Shown here in pieces: positions 1-40,271 of a stretch of DNA of 40,271 nt. The stretch lies in IMG/VR virus record IMGVR_UViG_3300031825_000410, positions 1 to 40,271 of that record. One strand, written 5' to 3'. Every line of letters starts with the position of its first letter. Position 1 is the stretch's first letter. The stretch is from a virus. A program made the position numbers and the translations under genes. The notes under the pieces are model-generated. The model was not told where the DNA came from. It saw only the letters and a list, made by a program, of their open reading frames with translations, and made no database searches.

Positions 1-354
1 TTAGTCCGCCTTCTTTTTGGGAACGAAGGCGATGCCAACCTGGCGAATGAAATCGAAACCGGCCTCGTGCGCATGAAGGGCTTGAGGCGGCAGGGGGATC
101 CCAGCCACGGAGGCCCACCAGCCATTCCCGGTGATCAAGCGCGTGTCTTGGGCGACCTTAGGATTTCCCCAATAGTAGTCGGTCGGCCACGGTCCCCCGG
201 CTGAAACAGGCCGCGGCGTTACGCCTTCGTGCCTGGCCAGCAGGCACGCAATGTGCAAGTCCCAAAACTCGCCGGCCTGACGTGGCGTCAACAACAAAAC
301 AGTCTGGCCGATCCGCGGCAGTTTGGTGCCTTCGCTAATCCACTCGATCGTCAT
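1..354 (-). CDS. small phage protein, DUF551-like
   Basis: 117 aa. It begins with a Trp-Ile segment followed by LPRIGQTVLLLTP and ends with a WWAS...IPLPP stretch, which resembles the DUF551-type small phage proteins (W-I-x(n)-LP-x-x-G near the N-terminus and a W-x-PLP near the end). Molecular function is unknown for that family. The start at 354 is chosen because its ATG overlaps the TGA of the integrase gene in an ATGA, as do most junctions of this leftward operon; an ATG 27 bases upstream in the same frame would lie inside the integrase gene. It is the promoter-distal gene of the operon, downstream of the integrase. The DUF551 link is by eye and moderate; the gene itself is convincing. Confidence 0.7.
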   Translation of the reverse strand: MTIEWISEGTKLPRIGQTVLLLTPRQAGEFWDLHIACLLARHEGVTPRPVSAGGPWPTDYYWGNPKVAQDTRLITGNGWWASVAGIPLPPQALHAHEAGFDFIRQVGIAFVPKKKAD

Positions 355-1685
355 ACCGCCACTCCCGTCTCTTCCATCCACGCCAGCAGCTTGCCGATGG
401 CCGCGTCAGCCATCTCCGGGTGGGTCGCGAGGTAGTGGCGCAGCACCTGGTTGATGCTCACGAAGCTGTGCCCGGTGATGCTGGCGATCTGAGGCACCGT
501 CGCCCCTGCCCGGCCGAGCCAGGTCACCGCCGTGTCGCGCAGGTCCTGGTCGCGCCGGCCGGCGATGGACGGCACCGGCATCTGCACCCACACCTCATGT
601 CCCGTCCGTTCCTCGGGCGCGATCTGGATCCCGTCCAGGCCGAGCACCAGGCCGAGGGCCGCAGCCCTGCGCACCTCGGCGAACACGTGGCGGTACCAGT
701 CGCTCTTGAACGGCGCCCGCGCCGTCTCATCGATGACGACATGCGTCCACTGCACCTTGTCGTCCTTGCGCCGGGCGGCGGCCGCCTCGAGGCGGGCCAC
801 CAGCTGCGGCGCCGCCGGCACCGCGACGACGACGCTCGTCTTCGACTGCTTGAACTGCAGCCGGCCGCCATCGTCGCGGCCGGCCTTCTCCAGGGTGAGG
901 CGGTCGGCCTGGCGCTGGCCGGTGAACAGGCCGAGATAGACCGCATCGCCGATCTCCGGCCGGCCGAGGCGATCGGCGGCGGCCGCCAGCGCCACGATCT
1001 CTACGTCCGTCCAGGTCACCAGCCGCGGCGCCGGCATGGGCTTCTCCAGGCCGAGCCAGGGATTGATGGTGATGCCGCCGCGGCCGCGGGACTTCGCCCA
1101 TTTCCAGCAGCTCGAGGCCACCGCCACCACACCGCGCGCGGTGTGCAGGCCCTTCGTCTCCCACAGGCGATCGAAGATCCCCTGCGCCACCATGGCGGTC
1201 ACCGCTGCCGGCGGCTCCTGCATGAGGTCCGCGTCGAAGGCCTTGAGGGCATTGATCTTGTACTTGTAATCCTTGGCGGTGGCGGCCGAGACGCCGGCCT
1301 GCTGGCGCTTGCCGGCCTGCACCCCGCCCTTGAACTTGGGGCTTTCCTGCCACTCCTCGAACAGGCCTTCGATGGTCTGGTGCTTCGGCCGGCGCATGGG
1401 GGTAAGGCGCTTGCCCTCGGCCTTGGCCTTGCGGCGCTCGGCGATCAACGCGTTGCGTTCAGCCGCCCAGCGGCCCGCCTCGTCCAGGCTGAACCAGCGC
1501 CCGTCCGGGTGCTTCAGGTCCTCGCCCTTGAAGCCGAGCTTGCGCAGCTTCGGGCCCGGCGAGAAGCGCGGGCGCCCGGCCCGCCAGACGATGTTGGGGA
1601 TGGAAACCTTGACGATGCCCACGGCCTTTCCCTCCTTGGACAGGGGGGACTTTAGCCGGGCGGTGGCGAAATGTCCTGTGGGCAT
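351..1685 (-). CDS. int: tyrosine recombinase, phage integrase
   Basis: 444 aa, normal for phage integrases with an Arm/N-terminal domain. It catalyses site-specific recombination between phage and host attachment sites. Visible parts: a basic N-terminal domain, a SAM-like core-binding domain around TIEGLFEEWQ and AATAKDYKYKI, and a C-terminal catalytic domain with the box I arginine (TGQRQADRL), QDLRDTAV in place of the usual H-x-L-R box II, GHS for the second box, and the nucleophile tyrosine in RHYLATH. The Gln in place of the first His is a substitution I remember in Rhizobiales phage integrases; it need not be inactivating. The start at 1685 (MPTGHF) has a good GGAAGGG site upstream; an in-frame ATG at 1700 is the alternative. 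It overlaps the gene upstream by 34 bases. The longer open frame up to 2012 is Arg/Pro-rich and is not coding. Confidence 0.95.
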   Translation of the reverse strand: MPTGHFATARLKSPLSKEGKAVGIVKVSIPNIVWRAGRPRFSPGPKLRKLGFKGEDLKHPDGRWFSLDEAGRWAAERNALIAERRKAKAEGKRLTPMRRPKHQTIEGLFEEWQESPKFKGGVQAGKRQQAGVSAATAKDYKYKINALKAFDADLMQEPPAAVTAMVAQGIFDRLWETKGLHTARGVVAVASSCWKWAKSRGRGGITINPWLGLEKPMPAPRLVTWTDVEIVALAAAADRLGRPEIGDAVYLGLFTGQRQADRLTLEKAGRDDGGRLQFKQSKTSVVVAVPAAPQLVARLEAAAARRKDDKVQWTHVVIDETARAPFKSDWYRHVFAEVRRAAALGLVLGLDGIQIAPEERTGHEVWVQMPVPSIAGRRDQDLRDTAVTWLGRAGATVPQIASITGHSFVSINQVLRHYLATHPEMADAAIGKLLAWMEETGVAV

Positions 1686-1948
1686 GGCTTTCCCTTCCAT
1701 TGCCGGTGGAGGCGGGCGCGGTTGCGGGCCCGCCACAGGGCGCCCTTGGGGCTGGCGGCGGCGGTGCGGCCGTAGCCGGTGACGCCGATGGTGACGAGCT
1801 CGCGCCGGGCCAGCGCCTGCACCGCCACGTCCTTGATGCTGGCGCCCGTCCCGTCCGCCGCCACCCACGCCCCGCCGCGCTGCACCAGCGGGCCACGGGT
1901 GAGCAGCAGCTCCAGGACGAACAGGCTGTAGCCGTGCACGGGCTTCAC
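1652..1948 (-). CDS. small protein, possible winged-helix
   Basis: 98 aa, not recognised as a named family. The GTG start at 1948 overlaps the TGA of the upstream gene as GTGA, the rule in this operon, which decides the start. The sequence reads like a small winged helix: a leucine-rich helix (FVLELLLTRGPL), a stretch GGAWVAADG that could be a turn, a second helix (IKDVAVQALARRELV) and a beta-hairpin-like TIGVTGYGRTA followed by a basic tail. A regulatory or excision role next to the integrase would fit, but this is inference. Its 3' end overlaps the integrase start by 34 bases, implying translational coupling. Confidence 0.6.
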   Translation of the reverse strand: MKPVHGYSLFVLELLLTRGPLVQRGGAWVAADGTGASIKDVAVQALARRELVTIGVTGYGRTAAASPKGALWRARNRARLHRQWKGKPCPQDISPPPG

Positions 1949-2295
1949 CCGCGGCCCTCCACCTTGGCGATGGCGGCGTCGATACCGGGCATGTCCTCAC
2001 CGAGGCCCTCAAATGAGTAGCCGGCGCTCTGCTCTGTGATCCACGCCGCCATATGCTGGATATGGCCCCTCGCGACCTTTAGTGCCGCCAGCATCTCCGA
2101 GGCGGCAACGCCGAGGTTCATGAGCCTCGCGATCTCCTTGGCCGGGGAGCTTCCGTCATCAGTCGCTATCTCGGGTGCCATTACGCACACCCTGAAGCCC
2201 AGCCGGATTGATCGAGAGCCGTTCGGATGGACCGTGGTTTCCGGCTCTTTGAACACCGCGTTTCCTTCCGCCGTGAAGGGCTGGTCCCTGCTCAT
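1945..2295 (-). CDS. hypothetical phage protein
   Basis: 116 aa of unknown function. The start at 2295 (MSRDQPF) has a strong GGAGG site 6-10 bases upstream and overlaps the TGA of the AlpA-like gene as ATGA. The N-terminal half contains an extended segment with SIRLGFRVCVMAPEI; the C-terminal half is helical (ASEMLAALKVARGHIQHMAAWI) and ends with GLGEDMPGIDAAIAKVEG, a tail style common to alphaproteobacterial phage proteins. No catalytic or metal-binding motif is seen. The longer upstream open frame is an Arg/Pro/Gly-rich shadow of the neighbouring gene. Confidence 0.6.
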   Translation of the reverse strand: MSRDQPFTAEGNAVFKEPETTVHPNGSRSIRLGFRVCVMAPEIATDDGSSPAKEIARLMNLGVAASEMLAALKVARGHIQHMAAWITEQSAGYSFEGLGEDMPGIDAAIAKVEGRG

Positions 2296-2600
2296 CTTCC
2301 GCCTCCATATCTCGCCTCGAGCCTGCTCCGGCCGGCGGCGATCGCCGCCGGCGACAGACGCGGATCCTCGGCCGGCACCGGAAGGGGGGTGCCGATGCCG
2401 GCCGAGGTGCCGGAGAGGCGGAGCCACTGCTCCACCTGGTGCCGGCTCCACAGTCGCGGCTTGCGCCCGGGCAGCGGCTGGGGGAAGCCGTGACCGGACA
2501 TGAGACGCGCGACGTGGCGGGCAACCGCCGCCCGGGAGCGGCGGAAGATGGGGGCGAGCTCGTCCAGGGACAGCACCAGCTCGGGTGCGAGGGCGGTCAA
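2292..2600 (-). CDS. AlpA/Xis-like DNA-binding protein
   Basis: 102 aa with a MerR/AlpA-type winged helix at about residues 10-62: LSLDELAPIFRRSRAAVARH (helix-turn-helix), then the wing GFPQPLPGRKPRLW and RHQVEQWL, the hallmark layout of excisionases and AlpA regulators. It probably binds DNA at the attachment site or at a phage promoter and favours excision. The start is TTG at 2600, sharing a TTGA overlap with the stop of the upstream gene; no ATG or GTG nearby fits, so coupled reinitiation is likely. The C-terminal 40 residues are Pro/Ala-rich. The position two genes upstream of the integrase supports the excisionase reading. AlpA-like transcriptional regulator is the alternative. Confidence 0.75.
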   Translation of the reverse strand: MTALAPELVLSLDELAPIFRRSRAAVARHVARLMSGHGFPQPLPGRKPRLWSRHQVEQWLRLSGTSAGIGTPLPVPAEDPRLSPAAIAAGRSRLEARYGGGR

Positions 2601-2962
2601 TGGACCGGCTCCTCGGTGCCGGGCGTCGCCATCACGCGCATGCCCACGACAGCCTCGATTCCGGCCATCCGCGCAGTCGCGGAGATCAAGCCCGATCCCA
2701 GCAGCACAACCTGGCCGGCTATGAAGCCCTCGCCCCCCTCGCTGCTGGCCCGCACCATCAGGCCACGGCCGACAGCCTGGGCCACAATCGCCAGCAGGAT
2801 CACGGTGAGGTCGTGATGGCTGCCGCCGTGATCCCGGAGATGGGCTGCCGCGGCCGCCACGGCCGCGGCGATGACAGCGTCGGGCACGTCCTTGCCGGCG
2901 TGCGCGTCCCTGCCGAGATTGTTCATGTAGGTTTCGACCGCCTGGAGTGCCGCGTCGCTCAT
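2597..2962 (-). CDS. hypothetical phage protein
   Basis: 121 aa, function unknown. ATG at 2962 overlaps the TGA of the XRE gene (ATGA). The protein has an Ala-rich helix (PDAVIAAAVAAAAAHL), a hydrophobic stretch around LTVILLAIVAQAVGRGLMV that might be a membrane segment or a buried helix, and a Gly/Val-rich C-terminal half. No Cys/His motif is present. It belongs to the leftward integration operon by its tight overlaps on both sides. Confidence 0.55.
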   Translation of the reverse strand: MSDAALQAVETYMNNLGRDAHAGKDVPDAVIAAAVAAAAAHLRDHGGSHHDLTVILLAIVAQAVGRGLMVRASSEGGEGFIAGQVVLLGSGLISATARMAGIEAVVGMRVMATPGTEEPVH

Positions 2963-3375
2963 GCCGCCCGCGCCTCCTCGCCGCCGCTCACGGGCTCGAC
3001 GATCGGCTCGGCGAACGTGCGGATCATGCCGAGGATGGCGTGCCGGTGCTGCGGGATGCGCATACCGGCGATGAGGCGGGCCGCCTCGAGCGCCTGGGCA
3101 TTGGTGATCGGCGCCGGCGCCGGCGGCTCCTTGCCGGTGCCCTTGAGCTCGGGCACCAGGTCCATGGGCGCGATCTCGAGCAGCGCGGCGATGCGCAACA
3201 GCGTCGAGGTGGCCACCCGGTTGGTGCCCTTCTCGTACTTCTGCACCTGCTGGAAGGTGAGGCCCAGCCCCTCGCCCAGCTTCTCCTGGCTCATGCCCCG
3301 CGCCACCCGTGCCGCGCGGATGTGCGCGCCGATCATCCGATCAAGCGGGCTCAACTCCGTCTGCATGCGTCCCAT
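2959..3375 (-). CDS. XRE-family transcriptional regulator
   Basis: 138 aa. A canonical Cro/CI helix-turn-helix lies near the N-terminus: IRAARVARGMSQEKLGEGLG, then LTFQQVQKYEKGTNRVATST and LLRIAALLE, closely resembling the SinR-like regulators common in alphaproteobacteria. The C-terminal half is a helical tail rich in Ala/Pro with no protease domain. The start at 3375 is chosen for GAGG eight bases upstream; a GTG at 3384 and an ATG at 3366 are alternatives. It is the first gene of the leftward operon that ends with the integrase. A 20-bp dyad at 3454-3473 stands about 80 bases upstream, so the operon is probably repressed by the CI-like protein, by this protein, or by both. Confidence 0.85.
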   Translation of the reverse strand: MGRMQTELSPLDRMIGAHIRAARVARGMSQEKLGEGLGLTFQQVQKYEKGTNRVATSTLLRIAALLEIAPMDLVPELKGTGKEPPAPAPITNAQALEAARLIAGMRIPQHRHAILGMIRTFAEPIVEPVSGGEEARAA

Positions 3376-3453
3376 GCCCGTCACCTCGCTCCGGCCGGCG
3401 GGTGGATCCCGCGCAAATCAACCGGAACGGGATGATGCTAACGCGCATATTTT

Positions 3454-3473
3454 GATTTGCAAGTATGCATATC
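3454..3473. promoter_or_regulatory. candidate repressor operator OL
   Basis: A 20-bp imperfect dyad with left half GATTTGCAA, two central bases, and right half ATGCATATC. Its half-site (GATnTGCA) is the same as in the dyad at 4321-4340 on the other side of the repressor gene. A weaker half-site, GAGGTGCAA, begins at 3476, 22 bases further on, about two helical turns. It sits in the AT-richer 186-base gap 3376-3561 between the repressor stop and the XRE operon, where the leftward promoter should lie. I could not pick convincing -35/-10 boxes here. Operator status is inferred from symmetry, recurrence and position. Confidence 0.55.
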
Positions 3474-3561
3474 ACGAGGTGCAACAGATGAGATCTCTGG
3501 TTTCGTGTCAGCAGATGACATTGCGTCGCAGCGTGAGCTTGGCTGATGAAGTGGTGGGCAG

Positions 3562-4212
3562 CTACGCCGCGCGGCGCGGACGCAGCAGATCGGTGAGCAC
3601 ACCCTTGATCACCACCGACTTATTATCCACCAGCATGGGCTTGCGGAAGACGGGGTCGCGCGAGGCGCCGACCAGATACGGCTCCTCGAAGATGCGGAAC
3701 ACCGTCTCGGCCCGCATCTTGTCCCAGTCGTACACCTGGGCGCACACCGCGTCGCCGGCAACGGCGGTGGCGTTGAGGTCGACGATGACCAGGTCTCCCG
3801 GCAGGTAGCCGGCATCCTCGATGGCCCGGGTGCGCAGCACCCACGGGTCTGCGCCGTTGCGGCCACGTCGCAGCGCCTCGAGCGCCTGCTCGATGGCCGA
3901 CCCGCCCGGCGCGGCCACATAAGGCTCGGCCTCGCCCTCGGCCACCCCGTCCAGGCTGGTGCCGAGCGCGGCCGCCGTGGCCGGCACGCCTGAAGCCTCG
4001 GCAATCTGCGAGATGGTGAGGGTGGCCAGCGTGCCTTCATAGTCCGGCGCGTTGACGAAGCGCGTGATGGTCGAGGGGCTCACGTGCGACCGGCGCCCGA
4101 TCTCCGAATAGGAGAGGCCGGTGCGGGCGCGCACGATCTCCAGATAGCGCCGCTGCGCGTCGCGCAAGGCGCGCACCGCGTCGGACTTCGCTGTCTGCTT
4201 CGGCTTGGCCAC
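3562..4212 (-). CDS. CI-like repressor with degenerate S24 domain
   Basis: 216 aa from a GTG at 4212 that has AAGGTGA eight bases upstream; a GTG at 4221 and an ATG at 4287 are in-frame alternatives (the latter gives 241 aa but would run across the rightward promoter region). The N-terminal half has a helix-turn-helix (LSYSEIGRRSHVSPSTITRF). The C-terminal half follows the LexA/CI S24 fold: AIEDAGYLPGDLVIVD, then AVAGDAVCAQVYDW and AETVFRIFEEPYLV. The catalytic Ser of the usual S-M-x-P motif is replaced (Ala-Ile-Glu-Asp) and the catalytic Lys of V-K-R is replaced by Phe, so self-cleavage is not expected. It should hold lysogeny by binding the dyads at 3454 and 4321. Gene identity is firm; loss of catalysis is read from the sequence. 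Confidence 0.85.
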   Translation of the reverse strand: MAKPKQTAKSDAVRALRDAQRRYLEIVRARTGLSYSEIGRRSHVSPSTITRFVNAPDYEGTLATLTISQIAEASGVPATAAALGTSLDGVAEGEAEPYVAAPGGSAIEQALEALRRGRNGADPWVLRTRAIEDAGYLPGDLVIVDLNATAVAGDAVCAQVYDWDKMRAETVFRIFEEPYLVGASRDPVFRKPMLVDNKSVVIKGVLTDLLRPRRAA

Positions 4213-4292
4213 GTGCGTCACCTTCGAGGGCGAATGAATTGCCCTCCGAGTGTGCGCATCCGCAGCATGCGTGCCGATCAGATACATTGCGC

Positions 4293-4321
4293 TTGACAGC
4301 CTGCCGCCAAATCAGATCTCG
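4293..4321 (+). promoter_or_regulatory. candidate rightward early promoter
   Basis: A perfect -35 TTGACA lies at 4293-4298, and a weak -10 (ATCTCG) follows at a 17-base spacing, directly before the dyad operator at 4321-4340. The position, upstream of the Cro-like gene and diverging from the repressor, is that of a lambda PR. The poor -10 match keeps confidence low. Confidence 0.4.
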
Positions 4322-4340
4322 ATGTGCAACATTGCAGATC
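4321..4340. promoter_or_regulatory. candidate repressor operator OR
   Basis: A 20-bp dyad with halves GATGTGCAA and TTGCAGATC around a central CA; the arms pair at eight of nine positions. It matches the half-site of the dyad at 3454-3473. It lies just downstream of a TTGACA box and 18 bases before the chosen Cro-like start, so a bound repressor would block initiation or early elongation of the rightward operon. Confidence 0.6.
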
Positions 4341-4357
4341 ATGAGGTCATGCACAAC

Positions 4358-4594
4358 ATGCCGGAAGGTGAAATCGCGGCCCGCGCTGCGGCCTTGCGCC
4401 TGCCCATTACAGAGCTCGCGGATCTTGCCGGGCTCAACAAGCACACGGTCTACAACGCGGTGCATGGCCGGCGCGACTGCCTAAGCTCCACCCGCGACCG
4501 GCTGCTCGACGCCCTGCGGCGGGAAGAGCAGCGGGTGCTCGAGCATCTGATCGGCCTGAAAGGCGGCACATTGCCGGGGAGCGCGCCGCAATGA
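4358..4594 (+). CDS. Cro-like helix-turn-helix protein
   Basis: 78 aa. The core is a compact helix-turn-helix: EIAARAAALRLPITELADLA, turn, LNKHTVYNAVHGRRD, followed by a long C-terminal helix (DRLLDALRREEQRVLEHLIGL). It is the first gene of the rightward early operon and faces the CI-like repressor, the position of Cro. The start is uncertain: ATG at 4358 has a GAGG about 11 bases upstream, while ATGs at 4349 and 4322 are in frame; the last would place the operator inside the gene. Its stop overlaps the next start as ATGA. A role in turning off repressor synthesis is inferred from position. Confidence 0.75.
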   Translation: MPEGEIAARAAALRLPITELADLAGLNKHTVYNAVHGRRDCLSSTRDRLLDALRREEQRVLEHLIGLKGGTLPGSAPQ

Positions 4595-4770
4595 CGCCCC
4601 TGCCCGAAGACGATGCCGAAGCCCGCGCCTGGCGCGCGCGGATCCGCCTCGACTACGAGCTCGAGCAGGTCGGCCGCGGACCCCGCGTGCCCTCGCTGCG
4701 CGCGCAGCTGATGGGCAGCGCCGGCCACTGGGCGATCATCATGGCCGGCGCCAAGTGGGGGCGGCGATGA
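4591..4770 (+). CDS. small hypothetical protein, 59 aa
   Basis: 59 aa, bounded on both sides by ATGA overlaps (4591-4594 and 4767-4770). It begins MTPLPEDDAEARAWRARIRL, is charged and helical in its first half, and ends with a short hydrophobic run (HWAIIMAGAKWGRR). No known family is recognised. The double coupling and the codon bias (nearly every third position G or C) argue that it is translated. Its function is unknown; early regulatory or host-takeover roles are typical of this position. Confidence 0.6.
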   Translation: MTPLPEDDAEARAWRARIRLDYELEQVGRGPRVPSLRAQLMGSAGHWAIIMAGAKWGRR

Positions 4771-5414
4771 CTTCGGCGTCGCTGCGCAAATCAAACTGCC
4801 GGCAGTTGTCAACCGATGCGACGCAAATGCCGGTGGCATTGTCAACCGACGCTCTCGCCGAGCTGGATGCACGGCGGCGGACACTGGGCATCTCGCGGAG
4901 GCGGTGGTTGGCTGAAGCCAACATAGACGTGCGCGTCTGGGAGCGTGCCCGGGCCGGCCAATGCGAGCCCCAGCACCGCACCCTCGTCAAACTCTCCCGC
5001 GCCCTCGATCGGATCGCCGCCGGCGGGCCGGCCCCGGCCGCCCCGCCCTCCATGGTCGCGGCCTTCTGGCGGATCGCCGTCGCCTTCTTCGCCCGCGAGC
5101 TGGGCGCCGATCCCGCCCTCGCCCTCGACGATCGCGGCCAGTCGTGCCCGCAGGATCCGGCCTGGCTTTCGGCCAGCCGGGCCCGGCAGCTGGCCTTCTA
5201 CGTCACCCATGTGGAGCTGTCCGTGACGCTCTCGGCGCTGGCGGCCGCCATCGGCACCTCCAAGCAGCGCGTGCACAAGGCGGTGTGTCGCGTCGAGGAC
5301 CTGCGCGACGTGCTCGACCTCGACGTGCTGCTGGATCGCGCGAGCACCTTCCTCTCCGGTCGCACCGTCGCGACCTCAACCGCCGGCACATTCGGGAAAG
5401 GGATCGTGCCATGA
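4767..5414 (+). CDS. HTH protein with DnaA domain IV-like C-terminus
   Basis: 215 aa. Two DNA-binding modules can be read. Residues about 30-80 look like an XRE-type helix-turn-helix (LDARRRTLGISRRRWLAEAN and CEPQHRTLVKLSRALDRI). Residues about 95-195 follow the pattern of DnaA domain IV: an initial helix (MVAAFWRIAVAFFAREL), then SASRARQLAFYVTHVELSVT and LSALAAAIGTSKQRVHKAVC, and RVEDLRDVLDLDVLLD; in DnaA the equivalent helices read the DnaA box. No AAA+ domain is present, so it cannot open DNA as DnaA does. It could mark the phage origin, compete with host DnaA, or act as a repressor. The start at 4767 is set by an ATGA overlap. The first 30 codons contain a pair of palindromes (4794-4840). 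Confidence 0.7.
   Translation: MTSASLRKSNCRQLSTDATQMPVALSTDALAELDARRRTLGISRRRWLAEANIDVRVWERARAGQCEPQHRTLVKLSRALDRIAAGGPAPAAPPSMVAAFWRIAVAFFARELGADPALALDDRGQSCPQDPAWLSASRARQLAFYVTHVELSVTLSALAAAIGTSKQRVHKAVCRVEDLRDVLDLDVLLDRASTFLSGRTVATSTAGTFGKGIVP
4794..4840. promoter_or_regulatory. tandem palindromes within gene start
   Basis: A perfect 14-bp palindrome (AACTGCCGGCAGTT, 4794-4807) is followed 18 bases later by a second dyad, AATGCC-GGT-GGCATT (4826-4840). Each is followed by the same bases, TTGTCAACCGA then T or C, then GC, so this is a degenerate tandem repeat. It lies in codons about 10-30 of the DnaA-IV-like gene and appears in the protein as the repeat LSTDA. On the minus strand both copies read CGGTTGACA. 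A binding site for the encoded protein is a reasonable guess. Confidence 0.45.
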
Positions 5415-5614
5415 CCCTGAACGACGACAACGAGGTCTATGTCACCTCCAGGCTGGGCGCCGCCTGCCTGGTGGGCGTCGGCGCCGGGCTGAGCAGCCTC
5501 GCCTTTGCTTTTGCCTTCGGGCAGGGCACCGCGGCCTTCGTCTCCGCATGGCTCGTCGCCTTCGCCGGCCTGCTGGCGTGGGTGCAGCACCGTGTCTACG
5601 GGGGCCGGCGATGA
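5411..5614 (+). CDS. small two-helix membrane protein
   Basis: 67 aa. Two transmembrane helices are evident: LGAACLVGVGAGLSSLAFAF and, after a short GQGT turn, AAFVSAWLVAFAGLLAWV, followed by a short basic tail (QHRVYGGRR) expected in the cytoplasm. ATGA overlaps occur at both ends. It has no recognised family. Early-expressed small membrane proteins of temperate phages often act in superinfection exclusion or host control, which is only a suggestion here. Confidence 0.65.
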   Translation: MTLNDDNEVYVTSRLGAACLVGVGAGLSSLAFAFAFGQGTAAFVSAWLVAFAGLLAWVQHRVYGGRR

Positions 5615-6258
5615 GCGAGGCCACCACCAGCTTCGAGGTGATCGGCTCGGTCACCGAATACGGCTTCATCGGCACCGGCCTGCGGGTGGCGGTGACGGAA
5701 GACGGCCGGCACGTGGCGCTGGTGCGGGCCGCCGAGGGCGCCTCCGCCGCCACCATCATGCACGGTCCCTTCGACATGGATGTCATCCGCCGCTGCGCCG
5801 AGAACATCCTGGCCGGCCATCCGCGTGCGGTCACCTGGCCGCAGGCGCCGATGGCGCTTGCCCTGGGCGTCGCCTCCTTCTTCCTGCTCGCGGAACGTGC
5901 CGCCCGCGACCAGGCCTCTTCAATGGGTGAGGAACAGCGGCGCAAGCGCGCGCGGGACGCGAGCCCCGAGGAGAACGCGGTTCCGGGCACGCGCGGCCCG
6001 GCGCAGGAAGAGGCGACCTGCCTCATGAAGGGCATGCTGGATACCTTCCGGGAATGCCTCCCGGGCTGGAATTTCGCCCTGTTCGTGATCGAACCGGAGG
6101 AGCGGGCGCGCGCGGCAGGCCGCCTGCCCCGCTTCAACTACGGCTCGACGGTGGATCTCGCCGACATGGTGGCGCTCCTAGAGGGCTTTATCGCGCGGCA
6201 GAAAGAGCACGCGAAGATCGAGCAGGCCATGGCCGGGGAGGCCAAGGGCCATGGATGA
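5611..6258 (+). CDS. hypothetical early protein, two domains
   Basis: 215 aa. The N-terminal part (about 1-95) has alternating beta strands (SFEVIGSVTEYGFIGTGLRV) and then a hydrophobic helix (PMALALGVASFFLLAERAA) that may be a membrane segment. After a charged linker the C-terminal part (about 120-205) reads MLDTFRECLPGWNFALFVIE, then PRFNYGSTVDLADMVALLEG and FIARQKE, a pattern I associate with a small stand-alone early protein of Hyphomicrobiales phages. It may therefore be a fusion; an internal ATG at 6025 could give the C-terminal part alone. Start at 5611 by ATGA overlap. Function unknown. Confidence 0.6.
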   Translation: MSEATTSFEVIGSVTEYGFIGTGLRVAVTEDGRHVALVRAAEGASAATIMHGPFDMDVIRRCAENILAGHPRAVTWPQAPMALALGVASFFLLAERAARDQASSMGEEQRRKRARDASPEENAVPGTRGPAQEEATCLMKGMLDTFRECLPGWNFALFVIEPEERARAAGRLPRFNYGSTVDLADMVALLEGFIARQKEHAKIEQAMAGEAKGHG

Positions 6259-6472
6259 GCAGAAGCGCGCGCATTGCACGTGCTGCGGCGGCACCGGTCG
6301 CGTCCTGGACATGCTCGGCCAGGTGCGCCCCTGCAGCCGGTGCTGCGACTTCCAAGCCTGGCAGGCGTGGGCCGCCGAGCACTGCCGCTCCGAAACCGCG
6401 AACAAGTTGCAAAGCCCTCCCGGTGAGACAATCCGGTCGGCCGAGGGCGGCGCAAGGGAGCCGACCCGATGA
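6251..6472 (+). CDS. zinc-ribbon small protein
   Basis: 73 aa. The N-terminal half carries CTCCGGTG and, 18 residues later, CSRCC, a DnaJ-like CxxCxGxG zinc-ribbon arrangement that should bind one Zn ion. The C-terminal half looks disordered. A GGGGAGG site lies upstream of the ATG at 6251, which overlaps the previous gene by 8 bases. It probably serves as a nucleic-acid or protein-binding accessory factor; the exact role is unknown. Confidence 0.6.
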   Translation: MDEQKRAHCTCCGGTGRVLDMLGQVRPCSRCCDFQAWQAWAAEHCRSETANKLQSPPGETIRSAEGGAREPTR

Positions 6473-6744
6473 CCGGAACGCCGCCGGTAGGGCCGGCTCC
6501 CACTCCTTCGCTGCCGACCATCATGTGCGCCCGCTGCGGCCATCGGGTCGAGTTTCAAAGGTGGGAATTCGATCGCGCGTACAACCTGTGGCGGATCGAA
6601 GTCCGGTGCCATGGCCAGTGGGACCGTATGGAGATGCCGGTCGATTTTCTTGCGTCGCTCTCTCTGGCGGAGAGCGCGCAGATCACCCGTGGGACGGGCT
6701 GGGCGTTCCAATGCCAGCCGGAACCGACGGGGCTCCTGCCATGA
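6469..6744 (+). CDS. small Cys-containing phage protein
   Basis: 91 aa. CARCG and a later RCHGQWDR give a possible zinc site (two Cys of a CxxC, then Cys-His), within a layout (CxxCG-x-V-x(n)-W-x-I-x-V-x-CHG-x-x-D-x-x-x-x-P) that recurs in alphaproteobacterial phages. The first 18 residues are Pro-rich and look flexible. It is coupled to both neighbours by ATGA overlaps. No activity can be assigned. Confidence 0.6.
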   Translation: MTGTPPVGPAPTPSLPTIMCARCGHRVEFQRWEFDRAYNLWRIEVRCHGQWDRMEMPVDFLASLSLAESAQITRGTGWAFQCQPEPTGLLP

Positions 6745-7862
6745 CCCGCCCCTCCCCCGCCGACCTCAAGGCCCGCGCCCAGGACCGCCTGGACGATATC
6801 CTCCACCAGCTCGCCCCGGGCGGGAAGCATTCGCGCGGGGTCTACATGGTGTGCAATCCCATGCGGCGGGAGAAGAACCCGAGCTTTGCCGTGTGGACAC
6901 AGGGCGACGCCTGCGGCGCCTTCAAGGACTTTACCGATCCGGACGTGACCAAGGGCGACGTGTTCGGCCTGGTGGCCTACCTCCACGGCCAGCCCGTCGA
7001 CGATTTCGACTTCGCCCGTCGCTGGCTCGAGGACTTCCTCGGCCTCTCCACCATGACCGGCGCCGAGCGGGACGAAGCCCGCCGCGCCCGCGATCGCCGG
7101 CGGGCCGAGGCAGTGGACACCAAGGCGCACAAGGCGCAGTGGGCGGAGCGGCAGGCGCACCGCACCTGGTCCGGCGGCCGCATCATCCTGCCCGGCTCGG
7201 TGCCGTGGCTCTATTTCATGCACCGGGGCATCGATCTGCGCTTCGTCGACACCTATGCCGGCGACCTGCGCTGGGACCGCTGCGAGTATTTCCTCGGCGC
7301 CACCTATGCCGATGAGATCCGCGACGGCCGGCCGTTCCGCCGCCGGGTGCGCCCGGGCCCCACCTTCCCGTGCATCCTCACCCCCCTGCGCGACGCCGCC
7401 GGCAGCCTGAAGGCGCTGCACTATACGTTCCTCGCCCCGGACGGTTCGGACAAGGCGGACGTGAAAAAGCCCAAGCTGATCTGGCCGCAGCAGATCGGCC
7501 TCGTCATGCGCATCGCCAACGGCGAGGGCAACCACGCGCCGGAGGAGGCGGACGGCCTCGGCAAGAGCTGCACCCTGGTGCTCACGGAAGGGCTCGAGGA
7601 CGGGCTCACCGTCGCTTTGGCCAGCCCGGACGTGCGCGTGTGGGGCTGCGCGTCGATCAGCAATTTCGCCCATGCGCCGATCGATCGGCCGTGCGTGTCG
7701 GACGTGCTGATCCACGCGCAGAACGATCACGGAAACCCCGCCGCCCAGGCCACCGTGGCCCGCGCGGAAGCTGCCCTGGCGCGGTTCGGCAAGCCGATCG
7801 CCCGCCTCACCGCCCCCACGGGCAAAGACCTCAACGACACGCTGAGAGGGAAAGATGACTGA
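6741..7862 (+). CDS. TOPRIM-domain primase-like protein
   Basis: 373 aa. The N-terminal third resembles the CHC2-type DNA-binding module of phage primases but without its Cys ligands (VYMVCNPMRREKNPSFAVWT, GACGAFKDF, GDVFGLVAYLHG). The C-terminal third is a TOPRIM fold: LVLTEGLEDGLTVALAS with catalytic Glu283, a following strand VRVWGCASISN, the second acidic motif VLIHAQNDHGN (Asp329), then the closing KPIARLTAPTGKDLNDTL. It should prime phage DNA synthesis or handle replication intermediates together with the ATPase encoded at 9409-11235. Start at 6741 by ATGA overlap. This pairing of TOPRIM protein and SF3/DUF927-like ATPase is a common temperate-phage replication module. Confidence 0.85.
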   Translation: MTRPSPADLKARAQDRLDDILHQLAPGGKHSRGVYMVCNPMRREKNPSFAVWTQGDACGAFKDFTDPDVTKGDVFGLVAYLHGQPVDDFDFARRWLEDFLGLSTMTGAERDEARRARDRRRAEAVDTKAHKAQWAERQAHRTWSGGRIILPGSVPWLYFMHRGIDLRFVDTYAGDLRWDRCEYFLGATYADEIRDGRPFRRRVRPGPTFPCILTPLRDAAGSLKALHYTFLAPDGSDKADVKKPKLIWPQQIGLVMRIANGEGNHAPEEADGLGKSCTLVLTEGLEDGLTVALASPDVRVWGCASISNFAHAPIDRPCVSDVLIHAQNDHGNPAAQATVARAEAALARFGKPIARLTAPTGKDLNDTLRGKDD

Positions 7863-8634
7863 GGAAATCTCGCCGGAACAACAGAAGGCCTTGGACGACG
7901 TTCTTGCGGCTCGGGCGCGTACCATCATTGACGATATGGCCGCCGCAAAGATTGCCGCTGCGAAGCACGACGCCACCCTGCAGGACCTGGCTTCGGGCAA
8001 GCCGCCTGAGGACTTGAGCGCGGGGCCAAGCCCGGAAACCGTCAAGTCCCTGGCTGCCTTGGAGGGGGCCGCGAGGAGGCAGATTTTCACGGGCGAGGCG
8101 GCGACGCTGCCGCTTGAGGCCGTGGTGGCGGCGATCGCGGTCAAGGAGCGCGATGACGAGGAGGAACAGCCTTACGATTGGGCCGAGCTGACCTCGTTCT
8201 GCCCTTCCTCGACGGCCGTCATGGCGGGGTGCGTGGCCTACGGGGCGGCTGCACAGTTCGTGCAATTCTTCGGCGAGGCCGGCCTCGACCCGCTGAAGTT
8301 TGACGCCTTCTGCTCCGCTCCCGACGACGCGCGGTTTGCGATGGTGGAGTACATCATGCAGCGCCAGCCGACGGCCGAGGCGCTGTTCATCAAATGCATG
8401 GAATGGGGCGGCGGCCGCAAACATGAGGGGGTCGACACCCTCGCACCTTACCAGCGTGCCGGCCTGGAGCTGCTGGTCCGCCTGGTGCCGGCGGTGGTCG
8501 AGACAATCGAGGCGATGAATGCGGAAATCTCCTGTCGCGCCCCGCCCCCCGAGCCGCCGCCCGGCCGGCCGATCCCCCTGGACGAAACCAGCCTCGAGGA
8601 AGTGCCGGGCTTCGGCGAGCGGATGGAGCGGTGA
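7855..8634 (+). CDS. hypothetical early protein
   Basis: 259 aa, overlapping the primase-like gene by 8 bases. It is acidic and mostly helical, with an Ala-rich N-terminal helix (IIDDMAAAKIAAAKHDATLQ), a central segment CPSSTAVMAGCVAYGAAAQF and a Pro-rich C-terminal tail (PPPEPPPGRPI). No catalytic motif or known family is visible. Its place between primase and helicase suggests replication or a host-directed early role. Confidence 0.6.
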   Translation: MTEEISPEQQKALDDVLAARARTIIDDMAAAKIAAAKHDATLQDLASGKPPEDLSAGPSPETVKSLAALEGAARRQIFTGEAATLPLEAVVAAIAVKERDDEEEQPYDWAELTSFCPSSTAVMAGCVAYGAAAQFVQFFGEAGLDPLKFDAFCSAPDDARFAMVEYIMQRQPTAEALFIKCMEWGGGRKHEGVDTLAPYQRAGLELLVRLVPAVVETIEAMNAEISCRAPPPEPPPGRPIPLDETSLEEVPGFGERMER

Positions 8635-8636
8635 CC

Positions 8637-8918
8637 ATGGCGATATATCGCAAGAAGCCTGTCGTGATCGAGGCGATGCCGGTGGCCGAGGTACTTGCGG
8701 ATGCCGACCGGGGCTTCGCCATCTCCTCGCCCCGCTGGGTGCGCGAGGCTGTCGACGATGGCGTTCTCATTGTGCTGCAGGAGCACGTGCGGATCCGCAC
8801 CCTCGAGGGCACGCTCTATGGCGAGTTTCATGACTGGCTCATCCGAGGCATCAGGGGCGGGCTCTATCCCTGCAAGCCGGACATCTTCGCCGCCACCTAT
8901 GAACTGGTGGAGGCGTGA
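8637..8918 (+). CDS. small conserved phage protein (YRKKPVVIEA type)
   Basis: 93 aa. It begins MAIYRKKPVVIEAMPV and continues with IRTLEGTLYGEFHDWLIRGI and GLYPCKPDIFAATYELV. That N-terminal RKKP-x-x-x-EA signature, then an LEG...G-x-WLI-x-G strand and an F-x-x-x-Y-x-x-V end, defines a widespread small phage protein of unknown function. The ATG at 8637 has GGAG eight bases upstream; a GTG at 8631 overlapping the previous stop as GTGA is the alternative and adds two residues. Confidence 0.75.
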   Translation: MAIYRKKPVVIEAMPVAEVLADADRGFAISSPRWVREAVDDGVLIVLQEHVRIRTLEGTLYGEFHDWLIRGIRGGLYPCKPDIFAATYELVEA

Positions 8919-8919
8919 G

Positions 8920-9351
8920 ATGGAAAGAGCAACGCTTGATGCACCTCCGGGCATTATCCGCCCTCTTCGGCCTGAGTTGGCCGCGGCATTTGGCCGGGCA
9001 TTGTCCATGGCCGAAATGCACGTTTCCGCCGGCAATGTGGAAGAGCTGGTACGGGTCGGCTTCATTCACGGATACGAGGAGCATTCCTCCGGTCGCAAGC
9101 CACAAACCTGCGCGGAGGCGGCGGCCATGACGGCGCCCGAGTTCAAGATCGGCGATGTGGTGCGCCTCAAAAGCGGTGGCCATCTGATGACGGTGGTGTC
9201 GGTGGGCTGCGGCGACCTCGGCTTGGCCTGGTCGTGTGACGGCAAGTTCGAGGAAAATGATCTCCCGCGCGGCGCCCTACATGTGCTGTCGGCCGAGGAA
9301 CTCAGGGAATACGAGCAGCGCCGCGCCCTGGATCTCGAAATCCCGTTCTGA
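8920..9351 (+). CDS. protein with YodC/DUF2158-like domain
   Basis: 143 aa. The C-terminal half (from about residue 72) matches the small beta-barrel-like DUF2158 pattern: FKIGDVVRLKSGGHLMTVVS, then LAWSCDGKFEENDLPRGAL. The N-terminal 69 residues form a separate helical region (ELAAAFGRALSMAEMHVSAG). An internal ATG at 9127 with a GGAGG site just upstream would make the DUF2158 domain alone, so either one fused protein or two products from one frame is possible. Function unknown. Confidence 0.6.
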   Translation: MERATLDAPPGIIRPLRPELAAAFGRALSMAEMHVSAGNVEELVRVGFIHGYEEHSSGRKPQTCAEAAAMTAPEFKIGDVVRLKSGGHLMTVVSVGCGDLGLAWSCDGKFEENDLPRGALHVLSAEELREYEQRRALDLEIPF

Positions 9352-9358
9352 CCAGTCC

Positions 9359-9381
9359 CGCCGGCGCCTGTCGCGCCGGCG
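9359..9381 (+). terminator. 9-bp stem-loop before helicase gene
   Basis: CGCCGGCGC (9359-9367) pairs perfectly with GCGCCGGCG (9373-9381) around a 5-base loop. It fills the only sizeable gap (57 bases) in the early operon. No T-run follows, so it is more likely an RNA-processing or attenuation structure than a classical terminator. Confidence 0.4.
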
Positions 9382-9408
9382 CCATCTTCCGGGGGAAACC
9401 GCCGCACC

Positions 9409-11235
9409 ATGCCGGCCGCGAAGGGTAAAGATGGCGTCGCGGCTGCGACCGAGGACGCCCGCAGGGCTGTCCGTCGCAAGCGGCGCGACCATGTGCAGGA
9501 TCCGCTCCTCGGCAAGCCGCGTCTGATCAACGGCGAGGAGATCAATCCCGGCGCCTGGCACCCGGACCTGTGGGGCCTGCCGCCCGACTGTCCCGTCCAG
9601 GTGCTCGGCATGGATGGCGACGTGCTCTACGTCATCGATGCCGCCGGCCAGCTCGCCGAGATCACCGACCATGCCTTCGGCCAGAACAAGGTGCAGCGCC
9701 TGTTCCTGCACCGCGTGGGCTATCTTTATTGGGCCTGGCCCCGCTTCGGCCAGGGCGGCCGCATCTCCGGCTTCGATACGGTGGCGGTGCGCGACGCCTT
9801 CTACAAGGCGGCCGGCCTCAAGGGCCTGTGGTCCGCCGGCGACAAGGTGCGCGGCCTGGGAGGCTGGACCGACAAGGCCGGCAATTTGGTGCTCCATTGC
9901 GGCGAGGACCTGTGGGTGAAAGGCCGCGAGATCGCCACCGGCGATTACGAAGGGCATTTCTATCCCCGCCGGCCGCCCATCCCCCCGCCCTGGTCGAAGG
10001 CGGTCACCGACGAGCAGATGGACGCCACCGAGCTGTGGGCGGCGCTGAAGACCTTCACATGGGAACGGCCGCACGTGGATCCGGTGCTCGTGCTCGGCTG
10101 GATGGCGGCGGCCTATCTCGGCGGTGCCCTGCCGTGGCGCCCCATGCTGTTCGTGGTGGGCGACAGGAGCGTGGGCAAGAGCTCCCTGCAGGCGATCGTC
10201 AAGGGCGTGCTGGGCGACGCGCTGCACAACACCGCCGACACCACGCCCGCCGGCATCTATCAGAAGGTGAAGCAGGACAGCCTGCCGGTGGCCGTCGATG
10301 AGCTCGAGGCCAGCGCCGACAACACACGGGTGCTCGGCGTGGTGCGGCTGGCGCGCCTCGCGGCGTCCGGCGGCGTCATGTTCCGCGGCGGCTCCAACCA
10401 CTCGGGGACCACGTTCACCGCGAAGAACTGTTTTTTCATGTCGGCCATCAATCCCCCGCCCGTGCCGCCGCAGGACTTGTCGCGCATGGCGCTGGTGAAC
10501 CTGCGCCCGCGCGAGGCCAGCCGGGCGGCCGAGCGGCTGCCGACCATCGATGTGGACGTGGTCGGCCGCATGCTGCTGCGGCGCCTGGTGGACGGGTGGC
10601 CGCGCTTCGATGACATCTATCAGGAATACCGGAAGGTGCTCGGCATGGGCGGCCATGATGGCCGCGGGCAGGACACCTACGGCACGCTCCTGGCCTGCGC
10701 CCACCTGGTGCTAGGCGACGATCTCCTCGAGCTCTACGGCCTGCCCACCGACGCGGACGGCCTCGATCGGTGGGCGCAGCTGCTGGCGGCCGACAGCCTG
10801 GCCGAAAAGGAGGATGCCACCGAGAACTGGCGCCGCTGCCTGAGCCACCTGCTCACCTCGCGCGTCGAGGCGTGGCGCAACGGCATCCGCCACACGGTGG
10901 GCCAGCTCATGGACGACCTGACCGCCAACCGCACCGGCCTCGAGCAGGCCAACACCGAGCTCGCCCAGGCCGACCTGCTGGCCATTCCCGCCCATGAGTT
11001 CGTGCGCGGCGCGAGGGGCTATGCGCTGGCCATCCCCAACGCCGGGCCCATGATCGGCCAGATGTTCCGGGGCACGGATTGGGGCGGCGAGGGCGGCACC
11101 GGCGTCTGGTCGGCCGCCCTGCGCCAGGCGCCGGCGGCGATCGTGATCACCGACAAGACGAAGAACAAGCGCCGCATCAACGGCATGCAGCGCCGCTGCA
11201 CCATTGTGATGGTGGGCGAGCTCGACCGGGTCTAG
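9409..11235 (+). CDS. SF3/DUF927-like replication ATPase
   Basis: 608 aa. A P-loop lies mid-protein, VVGDRSVGKSSLQ (Gly251-Ser258), with Walker B-like VAVDELEA (Asp297-Glu298) and a following sensor-like region (NCFFMSAINPPPVPPQDLSR, in which the Asn would be the sensor). The N-terminal 200 residues hold Trp-rich beta segments (WHPDLWGLPPDCPVQVLG, GYLYWAWPRF) and may be the primase-linked or DUF927-like module. It should be the replicative helicase or initiator ATPase working with the TOPRIM protein. The start at 9409 follows GGGGGA. Its TAG stop interlocks with the TAG of the convergent minus-strand gene in one CTAG. Confidence 0.8.
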   Translation: MPAAKGKDGVAAATEDARRAVRRKRRDHVQDPLLGKPRLINGEEINPGAWHPDLWGLPPDCPVQVLGMDGDVLYVIDAAGQLAEITDHAFGQNKVQRLFLHRVGYLYWAWPRFGQGGRISGFDTVAVRDAFYKAAGLKGLWSAGDKVRGLGGWTDKAGNLVLHCGEDLWVKGREIATGDYEGHFYPRRPPIPPPWSKAVTDEQMDATELWAALKTFTWERPHVDPVLVLGWMAAAYLGGALPWRPMLFVVGDRSVGKSSLQAIVKGVLGDALHNTADTTPAGIYQKVKQDSLPVAVDELEASADNTRVLGVVRLARLAASGGVMFRGGSNHSGTTFTAKNCFFMSAINPPPVPPQDLSRMALVNLRPREASRAAERLPTIDVDVVGRMLLRRLVDGWPRFDDIYQEYRKVLGMGGHDGRGQDTYGTLLACAHLVLGDDLLELYGLPTDADGLDRWAQLLAADSLAEKEDATENWRRCLSHLLTSRVEAWRNGIRHTVGQLMDDLTANRTGLEQANTELAQADLLAIPAHEFVRGARGYALAIPNAGPMIGQMFRGTDWGGEGGTGVWSAALRQAPAAIVITDKTKNKRRINGMQRRCTIVMVGELDRV

Positions 11236-11552
11236 GCGGCATCGTCGTCGCTGGCCACCAGGCGCAGCCCAGCGGCCGCCGGCGGCATGTCCGGCGGCCG
11301 CGGCGGCGAGCGCTCCAGGTCAATCAGCATGATCCCGCAAAAGCCCTGGTGCTTGCGCTGCTTCCGCACCTGGGAGGGCCGCGGCCACGGGCAGCCGTAG
11401 GCGATCCGGTCGAGCACCTCCTCGAGGCTGATCTCCGCGCCCCATTTCGCCGCGATGCGCGCCAGCCGGTATTGCCCGCGGCGCCGGCAGAACCGGCAGC
11501 TCACGCGCACCAGGACATAGGGATAATCGATCAGCCTGGGCTCGTCCGTCAT
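11232..11552 (-). CDS. zinc-ribbon phage protein
   Basis: 106 aa on the minus strand, convergent with the helicase gene. It has CRFCRRRGQYRLARIAAKWG, with CxxC typical of a zinc knuckle, and later Cys residues (YGCPWPR, GFCGI), then a Pro-rich, acidic tail. I recognise the overall layout as a recurring Hyphomicrobiales phage protein, though without a function. The start at 11552 lacks a good ribosome site; ATG at 11582 with AGG five bases upstream is the alternative and adds ten residues. Being opposite to both flanking operons it needs its own promoter, presumably in 11553-11680. Confidence 0.65.
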   Translation of the reverse strand: MTDEPRLIDYPYVLVRVSCRFCRRRGQYRLARIAAKWGAEISLEEVLDRIAYGCPWPRPSQVRKQRKHQGFCGIMLIDLERSPPRPPDMPPAAAGLRLVASDDDAA

Positions 11553-11674
11553 GCCGACATGATGAGAACGAAATGAGAACATGGCAACCTGCACCCGCGG
11601 GCTGCTTGTGGAAATCCGGAGCCCGGGCCCGCGCCCCATGCTCTCCCGCACCCCGGGCCCTTGTTTGATGCGGC

Positions 11675-11742
11675 CTGCCTCGCCCCGGTTCGCGCCTGCG
11701 TTGAACCACACCACCCATCCCAGCCGAACCGGGGCAAGGCAG
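11675..11742. repeat. 18-bp inverted repeat
   Basis: CTGCCTCGCCCCGGTTCG (11675-11692) faces CGAACCGGGGCAAGGCAG (11725-11742), one mismatch, 32-base spacer. It lies in the gene-free stretch 11553-12063, between the minus-strand Zn-ribbon gene and the iteron region. It could be a bidirectional terminator or an operator. A TTGACG (11748-11753) follows and could be a -35 box for late genes, but no good -10 was found. Confidence 0.5.
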
Positions 11743-11803
11743 ACAGTTGACGCGGGCGGGGCGGTGCTACGGCTAGACGGTCGGGGCCCTGGTGGCGGCC
11801 TGA

Positions 11804-12040
11804 GACACCTGCGAGACACCTGAAAAGGGCCGGTGTCCCGCCCAAGCCACTGATAACGCAAGGAAAAGACACTGGGACACCTGAGACACCATCGGGGCTT
11901 CGTAACAGGTGCACGCGCGCGCGTGCATAGCGAGGTGGTGGTGTCTCAAGTGTCTTAAGTGTCTCAACAGGTGAAAACATCAAGGAAGTGAATGAGTTGC
12001 AGCCGAGACACCGGCCCTTTTCAGGTGTCTCGCAGGTGTC
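11804..12040. repeat. 34-bp inverted repeat with GAGACACC iterons
   Basis: Arms 11804-11837 and 12007-12040 are perfect reverse complements over 34 bp; the match continues two more bases inward after one mismatch. Each arm carries an 11-bp tandem, GAGACACCTGC then GAGACACCTGA, or its complement. The 169-base spacer holds more copies: GGGACACC (11874) and GAGACACC (11883) on the left, GGTGTCTC (11940) and two AAGTGTCTn copies (from 11948 and 11957) on the right, so the region is roughly symmetric about an 18-bp palindrome at 11910-11927. It ends 24 bases before the TerS-like start. No convincing gene overlaps it. It may be an origin, a TerS-binding packaging site, or a control site. Confidence 0.9.
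11910..11927. repeat. 18-bp alternating pyrimidine-purine palindrome
   Basis: TGCACGCGCGCGCGTGCA is perfectly self-complementary and alternates pyrimidine and purine at every base, the composition that favours Z-DNA or cruciform extrusion. Its centre (11918.5) is within four bases of the centre of the large inverted repeat (11922). Confidence 0.85.
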
Positions 12041-12063
12041 CCGGAATAGAAAATGGGTCGGAT

Positions 12064-12696
12064 ATGAGCGAGCCGAAGCATGGCGTGGCTGCAGTGGTCG
12101 CCGAGGCGGCAAAAGGGGAGGTGGTGGGCGCGCCGGGGGCGGAAATTCCCGGCGGCGGCGCCCAGGCGGCCCTGCCGCTGCTCGAGGAGCCGTTGGCCGG
12201 CGGCGCCGAGGCCGTCGCGACACCATTGGGCGAGCCGGTGCGGCGGGGGCCGGGTCGGCCGGCCGGTTCCACCAATCGCCTCACCAAGGATATCCGCAAG
12301 CTGATCCTGACGCGCCACGCGCATCCGCTCATCGCCCTGGCCGAGGTCTACAGCATGGATGTGAAGGCGCTCGCGCAGCACCTCGACTGCAAGCCGCTCG
12401 ACGCCCTGAACGTCCAGATCCGCGCGGCGGCGGAGCTGGCGCCCTACCTCGCGGCGAAGCAGGCGGCGGTGGATGATAGCGGCAACGCGGTGCTGCCGGT
12501 GCTCCAGCTGAACTTCAGCGGCGCGGCGCCTGCCGCCCTGGAGGCCTCGGACGGCCGCGGCGCCATCTCCATCCTCGACGTGGCGAAGATCGTGGAAGAT
12601 CAACGGCTTAGCGCCGAGGCGGCGGACGCGTCGCACGGACATGGGTCGCATGAAGAGGCGCAAGTGCTTGATGTCGAAGGCGAAAACGATGATTGA
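12064..12696 (+). CDS. putative terminase small subunit-like protein
   Basis: 210 aa directly upstream of the packaging ATPase. The first 60 residues are Ala/Gly/Pro-rich and probably flexible. The centre has a basic GPGRPAGSTN segment and then LTKDIRKLILTRHAHPLIAL, EVYSMDVKALAQHLDCKPLD and ALNVQIRAAAELAPYLAAKQ, a helical layout seen in phage TerS-like and DNA-packaging proteins that recognise pac or cos DNA. The tail is acidic and His-containing. The start at 12064 is chosen because upstream codons lie within the inverted repeat; the ribosome site is weak. TerS assignment rests on position and pattern rather than on a diagnostic motif. Confidence 0.6.
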   Translation: MSEPKHGVAAVVAEAAKGEVVGAPGAEIPGGGAQAALPLLEEPLAGGAEAVATPLGEPVRRGPGRPAGSTNRLTKDIRKLILTRHAHPLIALAEVYSMDVKALAQHLDCKPLDALNVQIRAAAELAPYLAAKQAAVDDSGNAVLPVLQLNFSGAAPAALEASDGRGAISILDVAKIVEDQRLSAEAADASHGHGSHEEAQVLDVEGENDD

Positions 12697-12988
12697 GCCC
12701 ATGATAGAAAATCACGGTGCCTCGGCCTCGCGCGCGCGACCTGGTGGGAGGCCGTCCCGGTCGCTCCCGGGAGGCGCATCGGCCGCCGCCGGATCGCCGG
12801 CACCCCCCTCCCCCCCTCGCGCGGGGCGCCCGGGCGCGCGCGACCTCCCCCGAAAGCCCCCCCTCCCCTCCCCGCCGGCGAGGTCGTGCTCACACCGATC
12901 CGGATTTGGGGGGCCGCGGAACCAATCTGGCCGCGAAACCGTGGGCGCGGGGGCGCCGGGTCCGGGGTGCAAGGGGATCGGGCGATGA
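12671..12988 (+). CDS. doubtful small open frame before TerL
   Basis: 105 codons filling the 288-base gap between the TerS-like gene and TerL. In its favour, the stop overlaps the TerL ATG as ATGA, the habit of this genome. Against it, the product is low-complexity (Pro, Ser, Arg, Gly), codon third positions are less biased than in neighbours, and it overlaps the previous gene by 26 bases. If it is not a gene, 12697-12984 is a C-rich, G-rich leader without a clear structure or promoter. Confidence 0.25.
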   Translation: MSKAKTMIEPMIENHGASASRARPGGRPSRSLPGGASAAAGSPAPPSPPRAGRPGARDLPRKPPLPSPPARSCSHRSGFGGPRNQSGRETVGAGAPGPGCKGIGR

Positions 12989-14481
12989 GCGGTGCGCCGG
13001 ATCTGCTCCAGGCCTGGGAGCCGCCCGGGCCCACGTCGCAGGCCTTCGCCCTCGACTTCGCCTCCCTGGTGAAGTTCATCATGGGCCCGGTGGGCGGCGG
13101 CAAGACCACCACCTGCATCTTCTCCAGCCAGGCCTTCAGTGCCTGCATGCCCACCTGCATCGATGGCGTGGTGCGCTCCAAGGGCGTGGTGGTGCGCGAC
13201 AGCTTCCGCAGCCTGGAAAAGACCACGCTAGCGAGCTGGTTCACGTGGTTCCCGAAGGACCATCCGGCATGGGACTTCACCGGCGGCAACGATCGGCCGG
13301 CCGTCCACACGCTGCGCTTCGGCCTCCCCGACGGGCGCAAGCTGGAAAGCATCACCGAGTTCGTCGGCATCGGCGACAAGCGGGTCGAGGACATCCTGCG
13401 CGGCTGGGAGGGTTCGTGGGGCTGGATGAACGAGGCCGACCTCATGTCCGCCGACGTGCTCGACTATCTCACCCAGCGCGTGCGGCGTTATCCGTCGAAG
13501 CGGTTGCTGCCCGCAGGTGTCGACGCGCCCGGCATGGTGATGGGCGATCTGAACGCCCCCGATATCGACAATTATGTGTACAAGAAGTTCGTGGAAGAGC
13601 AGCCGGAGGGCTGGAAATTCTACGTCCAGCCCGGCGGACTTGATCCCCGCGCCGAGAACGTCCGCAACCTGCCGCGCGATTACTACCAGCGCATGATGGC
13701 CGGCAAGCAGGACTGGTGGACGCGGCGCTTCATCCACAACCGCTTCGGCTATTCGCGCTTCGGCCAGCCGGTCTATCCCGAGTTCAACGAGCAGCTGCAC
13801 GTCGCTGATCATGATCTTGCGCCCCGCCCCGGCGTGCCGATCATCCTCGCCATGGATGCGGGCCTGTCGCCGGCGGCGGTGATCCTGCAGCAGCTGCCGG
13901 ACGGCCAGATCCTGGTGCTCGACGAATTCGTGCCGGGCCATGGCGTGGGCCCAACGCGCTTCGCCACCGGCATCGTCGCGCTGCTGGTGGAGTGCTATGC
14001 GGCCTTCGATATCCGGATCGCGGTCGCGGATCCTGCCGCGCTTCACGGCGCCGACACCGAGGCGGGTGAGCTCTCCTGGATCGACACGGTAAGCAAAGCC
14101 ATCGGCCAAGTGGTGGTGCCGTGCTTCACCAACGAGCCGGCCTTACGCACTGAGGCCGTCCGCCTGCGCCTCACCGCTCTCATCGATGGGCGGCGGCCCG
14201 GGCTCTATGTCTCGCCCCGCTGCCGCAAGCTGATCCAGGGCTTCGCCTATGGGTACAAATTCGAGAAAGTGAGCAAGGACGCCAACGCGCGCACCAAGGA
14301 CAAGCCCGAAAAGAACGACTTCTCCCACGTCCACGACGCCCTGCAGTACGGCGTGCTCGAGGCGGTGGGGCGCATTGCGGTGATCAATGACGCGGCGCGG
14401 GCCGGCCGGCCGGGGAACCTCGCCCCGAACGCCGCCCCCATGGCGCAGAAGCCCGGCGACTTCGACGTGTGGAGCACCTGA
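12985..14481 (+). CDS. terL: terminase large subunit
   Basis: 498 aa, the packaging motor. Walker A GPVGGGKTT is at residues 34-42, a Walker B-like strand GWMNEAD with catalytic Glu150, and the RNase H-like nuclease domain carries its first Asp in AMDAGLSP (Asp291), a middle acidic segment in VADPAALHG, and the last metal ligand in SHVHDALQYG (Asp451). It pumps DNA into the procapsid through the portal encoded at 15081 and cuts concatemers. The start at 12985 (MSGAPD) gives a short N-terminus before the P-loop, usual for podovirus terminases; the preceding in-frame codons look non-coding. The last codon overlaps the next ATG by one base (TGATG). Confidence 0.93.
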   Translation: MSGAPDLLQAWEPPGPTSQAFALDFASLVKFIMGPVGGGKTTTCIFSSQAFSACMPTCIDGVVRSKGVVVRDSFRSLEKTTLASWFTWFPKDHPAWDFTGGNDRPAVHTLRFGLPDGRKLESITEFVGIGDKRVEDILRGWEGSWGWMNEADLMSADVLDYLTQRVRRYPSKRLLPAGVDAPGMVMGDLNAPDIDNYVYKKFVEEQPEGWKFYVQPGGLDPRAENVRNLPRDYYQRMMAGKQDWWTRRFIHNRFGYSRFGQPVYPEFNEQLHVADHDLAPRPGVPIILAMDAGLSPAAVILQQLPDGQILVLDEFVPGHGVGPTRFATGIVALLVECYAAFDIRIAVADPAALHGADTEAGELSWIDTVSKAIGQVVVPCFTNEPALRTEAVRLRLTALIDGRRPGLYVSPRCRKLIQGFAYGYKFEKVSKDANARTKDKPEKNDFSHVHDALQYGVLEAVGRIAVINDAARAGRPGNLAPNAAPMAQKPGDFDVWST

Positions 14482-14900
14482 TGCTCACCCTCCACGCCGC
14501 CCACCGCTTCGACCTGGCCGAGGTATTCGGGCCGCTTCCGCCGCAGATGTGGGCGGCGATCGCCTGGCAGGCGTCGCAGGGCCTCGCCTTCGCCTTCCGC
14601 GATGCCACCGGCGCCGCCGTGTGCGTCGGCGGCTACGTACCGTGGGAACGGTTTGGCGTGTGGGAATGCTGGTTTCACGCGTCGCCGGCGGCCGCCCCGC
14701 ACATGCTGGCCTTCGTCCGCCTCGCTCGGTTGACCCTCGACGCGCTGCCTCAAAGTGACCCTCGCCCCGTGGAGGCGGCCGTGCGCACGCGCGCCGGCGC
14801 CCGCCTCGTTTCGGCCCTCGGCTTCCGCCGGGTGGGCGGCGCGGGGCCGGTGGACGTGTGGAGGCGCGAGCATGGGAAGTCTGATCGGCGGTCAGAGTGA
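14481..14900 (+). CDS. GNAT-like acetyltransferase-fold protein
   Basis: 139 aa. The order of elements is that of a GNAT fold: an N-terminal helix, a central strand pair with FRDATGAAVCVGGYV, an amphipathic segment (LAFVRLARLTLDAL), then AVRTRAGARLVSALGFRRVG, the usual acetyltransferase ending in which LGF closes the fold. Similar genes sit between terminase and portal in several T7-like and rhizobial podoviruses, where they are thought to be small virion or accessory proteins. Whether it binds acetyl-CoA cannot be judged here; the canonical R/Q-x-x-G-x-G/A loop is not obvious. Start by TGATG overlap with TerL. Confidence 0.6.
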   Translation: MLTLHAAHRFDLAEVFGPLPPQMWAAIAWQASQGLAFAFRDATGAAVCVGGYVPWERFGVWECWFHASPAAAPHMLAFVRLARLTLDALPQSDPRPVEAAVRTRAGARLVSALGFRRVGGAGPVDVWRREHGKSDRRSE

Positions 14901-15078
14901 GCAGCGCGAGCAGGCGGCGAAGCAGGCGGCCAGCGCCCGGGGCAGCGCGCTGGCGCAGCTGCTCGCCCGCGAGGCCGAGCTCGACACCGAAGGGGCGCAG
15001 GGCTCCTCCCGCCGCGCCCGCGGCAAGCGCCTGTTGCGCTCCCTCACGGACGAGGACGGCGCCTCGACGCTGGGCTGA
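14872..15078 (+). CDS. small protein between terminase and portal
   Basis: 68 aa with a GGAGG eight bases upstream of the ATG at 14872; it overlaps the GNAT-like gene by 29 bases. It starts MGSLIGGQSEQREQAAKQAA, is helical and rich in Ala, Arg and Glu, and ends with GKRLLRSLTDEDGASTLG. The arrangement resembles small adaptor-like proteins placed before portals in podoviruses. No known family was recognised. Confidence 0.6.
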   Translation: MGSLIGGQSEQREQAAKQAASARGSALAQLLAREAELDTEGAQGSSRRARGKRLLRSLTDEDGASTLG

Positions 15079-15080
15079 CC

Positions 15081-16685
15081 ATGGCTCCCCCCACCGTCAA
15101 GGACCTGAAGGAACGCCGCGCCACGGCCGCGCGCGAATGGGACCTGTTCAAGCCCCTCTATGAGGAGGCCTACCAGTTCGCCATTCCCTACCGCCGCGGC
15201 CTCACCACCAGCTCCGCCGGCGAGAAGCGCGTCGACCGCTGCTTCGACATGACGGCCATCACCGGCGCCTTCCGCTTCGCCGGCAAGCTGCAGCAGGATT
15301 TGTGCCCGCCCGGCGAGGAGTGGCTGAAGCTCGAGCCCGGCCCGCTGGTGACCGGCTCCGAGCGCGACCAGCTGGCCCGCGAGCTCGAGACCATCTCGCG
15401 CCAGGCCAACGCCATGTTCATGACCGGCGACTGGGACCTCGCCTTCCACGAAATGGGGCTGGATCTGGCCGCCGGCACCGGCGCCATGATCATCGATGAC
15501 GCGCCGAAGCTGTGGCAGGCCCGCGGCAAGCTCGCCTCCTTCGCGGCGATCCCGTCCGAGGAGGTGCTGCTCGAGCCCGGCCTGTTCGGCGACGTGGGCG
15601 GCGTGTTCTGGAAGCGCAAATGGGCCGGCCGCCTGCTGAAGGCGCAGTGGCCCAAGGGTCAATATTCGGATCGCCTTGAGCGGCAGATCTCCGAAAAGCC
15701 CAATGATCCGGTGGAGGTCTGCCAGGACCTCACCCTCGATTATGAGACCGGCATCCGCCACTTCCACGTGTACGACACGGGGGCGGCGGAGGCCGAGCCG
15801 CCCATCTTCACCCGCGAATACCGGGCCTCGCCCTGGCTGACGCCGCGCTATTTCCGCGTGCCGGGCGAGACGTGGGGTCGCGGCCCCATCCTGCTGGCCA
15901 TGCCGGCCATCAAGACGCTGAACAAGGCGCAGGAGCTGACGCTGAAGGCGGCCGCCATCACCATGCTCGGCATCTACACGGCGGTGGAGGACGGCGTGTT
16001 CAACTCCGCCACGTCCTCCGTGTCGCCGGGGGCGTTCTGGAAGGTGCGCTCGAACGGCGGCGTGCTCGGCCCCTCGGTGTCGCGGCTGCCGGAGCCGCGC
16101 ATCGACCTGTCGCAGATCGTGCTCAACGAGCTGCGCATGGCGGTGCAGGGCGCCATGATGGACCAGTCCCTGCCGCCGGACGGGGCGGCGGTGCGCTCCG
16201 CCACCGAGATCCTGGAGCGGGTGAAGCGCCTGGCCAGCGACCATGTGGGCGCCTTCGGCCGCCTGGTGCACGAGATCGTGCTGCCGGCCGGCGAGCGGGC
16301 GCTCGAGATCGCCTATGACGCGAAGATCATTTCAGTGGACGTGTCCATTGACCAGCTGCTGGTGAAGACCCGCGTCACCTCGCCCATCGCCGTCGCCCGC
16401 TACGCCGCCCAGGCGCAGAAGAGCGTGGAATACGCGATGATCGTGCGCTCGCTCATGGCGACGCCGCCCGGCTCCCTCGAGGACCTGGTGCTCGACAAGG
16501 TGCCGATGCTGATGGACACCGGCCGCGGCCTCGGCGTGCCCGAGCGCCACCTCATGGACGACAAGCGCCGCGCCGCTTTGCAGGAGCAGGTGAAGGCGCT
16601 GGTGGCGCAGGCCATGGCGCAGGCACAGCTCGCCGCCGCCCAGCAACAGGGCGCCCAGCCCTCACCTGCAGGAGCCCCCGCATGA
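15081..16685 (+). CDS. portal (head-to-tail connector), T7 gp8 type
   Basis: 534 aa, the size of T7 gp8-type connectors. It forms the dodecameric ring at the unique capsid vertex through which DNA is packaged and ejected. Features typical of the family are the start LKERRATAAREWDLFKPLYE, the early IPYRRGL, DMTAITGAFRFAGKLQQDLC followed by PPGEEWLKL, GETWGRGPILLAMPAIKTLN in the middle, and the Gln/Ala-rich helical C-terminus (VKALVAQAMAQAQLAAAQQQ). It directly follows the small 68-aa gene and precedes a Lar-like accessory gene by ATGA overlap. Confidence 0.92.
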   Translation: MAPPTVKDLKERRATAAREWDLFKPLYEEAYQFAIPYRRGLTTSSAGEKRVDRCFDMTAITGAFRFAGKLQQDLCPPGEEWLKLEPGPLVTGSERDQLARELETISRQANAMFMTGDWDLAFHEMGLDLAAGTGAMIIDDAPKLWQARGKLASFAAIPSEEVLLEPGLFGDVGGVFWKRKWAGRLLKAQWPKGQYSDRLERQISEKPNDPVEVCQDLTLDYETGIRHFHVYDTGAAEAEPPIFTREYRASPWLTPRYFRVPGETWGRGPILLAMPAIKTLNKAQELTLKAAAITMLGIYTAVEDGVFNSATSSVSPGAFWKVRSNGGVLGPSVSRLPEPRIDLSQIVLNELRMAVQGAMMDQSLPPDGAAVRSATEILERVKRLASDHVGAFGRLVHEIVLPAGERALEIAYDAKIISVDVSIDQLLVKTRVTSPIAVARYAAQAQKSVEYAMIVRSLMATPPGSLEDLVLDKVPMLMDTGRGLGVPERHLMDDKRRAALQEQVKALVAQAMAQAQLAAAQQQGAQPSPAGAPA

Positions 16686-17128
16686 GTAATGAGCAGCTTA
16701 AGCCTTGTCCGTTCTGCGGAAGCGCAGCCCATTTCATCCGTGATCAGGATGAAGACGGTGAATTCATTGCCGTCGCCTGTACTGGCTGCGGTTGCGGTGG
16801 CGGAAAGCACTATCCGATCATGGACGACGCCCGCCCGAATGCTGCAGCCGAATGGAACCGTCGGCGTGGTGACGCGCCCACCGCGGCAGCGATGCCTATG
16901 GAGAGCGCCCCGAAGGACGGAACTTGGATCAAGCTCTTGATCGATTATTCCGGTGAGGACGACGCCCGCCCGTTGGAAGACAGCGCAGATCCGGGTTGGA
17001 CGCTTGGCTCGAACAACTTCGACAACACCGAAGTCGACGAATGGGTATTCGTCGGTTGGTGCTGGCAGCACGATTGCATCGTCGAAACCCGCGCCGGCAA
17101 GCCCATCGGCTGGGCACCTTTCGCATGA
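16682..17128 (+). CDS. Lar-like zinc ribbon fused to DUF551-like domain
   Basis: 148 aa. The N-terminal ~60 residues match the Lar restriction-alleviation zinc ribbon: LKPCPFCGSAAHF, then ACTGCGCGGG, then ARPNAAAEWNRRRGD, i.e. two CxxC knuckles and the closing AA-x-x-WNRR. The C-terminal part (MESAPKDGTWIKLLIDY, DEWVFVGWCW, GKPIGWAPF) looks DUF551-like. Lar modulates type I restriction in Rac prophage; such ribbons are also common without that activity. It is out of place: an early-type accessory gene inserted by ATGA overlaps between portal and scaffold-associated genes, and its codon use is more AT-rich than theirs. It is probably a moron. Confidence 0.7.
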   Translation: MSNEQLKPCPFCGSAAHFIRDQDEDGEFIAVACTGCGCGGGKHYPIMDDARPNAAAEWNRRRGDAPTAAAMPMESAPKDGTWIKLLIDYSGEDDARPLEDSADPGWTLGSNNFDNTEVDEWVFVGWCWQHDCIVETRAGKPIGWAPFA

Positions 17129-17577
17129 GCATGCTCCTCCCCGAAACCGAGCCCACCGGCATGCTGTCCCTCGCGCGCCTGCTCGCCCAGGCCGAGGACA
17201 TGGGCTGGAGCTTCTTCGACCAGCTGCCGGGGGCGCAGGCCGGCGCCGGCGAGGCGGCGAAGGTGGTGGACGCGGCGCGGCGCCAGCGCCTGGCGCAGGC
17301 CTGCGCGCGCCTCGGCGGCAATGACGACTTCGTGCTGCTGCTGCAGCACATGGTGGACGCCACCATCCTGCAGATCCCGCAATACGCGGCGCCCAGCCTG
17401 ACCATGGAGCAGACGGCGCTGCATGCCGCCGCGCGCGACGCCGAGAACGCGCTGGTGTGGAAGATCCTGAGGCTCGTGAGGGAAGGCCGCGCCATTCCGT
17501 TGGCGCGGGCGGAAGAGGAGAAGACCGATGCGGATCATGGCGTTCAGCCTGTGGGCGATGGTGCTGCGGGAGGGTGA
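17125..17577 (+). CDS. hypothetical structural-operon protein
   Basis: 150 aa, ATGA-coupled to the previous gene. It is helical: LSLARLLAQAEDMGWSFFDQ, VVDAARRQRLAQACARLGGN, FVLLLQHMVDATILQIPQ and a final EQTALHAAARDAENALVWKI. In comparable podoviruses the slot between portal and scaffold holds small proteins of unknown function (for example Bbp19-like), but I cannot show that this is one. Its last 50 bases overlap the scaffold gene. Confidence 0.6.
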   Translation: MSMLLPETEPTGMLSLARLLAQAEDMGWSFFDQLPGAQAGAGEAAKVVDAARRQRLAQACARLGGNDDFVLLLQHMVDATILQIPQYAAPSLTMEQTALHAAARDAENALVWKILRLVREGRAIPLARAEEEKTDADHGVQPVGDGAAGG

Positions 17578-18436
17578 AGGCGCGGGCGCCGGCGGCGCTG
17601 CGGGAGGTGGAGATCCGGGGGGCGCCGGCGCAGCCGGTGGCGCCGGAGCCGGTGCGGGTGCTGGCGGCGCCGGTGGCGGAGATCCCGGCGCCGGCGGCGG
17701 TGCGGCGGACCCCTACTGGCGCGACTTCCTCCCCGCCGACATCAAGGCCGACAAGCCGGAAGAGCGCTTCGATCGCCTCGCGAACAGCTGGAAGTCGCAG
17801 CGCGACCAGATCGCCAGCCGCCCGGCCGCGCCGAAGACGGCGGCGGAGTACGCCTTCGAGCCCTCCGACAAGGTGAAGCCCTATTTCCCGGACCCGGCCA
17901 AGGATCCCATCCTCGGCATCGCCCGCGAGGCGGCGCTCGAGGTGGGGCTGCCGAAGGACGCCTTCGGGAAGTTCGTCGGCAAGATCTACGAGACGGCCAT
18001 CGAAAAAGGCCTGCTCGCCGCGCCGTACGATCCCATGGCCGAGGGCCAGAAGATCGCCGAGCGCATCGCCCCCGGCAAGGCCTGGGCGGAGGCCAAGCCC
18101 ATGGTGGCGGCGGCGGTGAAGGACGCGGAGAGCTTCGCCGGCGTCCTCGCCGACCAGCTGAAGCTGGGCGACGGCGCCAAGGGCTTGCTCACCGGCCTGT
18201 CGGATGACGCCGCCGGCGTCGAGCTGCTGCAGGCGCTCTCCGGCGCGATGGGCAAGGATCCGGCCTTCAAGGTGGGCGGCACCGCGGCCTCGGCCAGCGG
18301 GTGGACCAAGGACAGCCTCGACGCGGCCGTGAAGGACCCGCGCTACAACCCGTATGATCGGGCCTACGACAAGGACTTCCGCGCCAAGGTCGACGCGGGC
18401 TTCAAGCAGGTGCACGGCGAAGGCTTCGTCGGTTGA
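17528..18436 (+). CDS. scaffolding protein
   Basis: 302 aa, immediately upstream of the capsid gene. After a short start it has a ~45-residue Gly/Ala linker, then YWRDFLPADIKADKPEERFD, AAPKTAAEYAFEPSDKVKP, and a helical body, with a short C-terminal region (YNPYDRAYDKDFRAKVDAGF). The sequence AAEY-x-F followed by a long helical Lys/Glu/Ala segment is usual for phage scaffolds, which organise capsid assembly and leave before DNA enters. ATG at 17528 has GAGGAG eight bases upstream; ATGs at 17537 and 17558 are in frame. The last codons (TCGGTTGAC) coincide with a promoter-like motif for the capsid gene. Confidence 0.75.
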   Translation: MRIMAFSLWAMVLREGEGAGAGGAAGGGDPGGAGAAGGAGAGAGAGGAGGGDPGAGGGAADPYWRDFLPADIKADKPEERFDRLANSWKSQRDQIASRPAAPKTAAEYAFEPSDKVKPYFPDPAKDPILGIAREAALEVGLPKDAFGKFVGKIYETAIEKGLLAAPYDPMAEGQKIAERIAPGKAWAEAKPMVAAAVKDAESFAGVLADQLKLGDGAKGLLTGLSDDAAGVELLQALSGAMGKDPAFKVGGTAASASGWTKDSLDAAVKDPRYNPYDRAYDKDFRAKVDAGFKQVHGEGFVG

Positions 18437-18460
18437 CGGGCTCCGGAGCGCCTTAGCCTC
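18429..18460 (+). promoter_or_regulatory. candidate capsid promoter (TCGGTTGAC motif)
   Basis: TCGGTTGACG at 18429-18438 matches the first block of the promoter-like elements at 33493 and 38349 (TCGGTTGACC). The second block of those elements (ACCATGGCACCAT) is absent here, and no clear -10 stands 17 bases on. It is offered as a possible variant because it precedes the most highly expressed virion gene. Confidence 0.3.
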
Positions 18461-18471
18461 ACCTTCAATTC

Positions 18472-18521
18472 GCGGGAAAGCCCGCCTCCCCGCCCCGGCC
18501 GGCATGCGCTGCCTGGGGCGG
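18472..18521 (+). terminator. stem-loops in the capsid leader
   Basis: Two short hairpins lie in the 135-base gap before the capsid gene: GCGGG-AAAG-CCCGC (18472-18485) and CCGCCCC (18490-18496) with GGGGCGG (18515-18521). Neither is followed by a T-run. The second resembles the larger hairpin at 19826-19862. They may stabilise the capsid mRNA or limit read-through. Confidence 0.4.
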
Positions 18522-18571
18522 CCGCGGCTCTCCTCCCGGGAAGATCCGTCATCTTCTTCGAGGGGATCGCG

Positions 18572-19450
18572 ATGCTCTTCGCACCCAACTGGTACGTCGA
18601 ACAGTACAAGTCGAACGTCCGCCACTATTACCAGTCCAAGGGCTTCAAGCTGAAGCAGGCGGTGACGCCGGAAGGGCGGATCGAGGGCCTGACGGTCAAG
18701 TGGCCCTATTTCGGTGTCATGGAGATGCAGGAGCGCCAGCGCGGGTCGCAGACCCCGCCGGCCAATCCGGCGCAGGGCATGCTCTCCGCCACGCTGAAGG
18801 ACTACGACCTCCTCTGGGAGATCCAGCAAATGGATCTCACCAAGATGACCGCCAACGAAAACCAGGCGGCCTATGCGGCGGCGGGCAAGGCGGTGGGGCG
18901 CAAGTCCGACGCCATCATCTTCGAGGCCATGAATACGGCCTCCGGCCTCACCACCATCGGCACCGGCGTCGAGGACTGGGACATCTTCTACGCCATGCAG
19001 GCGACGGAGGCGCTCCAGGACGATGACCAGGTCGACGACGACAACCTGTTCTCCTACATCCCCTATCGCTGGTTCAACATCATGATGACCTACAAGGAGT
19101 TCAACGCCTCCGAGTGGGTCGGTGCCGCGCTGGGCTTTCCGACCGGCACCCGCGTGAAAAACTGGAACGGGGTGAACTGGATCTCCCTCTCGAAGAAGGA
19201 GCTCATCATCCCCAACACGAACCAGGCCTACGGCTTCATCTGGGACAAGGGCGCGGTGGGCTACGCCTCGAACTACGAGGGGTCCACCAACATGCAGTGG
19301 GACAACCGCGCCGGCTGCTGGACCTATCGCTCGGACCTGCAGGCCTGCGCCATGGCGCTGGATCCCACCGCGCGCGGCATCCGCCGCCTGCACTTCAAGA
19401 CCAACACCACCCTGCAGCGCCCGGTGGAGCGCACGCAGGCCGTCGCGTGA
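18572..19450 (+). CDS. major capsid protein
   Basis: 292 aa; somewhat shorter than T7 gp10A (345 aa), but the composition and position fit a HK97-fold capsid. It follows the scaffold gene and has a good GGGG ribosome site six bases upstream of ATG 18572. The N-terminal helix region (NWYVEQYKSNVRHYYQSKGF) is followed by strand-rich segments, WIGAA-type hydrophobic patches (EWVGAALGFPTGTRV) and a C-terminal IRRLHFKTNTTLQRPVERTQ. Many copies build the icosahedral head. Hairpins lie on both sides of the gene, usual for a highly expressed cistron in a long operon. No catalytic motif is present. Confidence 0.85.
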   Translation: MLFAPNWYVEQYKSNVRHYYQSKGFKLKQAVTPEGRIEGLTVKWPYFGVMEMQERQRGSQTPPANPAQGMLSATLKDYDLLWEIQQMDLTKMTANENQAAYAAAGKAVGRKSDAIIFEAMNTASGLTTIGTGVEDWDIFYAMQATEALQDDDQVDDDNLFSYIPYRWFNIMMTYKEFNASEWVGAALGFPTGTRVKNWNGVNWISLSKKELIIPNTNQAYGFIWDKGAVGYASNYEGSTNMQWDNRAGCWTYRSDLQACAMALDPTARGIRRLHFKTNTTLQRPVERTQAVA

Positions 19451-19454
19451 TCCC

Positions 19455-19483
19455 GCGCCGCGGCTGAAACCCGGCCGCGGCGC
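19455..19483 (+). terminator. strong hairpin after capsid gene
   Basis: GCGCCGCGGC (19455-19464) pairs perfectly with GCCGCGGCGC (19474-19483) around a 9-base loop, four bases after the capsid stop. There is no T-run. It may partially terminate or protect the 3' end of the capsid message, raising capsid output relative to downstream tail genes. Confidence 0.6.
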
Positions 19484-19505
19484 CTCACCTTTGCCGAGGA
19501 TCGAC

Positions 19506-19784
19506 ATGGCTTACGACGAAAAGAGCTTTCGCGGCCACTCGCGCGGTGCCGCGCTCCCCGCCGCGAATTCGCGCTCCCTGCGCGACTGGCGCTACGTGAC
19601 CAACGACGACCACGCGACCGTGGTTGCCGCGGGCTATTTCAACAACGCCCGCGCCTTTCTCGGCGTCGGCGACACGGTGCTCGCCTCCGTCGACCTCGAC
19701 GGCACCCCGCAGCTGCGCCTCTACATGTTCAACGCCGTCCCCGCCACTGGCAACGTCACCGTGGTGCAGCTGAACAACGCCTGA
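19506..19784 (+). CDS. small capsid-adjacent protein, possible head decoration
   Basis: 92 aa; GAGGA seven bases before the ATG at 19506. It is strand-rich (SLRDWRYVTNDDHATVVAAG, YFNNARAFLGVGDTVLASVD, LRLYMF). Its whole length aligns with the first ~85 residues of the SGNH tail protein encoded at 36661: both begin MA[YF]D, share SLR-x-WRY-x-T-x-D, GYF, VGDT and ASV. Placed alone between capsid and tail genes and flanked by hairpins, it could be a head decoration or head-fibre protein; the shared domain suggests a protein-docking or trimerising fold. The role is inferred, the homology is seen. Confidence 0.75.
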   Translation: MAYDEKSFRGHSRGAALPAANSRSLRDWRYVTNDDHATVVAAGYFNNARAFLGVGDTVLASVDLDGTPQLRLYMFNAVPATGNVTVVQLNNA

Positions 19785-19792
19785 TCCCGCTT

Positions 19793-19862
19793 CGGCGCGG
19801 TTTGCGGGGCGTCGCCGCGCCGATTGCCGCCCCGGCCGGACCTTTCCCCCGGCTGGGGCGGC
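19793..19862 (+). terminator. two tandem hairpins before tail tubular A
   Basis: The first pairs CGGCGCGG (19793-19800) with CCGCGCCG (19815-19822). The second is a 14-bp stem, 19826-19839 with 19849-19862, one G-U pair and a 9-base loop (ACCTTTCCC). They fill most of the 97-base gap between the capsid-adjacent gene and the tail genes. No T-run follows, so attenuation or mRNA processing is more likely than full termination. Confidence 0.6.
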
Positions 19863-19881
19863 GCTTCTCCCGGAGGCAGCC

Positions 19882-20499
19882 GTGCTCGACCATCTCACCG
19901 TCGCCAACGAGGCCTGCGGCCTCGCCAATGCGTCGCCGATCCAGTCGCTCGAGGCGCAGACGCCCACGGCCGCCCAGGTGAAGCTGGCCTATGACCGGGT
20001 GCTCGGCTTCTGCCTCGGCCTGCACCGCTTCTCCTTTTCCCTCTCCACCCGCCGCCTCTCGCGCCTCTCCGATCCGCCGGAGACCGGGTACAAGTATGCC
20101 TTCGACCTGCCGGCCGATCGCGTCGGCGCGCCCATGCGCATCACCGACGACGCCACCGATCCGCGCCGGCACTTCACCTGCTTCCTGCTCGAGGGCAACC
20201 AGGTGCACGCCGATGCCCCCGATCTGTGGGCCCGCATCCGCATCGTGCCGGCGCCCATCCTGTGGTCGGCCACCTTCCGCCACGCCTTCACCACGGGCCT
20301 GGCCGCCGACCTCGCGTTGATGGTGAAGCGCGACAAGAACCTGCGGGCCATGCTGTGGCAGGAGGCCTTCGGCGACGCGCGCATGAACGGCCGCGGCGGG
20401 CTGATGCTTACCGCCATCACCGACGACAGCCAGTCCACGCCCTCCCTCGAAAACCCGGCGGTCACGGATGATCCGCTCACCGGCGCCTGGAGAAGCTGA
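19882..20499 (+). CDS. tail tubular protein A (T7 gp11-like)
   Basis: 205 aa, close to T7 gp11 (196 aa), the ring joining portal to nozzle. The start TVANEACGLANASPIQSLEA is characteristic of the gp11 family, as are YDRVLGFCLGLHRFSFSL and the C-terminal helical segment with DLALMVKRDKNLRAMLWQE and the sequence GDARMNGRGG. The start is GTG at 19882 with GGAGG six bases upstream. The stop overlaps the next ATG by one base. Gene order with the following nozzle protein supports the call. Confidence 0.88.
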   Translation: MLDHLTVANEACGLANASPIQSLEAQTPTAAQVKLAYDRVLGFCLGLHRFSFSLSTRRLSRLSDPPETGYKYAFDLPADRVGAPMRITDDATDPRRHFTCFLLEGNQVHADAPDLWARIRIVPAPILWSATFRHAFTTGLAADLALMVKRDKNLRAMLWQEAFGDARMNGRGGLMLTAITDDSQSTPSLENPAVTDDPLTGAWRS

Positions 20500-22985
20500 T
20501 GCCCGGCCAGCCTGGACGCCTGCAAGCCTCCTTCGTCTCCGGCGAGCTCGCCGACACCCTCGAGGCCCGCAAGGACCTCAAATATTACCGTTCCGGCCTG
20601 AAGCAGGCGGTGAACTGCATCACCCTGCCGCAAGGTCCGGCGACGCTGCGCCCCTATTTCCGGCAGATGGGGCGCGCCCGCCGCCTCCTCGCCGCGATCC
20701 CGCTTGCCGGCGCCAGCCTGACGGCGCCCTCCGGCGGCACCGCGGCGAACGCGGCGGACGCCGATCCGGCGACGCGCATCGTCACCGGCAGCCTCTCCGG
20801 CGCCGGCCCGCATGTGCTGCTCTCCGTGTCGTTCCCCGCGCCGATCGCCGTGTCGGCGGTGGACGTGGCGCCCTACAAGGCGGCCGCCGGCGGCCGGATC
20901 GCGGTGGAATATCTGGATGGCGCCACCTGGAAGCTGCTCAACGGCGATCGGGCCCTGCGCACCGTCGACCGCTCCCGCCGCTTCTGCGCGCCGCCGGCGG
21001 CGCCGGTCACCGCCGACGTGTGGCGGGTGGTGGCGCGGGACCTCGCCGCGCCCGGCACGGTGGAGCTGGGGGGCATCGCCTTCTTCGCCGAGGGCGACGA
21101 ATACGGCCCCTCGCGCCTGCGCTCCTTCGGCTACAGCCGCGAGGAGGCCTATGATCTCCTGCTCAGCGCCGGCCACGGCGACGTGTACGCCGCCGGCGGC
21201 GGCTGGCTGACCGGCTTCGCCCTGCCACACACCAGCGATGAGCTGGCGGTGTCGCGCTGGCGCCAGCAGCTCAACACCGCCCTCGTCTTCTGCGGCACCC
21301 GCAAGACCGTGCGCATCTTCCGCGAGAGCGCGGACCTGGAATGGCAGGTGGGCGACGCGCCCTATGCCGACCTGCCGGAGAACGATTTCGGCGACGTGGA
21401 CTACACCAACGGCGAGCCCGCCGTGTGGGATTTCCAGTTCGTCAACGTGGGCACGGACAAGGTGTTTACCGTCACCGTCGACGGCGAAGAGACGGTGGGC
21501 ATCGGCCCCATTTCCCAGCCCAACCTCAACCTCGCGGCCGTGGTGCCCCTGCTGAAGGACGGCATAGAGGACCTGCCCACCATCAACCCCGGCATCACGG
21601 CGGTGAACCTCACCAGCCCGGCCCGTATCCGCGTCACCTTCACTGGCGACGGCAACGAGGGGCAGGTGATCGTCAACAGCACGCGGGTGCTGAACGCGGC
21701 CGACGCGGCCCTGTCGTGGCAACGAGTGACGAAGGGAAAGAAGGGCGGCGAGCCCATCTTCTCCGATCTGCGCGGCTGGCCGCGCTGCGGCGCCTTCTAC
21801 CAGCAGCGCCTGCTGGTGGCCGGCGCGCCGGGCGTGCCCAACGCCTTCGTCGCCTCGGTCACCGGCGAGTATTTCAGCTTCCAGACGGAAATCACCCGCG
21901 CCAACGGTGCCTTCGTGGCGCCCATGGACACGGAAGGCGCCGAGGTTATCGAGGAGATCCAGCCCGGCCGCGCCTTGCTGATCTTCACGTCCGAGGGCGA
22001 ATACTGGCTTGCCAATCCGACCCTCACCAAGGAACAGGCGCCGAACCCGGTAAAGGCCTCCTCCCACGGCATCGCCGAGGGTGTGCCGGTGGTGGAGAAC
22101 GAAGGCGGCGCCGTGTTCTGCGCCCGCAGCCGCAGCACCCTGCTGCAGTTCCGCTGGAATGAGGTGGATCAGACATACACCACCGAGCGCCTGTCGGTGC
22201 TGGCGGTGCACCTGGTGAAGGACGTGGTGGACATCGCGCGCAAGCGCGCCACCGCCGACACCGACGCCAACCTCCTCTGGTACGTCCAGGCGGACGGCGC
22301 CATGCGCGTGGTCACCCTGCTGCGCGAGCAGGACGTGACAGGCTTCGCCCGGGTGGAGACGGACGGTGCGGCGCTGGCCGTGTGCTGCAATGCGGCCAAC
22401 GAGGTCACCGCCTTGTTCGAGCGCCAGGTGGCGGACGCGCCGGTGCGCTTCATAGAGCGCGCCGAGCAGGGCCTGTTGCTCGACCAGGCGGTGAGCCTGG
22501 TGCTCTCGCCCGCCAGCGGCACCGTGGCCGGCCTCACCGATCATGAGGGTGCCGAGGTGTGGGCCATCGCGGACGGCGAGGTCTACGGGCCGTTCATGGT
22601 GGCGGACGGGACAATCGCGCTCCCGGTGGAGGCCGCGAATGTGACGGTCGGTCGCTGGCGGCCGTTCCTGGCCGAGACCCTGTCGCCCAGCCGCGAGGTG
22701 GGCCCGAACATCGTCACCGAAAGCGAAATCGGCATCCACACCGTGCGCCTGCTGCTGAAGGACACCACGTCGGTTGCCGTCGGCGCCAACGGCGCAGATC
22801 CGGTGGATGTGCCGCTGTTGGACTTCGGCGGTGTGCCGGACGTGCCGTCGACGCTGGCGCCCTTCTCCGGCAAGCGGCTGGTGGACGGTTTCGGCGGCGC
22901 CGTCCCCGATCCCACCGTGGTCGTGACGCAGCTGCGCCCGGGCTTCCTCACCTTGAAATCCATCACGTCCGAGGGGGATTTCTGA
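20499..22985 (+). CDS. tail tubular protein B (T7 gp12-like nozzle)
   Basis: 828 aa, near T7 gp12 (794 aa), the hexameric nozzle of the short tail to which fibres attach. The N-terminal LQASFVSGELADTLEARKDL and YYRSGLKQAVNCITLPQGPA, followed by LRPYF, are the family signature of phage nozzle proteins (the S-G-ELSP-like start and the ...N-x-x-x-x-x-GP... phrase). The middle is strand-rich, including LPENDFGDVDYTN and GWPRCGAFYQQRLLVAGAPG, the latter also typical. Single-base TGATG overlaps join it to both neighbours. Confidence 0.9.
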   Translation: MPGQPGRLQASFVSGELADTLEARKDLKYYRSGLKQAVNCITLPQGPATLRPYFRQMGRARRLLAAIPLAGASLTAPSGGTAANAADADPATRIVTGSLSGAGPHVLLSVSFPAPIAVSAVDVAPYKAAAGGRIAVEYLDGATWKLLNGDRALRTVDRSRRFCAPPAAPVTADVWRVVARDLAAPGTVELGGIAFFAEGDEYGPSRLRSFGYSREEAYDLLLSAGHGDVYAAGGGWLTGFALPHTSDELAVSRWRQQLNTALVFCGTRKTVRIFRESADLEWQVGDAPYADLPENDFGDVDYTNGEPAVWDFQFVNVGTDKVFTVTVDGEETVGIGPISQPNLNLAAVVPLLKDGIEDLPTINPGITAVNLTSPARIRVTFTGDGNEGQVIVNSTRVLNAADAALSWQRVTKGKKGGEPIFSDLRGWPRCGAFYQQRLLVAGAPGVPNAFVASVTGEYFSFQTEITRANGAFVAPMDTEGAEVIEEIQPGRALLIFTSEGEYWLANPTLTKEQAPNPVKASSHGIAEGVPVVENEGGAVFCARSRSTLLQFRWNEVDQTYTTERLSVLAVHLVKDVVDIARKRATADTDANLLWYVQADGAMRVVTLLREQDVTGFARVETDGAALAVCCNAANEVTALFERQVADAPVRFIERAEQGLLLDQAVSLVLSPASGTVAGLTDHEGAEVWAIADGEVYGPFMVADGTIALPVEAANVTVGRWRPFLAETLSPSREVGPNIVTESEIGIHTVRLLLKDTTSVAVGANGADPVDVPLLDFGGVPDVPSTLAPFSGKRLVDGFGGAVPDPTVVVTQLRPGFLTLKSITSEGDF

Positions 22986-23629
22986 TGGAGCTTCTGCTTT
23001 CCGCCGCCACCGCCCTCGGCACCACGGCCACCGCTGCGACCGGCGCCGCAGCCGCCGGTGCCGCCGCAGCGCCGGTGGCCGTGCTCGGCGCCGCCGGCCC
23101 GCTGGCGGTGCCGACCTTCATGGGCGCGGCATCCTCGGCCGCCGGCGCCGGCGGCCTGCTGGGCGCCCTCACCGGCGGCAGCGCCCTGTCCTCGGTGCTG
23201 TCCGGCGGCGTCACCGTCCTGTCGGCCCTGCGCGCCCTCGACGCGGGCAAGGAGAAGGCGCTCGACGCCGACATGAAGGCGGCGGAGACGCAGCGGCAGA
23301 TCACCGATGAGCGCGAGGCCGGCGCCCGCCGGCGCATCAACCTCAAGGATGAAATGTACGACGTGCTCGGCAAGAACGACGTGGCCACCGCCGCGGCCGG
23401 CATCGATTTGTCCTACGGCTTCGGCCAGCAGCAGCGCGAGACCGTGCTCGCGAAGGGCGCGCAGGAAGTCTCCATCGACAAGGCGACGGAAGAGGCCCGG
23501 GTGCGCGGCCTGCGCGAGCGCGAGGCGAATTATCGCCGCATGTCCCGCGGCTACCGCTCCGGCGGCACCCTCTCGGCGGCGCTCGCCGTGGGCGAAGGGG
23601 CGGTGAAGCTCGGCGGGAGGTACGGCTGA
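22985..23629 (+). CDS. internal virion protein (T7 gp14 position)
   Basis: 214 aa (T7 gp14 is 196 aa). The N-terminal ~95 residues are hydrophobic Ala/Gly/Val-rich, as in gp14 proteins that enter the outer membrane during ejection. The C-terminal part is a charged helix (AGKEKALDADMKAAETQRQI, REAGARRRINLKDEMYDVLG, EEARVRGLREREANYRRM). It is the first of four consecutive ejection-protein genes and is coupled by TGATG to the nozzle gene. Assignment rests on position, size and composition. Confidence 0.7.
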   Translation: MELLLSAATALGTTATAATGAAAAGAAAAPVAVLGAAGPLAVPTFMGAASSAAGAGGLLGALTGGSALSSVLSGGVTVLSALRALDAGKEKALDADMKAAETQRQITDEREAGARRRINLKDEMYDVLGKNDVATAAAGIDLSYGFGQQQRETVLAKGAQEVSIDKATEEARVRGLREREANYRRMSRGYRSGGTLSAALAVGEGAVKLGGRYG

Positions 23630-25839
23630 TGCCCCGCATCATCAGGGATCAGGCCGAGTTCAAGGGCCAAGGCGCCATCGGCGCCGCCGGCCGCGGTCCC
23701 GAAGGCTCGCTCGCCGGCGAGTATGCCCAGGAGGCCGCCGGCCTCGAGGGCCTCGCCAATTCCTTCGGCCGCCTGGCCGACGGGCAGGCGGCCACCGAGG
23801 GCGAGATGGCCGGCGCCCAGGCCGGTATGGACGGCAAGCCGCAGATCACCGGCCGCTCTTCGGTCTATGGCGCCGCCTATGAGGGCGCGGCCCTGCGCAC
23901 CTATGCCGATCGGCTGGATACGAAGCAGATCGAGGGCACGTTCCAGGTCTACCAGCAGCACAAGGATGATCCCGCGGCGCTGGCCAAGGGGCTGGCCGAC
24001 TTCAAAGAGAAGATGCTCGCCGAGGACGTGCTCGACGACCCGCGCGCCCGCGCGATCTTCGAGCGGCAATTTGCCCGTTCCAGCACCGTCTACCAGCGCG
24101 AGGCCCTGGAGCGGGCCGACACCCGGGCGAGGCAGCAGGCCGCGGCGGACGCCACCACGGCTTACACCACCAGCGGTATGAACCTGCAGCGCTTGGGCCA
24201 TGCCGCTGGTCTTGATCCAGCCGCCAACCCCGATGTGGAAGAGGAGCTGAAGCGCAACGACAACATCATCGACCGCGCCGTCGCCAGCGGGGCAGTCACG
24301 CCGCAGTCGGCGGCCGCCCTCAAGCTGCGGGCGCGCAAGGACCTCGCTGAAGCCCGCGTGAAGGGCCAGTTCGGGAAGCTGCCGGAGGCCGACCGCCCAG
24401 CCTTCGCCGCGCAAGTGATGGATGATTGGCAGAACGGCAAGGGGCCACTGAAGGACCTCGATTTTGAGGACGCGTCCCGCCTGTCAGCGGATCTGGAGCG
24501 TGACCTCAATGCCGATCGTGTGCGCAAGGCCACCGCATCGAACGTGCTGCAGCACCAGGCGCTGAAGATCCAGAAGCTCTCCGCCCAGGGCTATGACATC
24601 GCTGACACCGAGTGGAAGGAGCTCGAAAGCGCCGCCGGCCGCGTGGATGGCGGCCCGCAGGTGGTGGACCGCATGCGGCAGGAGGCCGCAACCTTCCGCG
24701 CCTGGCGCAACATGGGGCCAGATGCCCTGGACCGCGCGCTTGATCAGGAGCGCGCGAAGCTGGCGAAAAACGGAGCGGATGAACTGGCGGCCACCCGCCT
24801 CTCCGCTGGCGAGACCCTGTTGAAGGAGATGCGCACCCAGCTCGCCGCCGATCCGCTGGGTTGGGCCGAGCGCACGGGCACGGCGCGCCCGGTGCCGCTG
24901 GATCTCAACGACCCGGGCACGGCGCAGGCACGCATCGCCCAGGCGCAGGAGGTGGCCAAGCACTACAACGTGCCTCCGGTCTACCTCCGTCCCGAGGACC
25001 GCGCCGCCATATCGGCCGCACAGGCCGCCGGCGGCGACGGCATGGTGGCTGCCGCCCGCGCCATCGTTACGGGCTTCGGCGACGCGGCGCCGCGCGTGTT
25101 CGCCGAGGTTTCAAAGGAGGCACCTCTCCTTGCCCGCGTAGGGGCTCTCGCGGCGTCCGGCACCACCAGCACCTTGATGGAGGATGTTGCCTCCACGATC
25201 GGGGCGCGTGCACAGCCGGGCTACAAGCAGCCGAAATGGGATGATGCCAAGGCGGGGCATCTTTTGAACGCCAAGGAAGCTGACGTCTACGGCGCGGCCT
25301 TCCGCGCCGCCCCAAGCGAACAGCACGCGGCTGCAGCCACCGCCCGCACCGCTTTTGAGACGCGGCTCTACCGCCGCGGCCTGGTCCCCGACATGTCCAA
25401 CACCGACACCATGGCCGCTTACGAGCAGACCTTGCAGGAGGCGGCCGGCGCCACCTTCGATCCAAGCGGAACGCAGTATGGCGGCGTTGGGTACCGCGAT
25501 CGCAACGGCTGGCTCCCTGGTGGTTCGGAGAAGGTGGTAGTGCCCGCCAACATCCGGGCCGATCGGTTCGACCGGGTGGTCAATGCCCTCACCGATGCCG
25601 ACGTTGCCCGCATGGGCCCACTGGCCGATGGACGTCCCCCCTCCGCCGCCGCCATCCAGTCCGGCCACCTGGTCGCCGTGGGCAATGGCCGCTACCGCGT
25701 CGCCGCCGGCGATCCTGACGGTCCCGATCCGCAATGGATGCTCCGACCGGACGGCAAGCCGTGGGTGCTGGACTTTTCCACGATCGAGGGAACTCTGCGC
25801 AGCAAGGTGCCTTCGGCCTATCTTGGTGCCGCCCGATGA
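23629..25839 (+). CDS. internal virion protein (T7 gp15 position)
   Basis: 736 aa, matching T7 gp15 in size (747 aa) and position between gp14- and gp16-like genes. It is long, soluble and helical, with many Ala/Arg/Asp/Glu/Gln residues (IEGTFQVYQQHKDDPAALAK, RAIFERQFARSSTVYQREAL). The C-terminal ~150 residues become strand-rich (GVGYRDRNGWLPGGSEKVVV, VAVGNGRYRVAAGDPDG). No transglycosylase signature was found. In T7 the equivalent protein forms part of the periplasmic DNA channel; that role is inferred. Confidence 0.7.
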   Translation: MPRIIRDQAEFKGQGAIGAAGRGPEGSLAGEYAQEAAGLEGLANSFGRLADGQAATEGEMAGAQAGMDGKPQITGRSSVYGAAYEGAALRTYADRLDTKQIEGTFQVYQQHKDDPAALAKGLADFKEKMLAEDVLDDPRARAIFERQFARSSTVYQREALERADTRARQQAAADATTAYTTSGMNLQRLGHAAGLDPAANPDVEEELKRNDNIIDRAVASGAVTPQSAAALKLRARKDLAEARVKGQFGKLPEADRPAFAAQVMDDWQNGKGPLKDLDFEDASRLSADLERDLNADRVRKATASNVLQHQALKIQKLSAQGYDIADTEWKELESAAGRVDGGPQVVDRMRQEAATFRAWRNMGPDALDRALDQERAKLAKNGADELAATRLSAGETLLKEMRTQLAADPLGWAERTGTARPVPLDLNDPGTAQARIAQAQEVAKHYNVPPVYLRPEDRAAISAAQAAGGDGMVAAARAIVTGFGDAAPRVFAEVSKEAPLLARVGALAASGTTSTLMEDVASTIGARAQPGYKQPKWDDAKAGHLLNAKEADVYGAAFRAAPSEQHAAAATARTAFETRLYRRGLVPDMSNTDTMAAYEQTLQEAAGATFDPSGTQYGGVGYRDRNGWLPGGSEKVVVPANIRADRFDRVVNALTDADVARMGPLADGRPPSAAAIQSGHLVAVGNGRYRVAAGDPDGPDPQWMLRPDGKPWVLDFSTIEGTLRSKVPSAYLGAAR

Positions 25840-28800
25840 TCTTCTTCGGCCCCGAGAGCGACAGCACCGCCGGCACCTCCTACCAGCGCCCACCCGATCC
25901 CGTGGCGGACGATTTCATTCGCGACGTGAAGGTCACGGCGGAGGCATTCGACGCCGGCCGAGATGCCGCAACCTTCATCGACAACAGCATGGGGTACCTT
26001 TACGCCCGCGAGGAGGCCTATGACCGCCGCAACAAGGCGATCAAGGAGGCAACGGGCGTCGACCTGCCCAATCCCATGCGCCAGCCGATCCTGCAGCGCA
26101 CCGGCCCGGATCCAACCCGCGCCGCGAGCCTGGTGCCAGGACCGCCGGGGCCACAGGAAATCGATGCGTCCCTCGCCGAGAACGTGCGCCAGTATGAGCA
26201 GCGGCGCCGTGAGCTGGCGGATGCCAACGCCGAAGATCCGGCAGTTGTGGCCGCCATCGCAGCTTGGCGCCCCATCGACGACGAAGTGAAGCTCCTGGCC
26301 AAGGACGTGGAGCGACAGGCCGGCGCCGCACTGTCCGCTCCCTCATCCCGACCCTGGCTGAAATGGGGCGGCTACTTCGCCGGCGCGATGGCTGGCGGCT
26401 TCCGCGATCCCCTCAACGTCGCGTCCCTCGTCTTTGGCGGCGGACCCTCCACGGCAAAAACAGCCGCCGGCGCGATCGTTCGCACAGCCCTTCGCGAGGG
26501 CATTGTCAATGCCTCCGCGGAAGCGGCGATGCAGCCGGCGATCCAGAAATGGCGCAGCGAGCTCGGCCTGGAAGCTGGCCTAGGGGAAGCGGCGCAGAAC
26601 GTGGCCATGGCCTTCGGCTTTGGCGCAGTGGTCGGTGGCGCGGTCGAGGGCGTCAGGTCCGCCGCACGAGCTCGCCATCCGTCAGCGGACCTTCCCCACT
26701 TCGACACTTCGGCAGCAAGTGCCCGCGAACCCGCCTTGCCGGACGGCGGCGCGGCGCGAGGCCAGCAGGAACCGCCGCTGATCGCACAAGCCCTCGCCGG
26801 TGATGAGGAAGCGTTGATCTCCGCCGCGCGGGAGGCGGGCGATGGCCTTGACCCAGCCGCCCTCGCCGCGGCCGACGCGCTGGAGGCGGACCGCCTGGTG
26901 CGCGGGCTCGCACCCGAAGGCATCGCGCCGCGTGATCATGAGCTGAACCTTTCCCAGGCGGTGCGCTTCGCCGAGGACCCGGACGGGGAAATGCCTCCGC
27001 TTCCCTTTGATCCGGTTCCCACCCGCAGCGCCGACGCCCCGCCCTTGCCCGACGCATCCGTGGGCCAGCGCTTTGAGTATCTGAAGAAGCCCGTCACCTT
27101 TGAGCCGGTCAGCGCAGCCACCCTGCGCACCGACGCTGCCACCTTCCAATACAAGGGCGGCGGCGATGCCGCGGGCGTGACGGATCGCCTGCGCTCGGTG
27201 GAGCGCTGGGATGACCTCGCGTCCGGCAAGGTGGTGGTGTTCGAGGACGAGGCAGGCCAGCGCTTCATTGCGGACGGCCACCAGCGCCTCGGCCTCGCCC
27301 AGCGCCTGCTGCTGGAAGGCAGGGCCGACAAGATCGACCTCAACGGCTTCGTCTTTCGTGCGCGCGATGGCTGGACGCCGGCGGATGTTCGGGCCATCGC
27401 CGCCAAGAAGAACCTGCAGGAAGGCTCGGGCGACGTGATCGACACCGCCCGCGTTCTGCGCGAGCGCCCGACCATCCTCGACGGCAGCGTGCCGGTGGGC
27501 TCCGAGCATATGCGCCAGGCGCGCGGCCTCGCCCGCCTGTCCGACGACGCCTTTGTCATGGTGCTGAACCGTCAGGTGGCGCCCGGCCATGCCGCCCTGG
27601 TGGGCGAGATGATGCCCGAGCGGCTGTCCCACGCCTTCGCGGTGGCGGCGCTGGCCCAGGCCGAAGACCTCACCGCCGCCCGGGCCCGCTACATGATCGC
27701 CGATATGGCCCGGGCGCCGATACGGCATGAGGTGCAGGAAACTCTCCTCGGTGCACTGGAGCGCACCGTACCGCTGGTGGTGGAGCGCGCCCGGGTGCTC
27801 GACAAGGCGGTGGGCGCCCTGCGCAAGGAGCGCAGCGCGTTCCGCACTGTCGTCGCCAATGCTGACCGGCTTGAGAATGCCGGCAACGTCATCACCGAGG
27901 GCGGCAGCCGCGCGGCTGCCGACGCCGCGGCCGAGGCCATCGATGCCATCGAGCGGCTCGCATTGCGCGCCGGGGCCGTGTCGGAAGCGCTGGATCGCGC
28001 CGCCACTGCCCTTGCCGGCGGCACGCGGATCGCCGAGGCCACCGATGCCTTCGTGCGCGAGGTGACGGCCCTGGTGGAGCAGCGCGGCATCCTCGGCCTC
28101 GCCACCGAGGAGACCCGGCCGCGGGCCGCCTTCGACCTCCCCACCGGCCCCGAGGCAACCCGGCAGGCCGACACGCTGCAGGCAAGCCTGTTCGATCAGC
28201 CGGCCGCCGGCGACGCTCCTCGGGCCGACGCCGGCCGCGCCGACGTCGCCACGCTGGAAGCCCGCATCAAGGACCTTGAGCAGCAGGCCGCCCAGCGCTC
28301 GATCCCCGAGACGCGCGGTAGCGGCACTCAGTTTCATGGCACCTCGAACCGCGATTTCACGCCGGACGACTGGCATTCGTCTGCCTTGAACTATTATGGC
28401 GCCGGCCTCTACACCACCGATGCGCTGGACGTCGCCATCGGCTATTCCCGCAAGGGCGCCCGTCGTGGCGAACCCGGCGCCATCTTCACCATCGCGGAGA
28501 AGCGACCCCTCAAGATCCTGGACGGCGAGGCGAAACTCCCGCCGGATCTCACGGACCGCTTTCGCCAGATCGGCGACGACGCCGTGCAGATGTCCCTTGA
28601 TGAGAAGCCCGCGAACCTGCGCGAGCTATACGACCTGGTGCGCGAGAACGGGACCGACGAAGGCCTCTCCGGCGGCGAGATCCAGGACATTTTCGACAGC
28701 ATGCGGTATCACCTCGAGCAGGCGGGCTATGACGGCTTCAGCCATGCGGGCGGCCTGCGCACCGGCGCCAAGGCCCACAACGTGGTCATCTACTTCAAGC

Positions 28801-28991
28801 CCGATCAGGACCTCGCCGTGCAGCCGGCGGAGGCCTTCACCGCGGCCGAGGCGAAGCGCACCGAGATCGCGCGCCAGCTCGCCGAAGCGCGCCAGCAGCT
28901 CGCGGAGCGCCGCCTCCTTGATGACGTCACCCATTCCGAGGATATGATGCTGGGCGCCCGCAACTGCGCGCTGGGGGGCGGCAATGGCTAG
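25836..28991 (+). CDS. polyvalent ejection protein: ParB-like and ADP-ribosyltransferase-like domains
   Basis: 1051 aa, ATGA-coupled. Residues ~1-280 hold a hydrophobic Gly/Ala segment (WGGYFAGAMAGGFRDPLNVA, NVAMAFGFGAVVGGAVEG), fitting a membrane-interacting ejection protein. Residues ~420-540 look like a ParB/sulfiredoxin-type domain: LRSVERWDDLASGKVVVFED, then FIADGHQRLGLAQRLLLEG with Asp480-Gly-His-Gln-Arg484, then AIAAKKNLQEGSGDVIDTA. A helical linker follows. Residues ~830-1010 look like an H-Y-[EDQ] ADP-ribosyltransferase: HGTSNRDF (His834), YYGAGLYTTDALDVAIGYS (Tyr859), and a closing HNVVIYFKP; the third catalytic residue is not certain. Such mixes are called polyvalent proteins, delivered with phage or plasmid DNA to act on the host at once. 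Catalysis and virion location are inferred. Confidence 0.75.
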   Translation: MIFFGPESDSTAGTSYQRPPDPVADDFIRDVKVTAEAFDAGRDAATFIDNSMGYLYAREEAYDRRNKAIKEATGVDLPNPMRQPILQRTGPDPTRAASLVPGPPGPQEIDASLAENVRQYEQRRRELADANAEDPAVVAAIAAWRPIDDEVKLLAKDVERQAGAALSAPSSRPWLKWGGYFAGAMAGGFRDPLNVASLVFGGGPSTAKTAAGAIVRTALREGIVNASAEAAMQPAIQKWRSELGLEAGLGEAAQNVAMAFGFGAVVGGAVEGVRSAARARHPSADLPHFDTSAASAREPALPDGGAARGQQEPPLIAQALAGDEEALISAAREAGDGLDPAALAAADALEADRLVRGLAPEGIAPRDHELNLSQAVRFAEDPDGEMPPLPFDPVPTRSADAPPLPDASVGQRFEYLKKPVTFEPVSAATLRTDAATFQYKGGGDAAGVTDRLRSVERWDDLASGKVVVFEDEAGQRFIADGHQRLGLAQRLLLEGRADKIDLNGFVFRARDGWTPADVRAIAAKKNLQEGSGDVIDTARVLRERPTILDGSVPVGSEHMRQARGLARLSDDAFVMVLNRQVAPGHAALVGEMMPERLSHAFAVAALAQAEDLTAARARYMIADMARAPIRHEVQETLLGALERTVPLVVERARVLDKAVGALRKERSAFRTVVANADRLENAGNVITEGGSRAAADAAAEAIDAIERLALRAGAVSEALDRAATALAGGTRIAEATDAFVREVTALVEQRGILGLATEETRPRAAFDLPTGPEATRQADTLQASLFDQPAAGDAPRADAGRADVATLEARIKDLEQQAAQRSIPETRGSGTQFHGTSNRDFTPDDWHSSALNYYGAGLYTTDALDVAIGYSRKGARRGEPGAIFTIAEKRPLKILDGEAKLPPDLTDRFRQIGDDAVQMSLDEKPANLRELYDLVRENGTDEGLSGGEIQDIFDSMRYHLEQAGYDGFSHAGGLRTGAKAHNVVIYFKPDQDLAVQPAEAFTAAEAKRTEIARQLAEARQQLAERRLLDDVTHSEDMMLGARNCALGGGNG

Positions 28992-31482
28992 CTTCGACGA
29001 ATGCCTCAAGAACATGATCGACGCGGACGTCATCAGCCGCGACGAGGCGCGCGAGCTCGGCGCCACCTTCGAGCGCCTGCGCACCCGCCACGCCGCTGGC
29101 ATGAGCCCGGAGGCCGCCGAGGCGGCAGCCCGCGAGGACATGGTGAAGCGCCTTACCGCCGAAGCCAGCCACAAGAAGCGCGTGGCCCTGCTCACCATCG
29201 CGGCCCAGCGCCGGATCACGAAGGACCTGACGGAGTTCCGCGACGCGCGGGGGGATGCCGATATCGGTCTCGCCGCCATCGACCACCTCGAGCACTACGG
29301 CCGCGCGGGCTTCTCCTCGGTGGAAGGTCGGCGCAAGGCGATCCTCGCCGATGCCCACGCCCGGCTCGAGGGCTTCATGCACCACTACCGCACCACGTTC
29401 AAATCCGGGCGGCGCATGAACAAGCTGAGCCTTGACAACGTGGTGCGCGAAAGGGCCGGCGAGGCCACTGGCGACGCCCAGGCCAAGGCCTTCTCCGACG
29501 CCATCGAGAACGTGTTCGAGGATCTGCGCCAGCGCTTCAACGGCGCCGGCGGCGCCATCCGCAAGCTGGATCGCTACATCCTGCCCCAAGCGCACAATCG
29601 CCTTGCGTTGCTGAAGCGTGGCCGCGAGCAGTGGATGGCGGACATCCTGCCGCGCCTGGATCCAGACCGGATGGTCCACCCTCTCACCGGCGATCCGGTC
29701 CCGGCTGCCGAGCTGCGCGGCATGCTCTCCCATGTCTATGACAGCGTGGTGGAGGAAGGCTGGAACGAACGCACGCCGTCCGCCGTGCCGATGGGCCGCG
29801 GCGCGCTCCACAACCAGCGCGCCGATGCCCGCTTCCTGGTGTTCAGGACGGCCGACGACTGGCTCGCCTATCAGCGCGAGTACGGCAATGCCGACGTGTT
29901 TGCCACCGTCATGAACCATGTGAACGGCATGTCCCGGGACATCGCCGCCATGGAGGTGCTCGGCCCGAACCCCAACGCCACCATCAGCTGGATGAAGCAG
30001 ATGGTGCAGAAGGAGGCGGCCCTTGCCGAGGCCGGCAAGCCTTCGCTCATGAAGGCGGGCCGCTACCCGGGCAAGGACGTGCGCTCCACCGCCAGCACCA
30101 CGCTCGCCGAGATCGACGGCCTATGGGAGCAGCTGCGCGGCGGCATCGGCGACCAGGACCAGAAGCTCGCGGCCGTCTTCTCCGGGGCGCGCAACTTCCT
30201 CACCTCCGCTTTGCTGGGCGGTGCCGTGCTGCCATCCATGGCATCGGATCCCGTCATGCTCGCGTCCGCCAAGAAGTTTCTCGGCTTGCCGGCCGCCAAC
30301 ACCTACTGGAGCATCGCCAAGCAGATGCGCCCGGCGTCGAAGCATGAGGCCGTCGCCGCCGGCCTCATCAACGAGGAGGCCATGCACGTGTTGCGGGATG
30401 AAGCCCGCTATGCCGGCAGTCTTTCCGGTCCCGAATGGACCAAATGGCTCCCCGATCGCATCATTACCTGGCAGGGGCTGAAAGCCTGGACCCGGGCCGC
30501 CAAGCATTCCTTCGGCCGCGAGATGCAGGCCTTCCTCGGCCAGCGGCTGGAAAAGGCATGGGAGGATCTCCCACCGGAGTGGCGCCGCGCGTCCGAGGGC
30601 TACGGCATGGGCGCCGCCGAATGGGCCATCATGCGCCGTGCCGCCGCCCAGGACATCGAGGGCGCCCGCTTCCTGCGCCCCCATGACATCGCCGCCCTGG
30701 ACGATCCCCGGGCCCGCGAGCTGGCCCTGCGCTGGAGCGAGATGGTGTTGCAGGAGACGGAATATGCCGTGCCCTCCGGCACCGCCCGCGGCCGCGCGGC
30801 GGTGCTGGGCGGCACCAAGGCGGGCAGCTGGCGCGGCGAGTTCTGGCGCTCGGCCGCCATGTTCAAGAGCTTCGGCGTGTCCGTCACCATGCTGCAGGGT
30901 GCGCGCCTCGCGGCGGAGGCCGGCGCCGGGCGTGGCGCCCGTGGCGCCACCTTCGCCGCCGCGACCCTCGGCGCCCTCACACTGGCGGGCGCCTTCGGCC
31001 TGTGGCTGCGCGACCTCGCCGCAGGTCGCGATCCGCAGAAGCCGGACAACCCGAAGTTCTGGATCGCCGCAATGCTGCAGGGCGGCGGTCTCGGCATCTT
31101 CGGCGACTTCCTGTTCGCCGACTACAGCCGCTACGGCAACTCCTTCGGCGCCACCCTCGCCGGCCCCATGGTGTCGCTCGGCGAGGACATCTGGAAGCTC
31201 ACCGGCGGCCAGGCGCTGAAGGTGCTGAAGCGCGAGGAGACGAACCTGTCGGAGGAGAGCATCCGCATGCTGCGGCGCTACACCCCCGGCGGCTCGCTCT
31301 GGTACCTGCGGGCCGCCTACAACCGGGTGTTCCTCGACACCCTGCAGCACTGGACCGACCCGAAGGCCAACCAGAAGTTCAAGCGTCAGGCGCAGGGTTT
31401 GATGCGCGAGCGGCAGCAGGGCTTCTGGTGGGCACCGGGAGAGATGACACCGGATCGGCCGCCGATGTTTGGCGGAAGGTGA
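28984..31482 (+). CDS. internal virion protein (T7 gp16 C-terminal position)
   Basis: 832 aa, overlapping the polyvalent gene by 8 bases. It starts with a helical region (FDECLKNMIDADVISRDEAR, RTRHAAGMSPEAAEAAARED), continues with AAIDHLEHYGRAGFSSVEGR and a long helical body, and near residue 600 has GTARGRAAVLGGTKAGSWRG followed by EFWRSAAMFKSFGVSV. A hydrophobic Gly/Ala stretch (ATLGALTLAGAFGLWLRDLA) and a C-terminal region FWIAAMLQGGGLGIFGDFLF complete the pattern I associate with gp16-like ejection proteins in alphaproteobacterial podoviruses. Together with the previous gene it may correspond to a split gp16. No lytic transglycosylase motif is seen in either. Confidence 0.7.
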   Translation: MASFDECLKNMIDADVISRDEARELGATFERLRTRHAAGMSPEAAEAAAREDMVKRLTAEASHKKRVALLTIAAQRRITKDLTEFRDARGDADIGLAAIDHLEHYGRAGFSSVEGRRKAILADAHARLEGFMHHYRTTFKSGRRMNKLSLDNVVRERAGEATGDAQAKAFSDAIENVFEDLRQRFNGAGGAIRKLDRYILPQAHNRLALLKRGREQWMADILPRLDPDRMVHPLTGDPVPAAELRGMLSHVYDSVVEEGWNERTPSAVPMGRGALHNQRADARFLVFRTADDWLAYQREYGNADVFATVMNHVNGMSRDIAAMEVLGPNPNATISWMKQMVQKEAALAEAGKPSLMKAGRYPGKDVRSTASTTLAEIDGLWEQLRGGIGDQDQKLAAVFSGARNFLTSALLGGAVLPSMASDPVMLASAKKFLGLPAANTYWSIAKQMRPASKHEAVAAGLINEEAMHVLRDEARYAGSLSGPEWTKWLPDRIITWQGLKAWTRAAKHSFGREMQAFLGQRLEKAWEDLPPEWRRASEGYGMGAAEWAIMRRAAAQDIEGARFLRPHDIAALDDPRARELALRWSEMVLQETEYAVPSGTARGRAAVLGGTKAGSWRGEFWRSAAMFKSFGVSVTMLQGARLAAEAGAGRGARGATFAAATLGALTLAGAFGLWLRDLAAGRDPQKPDNPKFWIAAMLQGGGLGIFGDFLFADYSRYGNSFGATLAGPMVSLGEDIWKLTGGQALKVLKREETNLSEESIRMLRRYTPGGSLWYLRAAYNRVFLDTLQHWTDPKANQKFKRQAQGLMRERQQGFWWAPGEMTPDRPPMFGGR

Positions 31483-31497
31483 AAGAGGAGAGAGAAA

Positions 31498-31677
31498 ATG
31501 GAAAAGGTCACCATTGGTGGTACCGAATATCAACTCGTTCCCATCGGCGTCCCGGGTGCGCCGATGAGTGTCGAAGAAGGCTTGAAGGCCTTCGGGATCA
31601 GCTACGAAGTGATCCACCTTCAGGATGGGCAGTCTCTCGAAGAAGCCGTGAAAGGTCTGCGGCTGCTTCGGAAGTGA
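31498..31677 (+). CDS. small hypothetical protein, 59 aa
   Basis: 59 aa with a very strong ribosome site (GAGGAG eight bases before ATG 31498), sixteen bases after the last ejection-protein gene. It starts MEKVTIGGTEYQLVPIGVPG, then has an acidic amphipathic helix (SVEEGLKAFGISYEVIHLQD) and a basic Leu-rich end (AVKGLRLLRK). It has no known family. Its last 80 bases are antisense to a possible minus-strand gene (31598-31792). Composition is AT-richer than the operon before it. Confidence 0.6.
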   Translation: MEKVTIGGTEYQLVPIGVPGAPMSVEEGLKAFGISYEVIHLQDGQSLEEAVKGLRLLRK

Positions 31678-31792
31678 AGGTCAGCATTACCGGCTCTTGA
31701 GTATGCGTCAGCGCCATGACGACGGGAACTCCGCCGTCCGTGGTAGTGAGGCCGGTAATACTTTCAATGACGATGCAGAATATCTTTCTCAT
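31598..31792 (-). CDS. possible small minus-strand protein
   Basis: 64 aa. It has a short hydrophobic start (MRKIFCIVIESITGLTT), then VPVVMALTHTQEPVMLTFTS and EAAADLSRLLRETA, an alternating-strand then helix layout that looks protein-like. AAGGA lies 11 bases upstream, and the start codon falls inside the first arm of a 15-bp inverted repeat (31788-31829). It overlaps the plus-strand 59-aa gene by 80 bases, so one of the two may not be real. No function is assigned. Confidence 0.4.
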   Translation of the reverse strand: MRKIFCIVIESITGLTTTDGGVPVVMALTHTQEPVMLTFTSEAAADLSRLLRETAHPEGGSLRS

Positions 31793-31829
31793 GGCCGTGT
31801 CGTTCCTTCTGTTGCGACACGGCCATGAG
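31788..31829. repeat. 15-bp perfect inverted repeat
   Basis: CTCATGGCCGTGTCG (31788-31802) and CGACACGGCCATGAG (31815-31829) pair perfectly around a 12-base loop (TTCCTTCTGTTG). It could terminate the plus-strand virion operon, although no T-run follows on either side, or regulate the minus-strand gene whose ATG lies in the arm. The stretch from 31830 to 31949 shows no gene. Confidence 0.65.
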
Positions 31830-31949
31830 GAACCGATTCTCTGCGAGAGTCAAAGAGGGTAAATGTTTTGTTAAGCAACCGCAAGTAGAACGTTGCGAAT
31901 ATCTCAGTGTGACATCGGTTTAGGGGTGCATGACATCGGTAGTTAGTGT

Positions 31950-32225
31950 TCAAGGCATCTCGGTGGCTGCGCTGCTTTTCTTCTTCGATCGATCGCGCAA
32001 GTATCTTATGCCGCGAGCAATGCCGAATATGACATAGTGCAGTCCGAGCGTGTCGATTGAACCGTAGATCCAACGTTCTGAGGCGCCGGCGGTGCCAAAC
32101 ATTTGCGCCCACCAGTGATATTGCACGGCAAGCGCAAAAACGCTCGCCACGACGGCCGTCGCAAGCGGGATTAACCACGGCCATTTGCGATACCCGCTTA
32201 CGGCGAGAATCACTGCCATGATCAT
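31950..32225 (-). CDS. small membrane protein, possible moron
   Basis: 91 aa with an AAGGGGGG site five bases before ATG 32225. There are two or three transmembrane segments: a short N-terminal one (MIMAVILAVSG), a clear one (WLIPLATAVVASVFALAV) and a third (GLHYVIFGIARGIRYL), followed by a Lys/Arg tail likely in the cytoplasm. It is on the strand opposite to the surrounding late genes and in an AT-richer island, typical of lysogenic-conversion genes expressed from a prophage. Position next to an antirepressor and the fibre gene recalls sieA of P22, a superinfection-exclusion membrane protein; similarity of sequence is not claimed. Confidence 0.65.
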   Translation of the reverse strand: MIMAVILAVSGYRKWPWLIPLATAVVASVFALAVQYHWWAQMFGTAGASERWIYGSIDTLGLHYVIFGIARGIRYLRDRSKKKSSAATEMP

Positions 32226-32272
32226 ATTTGCCCCCCTTGACCGTGACCGCGAACCGACTCACCATAACAACC

Positions 32273-32430
32273 GGAGCTAGAAACTCCCAGCAGTGAGCGG
32301 TTGCCGTCCTCGACAGGGCGGCATTGCGGATTCGTGTACCGTTGCGTATCTCTGGCCTTGACGGGGGTGCGACGGCATAAGGCGCGCGAGCGCTCGAAGA
32401 AGTCCGCCTGTCTCACTGCAGGTTTCTAGC
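32273..32430. repeat. inverted repeat upstream of antirepressor
   Basis: GCTAGAAAC...GCAGTGAG (32276-32297) faces CTCACTGC...GTTTCTAGC (32412-32430), with a few extra bases inside the left arm. GCAGTGAG recurs at 32478-32485 just before the antirepressor start. A second pair, TGACGGGGG (32359-32367) and CCCCCGTCA (32430-32438), is nested beside it. The whole gap 32226-32492 has no convincing gene (a 64-codon minus-strand frame at 32222-32416 looks random). It may encode a structured leader or small RNA controlling the antirepressor, or hold operators. Confidence 0.5.
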
Positions 32431-32492
32431 CCCCGTCACCCACCGGTCGAGAAAGCCGGTGCTGACGGTCACCTGCCGCAGTGAGGGCTACA

Positions 32493-33491
32493 ATGACCGT
32501 TCACCTCTCCCCCGACGATTTGCGCGTGCTCGATGACGGACCGCGCGTCCAGGACCTCCGCCTCGCCGAGGCGCTCGGCTTCGCCCAGCAACGCGATATC
32601 CGAAAGCTGATCGATCGCAATATTCAGGAGCTTGAGGGATATGGGGAGGTTTGCGCCACGGTGGCGCAAACCCATTCTGATACCGGTGATGAGGAGCCCA
32701 AGCCGGCCAACAAGGGCGGCCGCCCCGGCCGCGAGTACTGGCTGAACGAGGAGCAGGCGCTGCTGCTTTCCATGTTCGCCCGCACCGACAATGCCGCCGC
32801 CGTGCGCCGCATGCTCATCGGCGCCTTCCTGGAATGGCGCCGGCAGCATCGCCGCCCCGCCGAGGCCGAGCGCCTGGTGCTGCCGCCGCCCGCGCCGGGA
32901 TGTTTCCCGGCTCGGAACGAACAGGATGCGGCCGACACGCCGTTCCATCTCCAACCCGCCCTGCCGTCCGCGCTGCGCGAGCTGGAAGACGATCCGGTGC
33001 CCATGGACATGATGGCGAAGCTCGCCAAGGTCCGCACCGCGCACCGCCTGTTCGGCCGGCGCGCCGCCGCCCGGATCTGGCAGGAGGTGGGCTTCACCGT
33101 GCCGGACGAAGGCCAGCACGTGTTCCGCCGGTCGCGCCTCGACGAAGGCCGCGCCTGCCTCGCATGGCTCCTCGGGCAGGAGGCGGGCGAAGGTTTCCCC
33201 CTGGTGCGCGGCATGGTCGAGCTGGCGGAGGAAGGTGGCGCCGGCGCCATGGAGGCCCGCCGCCACCTCATGAAGCTCGGCCTGAAGTTCTTCTCCGGCG
33301 GCCTGTTCGTCGCCAATTCCCACCCGTGGTTGATCCGGGTGTTCTGCGACACGGAATGGGACACCGGCCGCCATGCCGAGGCGCTGCGCCGCCTGCCCGG
33401 CACCCGGCCGGAGCGCACCTATGTGGGCGACACGCAACAGCGCGGCACCCTCATTCCCCTGTCGCTCTTGGACGAACCGCAGGTCCCGTAA
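32493..33491 (+). CDS. phage antirepressor (Rha/Ant-like N-terminal domain)
   Basis: 332 aa. The N-terminal domain follows the pattern of phage antirepressors: VLDDGPRVQDLRLAEALGFA, QQRDIRKLIDRNIQELEGYG, then RPGREYWLNEEQALLLSMFA, RTDNAAAVRRMLIGAFLEWR, i.e. a DNA- or repressor-binding domain ending with FxxWRR. The C-terminal domain carries WLRVF-type residues (SHPWLIRVFCDTEW, GRHAEALRRLPG). It should inactivate a repressor and so promote induction or block lysogeny. ATG 32493 has GAGGG five to seven bases upstream; a GTG at 32481 is in frame. It stands alone between late genes with its own 260-base upstream control region, like ant in the P22 immI locus. Confidence 0.8.
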   Translation: MTVHLSPDDLRVLDDGPRVQDLRLAEALGFAQQRDIRKLIDRNIQELEGYGEVCATVAQTHSDTGDEEPKPANKGGRPGREYWLNEEQALLLSMFARTDNAAAVRRMLIGAFLEWRRQHRRPAEAERLVLPPPAPGCFPARNEQDAADTPFHLQPALPSALRELEDDPVPMDMMAKLAKVRTAHRLFGRRAAARIWQEVGFTVPDEGQHVFRRSRLDEGRACLAWLLGQEAGEGFPLVRGMVELAEEGGAGAMEARRHLMKLGLKFFSGGLFVANSHPWLIRVFCDTEWDTGRHAEALRRLPGTRPERTYVGDTQQRGTLIPLSLLDEPQVP

Positions 33492-33492
33492 G

Positions 33493-33533
33493 CCTCGGTT
33501 GACCCTGCGCAGGGACTGCGACCATGGCACCAT
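33493..33533 (+). promoter_or_regulatory. two-block promoter-like element before tail fibre
   Basis: Block 1 CCTCGGTTGACC (33493-33504) and block 2 CTGCGACCATGGCACCAT (33516-33533) recur before the lysis genes at 38349-38389 with one mismatch in 30 conserved bases and the same 11-base unconserved spacer. TTGACC (33499-33504) is a good alphaproteobacterial -35; CCATGG (33522-33527), 17 bases on, would be the -10 and is atypical. The fibre ATG (33532) lies at the end of block 2 without a normal ribosome site. Confidence 0.65.
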
Positions 33534-36324
33534 GTCGCTGTCCCTGCCCATCACCCCCTCCGCGCGCGTCTCCGGCCCCTACACCGCCGGCGCCGGGCAG
33601 ACCGCATTTTCCGTCACCTTCCCGTTCCAGGACAACGCCGACCTCCGCGTCGAGACCCGCGCGTCAGATTATGACGCCTGGACGGCGGCGGTGCTCGGCA
33701 CCGACTATTCCGTCACGGGTGCCGGAACCCCCGGCGGTGGCGCTGTAATCTTCGGCACCGGCCGCGCGGCTGGAACACGGGTGCGCATCACCGGCCGCGC
33801 CGCCATCGCGGCGCTGCTGGATGCCGTGCCCGCGGGCAGCTTCGACAGCAAGACCTTCAACACGCTGTTCGACCGTGTGACCATCTGGACGCAGGAGCTG
33901 CGGCGGGACACCGATAGCGTCACCGCCCGCATGGACGTGGCGACGCCGCAGATCGCGGGCCTCCTCGAGGACGTGGCGGGCCTGACGGCCGGATATGTCC
34001 AGGACTTTCCCCGCGCCGGCATCACCGGCCGAAAGATCCCCACCGCCACGGTGCGGGTGAACGGCTACAATGTGGCCGGCGACTATGGCTATGGCGCCGT
34101 CTACGTGGCCGGTGCCAGCGACGGCCCCCAGGCGATCCAGGACACGGACGGCCTCTGGCGCCAGCTCTGGCTGAACCATGGCGACGTGGAGGCCGGCTGG
34201 TTCGGCGGCATCCCGGGCGACCTTGCCAAGACGAATGCCGCAGTCACCGCGGCCGAAACGGCCCTCGCGGCCGCCGGCGGCGGCACCCTCACCTTTCCCG
34301 GCACAGGCTGGCGCGTGTCTCAGGTGGTGCCACACGCAAAGGCGCCGCGCATCTGGACGGGCTACGTTGACACTTCGCTGATCTCCCAGGAGTTCCCGAA
34401 CCTCTATGCGATGAGCGGCGAGACCTACAAGCTCGACGGTCCCCACGCCGATCGCCGGCTCGCGGCGAAGTCCCTCGACGTGTACGTGGTGGGAGCGGCC
34501 GCGGCGAGCGGCGGCAAGGGCGACAACGCCTTCGAGATCAATCTCCAGAAGCTCAACTGGCGCAACACCACCGCCAACGGCGAGATGGCCGGCCTCGTCG
34601 TCAATGCCCGGCAGGGTGGCGACAACACCGGCCGCTCGAACGACCTGAGCGGCATCGGTATCGATGTGGGCACCGTCACCGGCGCCGGCTTCACCTGCCA
34701 ATATGAGAACGTGACGACGCAGTTCGGCCCCGTTGGGGACGGAACGCCCGTCGTCTACCGCATGGGGCAGCAGTGCGGGGTGATCAACAGCCGGACCGGC
34801 ACGCGCATCGGCTATGTTCACAACGCCATCGTGGGCACCATGGAAACGGCGATGTACTTCCAGACGGAGAGCACCGCCCGCTGGGGGGACATCCTGCGCT
34901 CGCAGGTCGCGGCGCTCGGCGCCTTTATCTGCTTCTCCGCCTCGGACGTGGGCAAGCTCACCTGGAACCCGGTGAACGACGCCGCCAAAACCATGTCGGT
35001 GGAGGTGAACAGCGCGGGCACCATGGCCTGGCGCCGGGGCAACGGCACCACGGACCTTCTGGCCACGCTCGATCAGGTGGGCGTGTTCGCCATCAAGGAC
35101 AGCCTCGGCATCGGTATCGACGGCTTCGGCGACCGCAACGCCTACATCGATTTCAACGCGGCCGACGGCTACGACTACAACTCCCGGCTGATCCGGGGCG
35201 CCGGCGTCAACGGCAGCCTCGACCTCATCCAGCTGGGCACCGGAACGCTGCGCATCCGCCACCTCGGCAGCGGTCAATCACATTGGACCGGATCAGGCGG
35301 CTACATTCACAACGTCACCGGCAACATTCAGTTCGGACTGTTTTCCGAAGCTGATACCGGCGCGACCTGGTACGGGAGCAACGTCTTTCAGGGCTCCGAC
35401 ACCGGGTCCCATAACGGGCAAGGCCACTTCAACACGGCCATCCGTCACCGCCCGGTCGGCTCGGGCACCAACGGCCCGTCCCATGCTGATTACGGCCTCG
35501 GCATCAGCCTCATCAAACAGAACTGGGGCACGACCACGGTCGGCGGCGAACTGGACGGCGCCTATTTCGTGGTGCGCCAGGGCGGGCCGGACGTTGCGAA
35601 CAACGCCGCGACCAATTCGTCCGACTGCTCCTGCTGGCTGGCGGATATCCAGAATGTGGGCGCCTCCGGCTTCGCCGCAGTGTTCGAGGCGGCCGCCTCG
35701 AACGTGGACCGTAGCTTCGCCATGACCAAGGCGGTGCGCATCCAGGCAGGCGTGATCAACACGACGCTGGCGGGCCAGCAAAGCTACGGATACCTCGCGA
35801 TTGCCGACACCGGCGTCCACGACGCGGGCTTTCAAGTGCAGAACGGTACCGCGAGCTCGTGGGCAGCCTACTTCAAGGGAGTGGGCGGTACCGGCAATAC
35901 GCTGCGCTTCCAGATCACCGACACGAACTATGTGTTCAACCTGGACGGCTGGATCACCAATAACACGGCTGACCTCGCCAAGGTCTCCAACAATTTCTGG
36001 CAGGCCTATACATCCTCGCGGGTGCAAAACGGATCCTACACTATCGACTTCGATCAGGACCTCGGGCGCACCGTGCATCTGGCCGGCGGTGCCGCCACCA
36101 CCGTGACCCTGCCGAACACCGGCAAGGTGGGCTGGTGGTGCGACCTGGTGCTCGACGCCTCCGCAGCGGTGGCCACCTTCTCGCCGGCGAGCGGCGCGTC
36201 GCTGCTGGCCAAGAGTAGCCACACCAAGCTTTCGACACTCAACGGGCGCGTGCGGCTCGAGGTGTCCGCCAATCCCGGAGGCGCCAGCGCCGTCTACACG
36301 CTGTCCGGCGATACATCCACCTGA
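33532..36324 (+). CDS. tail fibre protein, T7 gp17-like N-terminus
   Basis: 930 aa (T7 gp17 is 553 aa). Residues ~5-110 match the T7 tail-fibre N-terminal domain that docks to the tail: SARVSGPYTAGAGQTAFSVT, FPFQDNADLRVETR, LGTDYSVTGAGTPGGGAVIF. A helical FNTLFDRVTIWTQELRRDTD segment follows. The rest is Gly/Thr/Asn-rich, strand-rich and contains two related segments: near residue 332 (NLQKLNWRNTTANGEMAGLV) and near residue 655 (SLIKQNWGTTTVGGELDGAY). The end (GGASAVYTLSG) is typical of fibre C-termini. It binds the host surface. The start at 33532 lacks a close ribosome site and should be checked. Confidence 0.85.
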   Translation: MSLSLPITPSARVSGPYTAGAGQTAFSVTFPFQDNADLRVETRASDYDAWTAAVLGTDYSVTGAGTPGGGAVIFGTGRAAGTRVRITGRAAIAALLDAVPAGSFDSKTFNTLFDRVTIWTQELRRDTDSVTARMDVATPQIAGLLEDVAGLTAGYVQDFPRAGITGRKIPTATVRVNGYNVAGDYGYGAVYVAGASDGPQAIQDTDGLWRQLWLNHGDVEAGWFGGIPGDLAKTNAAVTAAETALAAAGGGTLTFPGTGWRVSQVVPHAKAPRIWTGYVDTSLISQEFPNLYAMSGETYKLDGPHADRRLAAKSLDVYVVGAAAASGGKGDNAFEINLQKLNWRNTTANGEMAGLVVNARQGGDNTGRSNDLSGIGIDVGTVTGAGFTCQYENVTTQFGPVGDGTPVVYRMGQQCGVINSRTGTRIGYVHNAIVGTMETAMYFQTESTARWGDILRSQVAALGAFICFSASDVGKLTWNPVNDAAKTMSVEVNSAGTMAWRRGNGTTDLLATLDQVGVFAIKDSLGIGIDGFGDRNAYIDFNAADGYDYNSRLIRGAGVNGSLDLIQLGTGTLRIRHLGSGQSHWTGSGGYIHNVTGNIQFGLFSEADTGATWYGSNVFQGSDTGSHNGQGHFNTAIRHRPVGSGTNGPSHADYGLGISLIKQNWGTTTVGGELDGAYFVVRQGGPDVANNAATNSSDCSCWLADIQNVGASGFAAVFEAAASNVDRSFAMTKAVRIQAGVINTTLAGQQSYGYLAIADTGVHDAGFQVQNGTASSWAAYFKGVGGTGNTLRFQITDTNYVFNLDGWITNNTADLAKVSNNFWQAYTSSRVQNGSYTIDFDQDLGRTVHLAGGAATTVTLPNTGKVGWWCDLVLDASAAVATFSPASGASLLAKSSHTKLSTLNGRVRLEVSANPGGASAVYTLSGDTST

Positions 36325-36333
36325 GAGGAAGCC

Positions 36334-36651
36334 ATGAAGGTCAACGCAAAGTCCGTGCTCAACGATGTGTGGGGGCGGCCGATCCATCAGCCCACGACGA
36401 CAGACGGCGGCATCGGCGCGCCGCTCACGCTGGCGGACGTGTGCATCGATGCGATGCTCCGGCCCCATGCCGACGATGCGCGGGCTGAACTCGCCGAGAT
36501 CCGCAAGCGGCACAAGCTGGCCATCGCCTTCGCCAACGAGGATGAGGTTGAACTCGCGGCCGCCGACGCGACGCTCCTTCAACGGCTGATCGCCCGCACT
36601 TTCGGCCCCGCCATCGTCGGCCCCTCCTGTGATCTTCTCGACGGGCAATAG
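36334..36651 (+). CDS. small tail-region protein
   Basis: 105 aa with GAGGAA six bases upstream. It reads VLNDVWGRPIHQPTTTDGGI, then LTLADVCIDAMLRPHADDAR and ELAEIRKRHKLAIAFANEDE, then LLQRLIARTFGPAIVGPS. This arrangement (short strand start, LTL-x-D helix, KLA helix, Leu-rich helix, FGPAIVG) is seen in small phage proteins of unknown function that sit near tail or minor-capsid genes. It may be a fibre-assembly or chaperone protein. Confidence 0.6.
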   Translation: MKVNAKSVLNDVWGRPIHQPTTTDGGIGAPLTLADVCIDAMLRPHADDARAELAEIRKRHKLAIAFANEDEVELAAADATLLQRLIARTFGPAIVGPSCDLLDGQ

Positions 36652-36660
36652 GAGTACCCC

Positions 36661-38124
36661 ATGGCATTCGATGCGCGGACCATGAAGGGCTATTCGATCG
36701 GCGTGCCCGGCGCCAACGGCAAGTCCCTGCGCGAATGGCGCTATGCCACCTCCGACCCGGCCTCGGCGGTGTTGACGCCCGGCTATTTTGCCAGCTTCGC
36801 CGGCGCTCTGAACGTCGGCGATACCATTCATGCCTCGGTGGGCCTCGGCACGGGTGATGCCCGCGCCCTCACACTGGTGATCACCTCCACCGCGGCGCTG
36901 GTCCTAGCCGAGACCGGCCTCGCCGGTTCGCCCCTGCGGCGGCTGCAGACCGCCTTCCGCGCCGCATCTGGCCGAGTGCCGGTTGCGATGGCATCGCCGC
37001 CGACATTGAGCCAGACGGCGCCAGCCGCATCTGGCGTTGGCACGTCGATCATCGCGGGTGTTGTTGAGAAGCGCTTCGCGGCAAATGCGGGCCTCGCATT
37101 TTCTGTCAATGATTTGGCTGGTTGGGGTGTCGCATTTACTACATCTGGCGTTCCGTACTATACGCCTCGGGCATCCGGAACTAACGGCGTTAATAAAGTA
37201 ACTCTGGCATTTAAATTCGAAGGTACCGTATTTGAACTGCTTGATAGAGCGGGCTCGACATGGACGATCTTCGTCGATGGCGAATTGGTATCAGCAAACT
37301 ATATTTTAACATCTTCGACTGGATACGCGACCGTTCGTCTTGGTGTAACATTCCCGTCTCGCGTATCTGGTAAGAAAATAGTATGTTACGGAAGCTCATT
37401 TGGTTTCTGCGGCGTCGCACATGAGCCAACTGGATCGATTTCGCCGATCGATCTGAGTGCAGAAATCCGCATGGCGGCAATAACAGACAGTTATGGTCAA
37501 GGCACCGCGCCATTTCTCACGATGGGTCCATTTGGCGATGCGCTTATGGCGCTCTTTTCCAAAGACAGTATCCCGTGCCTTTCGATCTCGCCGGGTGGCG
37601 GCTCGGGTTACATCACCGGCGGCACCGGGTCGGTGACATTTCAGGCTGCCGGTCGCCTTGACGTACTGCGGAAAACCAACTCGGATCTTGCAATCCTCGC
37701 GGGTGGCATTAATGACGCAACCTTAGGTCTTCAGGATGCCGCAGCCTATTGTTTTAGCCAAATTCGCACTGATCTTCCAGCCGCGGTCCTCGCAAATATC
37801 GGTGTCTGGACGCCTCTCACCAGCTATTTCGGATCGGGTCAGGCCAAGCAGGATATGATTTACTCTGCCTTGCAGGGAATTTCTGGGCCTTGGATTAATC
37901 TCGATTTGACACGTGGAACCTGGAACAACAGCTCCGGCGCGAATGGTCGGTTCGGGCCCGCGCCACTATGTACGGGTACGGGCAAGGTGGGGTCGGAAAC
38001 GGGCGTAGGAAACTCGGACTTTATCACCAGGGAAGATGGCGTGCATGCGTCATCCCCTTACGGCAACGAATATTACGCAAGTCGTGTATTCGACGGCCTG
38101 CGCGCCAGCATCCTCGCGCTCTGA
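36661..38124 (+). CDS. tail protein with SGNH/GDSL hydrolase domain
   Basis: 487 aa. The first ~85 residues share the fold of the capsid-adjacent protein at 19506. A Gly/Ser/Thr-rich strand region follows. The C-terminal ~220 residues are an SGNH hydrolase: block I AAITDSYGQG (Asp276-Ser277), block III LAGGINDAT (Asn351), and block V EDGVHASSPYG (Asp459, His462), giving Ser277-Asp459-His462. Such domains deacetylate or cleave esters of surface polysaccharide, so this is probably a receptor-degrading tail spike. From about 37080 to 38100 the DNA is much more AT-rich and uses many codons ending in A or T, against GC-ending codons in the first 300 bases: a recent domain acquisition is likely. 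Start by GGAG nine bases upstream. Confidence 0.85.
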   Translation: MAFDARTMKGYSIGVPGANGKSLREWRYATSDPASAVLTPGYFASFAGALNVGDTIHASVGLGTGDARALTLVITSTAALVLAETGLAGSPLRRLQTAFRAASGRVPVAMASPPTLSQTAPAASGVGTSIIAGVVEKRFAANAGLAFSVNDLAGWGVAFTTSGVPYYTPRASGTNGVNKVTLAFKFEGTVFELLDRAGSTWTIFVDGELVSANYILTSSTGYATVRLGVTFPSRVSGKKIVCYGSSFGFCGVAHEPTGSISPIDLSAEIRMAAITDSYGQGTAPFLTMGPFGDALMALFSKDSIPCLSISPGGGSGYITGGTGSVTFQAAGRLDVLRKTNSDLAILAGGINDATLGLQDAAAYCFSQIRTDLPAAVLANIGVWTPLTSYFGSGQAKQDMIYSALQGISGPWINLDLTRGTWNNSSGANGRFGPAPLCTGTGKVGSETGVGNSDFITREDGVHASSPYGNEYYASRVFDGLRASILAL

Positions 38125-38136
38125 TCGGAGACACCC

Positions 38137-38334
38137 ATGGACACGATCGAACTTCCCATCGTCAATTCCACCGCGTACCGCGTGGAAATCCAAGTGTTCG
38201 ACCAGACGGTGGATGGCACGCCCGTCGTGGAGCACTGGGTCCTCGATCCGGGCCAGAGCTGCACGGTGACGCTTGGGCCTGGCCGCTGCATCAGCACCTT
38301 CCTGATGGTTCCGGTGTCGGCGCCGGAGGCCTGA
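38137..38334 (+). CDS. small strand-rich protein
   Basis: 65 aa; GGAG lies about eight bases before ATG 38137. It is nearly all beta: IELPIVNSTAYRVEIQVFDQ, TVDGTPVVEHWVLDPGQSCT, VTLGPGRCISTFLMVPV, with two Cys that could bond. It may be a small tail or receptor-module partner of the SGNH protein, whose gene it follows by 12 bases. No known family. Confidence 0.6.
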   Translation: MDTIELPIVNSTAYRVEIQVFDQTVDGTPVVEHWVLDPGQSCTVTLGPGRCISTFLMVPVSAPEA

Positions 38335-38348
38335 GCGCTGGCGCCGCC

Positions 38349-38389
38349 CCTCGGTTGACCACTCGTCACCGCTGCCACCATGGCACCAT
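38349..38389 (+). promoter_or_regulatory. two-block promoter-like element before lysis genes
   Basis: CCTCGGTTGACC (38349-38360) and CTGCCACCATGGCACCAT (38372-38389) repeat the element at 33493-33533 with the same spacing. TTGACC and CCATGG are 17 bases apart. The real ribosome site of the endolysin gene (GAGGAGG) follows downstream, so here the element cannot be explained by translation signals, which supports a transcriptional role. Confidence 0.65.
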
Positions 38390-38403
38390 CCGAGGAGGTG
38401 CCG

Positions 38404-39330
38404 ATGGCCGCCAATTTTGCCGCCGCCCTGAAATGTGTGCTCGTCCATGAGGGCGGGCTCGACGACGATCCGGACGATCCGGGCGGGCGCACGGCCTATG
38501 GCGTGATCCAGCGGCGCTACAACCAGTATCGCAAGGCCAAGGGCCTGCCGCTGCCGGCGGACGTGTGGAAGATCACGCCCGAGGAGCGCACCGAGATCTA
38601 TCGCCTCTATTACTGGGACGTGATCCGGGCGGAGAAGCTCCCCGGCGGCCTCGACTACGCGGTGTTCGATGCCTGCGTGAACAGCGGCGAGCTGCAGGCC
38701 GGCAAGTGGCTGCAGCGGGCGCTCAATGACCAGCGGGCGAAAAGCGGCCTCGGGCCGATCCAGGTGGACGGCAGGATCGGCGACGGCACCCTGCAGGCCG
38801 TGGACGAAATCGACGATGTGGACGCGGTGATCGGCTTCATGTCCGAGCGCCGCCTCGCCATGCTGCGCAACCTCAAGACCTTCTGGAAGTACGGCAAGGG
38901 TTGGACGCGGCGCGTCGCCGAGGTGCGCAAGCTGTCGCAGGCCGTGGCTCTCGGCTCGGTGCCGGCGCCGACGCCCGCCGGCTGGGTCACCGCGCCGCTC
39001 ACCAAGGCTGCCGGCAAGGCGCTGCCCTCGGACGCCAAGCCCCTGCCCTCCTCGGACAAGGGCGTCGTCGCCACCACCATCGGCACCGCCACGTCGGTCG
39101 GCACCACCATCACGCAGAACCTGCAGCCCATGCAGGGCGCGTCCCGCACCATTGATACCATCCTGTGGGTGACGCTCGCCGCCGGCGCCGCGCTCGGCCT
39201 CGCCGGCGCCACATGGGCCTGGTGGGCCAACCGCCGGGCGAAGCGCATGGCGGCCGAGCTCGACATTGGCGCGCCGCCAGCGCCGGCCAACGAGAACGTG
39301 CCGCCGGCCGAAGGGGAGGTCGCGGCATGA
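38404..39330 (+). CDS. endolysin, GH108 muramidase with C-terminal membrane anchor
   Basis: 308 aa. Residues ~1-170 match the GH108 N-acetylmuramidase family: FAAALKCVLVHEGG (catalytic Glu16), DDPDDPGGRTAYGV, then ITPEERTEIYRLYYWDVIRA, LDYAVFDACVNSGELQAGKW and LQRALN, which continue the family pattern. It cleaves the glycan chain of peptidoglycan. A Thr/Ala/Pro linker leads to a transmembrane helix at about 252-275 (TILWVTLAAGAALGLAGATW) followed by a basic stop-transfer NRRAKR and an acidic tail. ATG 38404 has GAGGAGG upstream; an ATG at 38380 in the same frame is inside the promoter-like repeat. The anchor is unusual for a cytoplasmic endolysin. Confidence 0.88.
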   Translation: MAANFAAALKCVLVHEGGLDDDPDDPGGRTAYGVIQRRYNQYRKAKGLPLPADVWKITPEERTEIYRLYYWDVIRAEKLPGGLDYAVFDACVNSGELQAGKWLQRALNDQRAKSGLGPIQVDGRIGDGTLQAVDEIDDVDAVIGFMSERRLAMLRNLKTFWKYGKGWTRRVAEVRKLSQAVALGSVPAPTPAGWVTAPLTKAAGKALPSDAKPLPSSDKGVVATTIGTATSVGTTITQNLQPMQGASRTIDTILWVTLAAGAALGLAGATWAWWANRRAKRMAAELDIGAPPAPANENVPPAEGEVAA

Positions 39331-39656
39331 ACTGGTGGGAGTGGCTCATCTACGGCACCAGCTGGTGGCTCCAGGCCGCCGGCGGCCTCGTGGTGATCGC
39401 GGGCCTCGCCTTTCTGCTCATCCGGATCTTCGACCTCGAGACGGCGCTGAAGATCCTGGTCCCGGTCGGCGCTGTGTTCGCCGCCCTCGCCTACGGCCGC
39501 CGCGAGCGGCAGGCCGGTTGGAACGACGCGCACGCCAAGGGAGACCGCGATGCGGACGAAGCAATCGATAAGGCCCGCGCTGCGCGCTATGACGCTGCTC
39601 GCCGCGACGCTGACGCTGGCCGGCTGCGCGACGACGACGGGCACCGGCGCGACTAA
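39327..39656 (+). CDS. inner-membrane spanin-like protein
   Basis: 109 aa, ATGA-coupled to the endolysin. The N-terminal half has two hydrophobic helices (WWLQAAGGLVVIAGLAFLLI and ALKILVPVGAVFAALAYG); the C-terminal half is a charged helix (RRERQAGWNDAHAKGDRDAD) that continues in the periplasm-facing manner of Rz proteins. It overlaps the Rz1-like lipoprotein gene in another frame, the classical Rz/Rz1 layout. Rz usually has one N-terminal helix, so a holin/spanin hybrid is possible. Confidence 0.65.
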   Translation: MNWWEWLIYGTSWWLQAAGGLVVIAGLAFLLIRIFDLETALKILVPVGAVFAALAYGRRERQAGWNDAHAKGDRDADEAIDKARAARYDAARRDADAGRLRDDDGHRRD

Positions 39657-39771
39657 GGTCTATTGCGGGGCGGCGGCACCCATCGATTGGTCGACCGCAG
39701 ACACCGACGACACCATCCGTCAGGCCAAGGCGCACAACGCCGTTGGCCGGCGTCTGTGCGGGTGGAGGTGA
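39550..39771 (+). CDS. Rz1-like outer-membrane spanin lipoprotein
   Basis: 73 aa, started by ATG 39550 with GGAGA five bases upstream, embedded in the 3' end of the inner-spanin gene in a different frame. A basic start (MRTKQSIRPALR) and a hydrophobic run end in a lipobox LAGC (Cys26), so the mature lipoprotein has 48 residues. The mature part contains AAPIDWSTADTDDTIRQAKA and HNAVGRRLCGW, close to Rz1-like C-termini. It completes outer-membrane disruption at lysis by pairing with the inner spanin. Confidence 0.82.
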   Translation: MRTKQSIRPALRAMTLLAATLTLAGCATTTGTGATKVYCGAAAPIDWSTADTDDTIRQAKAHNAVGRRLCGWR

Positions 39772-39773
39772 GC

Positions 39774-40019
39774 ATGCCGGAGGCCAAGGCAGAAGCCACA
39801 TTCGCCGAGCTCGATCCGGAGGTGAAGGCCTTCCTCGGCCGCCTGAAGCCGGGCGACGTCAAGTTGCTCGAGGTCGGCATCGATCTATGCCGGAAGGTTG
39901 GTGGCACCGCTCGCATTGTGCGCTGGGTGTTTATCACTCTTGCCGCGATCATCGTCACCTTCGCCGGTCTCGGCGACGCCATCGCGAAGATCTATCGCTG
40001 GTTCTTCGGGGGGCATTGA
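39774..40019 (+). CDS. holin-like small membrane protein
   Basis: 81 aa with GGAGG six bases before ATG 39774. The first 45 residues are charged and soluble (AKAEATFAELDPEVKAFLGR, LKPGDVKLLEVGIDLCRKVG); one transmembrane helix follows (WVFITLAAIIVTFAGLGDAI) with a short aromatic/basic end (KIYRWFFGGH). Position after the spanins suggests a holin or antiholin. One-helix layout with a cytoplasmic N-terminus is consistent with a class III-type holin; it is not proved. Confidence 0.6.
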   Translation: MPEAKAEATFAELDPEVKAFLGRLKPGDVKLLEVGIDLCRKVGGTARIVRWVFITLAAIIVTFAGLGDAIAKIYRWFFGGH

Positions 40020-40022
40020 GGC

Positions 40023-40271
40023 ATGCGGACGCACCCGAACATTTCCCCGTTCATCGTCCGCGAGCCGGGCAGCGTGGACCTGGTGGTGCCCGTGCTCGGC
40101 CGCGATGGCGCCGACGTCATGCGCATCGCGCTGAGCAAGCGCGCCGGTGCCCTCATCGCCCGTGAGCTCGCCGCCGCCATGTGCGACCAATGGGCGGACC
40201 CTATCGTGCGACAACCCGATGATATCGAGGCCCTGTCGCACGAGTGCTTCGTGCAAACCCTTGATGTATAA
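40023..40271 (+). CDS. small hypothetical protein
   Basis: 82 aa. It starts three bases after the holin-like stop. It has SPFIVREPGSVDLVVPVLGR, then VMRIALSKRAGALIARELAA and a Gln/Asp-rich tail, without membrane segments or metal motifs. Two short strands and a helix are likely. It ends exactly at the end of the window with TAA, so whether further phage genes follow cannot be seen. Confidence 0.6.
   Translation: MRTHPNISPFIVREPGSVDLVVPVLGRDGADVMRIALSKRAGALIARELAAAMCDQWADPIVRQPDDIEALSHECFVQTLDV

Follow-up and report, generated by a model that had tools for sequence, protein, structure and literature searches.

The locus and its genes

The window, by which we mean the analysed stretch of DNA over its full length of 40,271 bases, is the whole of viral record IMGVR_UViG_3300031825_000410 (GC 0.68) and represents a podovirus-like temperate phage. 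Its gene content includes a Head-tail_con portal (PF12236), a Phage_capsid_2 capsid, a repressor, a TOPRIM primase, a phrog_21086 helicase, a TerS-like gene and TerL. At the left end of the record an ORF on the reverse strand (351-2012) resembles, judged by eye, a tyrosine recombinase (integrase), which agrees with a prophage. The protein encoded at 4755-5414, which carried the label DnaA-IV-like, weakly matches the small NCBI family PRK06030 with its C-terminal part, under the cut-off. The features around which the analysis revolves are the following:

6741-7862, forward strand: TOPRIM primase (DUF7146 + Toprim_3), the probable replication partner
9409-11235, forward strand: proposed initiator helicase, 608 aa, D5/SF3-like, phrog_21086, whose residues R589 and Q594 co-vary with the iteron
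10852-11232, forward strand: C-terminal domain of the helicase (residues 482-608), the proposed iteron-binding domain, with a beta-hairpin (587-590/593-601)
11804-12040, no strand: whole array of 12 iterons in four groups of three, the proposed replication origin
11804-11837, no strand: left outer iteron group (words 11804+, 11815+, 11833-), left arm of a perfect 34-bp inverted repeat
11841-11866, no strand: left gap between groups 1 and 2, GC 0.50
11868-11889, forward strand: left inner iteron group (words 11868+, 11876+, 11885+), steps of 8 and 9 bp
11893-11937, no strand: centre with an 18-bp palindrome, TGCACGCGCGCGCGTGCA, at 11910-11927; an alternating purine/pyrimidine tract, like in the relatives
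11941-11963, reverse strand: right inner iteron group (words 11941-, 11950-, 11959-), 9-bp steps
11968-12003, no strand: right gap between groups 3 and 4, GC 0.44 versus 0.68 for the genome, the candidate DNA-unwinding element
12007-12040, no strand: right outer iteron group (words 12007+, 12025-, 12036-), right arm of the perfect 34-bp inverted repeat
12064-12696, forward strand: TerS-like gene, directly 3' of the array and not its best-supported reader

The array lies about 570 bp beyond the end of the helicase gene, with an ORF on the reverse strand (11232-11552) in between, and the ATG of the TerS-like gene (12064) is found 24 bp past its end. All 12 sites are intergenic, so that the preliminary description of the region as gene-free is borne out. 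Its placement of the region after the helicase and just before the TerS-like gene stands for the latter, and needs amendment on the helicase side, where the reverse ORF intervenes.

Anatomy of the array

The outer arms had been described as a perfect inverted repeat, and 11804-11837 is indeed the exact reverse complement of 12007-12040; it extends to 37 nt at 97% (11804-11840 / 12004-12040), and no longer near-perfect inverted repeat is listed for the 40 kb. The inner copies of GACACC-type words that had been noted are likewise real and form part of a set of exactly 12 GACAC/GTGTC words in four triplets within 11804-12040, where genome-wide density predicts 0.48. The maximum in 2,000 Markov shuffles was 7 words, and the intergenic word-cluster score amounted to -30.5 versus -13.9 for the best of 300 shuffles. 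The consensus iteron of the window is TGAGACACC, in which the two variable bases before the GACA core are G and A. The claimed 11-bp and 9-bp tandems were recovered as well, with the 11-bp steps in the outer groups and the 9-bp steps in the inner groups, one inner step being 8 bp. The central palindrome, a CG palindrome, is present where it had been placed. The near-symmetry of the whole about this palindrome is good and is inexact, with centres at 11922 (outer arms), 11918.5 (palindrome) and near 11915 (inner groups).

Conservation and layout of the array in relatives

The same array was found at the same place in the viral contigs L004/L163 and L006/L164 and in an Ancylobacter genome (L008), in which the TerS is 53-76% and the helicase 62-79% identical to that of the window. 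The preliminary description had staked its proposals on finding the repeats again in relatives that share the flanking genes, and in these close relatives the repeats were conserved with all four groups; the iterons are conserved too, where L006 and L008 carry GCGACACC versus GAGACACC in most copies of the window. Single-sequence searches recovered few close relatives, and a search of the GenBank phages with the TerS protein gave no match.

When viral contigs were scanned for triple tandem 9-mers with GTGTC at their core, at least 55 sequences, the window among them, had no fewer than six of these words around such a triplet, with both strands represented. Among the matches listed, the linker bases were phage-specific and the neighbouring genes encoded mostly a replicative helicase or primase (VapE, D5/Prim-Pol, window-type, PriCT/RepB, AAA_25), less often TerS, and sometimes RusA, tail or lysis proteins. 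Since a scan for GTGTC only over-samples one word, it was replaced by a de novo word search downstream of helicases. A profile built from eight window-type helicases retrieved 61 homologues, and a significant iteron array was found downstream in 47 of the 59 that had enough sequence, versus 3 of 56 upstream control stretches. Among these homologues the word varies by phage and the layout is constant. The commonest refined layout is 3-3-3-3, with the groups oriented minus, plus, minus and plus and with steps near 9 and 11 in the first group, 45 to the second, 9 and 9 within it, 57 across the centre, 9 and 9 in the third, 45 to the fourth and 12 and 11 within that. In the 45 four-group arrays the gap between groups 3 and 4 has a mean GC of 0.27, which is 0.35 under that of the locus, and the centre holds an alternating purine/pyrimidine run with a median of 17 nt, versus a mean of 6.1 after shuffling. 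The inner groups of the window match the commonest orientation of the family, and its outer groups are of mixed orientation; its right gap is only mildly AT-rich (GC 0.44), where that of most relatives is far more so.

For the VapE-type helicases, an array was present in 32 of 80 loci at the same threshold and 48 of 80 were below it; no array was found near the helicase of the VapE-type helicase phages Mano and FoX3 and of the Streptomyces phage TG1. In one relative (L016, 1668-1984) the left and right gaps of the array share a direct repeat, GCAATGATTTCAG. The Burkholderia phage BcepC6B (NC_005887; L012, 1-110) contains mirrored 9-bp repeats, ACGATAGGG / CCCTATCGT, with an AT-rich centre, between its primase gene and terS, and these are perhaps the same kind of origin.

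Candidate readers of the array

The position of the array allows for two readers. It could be a cosB- or pac-like packaging site for the TerS-like protein, alone or beside an origin function: terS starts 24 bp after it in the window, in the helicase family of the window it is always near terS, and at several unrelated loci GTGTC arrays were found beside terS with no helicase next door. As extra genes separate the helicase from the array in the family of the window, and the array is 600-1200 bp upstream of terL, adjacency alone favours packaging. In cultured phages the linkage with terS is not retained. In the Pseudomonas phages LPPA36 and Haddon a CTGTCCC array follows the helicase and is itself followed by tail-type genes, and the Marinobacter phage PS3 has a GGTCACC array between the helicase and the endolysin; in Jilinvirus-type phages the arrays occur ~2 kb 3' of the primase and ahead of the late activator.

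Because plain adjacency left TerS and helicase undecided, a column test was used, in which 34 non-redundant helicases with a word of the form p1 p2 GACA were compared over 602 columns. Only column 589 (R589 in the window) determines p1 without exception, and only column 594 (Q594 in the window) does so for p2. Ranked by normalised mutual information, column 594 is first of 602 for p2 (0.82; next 0.45), and column 589 is second for p1, yet the sole exception-free column. The best TerS column for p2 reached 0.51, versus 0.82 for helicase column 594. Both residues are located on the predicted C-terminal beta-hairpin in both models. Arg/Lys-G, Gln-A and Glu-C are all usual combinations of residue and contacted base. 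In a tree built from the helicases minus their C-terminal domain, the supported switches were L193 versus L176, L195 versus L181 and L184, and L008 with L164 versus the window and L163; for each base, residue and base switched together in 3 of 3 independent pairs, and with only three pairs per position a sign test is not significant by itself. Among 23 non-redundant VapE-type sequences, a G/A change pairs one-to-one with an R/K column in the C-terminal part; this is supportive only, because these sequences are closely related and four other columns also determine that base. Judged from these sequences, the helicase apparently reads the iterons via two matching residues, 589 and 594.

The proposal of a cosB-like TerS site is thereby not supported as a general role, since the arrays of the cultured phages adjoin the helicase, with tail or lysis genes as the next annotated ones, and the helicase residues are better predictors of the word than any TerS residue. 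A separate packaging candidate also exists in the form of a conserved non-coding block between terS and terL. In the phage of the window the array may conceivably serve packaging as a second role, given that in its own family it is invariably located a short way upstream of the terS-terL pair; overall, we consider a packaging function, alone or beside an origin, very unlikely. The stretch between terS and terL (12697-12984, 288 bp, non-coding) shares conserved blocks with four relatives (ACACCGATC, TTTGGGG and a C-rich run), and is a better candidate for packaging than the array. Other arrays were encountered near terS. In the AT-rich phages L080, L098, L055 and L056, 3+3 GTGTC arrays occur in a divergent intergenic region and adjoin a Terminase_2 terS or an endonuclease-like gene, with no replicative helicase next door. 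L069, L114 and L020 carry, upstream of terS, some ten tandem copies of a 9-bp CGACACCTG-type repeat, all in one direction and unmirrored, and these TerS-side arrays may be another thing.

The array precedes the late (packaging and head) genes, and one could take it for an operator or late-gene control region of a phage regulator (a repressor or late activator). A promoter-like block at about 11737-11772, which is conserved in four relatives, and the Jilinvirus-type array upstream of the late activator gene are in line with such a role. Twelve sites in a fixed layout of four triplets with an AT-rich gap would be unusual for an operator, however, the word follows the helicase residues, and the link to the helicase stays in LPPA36, Haddon and PS3 despite their different flanking genes; we hold control of late genes to be highly improbable. 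Ahead of the array there is an 18-nt inverted repeat (11675-11692 / 11725-11742), the arms of which change together in the relative L004, and the block GACAGTTGACGCGGG within 11675-11772 is conserved in all four relatives and is perhaps a promoter.

An origin could finally have its iterons bound by another initiator, either the DnaA-IV-like protein (4755-5414) or a host protein, with the helicase recruited later. The C-terminal similarity of the 4755-5414 protein to PRK06030, weak and below the cut-off, is what speaks for it. The word changes among phages in step with two helicase residues, and this is not explained by a host initiator; the array can be explained without the DnaA-IV-like protein, and there is very little chance that another initiator is the reader.

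A proposed model for the array as the replication origin of the helicase

Very probably, the array is the replication origin of the helicase. Such an origin for the SF3 helicase module was one of three functions first suggested for the region and is the only one of them to find support; it is now well supported by the conservation of arrays downstream of helicases, by the constant layout with a changing word, by the co-variation and by structural kinship. With respect to the latter, the helicase model aligned best with SCCmec Cch (5dgk; Z 16.0, rmsd 8.6, 429 residues), next with SaPI5 Rep (Z 14.3, rmsd 6.2, 334 residues), and then with MCM proteins and SaPIBov1 Rep (Z 13.6, rmsd 8.3, 315 residues). 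The helicase thus resembles SaPI Rep by predicted structure only, as a search of the PDB with its sequence gave no match. The isolated C-terminal domain had no confident match in the PDB (best VIA, Z 3.2), and given these weak matches we claim no fold name for it.

We infer that the D5/SF3-like helicase (9409-11235) binds the 12 iterons via its C-terminal domain, whose beta-hairpin with R589 and Q594 would read the two variable bases before the GACA core. Twelve equal sites arranged as mirror images are suggestive of a pair of six-subunit helicase rings, which these sites would load facing opposite ways. Strand opening would then take place between groups 3 and 4, where the sequence is relatively AT-rich, the TOPRIM primase would initiate synthesis by priming, and replication would start bidirectionally. 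Counting against this model, in the window, are the reverse ORF between helicase and array, the mild AT-richness of the right gap, the mixed orientations of the outer groups and a GC skew with no clear switch at the array.

It is conceivable, and we put it forward tentatively, that these arrays define a common class of phage origins, with exactly twelve iterons, one per subunit, and two opposed hexamers, in which a two-residue hairpin code sets the identity of the origin. According to this code, residue 589 would be Arg/Lys with G and Thr/Ser with T, and residue 594 would be Gln with A, Glu with C and Arg/Ser/Lys with G. If true, such a code would divide phages into predictable replication-specificity groups. 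To our knowledge, the replication origins of most temperate phages are unmapped, and a recognisable layout beside the helicase would permit origins to be identified in the sequences of many phages and prophages. With natural variants in which residue and base change as pairs, the way self-loading helicases recognise an origin would be open to direct test, and the count of 12 sites constitutes a concrete prediction for the assembly of a double hexamer.

Comparison with known origin and packaging systems

With lambda-type cosB the array shares repeated protein-binding words next to terS, and it differs in that the words track the helicase, not TerS, across phages. With lambda O / ori and the iteron plasmids it has in common iterons plus an AT-rich unwinding region. 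The lambda iterons are inside the initiator gene and the lambda initiator is not a helicase, whereas all 12 sites of the window are outside genes. In the Streptococcus phage Sfi21 an origin reportedly lies downstream of its D5-like gene.

At the origins of SV40 T-antigen and papillomavirus E1, inverted short words round a centre load two oppositely facing helicase hexamers. The inverted short words around a centre are found in the window as well, but T-antigen and E1 bind with their N-terminal domain and their viruses are unrelated to the present phages. SaPI Rep has itself been likened to T-antigen and E1 (PMC7581432).

Of the structures aligned with the helicase model, that of SCCmec Cch scored highest. 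The C-terminal domain of Cch2, taken by itself, is reported to bind in vitro to short iterons that follow the gene for Cch2 (PMC7581432); these are only three AAGTG iterons versus 12 here, and the four-group mirror layout is absent from the description of Cch2 given there.

Further parallels are with the SaPI/PICI elements (SaPIbov1, SaPI5, EcCICFT073). PICI origins, which immediately follow rep on its 3' side, consist of an AT-rich region with a set of iterons on either flank and were plasmid-tested in E. coli (PMC6092414), and the SaPI Rep helicases are reported to recognise iterons directly 3' of their own gene via the C-terminal domain, apparently as two hexamers (PMC7581432). The arrays described here share with these systems: i) iterons just 3' of a self-loading initiator helicase; ii) two iteron sets that flank an AT-rich region, which in this array class are groups 3 and 4; iii) a helicase, the model of which aligns with SaPI5 and SaPIBov1 Rep; iv) a C-terminal domain as reader, putative in the phage of the window; and v) the gene order rep-ori-(other genes)-terS (PMC6092414, PMC7581432). 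They differ in that SaPI/PICI are satellites and the present arrays reside in full-size tailed phages, in having four groups instead of two, 12 sites and an alternating purine/pyrimidine palindromic centre, in their iteron words, and in the TOPRIM primase being a separate gene. We regard the array as a variant of the SaPI/PICI-type origin, one that would be bound by the helicase and active in replication.
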